A stretch of DNA of 46,896 nt from Chitinophaga pinensis (GTDB taxonomy: Bacteria; Bacteroidota; Bacteroidia; Flavobacteriales; Flavobacteriaceae). Of the stretch, positions 1-46,896 are shown in pieces (positions within the stretch are counted from its first letter, which is position 1; each line of letters begins with the position of its first letter). The DNA lies in the NCBI GenBank assembly GCA_943324545.2, contig CALPMA020000003.1, positions 1 to 46,896 of the forward strand, written 5' to 3'. The notes beneath the pieces were generated by a model. The model made no database searches, was not told where the DNA came from, and saw only the letters and a program-made list of their open reading frames with translations. Made by a program: the position numbers and the translations under genes.

Positions 1-53
1 CTTTTTTTATAAAAGTTATCAATTTATCAAATAAACAAATCCACAAATTAAAC

Positions 54-61
54 TAAATTTG
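54..61 (+). promoter_or_regulatory. Bacteroidota-type -7 promoter element (TAAATTTG) just upstream of rlmN
   Basis: Matches TAnnTTTG; the ATG of rlmN is at 66. Confidence 0.6.
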
Positions 62-65
62 CACC

Positions 66-1109
66 ATGCAAATCGAGAAAAAAGACATAAGAGCATTATC
101 AAAAGAGCAGTTGCGTGATTTTTTTGTTGCCCATCAAGACAAAGCCTTTCGTGGAAACCAGGTTTATGAATGGTTGTGGAGCAAAGGCGCACATAGTTTT
201 GACGACATGACTAATGTTTCAAAAGAAACTCGATTGATGTTAGAAAACAATTTTGTTATCAATCATATTAAGGTTGACACAATGCAACGCAGTTCAGATG
301 GAACAGTAAAAAATGCCGTTCGATTGCATGACGGATTGGTGGTAGAAAGTGTTTTAATCCCAACAAATACAAGAACTACCGCTTGTGTTTCTAGTCAAGT
401 AGGTTGTAGTTTAGATTGCAACTTTTGCGCTACAGCAAGATTAAAAAGAATGCGAAATTTGGAACCAGGAGAAATTTATGACCAAGTTATTGCTATTGAT
501 AAAGAAAGTCGTTTGTATTATAACCATCCGCTTTCCAATATTGTTTTTATGGGAATGGGAGAACCGCTCATGAACTATAACAATGTTTTGAAAGCAATTT
601 CTATGATCACTTCTGATGAAGGCCTGGGGATGTCTCCAAAAAGAATCACTCTTTCTACTTCGGGCGTTCCTAAAATGATTAAAAAATTGGCTGATGATGA
701 AGTTAAGTTCAAATTGGCGGTTTCATTGCATTCTGCGATCGATGAAATTCGTTCCCGAATAATGCCATTTTCAGCTAATTTTCCTTTAGCAGATTTGCGT
801 GAAGCATTGGAATATTGGTACACAAAAACAAAAAGTAAAATTACCTACGAATATGTGGTTTGGAAAGGAATTAACGATAATAAAGAATCGGTTGATGCCT
901 TAGTGAAATTCTGTAAATATGTGCCTTGCAAAGTCAATTTAATAGAATACAACCCTATAGATGATGGAGAATTTCAACAAGCATCTGAAGATTCAATTAA
1001 TGCATACATAAAGGCACTTTCCGCTTTTCATATAGTTGCTAAAGTTAGAAGAAGTAGGGGAAAAGATATTGATGCTGCTTGTGGACAATTAGCTAACAAA
1101 GAAGTATAA
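66..1109 (+). CDS. rlmN: 23S rRNA (adenine(2503)-C(2))-methyltransferase RlmN (radical SAM)
   Basis: CxxxCxxC-type motif in SLDCNFCATARLKRMRNLEPGEI; GMGEPLMNY; ITLSTSGVP; C-terminal RRSRGKDIDAACGQL. Confidence 0.97.
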   Translation: MQIEKKDIRALSKEQLRDFFVAHQDKAFRGNQVYEWLWSKGAHSFDDMTNVSKETRLMLENNFVINHIKVDTMQRSSDGTVKNAVRLHDGLVVESVLIPTNTRTTACVSSQVGCSLDCNFCATARLKRMRNLEPGEIYDQVIAIDKESRLYYNHPLSNIVFMGMGEPLMNYNNVLKAISMITSDEGLGMSPKRITLSTSGVPKMIKKLADDEVKFKLAVSLHSAIDEIRSRIMPFSANFPLADLREALEYWYTKTKSKITYEYVVWKGINDNKESVDALVKFCKYVPCKVNLIEYNPIDDGEFQQASEDSINAYIKALSAFHIVAKVRRSRGKDIDAACGQLANKEV

Positions 1110-1140
1110 AAAAAACGTTCAGATTCTGAACGTTTTTTTT
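1109..1140. terminator. Bidirectional hairpin terminator between convergent genes
   Basis: A-run, CGTTCAGA-T-TCTGAACG inverted repeat, T-run. Confidence 0.85.
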
Positions 1141-1159
1141 ATACAATAATTCCTAATTA

Positions 1160-2008
1160 TTAGAATGTAATTGTTACTGGAGTTCCTCCATCAATTGATA
1201 TAGTAGCTACATTATCACAAGTTCCAGTTCCATAATCTAAAACTGCAATGTGGTTTGGTCTAGTAATATTTACTATTCCAGAAACGACTCTGTAATCACA
1301 ATTTAATCTAATTCTAATTGGAGTTGTATTAGAAATAGCATTGGAATGAACATTTCCGTTAGGGAAAGTAGTTGTCCAGTTTCCTGTTACAACATATACG
1401 TTATCAGTCCAAATTAAAGTATCAAATCCCTCAACACACTCTCTAGTTCTAGTTCCAACCCTTGTGAAAACACCCCTAGAATTAGTAAATGTCATATTCA
1501 TATCCATTACGTTAATTGGGTGAACAGCAGCTTGATAAGTAGAAGTTCCAAACGATCTTGTAATTGTTCTATTTCCTTGAACTAAAAAGTCATTATAATA
1601 AAAACCATCAAAAGAATAGGAAATTTCATAATTAGTTCGTGTGTAACTTAAACTTCCACTAACTCTAATAATCCCTCTTAGAATTGCACCATTTGGCATC
1701 GCACATCCAGCAGTTCCAAAATTTATTATTCTAGTCCATCTTGTTGCTGTAAAAGTTCTTGTTACCATTGCACAAGGAGGTAATGAATTAATTTCTGTTG
1801 GCGAAATAGATTTTCCGGTAGGATTTTCTATAAAATACTGATCGTCAATAATATCTGACAAGTCATTGGTAACTTGATCTAATTTTGCATTAGTTTGAAT
1901 ATCAGCTGCAGTAAATGCATTAGCAAGATCATTATTGTCTTTAGTACAACTAGCAAATAAAATAACCGCAAACAATACAGTTAATTTTAGAATTGAATTT
2001 GTTTTCAT
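1160..2008 (-). CDS. Hypothetical lipoprotein
   Basis: Signal peptide with lipobox (VILFASC|TKDNND); no recognised domain. Confidence 0.75.
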   Translation of the reverse strand: MKTNSILKLTVLFAVILFASCTKDNNDLANAFTAADIQTNAKLDQVTNDLSDIIDDQYFIENPTGKSISPTEINSLPPCAMVTRTFTATRWTRIINFGTAGCAMPNGAILRGIIRVSGSLSYTRTNYEISYSFDGFYYNDFLVQGNRTITRSFGTSTYQAAVHPINVMDMNMTFTNSRGVFTRVGTRTRECVEGFDTLIWTDNVYVVTGNWTTTFPNGNVHSNAISNTTPIRIRLNCDYRVVSGIVNITRPNHIAVLDYGTGTCDNVATISIDGGTPVTITF

Positions 2009-2045
2009 ATTATAAAAAATTGAATTTATTTTTTTAAGACTAAAA

Positions 2046-2053
2046 CAAATTTA
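2046..2053 (-). promoter_or_regulatory. -7 promoter element (TAAATTTG on minus strand)
   Basis: CAAATTTA on + strand about 38 nt upstream of the minus-strand start at 2008. Confidence 0.5.
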
Positions 2054-2116
2054 AATAGTTTAATTGTAATAAAAAAATATTTTCAATCCAGTTTCAAAAT
2101 AGTATCTTTGAATCCT

Positions 2117-3094
2117 ATGAATATAATAGCCGAAATAAAAAATCCTATACTATCAGAAATGGATCTTTTCGAAATAAAATTTCGAGAATCGATGGTTTCA
2201 AAAATTGGTTTGCTCAATCGGATTACCTATTATATCGTAAATAGAAAAGGAAAACAAATGCGCCCTATGTTTGTTTTTTTAACCGCAAAGATGCTTTCAA
2301 ATGGCATTGTAAACGAAAGAACCTATCGAGGAGCATCTGTAATAGAACTAATTCATACCGCGACTTTAGTGCACGACGATGTGGTTGATGACAGTAATCA
2401 AAGACGCGGATTTTTCTCCATAAATGCCCTTTGGAAAAATAAAATTGCAGTATTAGTGGGTGATTATTTACTTTCTAAGGGTTTGTTACTTTCTATTGAT
2501 AACGATGATTTTGATTTATTGAAAATTATTTCAGTTGCCGTTCGGGAAATGAGCGAAGGGGAATTACTTCAAATAGAAAAAGCAAGAAGATTGGACATTA
2601 CGGAAGCTATTTATTATGAAATTATTCAAAAGAAAACAGCTACTTTAATAGCTGCTTGCTGTGCACTTGGTGCAAAATCTGTAATCGATGATGAAAATCA
2701 GGTTGAAAATATGAGAAGATTTGGAGAGCTTATTGGAATGGCTTTTCAAATTAAAGACGATCTGTTTGATTATTCAGAAGAGGCAATTGGAAAACCAACA
2801 GGAATTGATATAAAAGAACAAAAAATGACTTTGCCATTAATTCACGTTTTGAATAATTGTACTTCAAATAAAAAAAGTTGGTTGATCAACTCTATTAAGA
2901 ATCATAATAAAGATAAAAAAAGGGTTAAGGAAGTGATTGCATTTGTGAAAAACAGTAACGGACTAGCCTATGCGGAGCAAAAAATGATTGAATTCCAACA
3001 AGAAGCCCTGCAAATAATAGAAAATTATCCGCAATCGGCTTATAAAGATTCTTTGATCATGATGGTCAATTATGTCATTGAAAGAAAAAAGTAA
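2117..3094 (+). CDS. Polyprenyl (all-trans, octaprenyl-like) diphosphate synthase
   Basis: DDVVDDSNQRR first Asp-rich motif, KDDLFDY second motif; ORF track starts at TTG 2108, ATG at 2117 preferred. Confidence 0.93.
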   Translation: MNIIAEIKNPILSEMDLFEIKFRESMVSKIGLLNRITYYIVNRKGKQMRPMFVFLTAKMLSNGIVNERTYRGASVIELIHTATLVHDDVVDDSNQRRGFFSINALWKNKIAVLVGDYLLSKGLLLSIDNDDFDLLKIISVAVREMSEGELLQIEKARRLDITEAIYYEIIQKKTATLIAACCALGAKSVIDDENQVENMRRFGELIGMAFQIKDDLFDYSEEAIGKPTGIDIKEQKMTLPLIHVLNNCTSNKKSWLINSIKNHNKDKKRVKEVIAFVKNSNGLAYAEQKMIEFQQEALQIIENYPQSAYKDSLIMMVNYVIERKK

Positions 3095-3153
3095 TATTAA
3101 ATTACTCAAAAAAATTGGTAACTTTGAGCCTTAACCTTTGAACCTGAATTAAA

Positions 3154-5133
3154 TTGATTTCAAAAGCAACCATAGATACCGTTTTCGAAACTGCTCGTGT
3201 TGAGGAGGTTATTGGTGATTTTGTACAATTGAAACGTGCGGGAAGTAATTTCAAAGGATTAAGTCCCTTTTCAGACGAGCGTTCTCCATCTTTTATGGTG
3301 TCTCCAGTAAAACAAATTTGGAAAGATTTTAGTTCTGGAAAAGGGGGGAATTCGGTTGCTTTTTTAATGGAGCACGAACATTTTACTTATCCAGAAGCCA
3401 TTCGGTATTTGGCTAAAAAGTACAATATCGAAATTGAAGAAACGGTTCAAACAGATGAAGAAAAAGCCAATACTGATGTTCGAGAAAGTATGTACTTGGT
3501 TTCAGAATTTGCCAAAAATTATTTCCAAGATGCCCTTTTAAATACCGAAGAAGGAAAAGCAATAGGATATTCCTATTTTAAAGAAAGAGGTTTTACCAAT
3601 GAAACTATTAAGAAATTTTCCTTGGGTTATTCACCAGAAGCTTGGGATGCATTTACTAAGGAAGCTATAGGGAAAGGTTATAAATTAGAATTTTTAGAAA
3701 GCACTGGATTGACGATTCCACGAGACGATCGACCTTTTGACCGATTTAAAGGACGTGTAATGTTTCCTATTCAAAGTATGTCTGGACGTGTTTTGGGATT
3801 TGGCGGTAGAATATTGACCAATGATAAAAAAGCTGCAAAATATCTTAATTCCCCTGAGAGTGATATTTACCATAAAAGCAAAGTATTATACGGAATATAT
3901 CAAGCGAAACAAGCTATTGCAAAACAAAATAATTGCTTTTTGGTTGAAGGTTACACGGATGTAATTCAATTCAACCAAACGGGAATTGAAAATGTAGTTT
4001 CTTCTTCAGGAACCGCTTTAACGCCTGATCAAATCCGGTTAATTAACAGATTAACCAAAAATGTTACCGTACTTTTTGATGGTGATGCGGCAGGTTTACG
4101 TGCTTCCATTCGAGGAATCGATTTAATTTTGGAAGAGGGTATGAACGTAAGGGTCTGCGAATTTCCCGATGGAGAAGATCCAGATAGTTTTGCTAAGAAA
4201 ACACCCTATGAAGATTTAGTAGTTTATTTAGAAGAAAATGCTAAAGATTTTATTCAGTTCAAAGCCTCTTTATTAATGAAAGATGCCAAGAATGATCCAA
4301 TAAAAAAAGCCGAATTAATTCGAGATATTGTAGCAAGTATTTCAAAAATTCCGGACCGAATTCAACGTGAAATTTACATTCAGGAATGTTCGCGAATAAT
4401 GGATATTTCAGAGCAAGTTTTGTTGAGCACCTTAGCGCAATTAGTTAAAAAAGACATTTCAGATATTGGAAAAAAAATAAAACAAGAGCAAAGATCATTT
4501 GAAATTATAAAGAGTGAATCTGTTAATCAAATTGAGAAAGTTGATGTTTTATATCAATTAGAAAGAACAATAATCAAAATTTTACTTCTTTATGGAAATA
4601 GTAAAGAAGAATTTGAAGATGTTTTGTTAAAAACCAACTCCAACGGTGAGGTTGAAAATACGGTTGAAAAAAAAGAATATTCTGTTTACCAAAGGGTTTA
4701 TCTGAGTTTGCAAGAAGACGAAGTTGAATTGGCAAATGCACTTTTCAAAGCTATTTACAACAATTTGGTAAATTATTTTAATCAGAATGAGACTTTTAAT
4801 ATTGAACATTATTTAATGCAATTACCACAAGAGTTTGCTCAAGAAGTAACCGACATTCTAATGGAAGATGAAAAATTAGCACTTCATGATTGGGGCGGTC
4901 AGAATATATTTGTGAAACAAAAAAACGAATCCATAAGCCAATACGTTTCAGAAACTATTTTAACTATGAGATGGTATTTAGTAGATAAAATCATCGAAGA
5001 ATTAAAAGGATCGATTTTGCCAGATCCCTCTGAAGATAATTCAGAAACTATGTCTTTAGCAATGGATTACTCTAAGCTCATTAATTCTTTTTCTTTGAAA
5101 TTAGGAAGAGTTATGTCCAGATATAACAATTAA
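3154..5133 (+). CDS. dnaG: DNA primase DnaG (TTG start)
   Basis: Zinc-binding-like N-terminus (FKGLSPFSDERSPSF), TOPRIM motif (FLVEGYTDVIQ, LFDGDAAG). Confidence 0.95.
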   Translation: MISKATIDTVFETARVEEVIGDFVQLKRAGSNFKGLSPFSDERSPSFMVSPVKQIWKDFSSGKGGNSVAFLMEHEHFTYPEAIRYLAKKYNIEIEETVQTDEEKANTDVRESMYLVSEFAKNYFQDALLNTEEGKAIGYSYFKERGFTNETIKKFSLGYSPEAWDAFTKEAIGKGYKLEFLESTGLTIPRDDRPFDRFKGRVMFPIQSMSGRVLGFGGRILTNDKKAAKYLNSPESDIYHKSKVLYGIYQAKQAIAKQNNCFLVEGYTDVIQFNQTGIENVVSSSGTALTPDQIRLINRLTKNVTVLFDGDAAGLRASIRGIDLILEEGMNVRVCEFPDGEDPDSFAKKTPYEDLVVYLEENAKDFIQFKASLLMKDAKNDPIKKAELIRDIVASISKIPDRIQREIYIQECSRIMDISEQVLLSTLAQLVKKDISDIGKKIKQEQRSFEIIKSESVNQIEKVDVLYQLERTIIKILLLYGNSKEEFEDVLLKTNSNGEVENTVEKKEYSVYQRVYLSLQEDEVELANALFKAIYNNLVNYFNQNETFNIEHYLMQLPQEFAQEVTDILMEDEKLALHDWGGQNIFVKQKNESISQYVSETILTMRWYLVDKIIEELKGSILPDPSEDNSETMSLAMDYSKLINSFSLKLGRVMSRYNN

Positions 5134-5152
5134 AAATAAAAATATAAAGCAT

Positions 5153-5184
5153 AAAAAAACCTGTTCAATACGAACAGGTTTTTT
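5153..5184. terminator. Bidirectional hairpin terminator
   Basis: AAAAAACCTGTTC-AATAC-GAACAGGTTTTTT between convergent CDSs. Confidence 0.9.
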
Positions 5185-5201
5185 ATTTTATTAAATGGTG
5201 A

Positions 5202-7055
5202 TTAATTCACTATTAATTTTTTTGTTGCTGTTTTTTCACCTTCAGTAATTTTAACAATATAGATACCGCTATTTAAATGAGCAATATTAATGGTACTATT
5301 TGAAGTTGTTGTCTTAATAACTTCTTTCCCTAAAACATCAAATAACGAAACAGTTCTTTCAGCATTTAAATTAGATTCAATATGCAAAACTCCATTAGAT
5401 ACTGGATTTGGATATACTTTTAATCCAGCAATTTCGTTGTTTTGTGTTTGAAGTGTAACAGAAAAATCGGCAGCATTTCTAGGAATAAATTGTGGAGTTA
5501 ACACAGGAGGATTAGCCGAAGAAACAAAATCATATCCTAAGGCTGTAATATTAAATGCTCCAGTAGGAATAGTTGCTCCAATGTAATTTGCTTCATTAAA
5601 TCCAGTTCTTAATACTCCGTTAGTAGTTCCGTCAAATACATTATAATTAGTACCAGTTGCAAATGCTTGCCCAGCAGTTAATGGAGTTACAGTTGTAGCG
5701 CCTGTTGCAATAGTACCTGTAATTGTGATATTATTAAAGCTAATTAATTCACTTTCGTAAGTATTTACATTTGCATTTAGCGCACCAATAGTAATGTTCT
5801 GAGCTGTAAGTGCATTTCCAGATGAAACTACAGTTTGGTTTTGTAAAGGAACCAATTCTAAAATACCATTGTAATCAATTAATTGACCAGACACATTGTT
5901 CATGCTATCTCCAACCGCAAAAGGGGTTGTTATTTTTCCAGCGCTATCATCTATCAATATACCTCCTGTACTATCTTGAATGAATTTTTGATTTCTTGTG
6001 GTTGCAACTAAAACAGTTCCTGCAGGAGTACGAACGTGTGAAACTACTGCTGTTCCGGTTAATGTATAGTAAGAGTTCAAAGTACCAGCTCTTAAAGTAG
6101 CAATATTTGTTACGTTGGTTAATCCAGCTATTGTAAATTGAGTTGTTGCACTTGCAGCAGGAGATAGAGGAGCGTGAGCATTATCAACTAAAGTAACTAC
6201 AACTGTGTGACTTCCTACTGTTAATCCGTTCAAAACAATTGGTGCAGTGTCGTATTTCATAACTGTTGCTCCGCCATCCACAGTATAGTGAATGTGACCA
6301 GTTCCGCTTCCATTGGCTACTGTAAAGTTAGATACAGAAACATTTACGGTAACGCTTGTAGTTAAAGGATTGTAAATGGTTGTATTAACAGGAGAGGTAA
6401 TTGCAATGGATGGTGCAGTAGAACAAACACTTATAGCGGTTGACGAGTTTCTTGGAGTTGGAGTAGCAACGATGAAATCAGTTGGGTTATTATTAGAATC
6501 TGTACAACCATTATTAAGTCTTAATGCTGAAGTAGTAGCAGAAATTACTGCACCGGTTGGACCGGTTCCTTCGTAACCTGTTGGTGTAGTTCCAAAACCA
6601 ACTTTATCTACTACTTGAGAATCAACTGGATTTGCACCAGTAACAAAAGTAGTTGAATTAGCTAAAACTACTTTTCCAGTAGATCCACTTATTGCAATTC
6701 CTGTTGCAGGAGTACTCGAAGAACTTATCCCATTTAAATCTGGGGTTGGTAAAGCAATTCCAACAGCGGCATTTGTAGCTTCTTGTATCAAATAGTACTG
6801 ACCCGGTTGAAGTGTAACATTTGGAAGATCTGTTTTGGAAGTCCAAGCAGTACCAGTAGCTGACGTATATTGTACAGACCACCCTGTTAAATTCTGCGGA
6901 GCAGTCCCTCTGTTAAACAATTCAATAAAATCGTGGGAATATGTAGCTCCAACATTACCTCCTCCGCCATATACTTGGCTAATTACGACTTGCGCATTAG
7001 AGGTGAATCCAATAAAAAGAAAAAAGATTGAAGTAAATAAGTAAATTTTTTTCAT
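5202..7055 (-). CDS. Secreted protein with lamin-tail-like domain and T9SS type A C-terminal sorting domain
   Basis: Signal peptide; VVISQVYGGGGNVGATYSHDFIELFNRGTAPQNLTGWSVQY (LTD-like); C-terminal KVYPNPVSNGVLHIES...GIYIVKITEGEKTATKKLIVN. Confidence 0.88.
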   Translation of the reverse strand: MKKIYLFTSIFFLFIGFTSNAQVVISQVYGGGGNVGATYSHDFIELFNRGTAPQNLTGWSVQYTSATGTAWTSKTDLPNVTLQPGQYYLIQEATNAAVGIALPTPDLNGISSSSTPATGIAISGSTGKVVLANSTTFVTGANPVDSQVVDKVGFGTTPTGYEGTGPTGAVISATTSALRLNNGCTDSNNNPTDFIVATPTPRNSSTAISVCSTAPSIAITSPVNTTIYNPLTTSVTVNVSVSNFTVANGSGTGHIHYTVDGGATVMKYDTAPIVLNGLTVGSHTVVVTLVDNAHAPLSPAASATTQFTIAGLTNVTNIATLRAGTLNSYYTLTGTAVVSHVRTPAGTVLVATTRNQKFIQDSTGGILIDDSAGKITTPFAVGDSMNNVSGQLIDYNGILELVPLQNQTVVSSGNALTAQNITIGALNANVNTYESELISFNNITITGTIATGATTVTPLTAGQAFATGTNYNVFDGTTNGVLRTGFNEANYIGATIPTGAFNITALGYDFVSSANPPVLTPQFIPRNAADFSVTLQTQNNEIAGLKVYPNPVSNGVLHIESNLNAERTVSLFDVLGKEVIKTTTSNSTINIAHLNSGIYIVKITEGEKTATKKLIVN

Positions 7056-7083
7056 AATTTTTAATTTAATTTAAAATAGTACA

Positions 7084-7091
7084 CAAAGATA
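7084..7091 (-). promoter_or_regulatory. -7 promoter element (TATCTTTG on minus strand)
   Basis: CAAAGATA on + strand upstream of start at 7055. Confidence 0.5.
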
Positions 7092-7165
7092 AGAGGTAAT
7101 CTGAACATTAATATCATATACAATGTAAATATTACATTAAATAATAAATGGGTAAATTAAGATAA

Positions 7166-7501
7166 CTATTTGACTATAAGTTTTCTAGTTGCAGTAGCTT
7201 CTCCTTCTTTGATTTTGATGATATAAACACCTGGAGATAATACAGAAATATTTAACTCTCTGGAGTTTAATATTGTTTGAAGGACTTTTTTTCCTAAAAC
7301 ATCAAAAATGGTGATTTCTTTGTCTAAGGATAATTTGGATGTAATGTAAATTTTACCATTGCTTACAGGGTTTGGATAGAAATTCAAGCCTTCAATTGAA
7401 GTTTCTTGATTTCTAGCTTGCATCTTACTATCTTGCGCTTTAGCGGTATAAGAACTTAGTAGAAATGCTGTTAAAGCAATATAAAAGTAATTTTTTAGCA
7501 T
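7166..7501 (-). CDS. Short secreted protein consisting almost only of a T9SS type A sorting domain
   Basis: MLKNYFYIALTAFLLSSYTAKAQ signal peptide, then FYPNPVSNGKIYITS...GVYIIKIKEGEATATRKLIVK; ORF track start at 7546, internal ATG at 7501 preferred. Confidence 0.8.
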   Translation of the reverse strand: MLKNYFYIALTAFLLSSYTAKAQDSKMQARNQETSIEGLNFYPNPVSNGKIYITSKLSLDKEITIFDVLGKKVLQTILNSRELNISVLSPGVYIIKIKEGEATATRKLIVK

Positions 7502-7593
7502 TAATAAAATTTTTGTAAAGGTAGCGTTTTTATATAAAAAGTACAAAGTTTAACAAAATTAAAAGATTTTAACAAATTCTTTTCCAAATATTG

Positions 7594-8223
7594 TTACTTG
7601 CCATTATAGGATGTCATCGTAATTTCTAAACCAGCTAAGCCAAATGATTTTATAATTTCAGACGCTATTTCTAGTCGCTCTGGAAGCTTTATTTTTTCAT
7701 CGTCATCCCAATTTGCTAAAACATAATCAACCTGTTTTCCTTTTTTAAAGGCATCGCTAATTCCAAATCTAAATCGGGCATATTCTTGAGTATTTAAAAC
7801 TTGGGTAGTATTTTTCAATCCATTATGTCCGCCATCACTTCCCTTGGATCTAATTCTAATGGTGCCAAAAGGCAAATTCAAATCGTCAGTAATTATTAAA
7901 ACCCTGTCCAAAGAAATTTTTTCTTTATCCATCCAATATTGTACAGCCTTCCCACTCAAATTCATATAGGTATTTGGCTTTAACAGGATGAAAGTTTTTC
8001 CTTTAATTTTTATTTCTGCAACCGCCCCTAATTTCAAATTATCAAAACGTGCATCTTCTTTATTTGCAATAAAATCGAGTACTTTAAAACCTATATTGTG
8101 CCTAGTATTGACATATTCAGCGCCAATATTTCCAAGACCAACTATTAAAAACTTATTCATATCAACTAATTTGTCCGATGTTTTTTCTCTATTTAATAAA
8201 TTATTTAACCATTTTATCATCAT
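7594..8223 (-). CDS. pth: Peptidyl-tRNA hydrolase (true start probably internal, near MNKFLIVGLGN)
   Basis: FLIVGLGNIGAEYVNTRHNIGF; LLKPNTYMNLSGKAV; GSDGGHNGLKN. Confidence 0.95.
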   Translation of the reverse strand: MMIKWLNNLLNREKTSDKLVDMNKFLIVGLGNIGAEYVNTRHNIGFKVLDFIANKEDARFDNLKLGAVAEIKIKGKTFILLKPNTYMNLSGKAVQYWMDKEKISLDRVLIITDDLNLPFGTIRIRSKGSDGGHNGLKNTTQVLNTQEYARFRFGISDAFKKGKQVDYVLANWDDDEKIKLPERLEIASEIIKSFGLAGLEITMTSYNGK

Positions 8224-8234
8224 GCTAAAGTAGT

Positions 8235-9041
8235 CTATTTAAACTCTTTCGGAATCAAGCACACCGGAATTGGATTCATTTTGTGCTGATTTGCCGTATT
8301 TAATCTTTTATATATTGAAAACGCTTCTTGTTTTCTGCCTGAAAAATCAGCTGCGGTTTTATCATTATTATCCTCATTCATAGCCCATTCTAGTTCATCG
8401 TAACTAGCGCCAAGTTGTTCTTCATCGGTTCTTGCATCGCCAAAAAGCCCGTCTGAAGGTGCTGCAATCAATATAGAATTTGGAATTTGTAAATAATGAC
8501 CCAAGGCAAAAACATCCGACTTCATTAAATTGGCAATCGGACTTAAATCAACTCCCCCATCACCATATTTTGTATAAAAACCAACTCCAAAATCTTCTAC
8601 TTTATTTCCAGTTCCAGCAACTAAAAAGCCATTAATCCCTGCGTGATAATACAAAGTGGTCATTCTCAGTCTCGCTCTGGTGTTTGCTAAAGCAAGCTGT
8701 TTTTTATTTTCATTCTCTCCAGTTGGAACTAATTTCACAAAATCGTCAAAAACCGAAGTCAAATTGGTGATAGCACTTTGAACATTTGAAAATCTATTTT
8801 TCAGCTGCTCTATATGTTCTTTTCCCCTATTTACGTGACTTTCATTTTGATGAATCGGCATTTCAACACACAAAGTTGGCAATCCCGTTTGAGCACACAA
8901 TGTAGAAGTTACTGCCGAATCTACTCCGCCCGAAATACCTATCACAAAGCCATTGGTTTTTGAATCAATTGCATACTCTTTTAACCAATTAACAATATGT
9001 TGGCTCACTTTTTCAACTTGAATTGTACTTTTTTTAGACAT
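8235..9041 (-). CDS. nadE: NAD(+) synthase, short ammonia-dependent type
   Basis: GISGGVDSAV PP-loop; VAGTGNKVEDFGVGFYTKYGDGGVDLSPIANLMK. Confidence 0.95.
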   Translation of the reverse strand: MSKKSTIQVEKVSQHIVNWLKEYAIDSKTNGFVIGISGGVDSAVTSTLCAQTGLPTLCVEMPIHQNESHVNRGKEHIEQLKNRFSNVQSAITNLTSVFDDFVKLVPTGENENKKQLALANTRARLRMTTLYYHAGINGFLVAGTGNKVEDFGVGFYTKYGDGGVDLSPIANLMKSDVFALGHYLQIPNSILIAAPSDGLFGDARTDEEQLGASYDELEWAMNEDNNDKTAADFSGRKQEAFSIYKRLNTANQHKMNPIPVCLIPKEFK

Positions 9042-9070
9042 TTTTTGTTATTAATTATGGATCTGCAATG

Positions 9071-9086
9071 TATATTTGCAAAAATA
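9071..9086. promoter_or_regulatory. Back-to-back divergent -7 elements: TATATTTG (+) and TATTTTTG (-)
   Basis: Sequence TATATTTGCAAAAATA between divergent nadE (-) and gldB (+). Confidence 0.55.
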
Positions 9087-9096
9087 ATAATTATTT

Positions 9097-9171
9097 AGAG
9101 CTATTTCCTGCTTTCCGTTGCAATCTTTTTTTTCGTGCCTCAAAAAAAGGATTTACACTTCATTCAGGGCT
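9097..9171. repeat. Intergenic repeat-like, hairpin-forming element
   Basis: TAGAGCT...CTTTTTTTT-CGTGCCTC-AAAAAAAGG...AGGGCTA; noncoding, structured, resembles recurrent Flavobacterium intergenic sequences from memory. Confidence 0.45.
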
Positions 9172-9185
9172 AAAAAATAAATACT

Positions 9186-10142
9186 ATGAAAAAATGGTTG
9201 TCTCTGTTCTCGTTATTGGTGCTTTTATCTTCTTGCGATAAAAAAAATAAAATCGAAAAAGAAGTTGAAGAAATTCCTGTTACTATAAAAGTAGAACGAT
9301 TTGATAAAATTTTCTATGAATCTCCAGTGGAAAATCTCCAAAAGGTCAAAAATAAATATCCTTATTTTTTTCCTGCCGAAACACCAGATTCAGTTTGGGT
9401 TAATAAAATTAAAAATCCACTTTACAGAGAATTATATTCAGAGGTCCAAAAAAAGTATTCTAATTTTGACAAAGTAAATTCCGATTTAGAATCGCTTTTT
9501 CAACACATTAAATACTATTTTCCAAATACCAAAACGCCAAAAGTAGTTACACTTATTTCTGAAATGGATTATCAGAACAAAGCCATATATACCGATAGTT
9601 TAGTGCTTATTTCTCTTGATTTATATTTAGGTAAAAACCATAAATTCTATGAATTTCCAGAATATTTAAAGCAAAATTTTGAACAAAACCAAATTATTCC
9701 CGACATAGTTTCCAGCTTTTCGTTAACCAAAATCCCATTTGGTAGCAATAGAAATTTCCTCTCACAAATGATATATTCTGGCAAACAACTTTATTTAAAA
9801 GATGTTTTGTTACCAGAAATTTCCGATTCTGAAAAAATTGGATACACCCCAGAACAAATAACCTGGTGTCAAGAAAATGAGAGTTATATGTGGCGATATT
9901 TTATGCAAGAACAATTACTTTACAGCACCGATTCAAAATTGCCAAATCGTTTTATTGACACCGCACCTTTTTCAAAGTTTTATCTTGAAATTGATAACGA
10001 ATCGCCTGGTAGAGTAGGAACTTGGGTAGGATGGCAAATAGTTCGTTCCTTTATGAAAAATAATGATTTAAATTTGCAGCAATTATTGCAAATGGATCCG
10101 ATTAAAATATTCCAAAATTCAAAATACAAACCTAAAAAATAA
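9186..10142 (+). CDS. gldB: Gliding motility lipoprotein GldB
   Basis: Lipobox LLSSCDKKNK; sequence plus linkage to gldC. Confidence 0.9.
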   Translation: MKKWLSLFSLLVLLSSCDKKNKIEKEVEEIPVTIKVERFDKIFYESPVENLQKVKNKYPYFFPAETPDSVWVNKIKNPLYRELYSEVQKKYSNFDKVNSDLESLFQHIKYYFPNTKTPKVVTLISEMDYQNKAIYTDSLVLISLDLYLGKNHKFYEFPEYLKQNFEQNQIIPDIVSSFSLTKIPFGSNRNFLSQMIYSGKQLYLKDVLLPEISDSEKIGYTPEQITWCQENESYMWRYFMQEQLLYSTDSKLPNRFIDTAPFSKFYLEIDNESPGRVGTWVGWQIVRSFMKNNDLNLQQLLQMDPIKIFQNSKYKPKK

Positions 10143-10474
10143 TGGCAAAATCAACTTCTGAAATTAAATTTATTATTGATTTAGATGAAAATAAAGTACC
10201 TGAAAAATTAAATTGGTCTGCGCAAGACGGTGGCGTAAATTATGAAGAAGCTAAAGCAATTATGTTAGCTATATGGGATAGTAAAACTAAAGAATCTCTA
10301 AGGATAGATTTATGGACTAAAGATATGCCAGTTGATGAAATGAAGCTCTTTTTTCATCAAACTTTGGTCGCCATGTCTGACACTTACCTTCGTGCTACTG
10401 GCGATGAAAAAATGTCGGAAACGATGAAAGATTTCTGTGATTATTTTGCTGAAAAGTTGGAATTATTAAAGTAA
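10142..10474 (+). CDS. gldC: Gliding motility protein GldC
   Basis: MAKSTSEIKFIIDLDENKVPEKLNWSAQDGG, directly overlaps gldB stop. Confidence 0.92.
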   Translation: MAKSTSEIKFIIDLDENKVPEKLNWSAQDGGVNYEEAKAIMLAIWDSKTKESLRIDLWTKDMPVDEMKLFFHQTLVAMSDTYLRATGDEKMSETMKDFCDYFAEKLELLK

Positions 10475-10483
10475 TCGTTGTTT

Positions 10484-11104
10484 CTAAAACTGACTATTAT
10501 TTTTATAAACTTCTTGATTTACTTCGTCTATATATTCTAATAATTCCATTTTTCCAGTCATTTCAGTTGCTGAGGTTACAAAGAAATGTGGCATTTCAGC
10601 CCAATTATTGGCAATCATCTGTTTTTTGTAAGCAGCTATATGTGAATTTATTTTCACTTTACTTATTTTATCTGCTTTTGTGAAAATGATACAAAATGGA
10701 ATTTCACTCTCTCCCATGTAAGACATAAATTCAATGTCAATATTTTGGGCATCGTGACGAATATCAATTAAAACAAAAGCACAAACAAGTTGTTCTCGAG
10801 TTTCAAAATAATCAGTTATAAATTGTTGGAATATCGATTTAGTTTTTTTGGAAACTTTAGCATAGCCGTAACCTGGTAAATCAACAAGAAACCAATTATT
10901 ATTAATCAAAAAATGATTAATTAATTGAGTTTTCCCTGGTCTTCCCGATGTTTTTGCTAAATTTTTATGATTGGTTAGCATATTAATTAACGAAGATTTT
11001 CCAACATTTGACCGACCAATAAAGGCATATTCTGGTAAAAAGTCTTTCGGACATTTATCCACTTCTGAATTGCTTATAATAAATTCGGCGGTATTTATTT
11101 TCAT
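10484..11104 (-). CDS. engB: Ribosome biogenesis GTPase YihA/YsxC (EngB)
   Basis: GRSNVGKSSLIN, DLPGYGYAKVS, TKADK; ORF track start 11152, internal ATG at 11104 preferred. Confidence 0.94.
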   Translation of the reverse strand: MKINTAEFIISNSEVDKCPKDFLPEYAFIGRSNVGKSSLINMLTNHKNLAKTSGRPGKTQLINHFLINNNWFLVDLPGYGYAKVSKKTKSIFQQFITDYFETREQLVCAFVLIDIRHDAQNIDIEFMSYMGESEIPFCIIFTKADKISKVKINSHIAAYKKQMIANNWAEMPHFFVTSATEMTGKMELLEYIDEVNQEVYKNNSQF

Positions 11105-11123
11105 AATCAATATTGATTTTTTG

Positions 11124-11131
11124 CAAAGGTA
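11124..11131 (-). promoter_or_regulatory. -7 promoter element (TACCTTTG on minus strand) for engB
   Basis: CAAAGGTA on + strand, 20 nt upstream of ATG 11104; lies inside the longer ORF-track model, supporting the shorter start. Confidence 0.55.
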
Positions 11132-11180
11132 GTTTAAAAAAACACCAAACAATTTTTGAAATTATTTGGTGAAAATTATT

Positions 11181-11945
11181 TTATAAATTAACTTTTTTTA
11201 ACCATTCAAGCATAATTTCGTTGAATTCGTCTGGTCGTTCCATCATGGCGGCATGACCACATTTATCAATCCAATATAAAGTAGAATTCGGTAATAGCTT
11301 ATTAAATTCAAGTGCAACTTCTGGCGGTGTTACAGTATCGTTTTTACCCCAAATAATACAGGTTGGAATATGCATTTTAGGTAAATCTTTAGCCATATTA
11401 TGGCGAATTGCACTTTTTGCGATAGTTAGTGTTTTTATCAATTTGATTCTGTCATTAGCCATGCTAAAAACTTCGTCAACTATTTCTTTAGTGGCAATTT
11501 TAGGATCGTAAAATACAGCTTCAGCTTTCTTTTGAATGTATTCGTAATCACCACGTCTAGGATAACTGTCACCCATTGCATTTTCATAAAGCCCTGAACT
11601 TCCTGTAATTACTAAACCTAACATTTTTTCCGGATACATTTTTGCATGGTATAAAGCAATATGACCTCCTAAAGAATTTCCCATTAAAATTACTCTATCA
11701 AAACCTTTAAATATTATAAAATCTTTTACATATTTTGCAAAAGCTTTCACGTTTGTTCTTAATAAACTTTGAGTATAAATAGGTAATTCAGGTATAATAA
11801 TTTTATAGCCCTTTTTAGAAAAAAACGCGCCTGCAGACTCAAAGTTGCTTAATCCGCCCATTAATCCGTGTAAAACGATTATTGGAGTTCCTTCGCCAGC
11901 TTCAAAATAAGTATAACGACCTTCTTTTTTTAAGACTTGTCCCAT
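11181..11945 (-). CDS. Alpha/beta hydrolase
   Basis: VLHGLMGG, GNSLGGHIA nucleophile elbow, C-terminal DKCGHAAMMERP. Confidence 0.9.
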   Translation of the reverse strand: MGQVLKKEGRYTYFEAGEGTPIIVLHGLMGGLSNFESAGAFFSKKGYKIIIPELPIYTQSLLRTNVKAFAKYVKDFIIFKGFDRVILMGNSLGGHIALYHAKMYPEKMLGLVITGSSGLYENAMGDSYPRRGDYEYIQKKAEAVFYDPKIATKEIVDEVFSMANDRIKLIKTLTIAKSAIRHNMAKDLPKMHIPTCIIWGKNDTVTPPEVALEFNKLLPNSTLYWIDKCGHAAMMERPDEFNEIMLEWLKKVNL

Positions 11946-11970
11946 CTGTTATATTGCTTTTCAATTTTGA

Positions 11971-11978
11971 CAAATATA
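11971..11978 (-). promoter_or_regulatory. -7 promoter element (TATATTTG on minus strand)
   Basis: CAAATATA on + strand 26 nt upstream of start 11945. Confidence 0.5.
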
Positions 11979-12213
11979 AGTATTTATATGTATTATTTTT
12001 TGAATATAAAATCAAAAATGTATCTAATTCAAAATTATTATTTCCAGAATCACTTGAAAGTTAAATTTTAGTTTTCAAAATATAAAATCAATATTAATTC
12101 TTCTCAAACCTATATTATTACGTGATTTCAACATTATATAGTAGATTTTTAAAGACTTGTAATTTAGTTAGTTATAAAAAAAAGACACTTTTATTGCTCG
12201 ATTTTTATAAGAA

Positions 12214-12259
12214 GTGGGAAAACTTATTAACAAAGTGGTATTTTGTGGTAAATTGTGGG
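12214..12259 (+). promoter_or_regulatory. Putative MraZ operator: phased GTGGK repeats
   Basis: GTGGG 12214, GTGGT 12235, GTGGT 12245, GTGGG 12255; last three have exact 10-bp period. Confidence 0.72.
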
Positions 12260-12269
12260 AATTTTTATT

Positions 12270-12277
12270 TATTTTTG
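12270..12277 (+). promoter_or_regulatory. -7 promoter element (TATTTTTG) of the dcw operon
   Basis: TAnnTTTG match 26 nt upstream of mraZ TTG start. Confidence 0.5.
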
Positions 12278-12303
12278 TCAGTATCATTTAAAAACAAGTA
12301 AAA

Positions 12304-12777
12304 TTGAATTCAATTATTGGAACATATGAATGCAAAGTTGATGCTAAAGGAAGGTTGCTTTTACCTGCGCCTTTGAAAAAGCAATTGTCAGCCGCACTTC
12401 TTGATGGCTTTGTCTTGAAGCGTTCTGTTTTTCAACCTTGTTTAGAATTGTATCCAATGGCAGAATGGAACTTGATGATGAATAAAATCAACAAGTTGAA
12501 CCGATTTGTAAAAAAGAATAATGATTTTATTCGTCGTTTTACTGCTGGTGTTAAAGTAGTAGAAATAGACACTTTAGGTAGATTGTTAGTGCCTAAAGAT
12601 TTGGTTGCCTTTGCATCAATTTCCAAAGATTTGGTGCTTTCTTCAGCAGTTAATATAGTTGAAATTTGGGATAAAGATTTGTATGAAAATTTTATTTCTA
12701 ACGATGAAGTTGACTTTGCAGATTTAGCAGAAGAGGTAATGGGTAATGTAAATGATGATGAAAATGGAATATCATAA
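12304..12777 (+). CDS. mraZ: Transcriptional regulator MraZ (TTG start)
   Basis: IGTYECKVDAKGRLLLPAPLKKQL and VEIDTLGRLLVPKDL AbrB-like repeats. Confidence 0.96.
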   Translation: MNSIIGTYECKVDAKGRLLLPAPLKKQLSAALLDGFVLKRSVFQPCLELYPMAEWNLMMNKINKLNRFVKKNNDFIRRFTAGVKVVEIDTLGRLLVPKDLVAFASISKDLVLSSAVNIVEIWDKDLYENFISNDEVDFADLAEEVMGNVNDDENGIS

Positions 12778-13660
12778 TCCTGTTTTATTAAAAGAATCGG
12801 TAGACGGACTTGATATTAAGCCTGATGGAATATATGTAGATGTGACTTTTGGAGGAGGAGGTCATTCTAAAGAAATCTTGAATAGGTTAGGTCCTAATGG
12901 CAGATTGTATGCATTCGATCAAGACGAAGATGCGCTTGCGAATTCAATTGATGATGAGCGATTTGTTTTGATAAATGAGAATTTTCGATTCATAAAAAGA
13001 TTTTTACGATTTCATAATGTAAAAAACGTTGATGGAATTTTAGCTGATTTAGGAGTTTCATCTCACCAATTTGATGTTGCTGAACGCGGTTTTTCGACTC
13101 GTTTTGAAGGGGAACTGGACATGAGGATGAGTCAAAAACAGGACTTAAACGCTTATAAAGTAGTTAATGATTATGATGAAATTAATTTAAGAAGAGTGTT
13201 TCTTGATTATGGAGAATTAAAGAATGCTCCAGTAATAGCTCGAGTAATTATTGAGGCTCGCGAGTATGAACCTATAAAAAACACAGAACAACTAAAAGTG
13301 GTTTTAGGACGTTTTTTACAAGCTCATAAAAGTCACAAAATATTAGCTCAAATGTATCAAGCTATTCGAATAGAGGTCAATCAAGAAATGGAAGTTTTAA
13401 AAGATTTTTTAGAACAATCACTTGAAATATTGAAACCAGGGGGAAGATTAAGTGTTATATCTTACCATTCACTAGAAGATAGATTAGTAAAAAGAATCAT
13501 GAAAAACGGAATTTTTGAAGGGGAGCCAGAAAGGGACTTCTTTGGAAATTTTTCTGTCCCATTTAATCTAATTGGAAAATTAATTGTTCCTGATTTTAAT
13601 GAAATTAAGAGTAACAATAGAGCTCGCAGCGCAAAATTGAGAATTGCAGAAAAGAAGTAA
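12764..13660 (+). CDS. rsmH: 16S rRNA (cytosine(1402)-N(4))-methyltransferase RsmH
   Basis: MEYHNPVLLKESVDGL; DVTFGGGGHSKEIL; GILADLGVSSHQFD; VISYHSLEDRLVK. ORF track start 12752; ATG 12764 preferred. Confidence 0.96.
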   Translation: MEYHNPVLLKESVDGLDIKPDGIYVDVTFGGGGHSKEILNRLGPNGRLYAFDQDEDALANSIDDERFVLINENFRFIKRFLRFHNVKNVDGILADLGVSSHQFDVAERGFSTRFEGELDMRMSQKQDLNAYKVVNDYDEINLRRVFLDYGELKNAPVIARVIIEAREYEPIKNTEQLKVVLGRFLQAHKSHKILAQMYQAIRIEVNQEMEVLKDFLEQSLEILKPGGRLSVISYHSLEDRLVKRIMKNGIFEGEPERDFFGNFSVPFNLIGKLIVPDFNEIKSNNRARSAKLRIAEKK

Positions 13661-13664
13661 AATA

Positions 13665-14015
13665 ATGAAAAACGGAGTTTACAGTATACTAAAGGCAAGG
13701 TTTTTAATAAATGAAGAAGCGAATGCGGCTAAAAATTGGCGTTTCATAGTATTTCTGATTTTACTAGCAATTATTATGATTGCAAATAATAATAATGTAG
13801 ATCAAAAAGTATTTAAAATTATTCAATTAACAGGAGAAGTAAAAGAGTTGCGTTCAGAATTTGTAGATCGAAGATCAGAATTGATGAAATTAAGAATGGA
13901 ATCGACGGTAACTCAAAAAATGGCTGAAAAAGGGATTTTACCCGCATCTGTTCCGCCGGTTAAAGTAATAGTAAAGAAAAAAGAAGATAAAGGATTTTTT
14001 AAAAATCTATGGTAG
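13665..14015 (+). CDS. FtsL-like cell division protein
   Basis: Position between rsmH and PBP; single TM helix then coiled-coil; ORF track start 13644 overlaps rsmH, ATG 13665 preferred. Confidence 0.8.
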   Translation: MKNGVYSILKARFLINEEANAAKNWRFIVFLILLAIIMIANNNNVDQKVFKIIQLTGEVKELRSEFVDRRSELMKLRMESTVTQKMAEKGILPASVPPVKVIVKKKEDKGFFKNLW

Positions 14016-16012
14016 AAGATAATAAAAATAGCACCTTAAGAATTTATATTGTTGCAGTTGTAATCTTTTTTATGGCGGTTGCAATTGTACTAAAAATAAC
14101 TAATATCCAATGGGTACAAGGAGACTCTTTACGAAAATTAGCTAACAAACATTCGATTAAAAACTTTATTATACCTGCTAATAAAGGAAATATATATTCT
14201 GCTGACGGCAGTTTATTGGCCACCTCAATACCAAATTACAATATTCGTTTTGATGCTATTGCACCAAATGTTAATGATTTTCAAAAAAACATAAAACCAT
14301 TATCGGATTCTTTAGCATTATTATTCAACAAACCTAGTAATTATTTCCAATTAGAACTTACCAGGGCAAGAACAAGTGGTAATAGATTTTATTTATTAGC
14401 TAGAGACTTAAGTTACACTGAATACATGAAAATCAAACAATTTCCACTTTTCAAACTAGGAATTTATAGAGGTGGAATTATTGTAGAACAAAAGGTAGTT
14501 AGAAAACATCCAATAGGTGAAATTGCTTCGCGAACCATTGGTTATGAAAGAATTACACCTGAAGGATTGCCTGATGGAAAAGGAATTGAGTGGGCGTTTA
14601 GGAAATATTTAAATGGAAAAGACGGTAAAGTACTTAAGCAGAAAATAGCTAAAGGACAGTGGAAACCTATTCGTGATGTGAACGAAGTAGAGCCTCAAGA
14701 TGGCTATGATATTATTTCAACACTTGATGTTTATATTCAAGATATTGCACATCATGCATTAATGGATCAATTAATAAAGTACAAAGCAGATCACGGGTGT
14801 GTTGTGGTTATGGAAACCAAAACAGGATATGTTAAAGCAATTTCTAATTTAGGAAAAATCGCTGATAATACCTACGCTGAAACTACTAACTATGCCATAG
14901 CAGAATCCCACGAACCTGGTTCTACATATAAATTAGCCGACTTGATGACGCTACTTGAAGATAAAAAAGTAGATACAAGTGCCGTATTCAATACTAATGG
15001 TGGTGTAATTACTTATTTTGGAAATAAAGTAGTTGATTCTCATGAAGGAGGATATGGATCTATTTCATTGGCTAAAGGTTTTGAAAAATCATCTAATACT
15101 GTAATGGTTCAAGCGGTTTATAATAATTATAAAAATCAACCTTCAAAATTTGTAAATCACCTCAATGCCTATGGTTTAAATTCTAAGTTAGGATTACCGT
15201 TTCAAGGTGAAGGTGAGCCATACATACCTCAACCAACTGATAAAACCTGGTCTAATATTTCACTTCCTTGGATGGCTTTTGGTTATGGAGTTTCGATAAC
15301 CCCTCTTCAAACCTTAACCTATTATAATGCTGTTGCTAATAATGGAGAAATGGTAAAACCACAATTTGTCTCAGAAATTAAAGAATGGAATAGAACAGTA
15401 AAAAAATTCGATAAAAAGGTAATGAACCCTAAAATATGCTCACAAGAAACAATTTTGAAATTGAAGGCTGTTTTGGAAAATGTTGTAAAAAGAGGAACCG
15501 CATCAAAATTATATACAAAGGATTTTTCTATGGCTGGAAAAACAGGAACTGCTCAGGCTAACTATGGAACAAATGGTGGGGCAGACAAACACTATATATC
15601 CTCATTTGTAGGTTATTTTCCAGCTGACATTCCTAAATATTCTTGTATAGTTGTAGTTCACGATCCAGATTCTTCAAATAATAATTATTATGGTGCAGAT
15701 GTCGCTGGACCAGTATTTAAAAGAATTGCTCAAAAAATATTTACCGATTCACCCACAAAGAATGAAGTTAAGAATTTGGAATTAAAAAATTCTAATCAAG
15801 AAAAAGATTACTCTGTTTATTATAAAAAGTCACTAGATAAAAAGGATGTAATTCCGAATTTAAAGGGAATGTCTGGAATGGATGCAGTGGCTTTATTAGG
15901 GAATTTAAAAGTTAAAGTAAGAGTAATTGGAGTTGGAAAAGTAATAAAACAGTCATTAAACCCAGGCGAAACTATAAATAGCAATACTATTATAACATTA
16001 GAATTATCGTGA
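14009..16012 (+). CDS. ftsI: Class B penicillin-binding protein (FtsI/SpoVD-like) with C-terminal PASTA domain
   Basis: STYK (SxxK), SSN, KTGTAQ motifs; C-terminal VIPNLKGMSGMDAVALL PASTA-like. Confidence 0.94.
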   Translation: MVEDNKNSTLRIYIVAVVIFFMAVAIVLKITNIQWVQGDSLRKLANKHSIKNFIIPANKGNIYSADGSLLATSIPNYNIRFDAIAPNVNDFQKNIKPLSDSLALLFNKPSNYFQLELTRARTSGNRFYLLARDLSYTEYMKIKQFPLFKLGIYRGGIIVEQKVVRKHPIGEIASRTIGYERITPEGLPDGKGIEWAFRKYLNGKDGKVLKQKIAKGQWKPIRDVNEVEPQDGYDIISTLDVYIQDIAHHALMDQLIKYKADHGCVVVMETKTGYVKAISNLGKIADNTYAETTNYAIAESHEPGSTYKLADLMTLLEDKKVDTSAVFNTNGGVITYFGNKVVDSHEGGYGSISLAKGFEKSSNTVMVQAVYNNYKNQPSKFVNHLNAYGLNSKLGLPFQGEGEPYIPQPTDKTWSNISLPWMAFGYGVSITPLQTLTYYNAVANNGEMVKPQFVSEIKEWNRTVKKFDKKVMNPKICSQETILKLKAVLENVVKRGTASKLYTKDFSMAGKTGTAQANYGTNGGADKHYISSFVGYFPADIPKYSCIVVVHDPDSSNNNYYGADVAGPVFKRIAQKIFTDSPTKNEVKNLELKNSNQEKDYSVYYKKSLDKKDVIPNLKGMSGMDAVALLGNLKVKVRVIGVGKVIKQSLNPGETINSNTIITLELS

Positions 16013-17472
16013 TTAATCTAAAAGAGATACTTTGGAAAGTAGCAATTGAGTCCGTTCAGGGAACTACGGATCTTGCTATTGAAAAAATGGAATTTGATTC
16101 TCGGAAAGTTACTGAGAACGATGTCTTTATTGCTATTCGAGGAACAATTTCTGATGGCCATGAGTTTATAGAAACAGCAATAAATAAAGGCGCTATTGCA
16201 ATTATTTGCGATGAATTTCCTAAAATCATTGTTCAAGTTATTACTTACATAAAAGTCAACGATACCAATAAAGCAATGGCCTTTATGGCAGCAAATTATT
16301 TTGATAATCCTTCTCAAAAACTAAAATTAATCGGAATTACAGGCACCAACGGTAAAACTACCATTGCATCCTTATTGTTCCAATTATTTCAAAAAGCAGG
16401 AAATAAAACGGGATTGCTTTCAACAGTTAAAATTGTTGTTGATAAAAATGAATATAAGGCAACCCATACCACGCCAGATTCTATTTCAATAAATTATTAT
16501 TTAAATGAAATGGTAAGTGCTGGAGTTGAATATTGTTTTATGGAAGTGAGTTCGCATGGAATTCATCAAAAAAGAACAGAAGGATTGCATTTTACTGCTG
16601 GCGTTTTTACCAATTTGTCACACGATCATTTAGACTATCACTCTTCATTTTCAGAATATAGAGATGTTAAAAAATCATTTTTCGATTATTTGCCAAAAAC
16701 TGCTTTCGTATTGTCCAATATTGATGATAAAAACGGTTCGGTAATGATGCAAAATACAGCGGCAAAAAAACGGTCATACGCTCTAAAAACTTTTGCTGAT
16801 TATAAAGCACAAATTTTAGAAAATCAGTTGTCTGGATTATTACTTAAAATTAATGACAATGAAGTTTGGGTTCGATTAATAGGAACTTTTAATGCCTATA
16901 ATTTACTCGCTATATATGGAACAGCTGTTGAATTAGGTATGGAATCATTGGAAGTACTTAGATTATTATCAGAGTTAGAAAGTGTTTCGGGCAGATTTCA
17001 ATACATAATTTCTAACGGTAAAATTACTGCAATTGTTGATTATGCACACACACCAGATGCTTTAGAAAACGTACTAAAAACCATTAGCGATATTCGAACA
17101 AAAAACGAACAATTAATTACCGTTGTGGGTTGCGGAGGCGACAGAGATAAAACAAAAAGACCCTTGATGGCTGGTATTGCTTCCGATTTAAGTGACAAAA
17201 TAATTATAACATCCGATAATCCAAGAACCGAGAATCCCGAAACAATTATTGAAGAAATGGAACGTGGAGTTGCTCCTCAAAATTATAAAAAAACAGTTTC
17301 TATAATTGATAGAAAACAGGCAATTAAAGCAGCTTGTCAATTGGCACAAACCAATGACATTATCCTAATTGCCGGTAAAGGTCATGAAACCTATCAAGAA
17401 ATTAATGGGGTACGCTATGATTTTGACGATATGAAAATTGTAAAAGAAATGTTAGATCAATTGAACAAATAA
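16009..17472 (+). CDS. murE: UDP-N-acetylmuramoyl-L-alanyl-D-glutamate--2,6-diaminopimelate ligase (GTG start)
   Basis: GITGTNGKTT; CFMEVSSHGIHQKR; DNPRTENP motif typical of mDAP-adding MurE. Confidence 0.95.
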   Translation: MINLKEILWKVAIESVQGTTDLAIEKMEFDSRKVTENDVFIAIRGTISDGHEFIETAINKGAIAIICDEFPKIIVQVITYIKVNDTNKAMAFMAANYFDNPSQKLKLIGITGTNGKTTIASLLFQLFQKAGNKTGLLSTVKIVVDKNEYKATHTTPDSISINYYLNEMVSAGVEYCFMEVSSHGIHQKRTEGLHFTAGVFTNLSHDHLDYHSSFSEYRDVKKSFFDYLPKTAFVLSNIDDKNGSVMMQNTAAKKRSYALKTFADYKAQILENQLSGLLLKINDNEVWVRLIGTFNAYNLLAIYGTAVELGMESLEVLRLLSELESVSGRFQYIISNGKITAIVDYAHTPDALENVLKTISDIRTKNEQLITVVGCGGDRDKTKRPLMAGIASDLSDKIIITSDNPRTENPETIIEEMERGVAPQNYKKTVSIIDRKQAIKAACQLAQTNDIILIAGKGHETYQEINGVRYDFDDMKIVKEMLDQLNK

Positions 17473-17482
17473 AATTTAGAAT

Positions 17483-18709
17483 ATGTTATACTATTTATTT
17501 GAATACCTAAACAAAGCCTTAAATATCCCCGGAACTGGAGTTTTTCAATATATTACTTTTAGATCAGCTTTGGCATTGATTTTATCATTATTGATTTCGA
17601 CCATTTTTGGTAAAAGAATCATTAATTTCTTAAGAAATCAACAAGTAGGAGAAACAGTTCGAGAACTTGGCCTTGAGGGGCAATCTCAAAAAGCGGGAAC
17701 TCCAACAATGGGAGGTTTAATAATTATTATTGCCACTTTAATACCAGTTTTATTACTTACAAAATTAAATAATATCTACATCATACTATTAATTGTTACT
17801 ACAATTTGGATGGGAACAATAGGTTTCATTGATGATTATATTAAAATTTTCAAAAAAGATAAAGAAGGACTTAAAGGTATTTTTAAGGTTTTTGGTCAAG
17901 TTGGATTAGGAATCATTGTTGGTTCTGTATTGTATTTACATCCAGATGTTACCGTTAGAAATGATTCCAATTTAAAAGCACCTATGGTGCAAACCGAAAA
18001 CGTGATTCAACAAGCACCACTTGAAGAAAAATCTACCGCTACAACAATTCCATTTTTTAAAAATAATGAATTTGATTACGCGGAGATACTTGCATGGACA
18101 GGGGATGGATACGAAAAATGGTCGTGGTTAATTTTTATCCCTTTTGTTATTTTTATTATAACTGCAGTTTCAAACGGAGCCAATTTAACCGATGGAATTG
18201 ATGGATTAGCTGCAGGAACATCCGCTATTTCAGTACTCGCATTGGCAATATTCACTTTTGTGTCGGGTAATATCGTTTTTTCAAATTATTTGAACATTAT
18301 GTACATCCCAGATTCTGGGGAAATGACCGTTTTCATTGCCGCTTTTATTGGAGCATTGGTTGGATTTTTATGGTATAATTCTTATCCAGCATCAGTTTTT
18401 ATGGGTGATACAGGTAGTTTAACTATTGGAGGAATAATTGCTGTTTTGGCAATTTCGGTTCGTAAAGAAATGCTTATTCCTTTGGTGTGTGGTATTTTCT
18501 TAGCAGAGAATTTTTCAGTAGTACTGCAGGTTGCTTATTTCAAATATACTAAAAAACGTTTTGGTGAAGGCCGAAGAATATTTTTAATGTCACCACTTCA
18601 TCATCACTATCAAAAAAAAGGGTATCACGAAAGCAAAATAGTTACCCGATTTTGGATTGTAGGAATATTATTGGCAATAGTTTCAATTGTAACATTGAAA
18701 TTAAGATAA
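17483..18709 (+). CDS. mraY: Phospho-N-acetylmuramoyl-pentapeptide-transferase
   Basis: [44 protein letters not shown]. Confidence 0.97.
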
Positions 18710-18710
18710 T

Positions 18711-20042
18711 ATGAGATTAGTCATACTTGGCGGTGGCGAAAGCGGGGTTGGAACCGCAATTCTAGGAAAGAAAGAAGGATATGATGTTTTTGTTTCTGAT
18801 TATGGAAAAATAAAACAAATTTATAAGGACGTTCTTAATCAATACGAAATAATTTGGGAAGAAGAAAAGCATTCAGAAGAAGCAATTCTTAATGCCGATT
18901 TGGTAATGAAAAGCCCGGGAATTCCCGATAAAGCGCCGATTGTAAAATTGCTTATTGAAAAGAAGATTCCAGTAATCTCGGAAATTGAGTTTGCAGCGCC
19001 TTTTACAAAAGCGAAAACGATTGGTATAACAGGTAGTAATGGAAAAACTACTACTACAATGTTAACCTATCATTTGCTAAAATCGGCAGGACTAAATGTT
19101 GGCTTGGGTGGGAATATTGGAAAAAGCTTTGCTTGGCAAGTAGCCGAAGATAATTACGATGTCTATGTTTTAGAATTAAGTAGTTTTCAATTAGATGGCA
19201 TTATAAATTACAAGCCGAATATTGCAATTATCACCAATATTAGCCCCGATCATTTGGATCGTTATGAATATAATTATGAAAATTACATCGCTTCAAAATT
19301 TAGAATAACAATGAATCAAATTGAAAGCGATTATTTGATTTACGATGCAGATGATGAAGCAATGACCAATTGGTTTAAAAAAAATAAAACAAAAGCACAA
19401 TTAATTCCTTTTTCAATTTCAAAAATAGTTGAAAATGGAGCATTTTTAAAAGATAATACTATGGAAATCAACATCAACGAAGAAGAGTTTGTAATGGAAA
19501 CACAGTACATTGCACTAGAAGGAAAACACAACATGAAGAACGCTATGGCAGCAACTTCTGTTGCAAAATTAATGCAAATTCGTAAACAAACCATACGTGA
19601 AAGTTTGTCTAATTTTCAAGGGGTAGAACATCGTTTGGAAAAAGTACTAAAAATTCAAAATGTACAATATATCAACGATTCTAAAGCTACCAATGTAAAC
19701 GCTACTTTTTTTGCTTTGGACAGTATGAATTCGCCAACAGTTTGGATTGTTGGTGGGGTTGATAAAGGAAATGATTATTCCGAATTAATGTCTTTGGTTC
19801 ATGAAAAAGTGAAAGCTATAGTATGTCTTGGTGTAGACAATAAGAAAATTATTGATTCATTCGGAAATATTGTAGATATGATGATAGAAGTTACCAATAT
19901 GAGAGATGCCGTTACTATGGCTCAAAGATTAGCAGAAAAAGGAGATACAGTGCTTTTATCACCAGCTTGCGCAAGTTTTGACTTATTTGAAAACTATGAG
20001 GATAGAGGAAATCAATTTAAAAATGCAGTACAGCATTTGTAA
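18711..20042 (+). CDS. murD: UDP-N-acetylmuramoylalanine--D-glutamate ligase
   Basis: KSPGIP; GITGSNGKTTTT; VLELSSFQLD; NDSKATN. Confidence 0.96.
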   Translation: MRLVILGGGESGVGTAILGKKEGYDVFVSDYGKIKQIYKDVLNQYEIIWEEEKHSEEAILNADLVMKSPGIPDKAPIVKLLIEKKIPVISEIEFAAPFTKAKTIGITGSNGKTTTTMLTYHLLKSAGLNVGLGGNIGKSFAWQVAEDNYDVYVLELSSFQLDGIINYKPNIAIITNISPDHLDRYEYNYENYIASKFRITMNQIESDYLIYDADDEAMTNWFKKNKTKAQLIPFSISKIVENGAFLKDNTMEININEEEFVMETQYIALEGKHNMKNAMAATSVAKLMQIRKQTIRESLSNFQGVEHRLEKVLKIQNVQYINDSKATNVNATFFALDSMNSPTVWIVGGVDKGNDYSELMSLVHEKVKAIVCLGVDNKKIIDSFGNIVDMMIEVTNMRDAVTMAQRLAEKGDTVLLSPACASFDLFENYEDRGNQFKNAVQHL

Positions 20043-20067
20043 AAAAGCTTAAAACAAAAGCTCAAAT

Positions 20068-21375
20068 ATGAAAGAATTAATAAACAATTTAAAAGGAGAT
20101 AAAGTGATATGGACATTCGTGGCTCTATTGGCTTTATTTTCATTTATGCCTGTTTTTAGTGCGAGTAGTAATTTGGCTTACATGAATGACGGTGATGGAA
20201 ATACAATAAGTTATCTTCTAACCCATTTGGCTCATATTTTTATGGGATTTCTAATTATTTATGGAGTACACAAAATACCCTATCATTATTTCAGACCTAT
20301 TTCAAAAATTGCGTTACCTATCGTTTGGGTACTATTGGCTTATACTTTGATCAAAGGAACCGTTATTGCTGGAGCAAATGCAAGTCGCTGGATTAAGGTA
20401 CCGTTCATTGGAATTACTTTTCAAACTTCAACATTTGCATCCGTAGTTTTAATGATATTTGTAGCAAGATATCTTTCTAGAAAATCCGAGGAAAAAGTAT
20501 CTTTCAAGTCCTCTTTTATTGATTTATGGATTCCGGTATTTATTACATTAGGGTTTATTTTACCTGCCAATTTTTCTACAACGGCGTTGATTTTTGCAAT
20601 GGTTATTATGCTGACTTTTGTAGGAAATTATCCATTAAAATACATCGGAATAATTATTGGTTCAGGAGTTGTATTTCTAATGTTTTTTGTAATATTATCA
20701 AAAGCATTTCCTGATTCTAAATTTTTCAATAGAGTTGGAACCTGGACAAGCCGAATTGAAAACTACACTTCTAATAAACCGGGGGAAGACGATTACCAAA
20801 TAAAAAATGCTAAAATAGCAATTGCATCAGGGGGAATTTACGGTTTAGGACCTGGCAAAAGCGTACAGAAAAATGTGCTTCCTCAATCGTCTTCTGACTT
20901 TATTTTTGCAATTATAGTAGAAGAATATGGTTTAATAGGAGGGCTTTTAGTTCTTAGTTTGTATTTACTACTTTTCTTCAGATTTATTGTAGCTGCACAT
21001 AAAGCAAATACGCTATTTGGGAAATTAGTGGTCGTCGGCCTCGGTTTTCCTATGATATTTCAAGCACTAATTAACATGGGTGTTGCCGTTGAATTATTAC
21101 CAGTTACAGGACAAACATTGCCATTAATTAGCAGTGGAGGAAGTTCTATTTGGATGACTTGTGTGTCTCTTGGAATTATTATTGGCGTAACCAAAAAAGA
21201 AGAAGAAATTGCTCAAGAGCAAAGTGAAGCTGAAAAAAGAGAACAGATATTACAAAAATTAATTGACGATCAAATCGAAAAAGAAAATGCTTCTGAAAAA
21301 GATGAATTGGAACAAAACGATAATTATTCTATAGAAGATGCTTCGGAAAATCCTTTGGAACCCGTTTTGAAATAG
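20068..21375 (+). CDS. ftsW: Lipid II polymerase / cell division protein FtsW (SEDS family)
   Basis: Multi-[47 protein letters not shown]. Confidence 0.95.
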
Positions 21376-21389
21376 AAATAAAATATAAA

Positions 21390-22478
21390 ATGGAAAATTA
21401 TAAATTCATAATTAGCGGTGGCGGAACTGGGGGGCATATTTACCCTGCAATTGCTATTGCAAATGAATTAAAATCACGATTTCCAAATGCAGAATTTTTA
21501 TTTGTTGGCGCTCAGGATAAAATGGAAATGCAAAAAGTCCCTCAAGCCGGTTATGCGATCAAAGGACTTTGGATCGCGGGTTTGCAAAGAAAATTAACTT
21601 TACAAAATATACTATTTCCAGTAAAATTAATTATTAGTTTATTAAAATCAAGAGCTATAATTAAGAGTTTTAATCCCGATGTGGTTATAGGAACTGGAGG
21701 ATTTGCTTCGGGACCATTATTGCAAATGGCGAATTTATTAAATATACCAACGTTAATTCAAGAGCAAAATTCTTATCCAGGAATTACCAATAAATTATTG
21801 AGTAATAAAGCCAATAAAATTTGTGTAGCTTACGAAAATTTAGAGCGATTTTTCCCTAATAAAAAGATGATTCTAACCGGAAATCCAGTTCGTCAAGATT
21901 TGACAGCTATCGATAGCAAGAGAGAGGAGGCTATTAAATTTTTCAATTTGGATCCCTCCAAGAAAACACTTCTAATTTTAGGTGGGAGTTTAGGTGCTCG
22001 AAGAGTGAACCAATTAATTGAAAAAGAACTCGATTTTTTTGCTTCACAAAATGTTCAGATTATCTGGCAATGCGGAAAATTTTATTTTAATGAATATAAA
22101 AAATACAATTCCAACTCTATTCAGGTTTTCGCCTTTTTGGATCGTATGGATTTGGTTTATGCGGCGGCTGATTTTGTGATTTCTAGAGCAGGTGCATCTT
22201 CGGTTTCTGAACTAAGTATTGTTGGAAAACCTGTAATTTTTATTCCTTCACCGAATGTTGCTGAAGACCATCAAACTAAAAACGCGAAATCGATAGTAGA
22301 TAGTAAAGGGGCGTTGATGATTAAAGAAAGTGAATTGGAGGAAAATTTTAATTCTGTTTTTAGTGATTTAGTAATAAATGAAAATTTGCAAAAGCAACTT
22401 TCAGATAATATAAAAAAGTTAGCTAAAATAAATGCTACCAAAGATATTGTTGATGAAATTGTGAAACTAATAAAGTAA
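21390..22478 (+). CDS. murG: UDP-GlcNAc:undecaprenyl-PP-MurNAc-pentapeptide GlcNAc transferase
   Basis: [44 protein letters not shown]. Confidence 0.97.
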
Positions 22479-22493
22479 CTATAATCCAATAAA

Positions 22494-23846
22494 GTGAACT
22501 TAAACCAAATACATAACATCTATTTCATAGGAATCGGAGGAATCGGAATGAGTGCCTTAGCACGCTATTTCAAGTCCATCGGTAAAAATGTATCTGGATA
22601 TGATAAAACAGAAACAGAACTTACAAATGCATTAATTGAAAGTGGAATTGATATTCATTTCAAAGATGAAATTAATCTTATTCCAACGGATTATTATATT
22701 GAAAATACATTAGTTGTAATTACACCTGCTATACCAACAACTCATTCACAATGGAATTATTTTTTAGAAAGAGAATTTGTCGTTAAAAAAAGAGCGGAAG
22801 TTTTAGGTTTAATTACTAAAGATACTTTTTGTTTTGCAGTGGCTGGAACTCATGGAAAAACAACTACATCAAGTATATTAGGTCATATATTGTATCAAAG
22901 TGGTGTCGATGTAACTTCGTTTTTAGGCGGAATTGTAGAGAATTATAATTCAAATTTAATAGGAACCGGAAAAACAATAACCGTGGTTGAAGCAGATGAA
23001 TTTGATCGTTCTTTCTTGCATTTGTATCCTAATATTGCATGTGTAACTTCAATGGATGCTGATCATTTGGATATTTATGGTGATAGCTCGGCAATTGAAG
23101 CTTCGTTTTTAGAATTTGCAAATAAAATTACAGATAAAAGTCAACTTTTTATTACCAAAAACTTAGATCTTGAAGGGGTAACGGTAGCCGTAAATGAAAA
23201 TGCCGATTACAAAGCCACTAATGTTCGAATTGAAAATGGAAATTATGTATTTGATGTGCAAACGCCAACGGAATTAATTCCTAATTTACAATTTGGATTG
23301 CCCGGAAAACACAATTTAACTAATGCTTTGATGGCGTTGGCAATGGCAAAAACATTTGGCACATCTAACGAGGATATTGCTACTGCTTTGAAATCATTTA
23401 AAGGAATAAAAAGAAGATTTTCCTATCAAATAAAAGAATCGAATTTAGTTTACATTGATGATTATGCTCACCATCCAACAGAAATTGATGCTGTTTTTCA
23501 AGCTGTTTCTGAATTGTATCCGAACCAAAAAGTATTAACCGTTTTTCAACCTCATCTTTATAGTAGAACAAAAGATTTTGCTGATGGATTTGCAAAAAGC
23601 CTATCTAAATTTGATGAAGTAGTATTATTAGATATTTACCCTGCTAGAGAATTACCAATTGAGGGAATTACATCGAGTTGGCTTTTAGATAAAATGACGA
23701 ATAATCACAAGAAATTAGTTTCAAAAATAGATTTAATTTCTGAAATTTTAAAAAGTGAAGCAAAAATAATTGTAACAATTGGCGCCGGAGATATTGGTGA
23801 ATTAGTGCCGACAATAAAAATAGCTTTACAAAATAAAAAGCAATAA
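22494..23846 (+). CDS. murC: UDP-N-acetylmuramate--L-alanine ligase (GTG start)
   Basis: FIGIGGIGMSALA; VAGTHGKTTTSS; DDYAHHPTEI. Confidence 0.97.
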   Translation: MNLNQIHNIYFIGIGGIGMSALARYFKSIGKNVSGYDKTETELTNALIESGIDIHFKDEINLIPTDYYIENTLVVITPAIPTTHSQWNYFLEREFVVKKRAEVLGLITKDTFCFAVAGTHGKTTTSSILGHILYQSGVDVTSFLGGIVENYNSNLIGTGKTITVVEADEFDRSFLHLYPNIACVTSMDADHLDIYGDSSAIEASFLEFANKITDKSQLFITKNLDLEGVTVAVNENADYKATNVRIENGNYVFDVQTPTELIPNLQFGLPGKHNLTNALMALAMAKTFGTSNEDIATALKSFKGIKRRFSYQIKESNLVYIDDYAHHPTEIDAVFQAVSELYPNQKVLTVFQPHLYSRTKDFADGFAKSLSKFDEVVLLDIYPARELPIEGITSSWLLDKMTNNHKKLVSKIDLISEILKSEAKIIVTIGAGDIGELVPTIKIALQNKKQ

Positions 23847-23883
23847 AATTAGATACTAGATTAATAGATTTTTAAAAAATAAA

Positions 23884-24621
23884 ATGGAAAAAGAGACAAG
23901 AAATATAATTTGGATAAATGCAAGATTGATTTTGATGATCGTTGTAGTTATTTTTCTATTTTCTTTTTCGGCGAAACGAAATTCCGAACGAAAAATTGTA
24001 AAATCGGAGGTAATTTTTATCGGAAATGATGAACTTTTTATGACTCACGAAACGGTTAATAAATTGTTAATAGAAAAAAAACAGAGTGTGCAAAAACCTC
24101 AAAAAGTTGCGGTAGATTTGAACAAATTGGAAAATTCTCTTGACAATTATAACATGATTGAAAAATCAGAAGTGTTTATAAGTATCGATGGAGTGATAAA
24201 AGCTTATGTAAAACAGAAGTCGCCAGTAGCAAGGGTTTTTGACGAAAATGAATCCTTTTATTTTGATTATCAGGGTAATAAAATGCCTTTATCAGAAAAT
24301 TTTACAGCGAGAGTTCCGTTAGTTTCAGGTGAAATCAATGATAAAAATAGTAAGGAATTAAACAAATTATTTCGTTTTATTTATGACGATGATTTTTTGA
24401 AAAAAAACATAATTGGATTGGAAATTTTGCCAACTGGAGCGATAATAATGTCCAATAGAAATTATAATTATAAAATAGATTTTGGCAGAACTATAAATGT
24501 GGAGTCAAAATTCAAAAATTATAAGGCATTTTTTCAAAAAGCGGAAGCAGATAGTTCGTTAGTAAAATATAAAATGATAAATCTTAGGTTTACTCAGCAA
24601 GTTGTTTGTACAAAAAAATAG
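23884..24621 (+). CDS. ftsQ: Cell division protein FtsQ/DivIB
   Basis: N-terminal TM, POTRA-like region, position between murC and ftsA. Confidence 0.88.
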   Translation: MEKETRNIIWINARLILMIVVVIFLFSFSAKRNSERKIVKSEVIFIGNDELFMTHETVNKLLIEKKQSVQKPQKVAVDLNKLENSLDNYNMIEKSEVFISIDGVIKAYVKQKSPVARVFDENESFYFDYQGNKMPLSENFTARVPLVSGEINDKNSKELNKLFRFIYDDDFLKKNIIGLEILPTGAIIMSNRNYNYKIDFGRTINVESKFKNYKAFFQKAEADSSLVKYKMINLRFTQQVVCTKK

Positions 24622-24624
24622 GTT

Positions 24625-26019
24625 ATGGAAAAAGAGAACATTGCAGTTGGATTAGATATTGGGACAACCAAAATTGTCGCAATGATTGGAAAAAAAAATG
24701 AATACGGAAAATTAGAAATTCTAGGAGTTGGAAAATCCAAAAGTCTTGGTGTGAAAAGAGGCGTTGTAGATAATATTACACAAACTATCCAATCGATTCA
24801 ACTTGCAGTAAAAGATGCTGAAGCAAATTCAGGGTACAAAATAAAAGATGTTGTAGTAGGTATTGCCGGTCAGCATATACGAAGTATTCAACATAGCGAT
24901 TATATCAGTAGAAGTAATGCTGAAGAGGTAATTGGAGATAAAGATATTGATTTGCTAATTAATCAAGTTCATAAATTAGCGATGTTGCCAGGAGAAGAAA
25001 TTATTCATGTTTTACCTCAAGAATTTAAAATTGATGGTCAATCTGAAATAAAAGAACCCATAGGAATGTGTGGAGGTCGACTAGAGTCTAGTTTTCATGT
25101 GGTTGTAGGACAAGCTTCTTCAATAAGAAATATTGGAAGATGTATCCAAAGTTCCGGAATCGAATTGTCAGGATTAACTCTTGAACCTTTAGCTTCTGCA
25201 GACGCAGTTTTGAGTCAGGAGGAAAAAGAAGCCGGAGTAGCTTTGATTGATATTGGAGGGGGAACTACTGATTTAGCCATATTTAAAGATGGAATTATTC
25301 GACACACTGCAGTAATACCTTTTGGAGGAAACGTTATTACAGACGACATCAAAGAAGGTTGTTCTATAATTGAAAAACAAGCGGAATTGTTGAAAGTTAA
25401 ATTTGGATCGGCTTGGCCAGGAGAAAATAAAGACAATGAAATTGTTTCTATTCCGGGACTTAGAGGAAGAGAGCCGAAAGAAATTTCTTTGAAAAACTTG
25501 TCTAAAATAATTCATGCCCGTGTGGTGGAAATTATAGAGCAAGTGTATGTAGAAATAAAAGCTTACGGACATGAAGATCCAAGACGCAAATTAATTGCAG
25601 GAATAGTTTTAACAGGAGGCGGAGCGCAATTAAAACATATTAAACAACTGGTTGAATATATTACTGGAATGGATACGAGAATTGGTTATCCTAACGAGCA
25701 TTTAGCTGGTGATTCAGACGAAGAAATTTCAAGCCCATTATATGCAACAGCGGTTGGACTAGTCATGAACTCGATCGATAATAACTCGCAAAGTGCAGTT
25801 AAAGTAACTTTTTCTGCGCCAGAGAAAGTAAATGTTTATCGAGCTCCAGTAGAATCTGTTCAGGAAATTGATGAAGTGTCTGAAATTGAAATGGAAGTGG
25901 AAAATGAAGTTGAAATCGAATTGCCAAAGAAACATGAATCAACGGAAGCAAAAATTAGAAAATCATTTTTTGATAAGTACGTCGATAAAATAAAAGAATT
26001 TTTAGATAACGCAGAATAA
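24625..26019 (+). CDS. ftsA: Cell division protein FtsA
   Basis: VGLDIGTTKIVAMIG; ALIDIGGGTTDLAIF; GIVLTGGGAQLKHI; C-terminal amphipathic tail. Confidence 0.97.
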   Translation: MEKENIAVGLDIGTTKIVAMIGKKNEYGKLEILGVGKSKSLGVKRGVVDNITQTIQSIQLAVKDAEANSGYKIKDVVVGIAGQHIRSIQHSDYISRSNAEEVIGDKDIDLLINQVHKLAMLPGEEIIHVLPQEFKIDGQSEIKEPIGMCGGRLESSFHVVVGQASSIRNIGRCIQSSGIELSGLTLEPLASADAVLSQEEKEAGVALIDIGGGTTDLAIFKDGIIRHTAVIPFGGNVITDDIKEGCSIIEKQAELLKVKFGSAWPGENKDNEIVSIPGLRGREPKEISLKNLSKIIHARVVEIIEQVYVEIKAYGHEDPRRKLIAGIVLTGGGAQLKHIKQLVEYITGMDTRIGYPNEHLAGDSDEEISSPLYATAVGLVMNSIDNNSQSAVKVTFSAPEKVNVYRAPVESVQEIDEVSEIEMEVENEVEIELPKKHESTEAKIRKSFFDKYVDKIKEFLDNAE

Positions 26020-26097
26020 CAAATACAATACGCTTTTTTCTCTAAACAGTAAAAAAAGATAAAATATAGAAATTAATAAAGTTTAAAAACCAATATT

Positions 26098-28074
26098 ATG
26101 ATGAGCAACTCAGATTTTGGAAGTATATCATTTGATTTACCAAAAAACCAATCAAATGTAATTAAAGTAATCGGTGTTGGGGGTGGCGGAAGTAACGCGA
26201 TCAACCATATGTTTAAGCAAGGCATCAAAGGCGTTGATTTTATCGTTTGTAATACCGATTCTCAAGCTCTTGAAAACAGTGCTGTGCCAAACAAAATTCA
26301 ATTAGGAGTTACTCTTACTGAAGGTTTGGGCGCTGGAGCTAATCCAGATGTGGGACAACAATCGGCTATTGAAAGTATTAGCGAGATTGAAAAAATGTTA
26401 GATACTAATACCAAAATGGTTTTCATTACTGCAGGAATGGGTGGTGGAACAGGAACAGGTGCTGCGCCAGTAATTGCTCAACTGGCGAAAGAAAGAGGAA
26501 TTTTAACCGTTGGAATTGTAACAAAACCATTCCAATTTGAAGGTAAAGTTAGATATGAACAAGCTTTATTAGGGGTTGAAAAATTAAGAAAACAAGTAGA
26601 TTCTTTGATTGTTATCAATAATAACAAATTAAGAGAAGTATATGGAAATTTAGGTTTTAAAGCTGGTTTCTCCAAAGCTGATGAAGTGTTGGCAACAGCA
26701 TCAAGAGGAATTGCGGAAGTAATTACACACCACTATACACAAAATATCGATTTAAAAGATGCTAAAACTGTACTATCAGATAGTGGAACAGCAATAATGG
26801 GATCTGCTGTAGCAAGCGGAGAAAATAGAGCAAAAGAAGCAATTATAGCCGCACTTGATTCTCCTTTATTAGACGATAATAAAATAACAGGTGCTAAAAA
26901 CGTTTTGCTGCTTATTGTTTCTGGAACTAGCGAAATCACAATTGATGAAATTGGAGAAATTAATGATCATATTCAAACAGAAGCCGGGTTCAATGCTAAT
27001 ATAATAATGGGAGTTGGCGACGACGAATCTCTTGGTGACGACATTGCAGTAACTATTATTGCAACAGGTTTTAATGTAGAACAACAAAATGATATTGTAA
27101 ATACTGAGCCTAAAAAGATTATTCATACCCTAGATGCAGAACAAAAACTAGTTCAAGATTTATCAAATAATAAAGAAATACCTAGCTTTGATTTTTCTAC
27201 ATTTGATTCCTCAAATACTCAAAAAGAAGAGAAAATTGTTTTCGAATTAATAGAAGACGAAGACGATTTTGATATTGTTGCGGAAGCGCCATCTGAAGTT
27301 TTTGAAACTCCTAAAGTGGAACTTTCTTCATTTGAAATGGAACTAGTTCCAACATCAGAATTCTTGAAAAACTTAGAAGTTACTTTCGAAATTGTAGCGC
27401 CAGAATTGGATCAAGAATATTATTTTTCAGCTCCTGAAGTTAACGAGATTGAAGTAAATTCAATCCAGCCAATATTTGAACAAGAAGAACAAATTACTTT
27501 TTCATTCGATTTGCCAATAGCGAAAACGGAAACTCCAACTCCTAATAGTGAAGATATTCTTTTCCAACTGACAGATGATACTAAAAATATTTTTGTAAAT
27601 GAGCCAGTTCAATTTGTACCAATGACCGAATTGAACGAAAGCGGAATTGTAAAATATTCTTTGGAAGAATTTATGGATGTTGAAAATAAATTGGCAAATT
27701 CTACTCCAGTTGCGGCCACAGTTGAAGAACCAATTGCAGAAGAATTAAATATCACGGTGAAAGAAGTTGAAATGACTTCAAACCAGAATCCATTTACGGA
27801 AGAAATTTCTCCAATGGAAATGACAATCGAAGAATCTGCAAGAATTATTGCTGATGAGAGAAGAAGAAAGTTGAAAGAATTTAATTATAAATTTCATAAT
27901 AACCCATCAAAAGTGGATGAATATGAGAAAGAACCTGCTTATAAAAGATCAGGAATCGATCTTTCTGCTCCCCAACAGAACAATTCTAATTCAAGGTTGT
28001 CTTTTGGTACTGACAGTAATAATGACAACCAATTGAGAACTAATAATTCTTTTTTACATGACAATGTAGATTAA
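26098..28074 (+). CDS. ftsZ: Cell division protein FtsZ with long acidic C-terminal linker
   Basis: [29 protein letters not shown]-loop; C-terminal [11 protein letters not shown]. Confidence 0.98.
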
Positions 28075-28093
28075 TTTAAGAATCATTAAATAA

Positions 28094-28130
28094 AAATAAC
28101 CCGAAAATCAATATGATTTTCGGGTTATTT
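28094..28130. terminator. Strong hairpin terminator after the dcw operon
   Basis: AAATAACCCGAAAATCA-ATA-TGATTTTCGGGTTATTT, 17-bp stem then T-run. Confidence 0.95.
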
Positions 28131-28203
28131 TTTTCATTTTAACCAAGCAATCAGTTGTTATTTTGTCATTCGCCAATTTGTTGTGAGATCAATTAATATT
28201 GTT

Positions 28204-28211
28204 TAAATTTG
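28204..28211 (+). promoter_or_regulatory. -7 promoter element (TAAATTTG), upstream TTTG at 28177-28180
   Basis: TTTG-N23-TAnnTTTG spacing; upstream of the long leader of YqeY. Confidence 0.5.
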
Positions 28212-28217
28212 CAAGGC

Positions 28218-28357
28218 CTTAATCCAGCTGTACGTTACAAGTTTTAGATCCAAAACGGTTTTTTCTTCAACCTAAAAAGAGCTTCTAATGTCGCTTTTTT
28301 AAGCTCAATAAAAAATACGTTTTATCCATAAAAGCTTTCTACTTCCATCTGGGGCAA
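28218..28357. repeat. Intergenic repeat-like structured element with imperfect inverted ends
   Basis: CCAGCTGTACGTTACAAG ... CTTTCTACTTCCATCTGG; internal poly-T/poly-A hairpin-like modules; noncoding. Confidence 0.5.
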
Positions 28358-28362
28358 AAAGC

Positions 28363-28395
28363 GAATCGTTAACAATAGAATTTTATTAACGATTC
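28363..28395. repeat. Perfect 10-bp inverted repeat upstream of yqeY
   Basis: GAATCGTTAA-N13-TTAACGATTC. Confidence 0.75.
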
Positions 28396-28432
28396 AACAC
28401 TTAAACTAAACAACAAATTAATACTAGAATTC

Positions 28433-28882
28433 ATGAGTTTATCAGTAAAATTAATGGACGAAATTAAAACAGCAATGAGAGCAAAAGATACGATTGCATT
28501 GGAAGCCCTTCGTGCCATAAAATCGGAAATTTTGTTAGCGCAAACTGCTTCAGGTAATAAAGAAGAAATCTCTGAATCCGATGAAATCAAATTGCTGCAA
28601 AAATTGGTTAAAACTAGAAAAGACAGTGCCAAAATCTTCACGGAACAAAACCGTATGGATTTAGCAGAACCAGAATTAGCACAAATTGCTGTTATTGAAA
28701 AATTCTTACCAGCGCAATTAAGCGAAGAAGAAGTAGAAGCAGTAATTGCTAAAATTATTGCAGAAACGGGTGCTTCAGGTATTGCAGCAATGGGAAAAGT
28801 AATGGGAATAGCTTCAGCGCAACTAGGCGGAACAGCCGAGGGGAAAACCATTTCTACAATAGTTAAAAAATTATTAGTTTAA
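28433..28882 (+). CDS. GatB/YqeY domain-containing protein
   Basis: MDEIKTAMRAKDTIALEALRAIKSEIL; C-terminal GASGIAAMGKVMG. Confidence 0.93.
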   Translation: MSLSVKLMDEIKTAMRAKDTIALEALRAIKSEILLAQTASGNKEEISESDEIKLLQKLVKTRKDSAKIFTEQNRMDLAEPELAQIAVIEKFLPAQLSEEEVEAVIAKIIAETGASGIAAMGKVMGIASAQLGGTAEGKTISTIVKKLLV

Positions 28883-28891
28883 ATTAAAAAT

Positions 28892-28965
28892 GGCTGCGTA
28901 GTTCAACTGGATAGAATATCAGATTTCGGCTCTGAGGGTTGGGGGTTCGAATCCCTTCGCGGTCA
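28892..28965 (+). tRNA. tRNA-Arg (anticodon UCG)
   Basis: Cloverleaf folded by hand: acceptor GGCTGCG/CGCGGTC, D-stem GTTC/GAAT, anticodon stem TCAGA/TCTGA with loop TTTCGGC, T-arm GGGGG-TTCGAAT-CCCTT; CCA not encoded. Confidence 0.93.
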
Positions 28966-28976
28966 CAAGTTGAACC

Positions 28977-29006
28977 AAAAGCCTATAGAGAAATCTATAG
29001 GCTTTT
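28977..29006. terminator. Hairpin terminator after tRNA-Arg
   Basis: AAAAGCCTATAGA-GAAA-TCTATAGGCTTTT, 13-bp stem with a GAAA loop. Confidence 0.92.
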
Positions 29007-29078
29007 AATATTAAATCAATAGCTAGATACAATTTCTTTTGATAGACGTATTATCAAATAATGTTAGTTATATCTATA

Positions 29079-29113
29079 AAAAAAAGCCACTCATTTCTGA
29101 ATGGCTTAAAAAA
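29079..29113 (-). terminator. Hairpin terminator downstream of minus-strand T9SS protein
   Basis: AAGCCACTCA-TTTC-TGAATGGCTT flanked by A-runs. Confidence 0.75.
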
Positions 29114-29132
29114 GTTAATTAGGAATAACTAA

Positions 29133-30167
29133 TTATTTCTTTATAAATTTACAAGACTTATTGTCTGATAGCTTCAGGTAATAAATACCGTTTGATAATT
29201 GCTCCACATTGATAGTGTTTTCAACATCATTTAGTTCGCCATTTAAAACCACTCTGCCTAAACTGTCAATTATTGTATAAGTCTGATTGATAAGATTAGA
29301 GTTTATATTTACATTTAAAACATTTAAAGCGGGATTTGGGTACAAACGGATAGGGGACAATTCAAAATTGTTGGTGCTTAGAGCTGTTCCAGCATTTACA
29401 AGATCCCAAACTGTTCTTACAACTATACCATCTACCGTTATTCTTTGCGTTGCATTATCTTGTCTTAAAACTACTGTTTGTAATACTGGTGCATCTGCAG
29501 TTGGAGCACCAGTTGTACCAACAGTATTTGTAAATGGCCCTAAAGCTGGTGTGGCTGGCTCAGTAGTTGGAATTGCATCACTTGTTGAGTATACAAATAA
29601 ACTAACTTCATCATTAAAATCACCAGTTACAAATTTATATTTTACAACAACTAGATAAGTTTGGCCAATGGTTAAATTTGAAGTTTCTCCTTGTGTAGCA
29701 GAAGCATTAAATGCCAAACCTAATTTAAATTGCGTAGTTGGATCAGTACCTGGCGCTATGAATGTTCTCGCCCTAAAAGCAGAGTTTAAAGCAGTATAAA
29801 CAGGTGCAGTTGTATTAGCATAATATCCAAGGTGAAAAAAGTAGACTAACGGAGTAGCTGCTGTTACAGATACCAAAAAAGAGGCATAAACACTTCCTGA
29901 ATTTAAATCTGCGCCAAAAGGTTTATTTAAATCTTCTCCAGTATTGTTAACCAAAGCAGCGTTTCCAACTCCACTTCCAATATAACCAGAAAAATTTAAT
30001 CCTGCCGAACTCACTAAAATAGGATTTGTAGTTCCGCTATGTTTATTCCAACCATTACTTGTTAATGGCTCAGCTGCGACATAATTAAAATGTTCAACTA
30101 AATAATTAACTTGACCGAAAGTAAATCCGAAGGAAAATAAAACTAGTAATGTGTAAAGTTTTTTCAT
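29133..30167 (-). CDS. Secreted protein with T9SS type A sorting domain
   Basis: Signal peptide; C-terminal IRLYPNPALNVLNVNINSN...GIYYLKLSDNKSCKFIKK; N-terminal domain paralogous to the 31472-32641 product. Confidence 0.85.
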   Translation of the reverse strand: MKKLYTLLVLFSFGFTFGQVNYLVEHFNYVAAEPLTSNGWNKHSGTTNPILVSSAGLNFSGYIGSGVGNAALVNNTGEDLNKPFGADLNSGSVYASFLVSVTAATPLVYFFHLGYYANTTAPVYTALNSAFRARTFIAPGTDPTTQFKLGLAFNASATQGETSNLTIGQTYLVVVKYKFVTGDFNDEVSLFVYSTSDAIPTTEPATPALGPFTNTVGTTGAPTADAPVLQTVVLRQDNATQRITVDGIVVRTVWDLVNAGTALSTNNFELSPIRLYPNPALNVLNVNINSNLINQTYTIIDSLGRVVLNGELNDVENTINVEQLSNGIYYLKLSDNKSCKFIKK

Positions 30168-30289
30168 AATTAAATTATTTTATATTTAATGTGTAAAAAT
30201 AATAAAATTTATCTAATTATTTAAAAATAATTAAATTAACAAAAAAAACCATATGATAATCTAATTTAATTGTCCTTTATTTTTCATTT

Positions 30290-31195
30290 TTAATATAGCA
30301 AATTAACAGCATCAATAGACATTTGCACTGCATCATGTCCTGAATTGGTAACGGTATGTAATTGCCAATTGAATGTTGCTCCGATTGAAATGGCATACGT
30401 TCGACTTTTAGAAAAGAAATAGTTGGCACGAGCAAGTCTGTTCAATCCCTGTAAATCGCTCTCAATATTGTGACGAAGTGATGAATCGGAACCATTATTA
30501 TCTAAACTACCAACTGTAATAAATAATTTTCTACTAAAATAATTATTTGGATTAATAGCAGTAATTGGGCTATTCATAATTCCATAAGGAAAATTAGCAA
30601 CCCCATCTGGAACAGTATACCAACCACTATTTGCAGCGATTGCTCTATTGTACCTAGCATTTGGTTTAAGTAAAACGAATCGATGCACAAATTGACCTCC
30701 ACCAGAATGACCAAACATATCATAGGTATTTGACTCGCTTCCAGAATTGACTTTAATAAAATCAAAAAGTGGTTCAATCATTGAAAAGGTCCATACACTC
30801 TCATTGTTTAGTGTTTGCGCAGTTGGGAAATTACCGTCTTGATAGACATTTCCAATTATATAGGAACTACCCCCAGGAAAATTTATACTATTAAATTCTG
30901 GTGCAAATACCATAAACCCATATTGATTGGAGGCATTTACCCAAATATCACGGTATTCACTTGCATTTCTTTCGTCTCCATGAAAAACAATAACTATTGG
31001 CATATTGGTTCGATTGCCTGCCGGAATATTATAAAAAACATTTATTGGTTTTTGAGGCAAACCTGAATAAGTGAAAACAAATTGGTTTGAACCTGAATTT
31101 AATAAGTTTTCATCATCAATAGCGACATTATCTTTCGAACAAGAAATGAAAATAAAGAGTGAAAATAGTATTATTTTGCCTAGGTGATTTATCAT
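30290..31195 (-). CDS. Lipoprotein alpha/beta hydrolase, esterase / PHB-depolymerase-like
   Basis: Lipobox FIFISC|SKDN; VIVFHGDERNASEYR; FGHSGGGQFVHRF nucleophile elbow; late SGHD histidine. Confidence 0.78.
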   Translation of the reverse strand: MINHLGKIILFSLFIFISCSKDNVAIDDENLLNSGSNQFVFTYSGLPQKPINVFYNIPAGNRTNMPIVIVFHGDERNASEYRDIWVNASNQYGFMVFAPEFNSINFPGGSSYIIGNVYQDGNFPTAQTLNNESVWTFSMIEPLFDFIKVNSGSESNTYDMFGHSGGGQFVHRFVLLKPNARYNRAIAANSGWYTVPDGVANFPYGIMNSPITAINPNNYFSRKLFITVGSLDNNGSDSSLRHNIESDLQGLNRLARANYFFSKSRTYAISIGATFNWQLHTVTNSGHDAVQMSIDAVNLLY

Positions 31196-31358
31196 GAAAC
31201 TACTATTTTTTTGTTGGTGTTGGTAAAATCTATTTACAAGATTACAAAAAATTATTATATGTTAATTATTTATATATATTTGTTTTTTTTAATAGTTACT
31301 TAAAATTATTAATTTTAAAAAAGGTAAATAAATAATTACCCCTTAATCTTCAATAACA

Positions 31359-32641
31359 ATGAAAATTTTTAATAAAAGATTAGTATCTTTTTCTTTTTAC
31401 TATCGTGTACGACTGAGGATGTAAGTCCATTTCCACCCACAATAGGAACATTTACCGTCCCTGCAAAGCGAATGGGTAGTTTACCTTTTTTACTTACTCC
31501 ACCAACCTCAAATAGTGCTGGAGCTTTCACCTACACTAGTGCAGATCCTTCAATTGCAACAATAAGCGGATCAACTGTAACGGTTGTTGGAATTGGAACT
31601 ACTACAATAACTGCTACTCAGGCTGCAGATGCTGGTTATGGTATGGGATCGGTTACTGCGACATTCACGGTCTCTCAATTAGAGCCACCAACCATTGGTT
31701 CTTTCACTATTCCTTCAAAAATGACGGGAAGTCTTCCATTTCAATTGACTCCACCTACTTCAAATAGTGGTGGTTCATTTACCTTCTCTAGTAGTAATAC
31801 AGCTGTAGCAACAATCAACGGGACAACAGTTACTGTAGTTGGCGCTGGTGTTTCAACAATTACTGCTACTCAAGCTGCTTTTGGAACTTTTGCTTCAGGA
31901 ACTGTTACGGCTATTTTTACAGTTACAGCAAATATTCCGACAGCAAATATTGCTACAGATAATTTTGATGTTGTGGCAGGAACTGCTTTAACATCAAATG
32001 GATGGGTTGCGCACAGTAGCAGTACGACTAACCCAATATTAATTACTTCACCTGGACTTACATTTCCAAACTATTATGGTTCTGGAATAGGAAATGCCGC
32101 TAGTGTTACCAGTATAGGTCAAGATATTTCGTTGCAGTTTACCTCTGTTTCCTCTGGAACTGTATATGCTTCATTTTTAATAAAAGCGGCTGCTTCTCCA
32201 TTGTGTATCGATCAATACTTTTTTGGCTTTGGTAATAATGATATTGCAGATACCGCTTACAGAGGTAAATTAATGATTAATCAAGATCCTACCAATCCTG
32301 CAAAATTCAAATTTGGATTTGCTGCTAATTTAACCAACAGATATACCACGAATTCATATGATTATGGAACTACCTATCTTGTGGTTATTAAATATAAAAT
32401 TGTTAATTCAACGGTTTCTAATGCTAACGGAAACGTTGGTCGTGACGAAACAAGTTTGTATATCTTTGACACGACATCAAGTTATTTGACCGAGCCAACA
32501 GTTCCTACTATTGGAATTGAAGACACTTCTTCAGTTGATATTCTTCCAGGCAGAGTAGTACTTAGACAAGACAATGTCAATTCTCCAAATGTTATTATTG
32601 ATGGATTGAGAGTTGACAGCTCTTGGAATCTTAGAAATTAA
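31359..32641 (+). pseudogene. Ig-like-repeat lipoprotein with apparent 1-nt frameshift in the signal peptide (open ORF 31472-32641)
   Basis: ATG 31359 gives MKIFNKRLVSFSF..stop; the frame of ORF 31472 read upstream gives FFLLSCTTEDVSPFPPTIGTFTVPAKRMGSLPF, a lipobox plus the start of the first Ig-like repeat. Confidence 0.75.
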
Positions 32642-32663
32642 TTTGATAAAGTAAGCTATAAAA

Positions 32664-33977
32664 ATGAAGAAACTTATAAAGATACTAGCTTTAAGTATTT
32701 TACTGCTTTTGGTAACACAATTTTCAAATGCACAAGAAATAGTAATCAACAAATATAAATTTGGAGAGGGATTGGAATTTTCAGGAATTGATAATAATTA
32801 TAAAATGGAAATTTCTGGATATCTTCAACCTTACATTGATAGTAAAAAATATCTAGACAACAACGATTCATCATCATACAATAGAATGCGAATGAGAAGA
32901 GCTCGTTTGAATTTTTCAGGTAGTTCAAAAAAAGAAAAAATATCATATCGCTTACAACTTGATTTAACTGGTGGTGGCGAGGGAGACGCATCAATAGGAA
33001 GCCTAGTTTTTGATGCTTGGATCGCTTATGATCTTACTAAACGAATAAAACTTACTTTTGGACAAAAAGGAACATTTACTGATAATCGCGAACTTGGAAT
33101 GCGTTCAAATACTTTACAACTTGTAGAGAGAAGTCCAATATCAGGTGCCTTTGCTTCAATTCGTGAATTTGGATTTTTTGCAGAATCCTCTTATAAAATA
33201 TCAAAACAATCGTATATAAAACCAGAGTTTGCAATTACCAATGGAGATGGAATTAATGTTTTTGGTAAAGACCATGGAGGATTTAAATATGGTGGACGAA
33301 TTGATTATTTACCTTTTGGTTTGTTCAATAATTTCGGACAATACCGTCAAGCAGATATAGAAAGAGAATTAACTCCAAAATTTGTAATTGGAGCAAACTG
33401 TAGTTATAATGTTGGAATTAGCGATAGAAGAGGAAGTGAAAGTGGAACCATATTGTATTTAGACAATCTGAACAATGAATTGTTACCCGATTATATTAAA
33501 TATGGTGTCGATTTTTTATTTAAATATAGAGGTTTTTCACTTTTAGGAGAATATATTAATGCTTCTGCAAGGGTACCCGCCGGAATTACTCAAAGAGTAC
33601 GTGTAGATGGTACCACTTCTACAGTCTTTACTGTTAATGGAATTCAAGATGTGGATAGTTATGTTAAAGGTAGAATGATGGTTGGTGAAGGATATAATTT
33701 ACAAAGCGGATACGTTTTTAAAAATCTTTTTTCAATTGATGGTCGAGTTGCCTTTTTGAAACCTGAAACTAATTCTTTTTTAAATAATGGAACTTTTTAC
33801 AATCGTTCTGATTTTTATACCCTCGGTATTACGAAATATTTGGCACGAAATTATGGAGCTAAAATTCAATTGGATTGCACCTATATCAATGCCAAACCAG
33901 GTTCTAATGATGTTAATGGAAATTTGATAAATGGAAATGAATTTTTAACCAGATTAATTACAACTTTTTCGTTTTAA
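32664..33977 (+). CDS. Outer-membrane porin (phosphate-selective porin O/P-like)
   Basis: Signal peptide, beta-barrel-like alternation, RRARLNFSGSSKKEKISYRLQLDL, LTFGQKGTFTDNRE; terminal F. Confidence 0.82.
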   Translation: MKKLIKILALSILLLLVTQFSNAQEIVINKYKFGEGLEFSGIDNNYKMEISGYLQPYIDSKKYLDNNDSSSYNRMRMRRARLNFSGSSKKEKISYRLQLDLTGGGEGDASIGSLVFDAWIAYDLTKRIKLTFGQKGTFTDNRELGMRSNTLQLVERSPISGAFASIREFGFFAESSYKISKQSYIKPEFAITNGDGINVFGKDHGGFKYGGRIDYLPFGLFNNFGQYRQADIERELTPKFVIGANCSYNVGISDRRGSESGTILYLDNLNNELLPDYIKYGVDFLFKYRGFSLLGEYINASARVPAGITQRVRVDGTTSTVFTVNGIQDVDSYVKGRMMVGEGYNLQSGYVFKNLFSIDGRVAFLKPETNSFLNNGTFYNRSDFYTLGITKYLARNYGAKIQLDCTYINAKPGSNDVNGNLINGNEFLTRLITTFSF

Positions 33978-33981
33978 CAGT

Positions 33982-35526
33982 ATGATAAGTAAAATTAAAT
34001 TATTGGTTTTTTTAAATCTGATTGTTTTTCCAATGTTTGGACAATTCAATCCGCAAAATGATGAAATAACAAAAAAGTTTTTTCCTGATTCCGAATTGGA
34101 TATTCATACCCCATCATTCTCAAAAAAGGGATTCACCAATTATGACGATATGATGTTGTATCTTAATAAGTTGGTTGCTGAACATCCAAAAGAAATTTCT
34201 CTATACTTTATTGGTGAAAGTCAAAAAAACAAGAAAATACCAATGGTAGTTTTGAATAAAAATAATGGGAATGAAAAAATTAAAGTTTGGTTTCAAGGAG
34301 GTCTTCATGGTGATGAACCTGCCGGAACTGAAACCATGCTTTTCTTGATAGATAAAATACTTAATGATCCTAAATATACTTATTTATTAGAAAAAATAAC
34401 CCTATCAATTGTTCCAATGGCGAATATAGATGGTTATGAAAAACTCGATCGTTACGCTGCGAATGGATTGGATTTAAATAGAGACCAAGTAAAGCTGATG
34501 GCTAAAGAAAGTAATTTCTTGAAAAAAGCATTTAGTGATTTTGGAGCTGAAGTGGCAGTTGATTTTCATGAATACCGTCCCTTTAGAAAAGAATTTGGAT
34601 TGCTTGGAACAGATGGAATTAGCTCCATATACGATGCGATGTTTATGTATTCTGGGAACTTAAATCTTCCTCAAAATTTAAGAGATTACACTAAGAATGT
34701 GTTTGTTGAAAATGCAAAAAAAGTATTAGAGTCAAAACATTTTATTTATAGAGATTACATCGCTAGTGTAAAGCAAAATAATGAAGTTCATTTTAATCAA
34801 TGTACCACAGAAGCAAGATCAAGTACTACTTCTTATGCTTTAACCAATTGTATTTCTTCATTAATAGAAATTCGCGGAGTGAACCTTCAAAAAACATCAT
34901 TCAAAAGAAGAATAAATACTACCTTTTTAATTGCTACGTCATTTCTAAAAACAGTTTATGAAGATGTTTTGAATATTAAAGAAGTACTCAGAATTTCTAA
35001 TAGTACAAAACCGGAAAATTTAGTCGTTGTTGCTAATAAGCCACAAGAAAAACAAACAATTAGGGCAATTAGTTTAAAAGATAATTCAGAAATTTCTTTG
35101 GAGGTCAAGGTCAATAATGCTTTAAAATGTACTCCGGTTTTAGAAAGAAAAAGACCTTTTGCCTATTTAATACTTCCAGAGCAAAAAATCCTTGTTGATA
35201 AATTAATTATTTTAGGATTAAAGGTTGAAGAACTTACTGAAGATAAAAAAATAAAAGTAGAATCTTATACTATTTCTTCCATTTATGTAAATCCAGATGA
35301 AGAGGAAGGATATAATTCCCAGAAAGCGGAGACAAGTATTACCAATATAGAAAAATCATTTCCAAAAGGGACTTTTATTGTCTATTTGGATCAAAAAAAT
35401 TCAAAGATGGCAACAGAGGTTTTGGAACCAGAAAGTGAAAATGGATTTGTCAAATTTGAAACTCTAAAAGTTAAAAAAAATCAAGAATTACCAATTTATA
35501 GATACTTAACCAATGAAAAAATATAA
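33982..35526 (+). CDS. Secreted M14-family zinc carboxypeptidase
   Basis: GGLHGDEPAGTE (HxxE), NGLDLNRDQ, VDFHEYRP, LIEIRGV; N-terminal signal peptide. Confidence 0.9.
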   Translation: MISKIKLLVFLNLIVFPMFGQFNPQNDEITKKFFPDSELDIHTPSFSKKGFTNYDDMMLYLNKLVAEHPKEISLYFIGESQKNKKIPMVVLNKNNGNEKIKVWFQGGLHGDEPAGTETMLFLIDKILNDPKYTYLLEKITLSIVPMANIDGYEKLDRYAANGLDLNRDQVKLMAKESNFLKKAFSDFGAEVAVDFHEYRPFRKEFGLLGTDGISSIYDAMFMYSGNLNLPQNLRDYTKNVFVENAKKVLESKHFIYRDYIASVKQNNEVHFNQCTTEARSSTTSYALTNCISSLIEIRGVNLQKTSFKRRINTTFLIATSFLKTVYEDVLNIKEVLRISNSTKPENLVVVANKPQEKQTIRAISLKDNSEISLEVKVNNALKCTPVLERKRPFAYLILPEQKILVDKLIILGLKVEELTEDKKIKVESYTISSIYVNPDEEEGYNSQKAETSITNIEKSFPKGTFIVYLDQKNSKMATEVLEPESENGFVKFETLKVKKNQELPIYRYLTNEKI

Positions 35527-36781
35527 TACAAAAATGAAATTAAATGCAATTGCTTCGGCATTAGTTATGTTTATAGGATTTGCCTGTTCAGCTCAAATTG
35601 AAATCAAAACGGATTCAAAAGAATTCCAGTTGGGTGACGGCTTAGGTTTTAATGTTAATGATGGTGATTATAAATTCAATATAAGTGGATTTATTCAAAG
35701 TGCTATTAAATATGAAAAAACAGATGGAATTGTTGCTAGAAATTATATGAATGCAAGAAATGCTTTTTTGTCTATTTCTGGAAGCATGTACAAAGAGAAA
35801 GTTTCTTTTTTATTGCAAAATAATTTTAGTAACGGTAAACCCCTTTTGGATGCATGGGTAGCCTATACTCCAACTCAAAATGTTAAAATTAGTTTTGGAC
35901 AAAAACAAACATTTACTAACAATAGAGAAATGAATTTTTATGAAGATAAACTTCAATTTGCTGATCGCGGAATTTTTAGTTCTGAGTTCAGTAATACAGG
36001 TAGAGAATTTGGAGTTTTTTTAGAAAGTCAATTGGTTGTTAAATCTTTTATTATAAAACCAAAATTTGCAATTACCTCCGGGGATGGTGTCAATTCTTTT
36101 GGTGATAATTCAATTGATGTTGATAAAGGTGGTTTTAAATACGGTGGTCGAATTGATTTACTTCCTTTAGGTAATTTTAAACCAGGTAATGACGGATATA
36201 TTGCAGATTTATTACACGAAGATAAAATTAAAATTCTTGCTGGTGCGGCTTTTAGTTTTAACAACGGTGCTAGTAATAGAGTAGGAGAAGGTCATGGTGA
36301 CTTTGTTTTTTACGATAGTACTTTTAAACAAAAGTTGCCCGATTTAAGAAAATCATATGGTGATATTTTAATTAAATATAGAGGGTTTTCATTATTAGGG
36401 GAATATGTAAATACATCAGCTGCATCTCTTGAAGGTACTTTTATAAATTCTACAGCTACGGTACCATTGTATATGACGGAAATTAGCAATTATTTAGTTC
36501 TAGGGAATGGGTTAAATATTCAAGGCGGTTATGTTTCTAAATCAGGTCTTTCACTGGATTTTAAATTTGAAAAATTAACTAAAGAATTTAACAAAGCTTC
36601 CTCTTTACTAGCTAATCAAGATGCGTTTACAATGGGGATTACAAAATATATAAAAGGAAACAATTTAAAAGTTCAATCCTCCGTTACTACGTTAAATAAG
36701 GAACAATTTAATGTTACTACGAACGTGAATGAAAAAGTGAACACCTTAATTGCTCAATTTAGTTTTCAATTAGTTTTTTAA
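35513..36781 (+). CDS. Outer-membrane porin, paralogue of the 32664-33977 product (start may be 35534)
   Basis: Shared ISGF/YLQ.., NARNAFLSISGSMYKEKVSF, ISFGQKQTFTNNRE, KGGFKYGGRIDLLPLG, KYRGFSLLGEYVN motifs. Confidence 0.82.
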   Translation: MKKYNTKMKLNAIASALVMFIGFACSAQIEIKTDSKEFQLGDGLGFNVNDGDYKFNISGFIQSAIKYEKTDGIVARNYMNARNAFLSISGSMYKEKVSFLLQNNFSNGKPLLDAWVAYTPTQNVKISFGQKQTFTNNREMNFYEDKLQFADRGIFSSEFSNTGREFGVFLESQLVVKSFIIKPKFAITSGDGVNSFGDNSIDVDKGGFKYGGRIDLLPLGNFKPGNDGYIADLLHEDKIKILAGAAFSFNNGASNRVGEGHGDFVFYDSTFKQKLPDLRKSYGDILIKYRGFSLLGEYVNTSAASLEGTFINSTATVPLYMTEISNYLVLGNGLNIQGGYVSKSGLSLDFKFEKLTKEFNKASSLLANQDAFTMGITKYIKGNNLKVQSSVTTLNKEQFNVTTNVNEKVNTLIAQFSFQLVF

Positions 36782-36799
36782 TAATAAACCTCACAATAA

Positions 36800-38029
36800 A
36801 TGAAGATTGCATCAAAAGCGAATAAGATTTTCTTTTCTATTATTTCAAATTTGACCTTCTGGGTTTTAATTGCAATTTTGATAGGTATTTTCGTAGGTCA
36901 TTATTTTCCGGATAATGGAGTCCAAATGAAGGTGGTGGGTGATGGATTTATAAGTATCATCAAACTCTTTATTATTCCAATAATATTTCTAACTATTGTA
37001 TTAGGAATAGGAGGAATGGGGGATTTAAAAAAAGTGGGAAGAATTGGAGTTAAATCATTACTCTATTTTGAAGTAGTTTCAACATTAGCTTTAGCCATTG
37101 GTATAGTAGTTGGCTATTTGGCACAACCTGGAAAAATTGACAAGACGGGTATAGACATTCAAGACGCGAGTAAATATACTCAAAGTTCTAGTGAAGGATT
37201 TAATTGGGTATCATTTTTCATGAACAATTCAACTCTTCAAGTATTAATTGTTGCAATAATAGTTGGGATACTGTTGAATTATCATAGAAAAAGAGAGAAA
37301 ATAGTTGTCTTTTTATATAAATGTTCTAAGGTTGTTTTTAAAGCCCTAAAATATGTCATGTATCTTGCTCCAATTGGTGCATTTGGAGGAATGGCTTATA
37401 CAGTTGGGAAATTTGGATTACACACCCTGATTCCACTTGGAAAATTGATGCTCACGGTTTATGTAACTATGTTTCTATTTATATTTCTTGTATTAGGAGG
37501 AATATTAAAATATTATAAAATAAACATTTGGCATTTTATAAAATACATTAAAGAGGAGTTGCTTATTGTTCTTGGAACATCTTCCTCCGAAGCTGCATTA
37601 CCGAATTTAATGGATAAATTAGAAAAGATTGGTTGTAGTAAATCTGTTGTGGGGCTTGTTGTTCCAACGGGATATTCCTTTAACCTAGATGGAACCTCTA
37701 TTTATCTTTCAATGGCGATAATATTTTTAGCACAATTGTACAATGTTCAACTTTCATTGGGAGAAATTTTTACCATCATTGGACTATTAATGATCACATC
37801 TAAAGGTGCGGCCGGGGTTACAGGAAGTGGTTTTATAGTTTTGGCATCAACTCTCACCGCTATCCATAAAATACCTTTAGAAGGTTTAGCATTTTTATTG
37901 GGTGTCGATAAATTCATGAGCGAAGCAAGAGCGATTACCAATTTTATTGGTAATGGGGTTGCAACGATTGTAATTTCAAAAAGTGAAGGTGAAACTATTC
38001 ATCTTCAAAAACCAATTGAAAATATTTAA
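36800..38029 (+). CDS. Dicarboxylate/amino acid:cation symporter (DAACS), DctA-like
   Basis: GTSSSEAALPNLMDKLEKIG; PTGYSFNLDGTSIYLSMA; VDKFMSEARAITNFIGNGVATIVISK. Confidence 0.92.
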   Translation: MKIASKANKIFFSIISNLTFWVLIAILIGIFVGHYFPDNGVQMKVVGDGFISIIKLFIIPIIFLTIVLGIGGMGDLKKVGRIGVKSLLYFEVVSTLALAIGIVVGYLAQPGKIDKTGIDIQDASKYTQSSSEGFNWVSFFMNNSTLQVLIVAIIVGILLNYHRKREKIVVFLYKCSKVVFKALKYVMYLAPIGAFGGMAYTVGKFGLHTLIPLGKLMLTVYVTMFLFIFLVLGGILKYYKINIWHFIKYIKEELLIVLGTSSSEAALPNLMDKLEKIGCSKSVVGLVVPTGYSFNLDGTSIYLSMAIIFLAQLYNVQLSLGEIFTIIGLLMITSKGAAGVTGSGFIVLASTLTAIHKIPLEGLAFLLGVDKFMSEARAITNFIGNGVATIVISKSEGETIHLQKPIENI

Positions 38030-38168
38030 ATTATTATTTTACAAATAAGAAAGTACAAGTTTAATTTTCTAGGCATATTTTCAACAAAATGAGTTAGAAA
38101 TTCTATTATTTGGTTTGAAATGAAGTCAATAGCGGTTACATTGTTAAGCCAAAAGCCATATAAATACT

Positions 38169-38176
38169 TACCTTTG
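38169..38176 (+). promoter_or_regulatory. -7 promoter element (TACCTTTG)
   Basis: TAnnTTTG 31 nt upstream of GTG 38207. Confidence 0.45.
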
Positions 38177-38206
38177 TTTTTTTTTGATAAATTCATTTAT
38201 TTTTCA

Positions 38207-38905
38207 GTGAAAAAATACTTTTTATTTTTATTTTTTATTCCTTTATTTTCTTTCTCTCAAACCAATTTTGAGAAAGCAGAAAAGCTATTTAATGAGGGAA
38301 AATATGCCTTGGCAAAGCCGCTTTTTGAAATCGAACTTAAAGATTCTCCTAATCATATAAAAACTATTGAGCACCTTGGTGATATTTCAATTCATTTAAA
38401 CAATTTAGACAAAGCTATTTCCTATTATCGGATGCTAATAAAATTAAAACCTAACGAAGCTAGTTTTTATTATAAATATGGAGGTGCATTGGGTTTAAAA
38501 TCACAAGCCGGAGGAAAATGGGTTGCCATTCGTTTAATTGGTGATATGAAGGACGCATTCGAAAAAGCTATAAGTTTGAAATCAAATCATCTTGAGGCAC
38601 GTTGGGCATTGATAGAGTATTATTTGCAAGTGCCCGGGCTTTTTGGAGGAAGTGAAAGAAAAGCGCAAAACTATGCCAACCAATTAATGACACTTTCACC
38701 AGTTGATGGTTATTTGGCACGAGGAAAAATAGATGAATATTTTGAACGTTTTAAAAGTGCAGAAAAAAATTATCTTAAAGCCATTCAAATAGGTGGCTCT
38801 AAAACTACTTACGATCGGCTTACAGCACTCTATAAAGTTAAACTTATACAACCGGATAAGGCCATCAAAGTCTTTGTAGAATACCAAGAAAAAATCAAGT
38901 CATAA
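38207..38905 (+). CDS. Secreted tetratricopeptide repeat protein
   Basis: TPR-like repeats (FEKAEKLFNEGKYALAKPLFE, LDKAISYYRMLIKLKPNEAS, FKSAEKNYLKAIQIG); ORF track start 38120, GTG 38207 gives a clean signal peptide VKKYFLFLFFIPLFSFSQ. Confidence 0.82.
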   Translation: MKKYFLFLFFIPLFSFSQTNFEKAEKLFNEGKYALAKPLFEIELKDSPNHIKTIEHLGDISIHLNNLDKAISYYRMLIKLKPNEASFYYKYGGALGLKSQAGGKWVAIRLIGDMKDAFEKAISLKSNHLEARWALIEYYLQVPGLFGGSERKAQNYANQLMTLSPVDGYLARGKIDEYFERFKSAEKNYLKAIQIGGSKTTYDRLTALYKVKLIQPDKAIKVFVEYQEKIKS

Positions 38906-38976
38906 AATAGGTGTACACTTTTTATTACTATTAGCGGCGCAGGTATACACTACCTAGCATTTCGCAACAAAAGATT

Positions 38977-39010
38977 AAAAAAGTCCAAGATTTCTGTTGG
39001 ACTTTTTTTT
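38977..39010. terminator. Bidirectional hairpin terminator
   Basis: AAAAAAGTCCAA-GATTTCTG-TTGGACTTTTTTTT between convergent genes. Confidence 0.88.
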
Positions 39011-39028
39011 ATTTATTGTATTTCAAAA

Positions 39029-39691
39029 TTAAATTGTAGTCATTTTTTTTAAATCTGAAATAGTATGGGTTGGGTTTTCCGCTTTGAAAACGTAATTTCC
39101 AGCTACCAAAACATCGGCACCTGCTTGTACTAATTGAACTGCATTTTTATTGGTTACTCCACCGTCAATTTCGATAATTGTAGAAGCTCCTTTTTTGTTA
39201 ATTAGTACTTTTAATTTTTCAATTTTTGAATACGTATTCTCAATAAATGATTGGCCGCCAAACCCTGGGTTGACACTCATCAAGCAGACCATATCAATAT
39301 CGTTAATTACATCTTCCAATAAGTCGATGTTCGTGTGAGGATTTAGTGCAACACCAGCTTTCATACCTTCGGCTTTTATTGCTTGTAAAGTTCGGTGCAA
39401 ATGAGTACAAGCTTCGTAGTGAACGGTCAAAATATCAGTACCTAAATCTTTGAAAGTTTTGATATAACGATCAGGATCTACAATCATCAAATGTACGTCG
39501 ATTGTCTTTTTCGCATGTTTCGAAATTGCTTCTAAAACTGGCATTCCAAAAGAAATATTAGGAACAAATAAACCATCCATAATATCGATGTGAAACCAAT
39601 CGGCGTCACTATTATTAACCATTTCAATATCGCGTTGTAAATTGGCGAAATCGGCAGCAAGAATAGATGGGGCAATAAGTGTATTTTTCAT
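39029..39691 (-). CDS. rpe: Ribulose-phosphate 3-epimerase
   Basis: IAPSILAADFANL; WFHIDIMDGLFVPNISFG; MSVNPGFGGQSFI; EIDGGV. Confidence 0.97.
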   Translation of the reverse strand: MKNTLIAPSILAADFANLQRDIEMVNNSDADWFHIDIMDGLFVPNISFGMPVLEAISKHAKKTIDVHLMIVDPDRYIKTFKDLGTDILTVHYEACTHLHRTLQAIKAEGMKAGVALNPHTNIDLLEDVINDIDMVCLMSVNPGFGGQSFIENTYSKIEKLKVLINKKGASTIIEIDGGVTNKNAVQLVQAGADVLVAGNYVFKAENPTHTISDLKKMTTI

Positions 39692-39710
39692 TTTAGTAGT
39701 GTTGTTTTTG

Positions 39711-39718
39711 CAAAAGTA
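39711..39718 (-). promoter_or_regulatory. -7 promoter element (TACTTTTG on minus strand) for rpe
   Basis: CAAAAGTA on + strand 20 nt upstream of ATG. Confidence 0.55.
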
Positions 39719-39728
39719 GTTATTTTAA

Positions 39729-39757
39729 AAAAACTCCGAAAGTGATTCCGGAGTTTT
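39729..39757 (-). terminator. Hairpin terminator downstream of rpoD
   Basis: AAAACTCCG-N9-CGGAGTTTT. Confidence 0.85.
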
Positions 39758-39772
39758 CATTTTAAGATTTAA

Positions 39773-40636
39773 TTATCCTAAATAAGTTTTCAAGATTTTA
39801 CTTCTTGAAGTATGTTTTAATCTGCGAATTGCTTTTTCCTTAATTTGTCGGACACGCTCGCGAGTTAAATCGAAAGTTTCACCAATTTCCTCTAATGTCA
39901 TTGGATGTTGATCGCCCAATCCAAAATACAAACGCACAACATCTGCTTCTCTTGGAGTTAAGGTTTCTAAAGAACGTTCAATTTCAGTACGCAATGATTC
40001 CTGAATTAATTCACGATCTGGATTTGGAGATTCTCCTGAACGCAATACGTCATAAAGGTTGGAGTCTTCTCCTTCAACTAATGGCGCATCCATTGATAAG
40101 TGACGGCCAGAATTTTTCATCGATTCTTTTACATCATTCACGGTCATGTCTAATTCCTTAGCGATTTCTTCCGCTGTTGGAGGTCTTTCATTAGATTGCT
40201 CTAACAAGGCGTACATTTTATTTATTTTATTGATGGAACCAATTTTATTTAATGGCAAACGAACGATACGTGATTGCTCTGCTAGGGCTTGCAAAATAGA
40301 TTGACGAATCCACCAAACGGCGTAAGAAATGAATTTGAAACCACGAGTTTCATCAAAACGTTGTGCTGCTTTAATCAAACCTAAATTGCCTTCATTAATT
40401 AAATCGGGAAGTGTTAAACCTTGATTCTGGTATTGTTTAGCCACAGAAACTACGAAACGTAGATTGGCTTTTGTTAATTTTTCAAGGGCTACTTGATCTC
40501 CTGCTTTTATTCGTTGTGCTAATTCTACCTCTTCGTCAGCGGTAATCAAATCAACTTTTCCTATTTCTTGTAAATATTTGTCTAACGATGCAGTTTCACG
40601 ATTAGTAACCTGCTTGGTAATTTTAAGTTGTCTCAT
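39773..40636 (-). CDS. rpoD: Primary sigma-70 family RNA polymerase sigma factor (short Bacteroidota RpoD)
   Basis: [81 protein letters not shown]. Confidence 0.96.
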
Positions 40637-40772
40637 AATTTCTAGCCCTCATTTTAGGTATTGAATTAGTTATACGTAAGAAGTTATAAAAAAGTTACAA
40701 TTAGTAGAAAATAGTTTTAACTTTTATCAAATAGTATTATTTTAACTGTCTGTAAGGTTGGACAAAATAGGA

Positions 40773-41480
40773 TTAGAATTCTAAAATAGTCTCCACATTT
40801 TTACCATTCCATTGACCTGAAAATTTATAGGGAATAAATCGTGCGAATAGTTCTTCTTTATACCATTTGAGTTTTCTCGTAAGACGAACAACCTCTTTGT
40901 GTTTTTCATTTTTATAGGCATAATCAATCATTTCGGCTTGTGTTTTCCAAATACTTAAAGTGGCTTGTTGGATTAAAGGCCATTCCCCAACGCCTATTGA
41001 CATTGCGAGTCCATCGTATTCTTCTAAACTTTTACTCACTTTACCGACTTTACTCCAAAAAGAAATTAATTTTGAAAGCCGAATACTGGCTCGTGTTAAA
41101 ACCATAACGGGCTTGTCTATAGCCAAAGTAGCATGGGAAACAAAAGGTTGTTTTCCGTCCCATTTTCCGTGAGCTTCTGCTGCATTTGCAAAAACGGTAA
41201 ATGATTCGGCGCTTTTGGATTTATACTTGATAAAAAACGAATTTTTTTCAAAAAAATTAGTGGCATTCATTTCGGATTCCCAAATACACAATAATGCATA
41301 CGTGCCAAAGTTGGGCTTCGAACTAAAACCATTTTCAGCACCTGAACCCAATAGCTTATAAAACACGAGTCCTTCAATGTTTTTGAAATGAGCATGCCCT
41401 AATTGCATTTGTGAAAAAGCCCAAAGTTTGTTGGGAAAAGTTTCCAATTTAAAAAAAGTGCAAGTAGTTATTTGACTCAT
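40773..41480 (-). CDS. Spheroidene monooxygenase-like protein (CrtA-like)
   Basis: Sequence resembles CrtA family (QMQLGHAHFKNIEGLVFYKLLGSGAENGFSSKPNFGTYALLCIW; FAR..YKFSGQWNG) and linkage to carotenoid genes. Confidence 0.75.
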   Translation of the reverse strand: MSQITTCTFFKLETFPNKLWAFSQMQLGHAHFKNIEGLVFYKLLGSGAENGFSSKPNFGTYALLCIWESEMNATNFFEKNSFFIKYKSKSAESFTVFANAAEAHGKWDGKQPFVSHATLAIDKPVMVLTRASIRLSKLISFWSKVGKVSKSLEEYDGLAMSIGVGEWPLIQQATLSIWKTQAEMIDYAYKNEKHKEVVRLTRKLKWYKEELFARFIPYKFSGQWNGKNVETILEF

Positions 41481-41492
41481 AGGTATGAATGC

Positions 41493-41975
41493 TTAATTAG
41501 CGTACTGAGTTTTTGATTTTTTTAAAGCATCTTGAATGTATTTTCTTTTAATAATTAACATTCCAAAACTTTCGCCACCTTCTTTTCCAGTGTTTTTATG
41601 GTGCATTTTGTGCGCACGACGCAACGCTAAAACATATACGTTTTTTGTTTTAGTAAGCACTTTGAAACGTTGGTGTATAATCAAGTCATGTACTACAAAA
41701 TAAGCTAAACCATACAATAAAATTCCAAAACCAACCCAAGTATACCAGGCATATTGGTTCATCATACCAAACATAATGAGTAACCAACTTGGTACAGCAT
41801 AAGTGATAAAAAAGAAATCATTTCTTTCAAACCAACTTTTGTGGTCTTTTTTGTGGTGATCTGCATGTAAATACCACAAAAATCCATGCATGATGTATTT
41901 GTGATTTGCCCAAGCAGAAAATTCTGTTAGAATAAAAGTTGCTAAAACGATACTGGTATTAATTAGTATTTCCAT
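41493..41975 (-). CDS. crtZ: Beta-carotene hydroxylase CrtZ-type (fatty-acid-hydroxylase superfamily)
   Basis: Histidine clusters HKYIMH, HADHHKKDH, HDLIIHQR, HKMHHK. Confidence 0.88.
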   Translation of the reverse strand: MEILINTSIVLATFILTEFSAWANHKYIMHGFLWYLHADHHKKDHKSWFERNDFFFITYAVPSWLLIMFGMMNQYAWYTWVGFGILLYGLAYFVVHDLIIHQRFKVLTKTKNVYVLALRRAHKMHHKNTGKEGGESFGMLIIKRKYIQDALKKSKTQYAN

Positions 41976-41976
41976 G

Positions 41977-42603
41977 TTAAATAAATATAAATAAAGAGGT
42001 GAAGAATATAATTTGTAAAATCAATATTATTAAAGAAACTTTACAATTTCCTTTTATAATTGTAGGGTAAAAAAAGTAAGACGTAAAAAAAGCCACTCCA
42101 ATCCAACCCAAATAATTATGTAAACCTGGTAATCCTCCTTCAAATTGCCAAAAATCGAGTTTTGGCGCCACTTGTTCAATTAGTAAATCAATTAATGTAA
42201 CTAATAACGCTGCCACAACTAATGATACAATCTTGTTTGCAAAGATACCACTAACTATTCTAATTCCAGCACAAATAAGCATTGCCCAATTGATGGAAAT
42301 AATCAGAGGAACTTCAAGTAATTTGAAACCTAATCCTTCTCCATAGGAATATTTTCCAAAAACCAGCCCCGTTTTTACTCCAATTACTTCAATAATAAAA
42401 CCTAAAAAAGCTATAGAAAAAAAGGCAACTAGAAATTTTTTGTCAGCTAGTGGACTATGAATTAAAAAAACAAAACAAGTAAGTAATAAGGTATAAGGCG
42501 TAAAAGGACTAAAAAAAGTTGGATTTACTACAAACCCGATTGAGCCTGAAATATACACCAGAATTAAAAAATATAAAAAATATGATTTATATGTTTTTAT
42601 CAT
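41977..42603 (-). CDS. Carotenoid biosynthesis membrane protein, CruF-like (carotenoid 1,2-hydratase family)
   Basis: Multi-TM; GFIIEVIGVKTGLVFGKYSYGEGLGFKLLEVPLIISINWAML; YLGWIGVAFF; linkage. Confidence 0.75.
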   Translation of the reverse strand: MIKTYKSYFLYFLILVYISGSIGFVVNPTFFSPFTPYTLLLTCFVFLIHSPLADKKFLVAFFSIAFLGFIIEVIGVKTGLVFGKYSYGEGLGFKLLEVPLIISINWAMLICAGIRIVSGIFANKIVSLVVAALLVTLIDLLIEQVAPKLDFWQFEGGLPGLHNYLGWIGVAFFTSYFFYPTIIKGNCKVSLIILILQIIFFTSLFIFI

Positions 42604-44072
42604 TTCTTTTCTCTTTCTACTATTAATTGACTCGCTATTTTTGCGCTAAAAAGACATAGCGGAATACCTCCACCAGGATGCACGCTTCCACCTACAAGAT
42701 ATAAATTTTTGATACTTGACGAAAAATTAGCATGTCGCAAAAAGGCAGCAAACTTATTGTTGCTAGAATTGCCATATAACGATCCTCCGTAAGATGAAGT
42801 TTGGTTTTCTATATCAACGGGAGTTAACGTACTTTCAGAAATGATGTATTTTTCGATATCGGTTTTCAATATTGCATTAATTTTTTCAATAACATTTTTA
42901 CGAATATCGGCTTCATAATTTATATTTTTGTTTTTATTGTGCGGGACATTTACCATTACAAACCAGTTTTCACAACCTTCTGGCGCATCATCTTTACAAT
43001 ATTTTGAAGTAATATTGATATAAACAGTAGGGTCATCAGTTGGAAATTGTTTTGAAAACAAATGATCAAATTCCTTTTTATAATCATCACTAAACAAAAT
43101 ATTGTGCAGGCCTAAAGCTTCAAATTCTTTATTTATTCCCCAATAAAAAACATAGGCACTACTTGATTTTTCTTGTCGAATTAACTTTTGAGGGGTAAAA
43201 GATTTTGGCAACAAATACTTGTAAAGCACATGAAGATCTAAATCGCTTGCCACGATATCAAAGGGATAATTCACTCCGTTACTTTTAATGGAAGTAATCT
43301 GGTTATTAGAGCCAACTTCTAATTTTTCAACGACTGCATTGTATTTAATTTCTACATCAGCTTGTTCTGCTAGTTTGACCAAATGGGTAGTAATTTGATG
43401 CATGCCTTTCATAGGTAAATAAGCCCCAAGATTAAACTCTAAATGCGAAATCATATTGATTAAGGCGGGTGCTTTATATGGATTTGAACCATTGTAGGTT
43501 GCATATCGATTGAACAGCTGTACTGTTTTTGGATTGGAAAACGATCTTGAATTTTTTTCGTGCATCGTGCTAAACAAACCTAAGAATGGGGAAAATAATA
43601 TACCTTTTAAGGTCTTAAAATTAATAAAATTTTTCAGTTGGTGAAGCGATTGCTTTAAAAATAAATCTTCGGTGGTTTTAAAATAAAAAGCGTTGCGCTT
43701 GATGTGTTTTAATACAGTTTCTCTTTTTTCATTTAATTTTAAATGAACTTCCTCTGCAAATTCTTCTATGTTGGCGGATGCTTTTATTTGCGTTCCATCC
43801 GAATAAAAATAGTTGGTAATGACGTCTAATTTCTGATATTCAAATGGAGGAGTGCTTCCTTGCAAATTGGACAATTCGTCTATTAAAGCAGGCATTGTAA
43901 ATAATGAAGGCCCTTTATCAAATCGGAATCCATCCATTTTAAGTTCACTCAATTTGCCTCCAGGGTAACTGTTTTTTTCAAAAATGGTAACCTTAAACCC
44001 TTGATTGGCAAGTCGAATGGATAGTGCAAGACCCCCAATTCCAGCACCAATTATACCAACGGTTTTTGTCAT
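42600..44072 (-). CDS. Carotenoid desaturase, CrtD-like (phytoene-desaturase superfamily)
   Basis: IIGAGIGGLALSIRLANQGFKVTIFEKN...PGGKL dinucleotide fold; FNRYATYNGSNPYKAPAL; LVGGSVHPGGGIPLCLFSAK. Confidence 0.85.
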   Translation of the reverse strand: MTKTVGIIGAGIGGLALSIRLANQGFKVTIFEKNSYPGGKLSELKMDGFRFDKGPSLFTMPALIDELSNLQGSTPPFEYQKLDVITNYFYSDGTQIKASANIEEFAEEVHLKLNEKRETVLKHIKRNAFYFKTTEDLFLKQSLHQLKNFINFKTLKGILFSPFLGLFSTMHEKNSRSFSNPKTVQLFNRYATYNGSNPYKAPALINMISHLEFNLGAYLPMKGMHQITTHLVKLAEQADVEIKYNAVVEKLEVGSNNQITSIKSNGVNYPFDIVASDLDLHVLYKYLLPKSFTPQKLIRQEKSSSAYVFYWGINKEFEALGLHNILFSDDYKKEFDHLFSKQFPTDDPTVYINITSKYCKDDAPEGCENWFVMVNVPHNKNKNINYEADIRKNVIEKINAILKTDIEKYIISESTLTPVDIENQTSSYGGSLYGNSSNNKFAAFLRHANFSSSIKNLYLVGGSVHPGGGIPLCLFSAKIASQLIVEREKK

Positions 44073-44095
44073 TTTTTTTCAATTAAATCGTTATG

Positions 44096-44103
44096 CAAAA
44101 TTA
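44096..44103 (-). promoter_or_regulatory. -7 promoter element (TAATTTTG on minus strand) for the carotenoid operon
   Basis: CAAAATTA on + strand 24 nt upstream of ATG 44072. Confidence 0.5.
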
Positions 44104-44198
44104 ATTTTTTATAATAGCATGATAGTACAACAAAAGTTAAAAAAATCCTATAAATAAAATCGAATAAAGAAATTTAAATAGCTGTTTGCACTAAATTA

Positions 44199-44234
44199 AA
44201 AACCCCAATTTAAATCAATAAATTGGGGTTTTGT
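44199..44234 (-). terminator. Hairpin terminator downstream of pnp
   Basis: AAAACCCCAATT-N10-AATTGGGGTTTT. Confidence 0.88.
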
Positions 44235-44258
44235 TATGCAAATCAATTTGCTATTTTA

Positions 44259-46385
44259 TTAAGATTCTCTAGGAGGTCTTGGCAATAAAGCTTTTCTAGA
44301 AACTTTTTCTTTCTTAGTTTTAGGATCAATTCCTAAGTATTTCACTTGGAATACATCTCCCATATTTACCACATCAGATACATTTTCTGTACGTTCCCAA
44401 GCCAACTCAGATACGTGAAGTAATACTTCGTTTCCAGGAACTGCAGTATATTCTACAACCGCACCAAAATCTAACATTTTAATTACTTTCACCTCGTATG
44501 CTTCATTCATTTGAGGTTTGAAAGTGATGGATTCAATTTTAGCCAATACTGCAGCAATTCCCGCAGGATCAGTTCCTAAAATTTCAATAACTCCTTCTTC
44601 ATTAACCTCATTAATTACGATGGTAGTTCCAGTAGCTTTTTGTAATTCTTGAATTACTTTTCCTCCAGGTCCAATCAACGCTCCGATAAAGTTACCAGGA
44701 ATTGTTCTTGTAATAATTTTTGGAGCATACTCTTTAACATCCTCTTTTGGAGCTGGTAAAGTAGCTGTTAAAATATCAAGAATGTGTAAACGTCCATCAC
44801 GAGCTTGCGCTAGTGCCGCTTCCATGATTTCATATTTCAATCCATCAATTTTGATGTCCATTTGACACGCTGTAATTCCTTCCGAAGTTCCTGTTACTTT
44901 GAAATCCATATCTCCTAAATGATCTTCATCACCTAAAATATCAGATAAAACAGCGAAACGTTCTCCATCTGTAATTAATCCCATTGCAATTCCAGAAACA
45001 GGACGAATCATTTGAATTCCAGCATCCATTAATGATAATGTTCCTGCACAAACAGTAGCCATCGAAGAAGAACCATTAGATTCTAATACTTCAGAAACGA
45101 CACGAATGGTATAAGGACAGTCAGCAGGAATCATGTTTTTTAACGCTCTTTGCGCTAAGTTTCCGTGTCCAACTTCTCTTCTTGAAGTTCCTCTTAAAGG
45201 ACGCGCTTCACCAGTTGAGAATGGAGGGAAATTATAGTGCAAGTAGAATTTTTCTTCTCCTTGTTCAGATGGGGAATCAATTTGGTTTGCTTCTCTTGAA
45301 GTTCCCAATGTAGCAGTTGCTAATGCTTGCGTTTCTCCACGAGTAAACAATGCCGATCCGTGAACTGAAGGTAAATAATCAACTTCACACCAAATTGGTC
45401 TGATTTCAGTTGTTTTTCTACCGTCTAAACGAGTACCTAAATCTAGGGTTACGTTACGAACTGCTTCTTTATTCGTTTTGTAAAAATATTTAGAAACTAA
45501 ATCGCCATTTTCTGCTAATTCTTCTTCAGTAAACAACGCTTTAACTTCTTCTTTTACAGCATCAAATGCAGCTGAACGTTCTTGTTTTGCTGAACCTTTA
45601 CTTGCAATAGCGTATATTTTATCATAAGCAGCTGCTTTTACTTTTGCATAAATAGCTTCGTCAGATTTTTCAGTTTCGTAAGTACGAACTTGTTTTTTAC
45701 CAAAAGCATTTGCTAATCTCTCTTGCGCTGCAATTTGATTTTTGATATGTCCGTGAGCAAATTTAATTGCTTCTACCATTTCTTTTTCTGAAATTTCTTT
45801 CATTTCACCTTCTACCATTGCAATAGAATCAGTTGAAGCACCAATCATCATGTCTATATCAGATAATTCTAATTGTGCACGAGATGGATTGATTATAAAT
45901 TGACCGTCAATTCTTCCAACTCTAGCTTCTGAAATTAAAGTTTCAAATGGGATGTCAGATAATGCTAATGCAGCTGAAGCGGCTAAACCTGCTAATGCAT
46001 CTGGCATCACATCATCATCATGTGACATTAATTGGATCATCACTTGTACTTCTGCATGATAATCACTAGGGAAAAGTGGACGTAAAACACGGTCAACTAA
46101 TCTCATAGTTAGCACTTCGCTATCACTTGGACGCGCTTCTCTTTTGAAGAAACCACCTGGAAAACGACCTGCTGCAGCAAATTTTTCACGATAATCTACC
46201 GTTAAAGGTAAAAAATCAATACCTGGACTTGCTTTTCTTGATGATACAACTGTTCCTAAAATAACAGTTTTACCAATTCTTACTACTACAGAACCATCAG
46301 CTTGTTTTGCTAATCTTCCTGTCTCGATTGTGATGTTTCTTCCATCACCTAAATCGATACTTTCTACAAATAATTGTGGAATCAT
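44259..46385 (-). CDS. pnp: Polyribonucleotide nucleotidyltransferase
   Basis: [35 protein letters not shown] motif; C-terminal S1 domain. Confidence 0.97.
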
Positions 46386-46516
46386 AAATTTTCCTTTTTT
46401 AATTTTACATTGGGTTCCTGCCTGTCGACAGATTTGTTGTGTTGTTGTAGTTATTGCTAATAATCCAATGAAAAACCAAACTTTTTTAAACGCTATTTTG
46501 CCCTAAGGCTAAAAAC

Positions 46517-46547
46517 AAAAAGAGGCGCGTGGGCACCTCTTTTTTTA
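46517..46547 (-). terminator. Hairpin terminator downstream of rpsO
   Basis: AAAAGAGG-N-CCTCTTTTTTT. Confidence 0.75.
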
Positions 46548-46551
46548 TTGA

Positions 46552-46818
46552 TTATTTTCTAATATTCAATACTTTGATTATCTCACGATATCTGTTAATT
46601 TCGGTTTTCTTCAAGTAGTCTAATAAACTTCTTCTTTTACCTACTAATAATACTAGCGAACGCTCCGTATTATAATCGTGACGATTTTTTTTCAAATGCT
46701 CTGTCAAATGACTAATTCTGTAAGTGAAAAGTGCGATTTGCGCTTCTGCTTTACCAGTGTTAGTTTTTTCTCCGTGTTTAGCGAAGATCTCTTCTTTAAT
46801 CTCTTTAGTTAAATACAT
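46552..46818 (-). CDS. rpsO: 30S ribosomal protein S15
   Basis: GKAEAQIALFTYRISHLTEHLKKNRHDYNTERSLVLLVGKRRSLLDYLKK. Confidence 0.97.
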   Translation of the reverse strand: MYLTKEIKEEIFAKHGEKTNTGKAEAQIALFTYRISHLTEHLKKNRHDYNTERSLVLLVGKRRSLLDYLKKTEINRYREIIKVLNIRK

Positions 46819-46873
46819 TCCAATATTTGTTTAATGATTTTTATGTATGTCTTACAGCTATTATAAGACCGGG

Positions 46874-46881
46874 CAAAAGTA
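46874..46881 (-). promoter_or_regulatory. -7 promoter element (TACTTTTG on minus strand) for rpsO
   Basis: CAAAAGTA on + strand about 55 nt upstream of ATG. Confidence 0.55.
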
Positions 46882-46896
46882 CTACTTATTTTTTAA

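Follow-up and report, generated by a model that had tools for sequence, protein, structure and literature searches.

In E. coli, the operator of mraZ reportedly consists of TGGGN direct repeats with 5-nt spacers, located upstream of mraZ and after the promoter. In Mollicutes, the MraZ box has been written as (AAAGTGKN3)3 (Fisunov 2016, as quoted in PMC5282649), and PMC8475190 gives it as AAAGTG[T/G]. MraZ operators as such are already known. The replication initiator DnaA, for its part, binds the ftsL promoter region in B. subtilis and the ftsZ promoter in Caulobacter (PMC8203912, PMC11019786), and it controls nrdAB in E. coli (PMC8203912). Here, we analysed the region upstream of mraZ in a window of 46,896 nucleotides (the whole stretch of DNA under study), in which three GTGGK repeats lie next to a 9-mer that resembles a DnaA box. 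Judging from comparisons with related genomes, positions 12214-12277 are probably a composite DnaA/MraZ control site of the dcw promoter, with a candidate DnaA box in fixed register with the array. A literature search that covered few subscription journals gave no report of such a composite DnaA-box/MraZ site, nor any description of a Flavobacterium DnaA box, oriC or DnaA regulon.

Results

The mraZ locus and its upstream array

The following features are referred to throughout:

12214..12218, + strand: outlying GTGGG, possible accessory MraZ half-site (21 bp upstream of repeat 1; conservation)
12224..12232, + strand: DnaA-box-like 9-mer TTATTAACA, in the context AACTTATTAACAAAGTGG (conservation and fixed register; shared with the putative oriC)
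12235..12239, + strand: GTGGT, candidate MraZ operator repeat 1 (direct reading, counts, conservation)
12245..12249, + strand: GTGGT, candidate MraZ operator repeat 2 (same evidence)
12255..12259, + strand: GTGGG, candidate MraZ operator repeat 3 (same evidence)
12270..12277, + strand: Bacteroidota-type -7 promoter element TATTTTTG (TAnnTTTG; consensus match, conserved offset)
12304..12777, + strand: mraZ, TTG start, first dcw gene and probable source of the ligand of the array (PF02381, E=8e-26)
12752..13660, + strand: rsmH (mraW), overlapping the end of mraZ (PF01795, E=1.7e-91)
13644..14015, + strand: ftsL, Bacteroidetes type (PF19579, E=7.9e-39)
14009..20042, + strand: downstream dcw genes, which we take to be ftsI/pbp, murE, mraY and murD from their translations, recognised by eye

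A preliminary description of this DNA had placed mraZ in a Bacteroidota dcw cluster, in agreement with the PF02381 match of its product and with the rsmH and Bacteroidetes-type ftsL genes that come next. By sequence, the mraZ product is related to the solved MraZ chains 1n0e and 9qlg; for the MraZ structures 9qlg, 9r4j, 9sx6, 9sz7 and 9qlr (2025-26) the literature search gave no papers. A MraZ 97% identical to that of the window is found in a metagenome-assembled record titled Rhizobium sp. Q54, which is probably a mislabelled or contaminated bin.

Direct reading confirmed all four GTGGK copies where they had previously been placed, the exact 10-bp period of the three that start at 12235, 12245 and 12255, and the -7 element at 12270-12277 followed by the mraZ TTG at 12304. 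The triple GTGGK at 10-bp period matches once in the window and in 0/100 dinucleotide shuffles. In the 1.97-Mb host genome a pattern count likewise gave a single match, and the reversed pattern was absent. The site is essentially the sole one of its kind, with one copy in the host and one in most genomes of the genus.

Conservation of the repeats and of their spacing among relatives had been proposed as a check on the MraZ-operator reading, and such conservation is what we found. We read the upstream regions of 90 mraZ genes, sampled within the genus and in other families of its order, and the 10-bp GTGG array was nearly universal among them. In an independent set of 80 named Flavobacterium-type loci, which partly overlaps the 90-gene set (some contigs are identical), mraZ was preceded by three GTGG copies with an exact 10-bp period in 80/80 cases. 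The genus, g1 in our sample, is equated with Flavobacterium by inference, as close relatives of the window's MraZ are named Flavobacterium or Flavobacteriaceae. Across the genus, GTGGN6GTGGN6GTGG was found in 117 of 121 genomes, mostly once; its reverse was almost never seen. Across Bacteroidota, mraZ is commonly preceded by an array of two to four repeats. In family f9, where MraZ is divergent (about 41% identity), the GTGG array is kept and the DnaA-box-like element is missing.

The repeats are direct, have a GTG/TGGG core and a 10-bp period, and lie directly 5' of the mraZ gene that heads the dcw cluster. The array matches the (AAAGTGKN3)3 box of Mollicutes, and many relatives read AAAGTGGTAAAAAGTGGTAAAAAGTGGT. 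These similarities support the three GTGGK repeats as a candidate operator for MraZ, which the first gene of the cluster encodes.

The outlying GTGGG was only partly as first described. It had been called an extra phased half-site; the GTGGG is present 21 bp upstream of repeat 1, but it is off the 10-bp phase by 1 bp. GTGG at this offset occurs in 79/80 of the named Flavobacterium-type loci, in 45 of 59 sampled loci of the genus and in 4 of 29 loci of other families.

A DnaA-box-like 9-mer in fixed register with the array

The sequence between the outlying GTGGG and the array, AACTTATTAACAAA, contains the 9-mer TTATTAACA (12224-12232), which the preliminary description had overlooked. It reads TTATYAACA in 80/80 named Flavobacterium-type loci, and in 82 of 88 loci of an order-wide sample it begins upstream of the repeat-1 register by exactly 11 bp. 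Seven loci have a degenerate repeat 1 that has lost its GTGG, and there the 9-mer and repeats 2 and 3 stand at unchanged offsets. The 9-mer and the array are physically joined: the heptamer AAAGTGG of repeat 1 occupies 12232-12238, and the 9-mer ends on its first A.

In an alignment anchored on the array, information content within the genus was 1.62 bits per base for the 9-mer, 2.36 for the repeats and 0.29 for the upstream flank; the corresponding values in other families were 0.80 for the 9-mer and 0.12 for the flank. The composite pattern of 9-mer plus array was found in 38 of 396 Bacteroidota genomes, never twice per genome, and its reversed control had zero matches among the same 396. 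All 24 genus genomes listed carry it, as do 13 of 18 genomes of other genera of the family. Genomes without the composite pattern belong mostly to other orders, in which arrays are shorter or placed differently. Some permuted motifs also scored highly at mraZ (maximum 65/90), since further words are conserved in that region and these motifs coincide with them.

Promoter geometry

In 65 of 88 loci we found a -7-like element whose offset from repeat 1 is +35/+36, against a background of 5% per 36-bp stretch; the named loci have it in 80/80 cases. We sought a -33 partner as a TTG 17-21 bp upstream of the -7 element, and it was almost never present in the 88 loci. The host has no TTG at 17-21 bp from TATTTTTG, and the array sits in that place. 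Transcription would start near 12282, about 5 bases after the -7 element, which would put the array at about -47 to -23, the place of the -33 element, and the DnaA box at about -58 to -50.

The earlier suggestion that the operator lies over the upstream promoter region holds for this locus; such placement is the rule in Flavobacteriales, but most of the other Bacteroidota sampled do not share it. In many loci from outside the order, TTGAC and a TAnnTTG-like element come before the array. Given this comparison, in which the order of operator and promoter was read by consensus matching, the operator appears to have shifted: its position with respect to the promoter is not the same in Flavobacteriales as in most of the other Bacteroidota sampled.

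The same 9-mer at a putative oriC and at replication genes

We dropped an oriC adjoining dnaA because few boxes occur at dnaA loci, and the origin was therefore sought by GC skew. Skew was profiled in one genome (G045, a single contig), in twenty 20-kb stretches that sample 11% of its length, and the cumulative minimum fell between 0.72 and 0.88 Mb. Within the 880-900 kb stretch, skew passes from negative to positive at the intergenic region between rpiB and rnr. This region (L264:4700-5400) contains TTATCAACA three times, TTATTAACA once and several near-matches, and we regard it as a putative Flavobacterium oriC that lies away from dnaA. The ybeY region was also considered as an origin and rejected: it has a box cluster in one genome alone (G022), and the other 28 have none but one stray box.

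Boxes of the form TTATYAACA have conserved spacings at the candidate oriC, both in G045 and upstream of rpiB in the loci of relatives (L279-L307). The 700 bp upstream of rpiB hold 68 strict boxes in 29 genomes, compared with a mean of 3.8 for permuted motifs; the main forms are TTATTAACA and TTATCAACA, and a strict box is missing in 4 of the 29. This cluster was read in relatives, the host assembly being without rpiB.

Boxes also occur upstream of nrdB in 23 of 30 genomes and upstream of dnaB in 26 of 30, as against about 1 for permuted motifs; upstream of the control gene ybeY they occur in 0/30. The host genome itself has boxes at nrdB, dnaB and hup. In three genomes including the host, an HU-type gene (recognised by eye) is preceded by box pairs exactly 20 bp apart, and in several genomes a box pair lies between dprA and a divergent gene, both again recognised by eye. 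Since the 9-mer itself was the search pattern, these are enrichments at chosen places and not an unbiased regulon. On this basis, mraZ, nrdB, dnaB, hup and dprA may form a candidate DnaA regulon of Flavobacterium.

At the putative oriC and the nrdB and dnaB promoters the 9-mer is found again, likewise with either C or T at position 5. TTATTAACA differs from the TTATNCACA-type box of E. coli at position 6 and equals a repeat of the putative oriC of the genus; TTATCAACA differs from the E. coli consensus TTATCCACA at the same position. In genus g27, genome G150 has TTATCCACA at oriC, nrdB and mraZ alike, and two g27 genomes have it at mraZ. In family f5, the DnaA-box clusters are of the form TTATCCACA and the 9-mer at mraZ is TTATYAACA; therefore, the mraZ element is not always the locally preferred box. 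The f5 clusters are dense, with nine boxes in about 1 kb in G088 (L153:450-1480), and another is found in G077 (L152:1000-1170). Two more clusters, each of five to six TTATYMACA boxes, occur in G058, one of them inside a ThiE-like reading frame; these are possibly titration sites or chance.

The recognition helix of DnaA (DHxTV) was compared with box position 6. Its variable residue is Ala in most Flavobacteriales and Ser in f5, g27, f9 and f17; G150, for example, has Ser where the Flavobacterium-type genus g1 has Ala. Within family f1, Ala at this residue (E. coli position 435) goes with TTATYAACA and Ser with TTATCCACA, with exceptions in f5, f7, f21, G090 and G142. The covariation of residue 435 with A or C at box position 6 is a suggestive lead with a partial match. 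Because of the exceptions (f5, G090 and G142), we do not use it as proof.

Discussion

We favour the reading of 12214-12277 as a site shared by DnaA and MraZ. Repression by MraZ at a Flavobacterium-type array is an extrapolation, in which MraZ, as a ring-shaped oligomer, would sit on the array and occlude RNA polymerase, so that mraZ and the genes downstream come under a negative loop. DnaA, bound beside the array on the same helix face, could touch either the polymerase or the end of the MraZ assembly and so alter repression. Division-gene transcription would thereby track the state of replication initiation. Given that the heptamer AAAGTGG shares its first A with the box, DnaA and MraZ might compete at repeat 1. 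The register is kept where repeat 1 is lost, which argues instead for contact along one helical face, either with what remains of the complex or with the polymerase. Lone DnaA boxes are usually weak sites. A bolder version, which we offer tentatively and find possible more than probable, is that the Flavobacteriales dcw promoter is a two-input switch without a -33 element, with DnaA and MraZ side by side on one helical face and the replication initiator directly gating the division genes; the operator, once located after the promoter, would have come to lie over it as the DnaA box was gained.

One question regards the sign of the MraZ effect. It is conceivable, though in our view rather doubtful, that MraZ is an activator that replaces the missing -33 contact, and not a repressor. 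The near-complete lack of a TTG at 17-21 bp from the -7 element would suit such a role, as would the fixed distance of 35/36 bp between the array and the -7 element. However, an array at about -47 to -23 would overlap the polymerase footprint, which is the usual position of a repressor. Precedents from other bacteria point both ways: PMC8475190 cites raised FtsZ accompanying MraZ overexpression in M. gallisepticum, but MraZ represses in E. coli and M. genitalium, and in the latter loss of mraZ raises mraW and ftsZ (PMC8475190).

Alternatively, the MraZ operator may be the only functional part, and TTATYAACA an extension of the MraZ site or a curvature or UP-like element needed by MraZ or RNA polymerase, with the likeness to a DnaA box being coincidental. 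The perfect register with the array and the base shared with the first AAAGTGG heptamer are compatible with this, and so are the departure of TTATCAACA from the E. coli consensus TTATCCACA at position 6 and the mraZ element of family f5, which does not have the form of the f5 clusters. Nonetheless, we consider it unlikely. The same 9-mer recurs at sites for which no GTGG array was noted, namely the putative oriC and the promoters of nrdB and dnaB; the two g27 genomes have TTATCCACA at mraZ, a form that G150 also has at oriC and nrdB; and the MraZ arrays of most other Bacteroidota are without the element.

It is still less likely, and improbable overall, that the element is bound by some other replication- or division-linked regulator with nrdB, dnaB, hup, dprA and mraZ as its regulon. 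Conserved sites before several replication genes would be expected of any S-phase-type regulator, but the sites are densest in the intergenic region where GC skew changes sign, which is where DnaA boxes would be expected, and in E. coli DnaA is firmly known to act on nrdAB (PMC8203912). A G-quadruplex, for which a role upstream of mraZ has been reported in S. aureus (PMC11796246), was rejected as highly improbable: it would take four tracts of at least three G with short loops, but most tracts here are GG, with 6 to 17 bases between them, and the conserved feature is GTGG at exact 10-bp period, often with T or A next, a pattern suited to a protein that reads one side of the double helix. Finally, that the array is made of chance repeats of AT-rich intergenic DNA is contradicted by the shuffles, the genome counts and the conservation in the genus, and we rejected this reading as virtually without probability.

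A DnaA-like box exactly 11 bp from the operator of a division regulator, order-wide, provides a concrete single-site hypothesis for a link between replication and division. Additionally, the composite site has yielded a candidate DnaA box, a putative location of oriC and a small candidate DnaA regulon for Flavobacterium.

Comparison with known systems

There is a close likeness with the MraZ box of Mollicutes, which also has three direct repeats with a GTG core at a 10-bp period, as a single site per genome directly 5' of mraZ. In contrast to that box, the array described here has a DnaA-box-like 9-mer fused to its 5' side in fixed register and, within Flavobacterium, a further GTGG at -21. 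The E. coli mraZ operator shares with it the TGGGN-type repeats, the 5-nt spacers and the location upstream of mraZ in the dcw cluster. However, the E. coli operator follows its promoter, an order (promoter, then array) shared by most other Bacteroidota sampled, whereas here the array lies upstream of the -7 element and over the -33 position.

On the DnaA side, E. coli nrdAB is comparable in that DnaA boxes near its promoter set the level of transcription, and conserved boxes are also found 5' of nrdB in the genomes analysed here; the partners of DnaA at nrdAB are Fis and other factors, not MraZ. The ftsL region of B. subtilis and the ftsZ promoter of Caulobacter resemble the proposed arrangement, with one or more DnaA sites at the promoter of a division gene and a proposed link between replication and division. 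Unlike in those two systems, the candidate box of Flavobacteriales is joined to a MraZ operator, at a fixed offset of 11 bp across the order.
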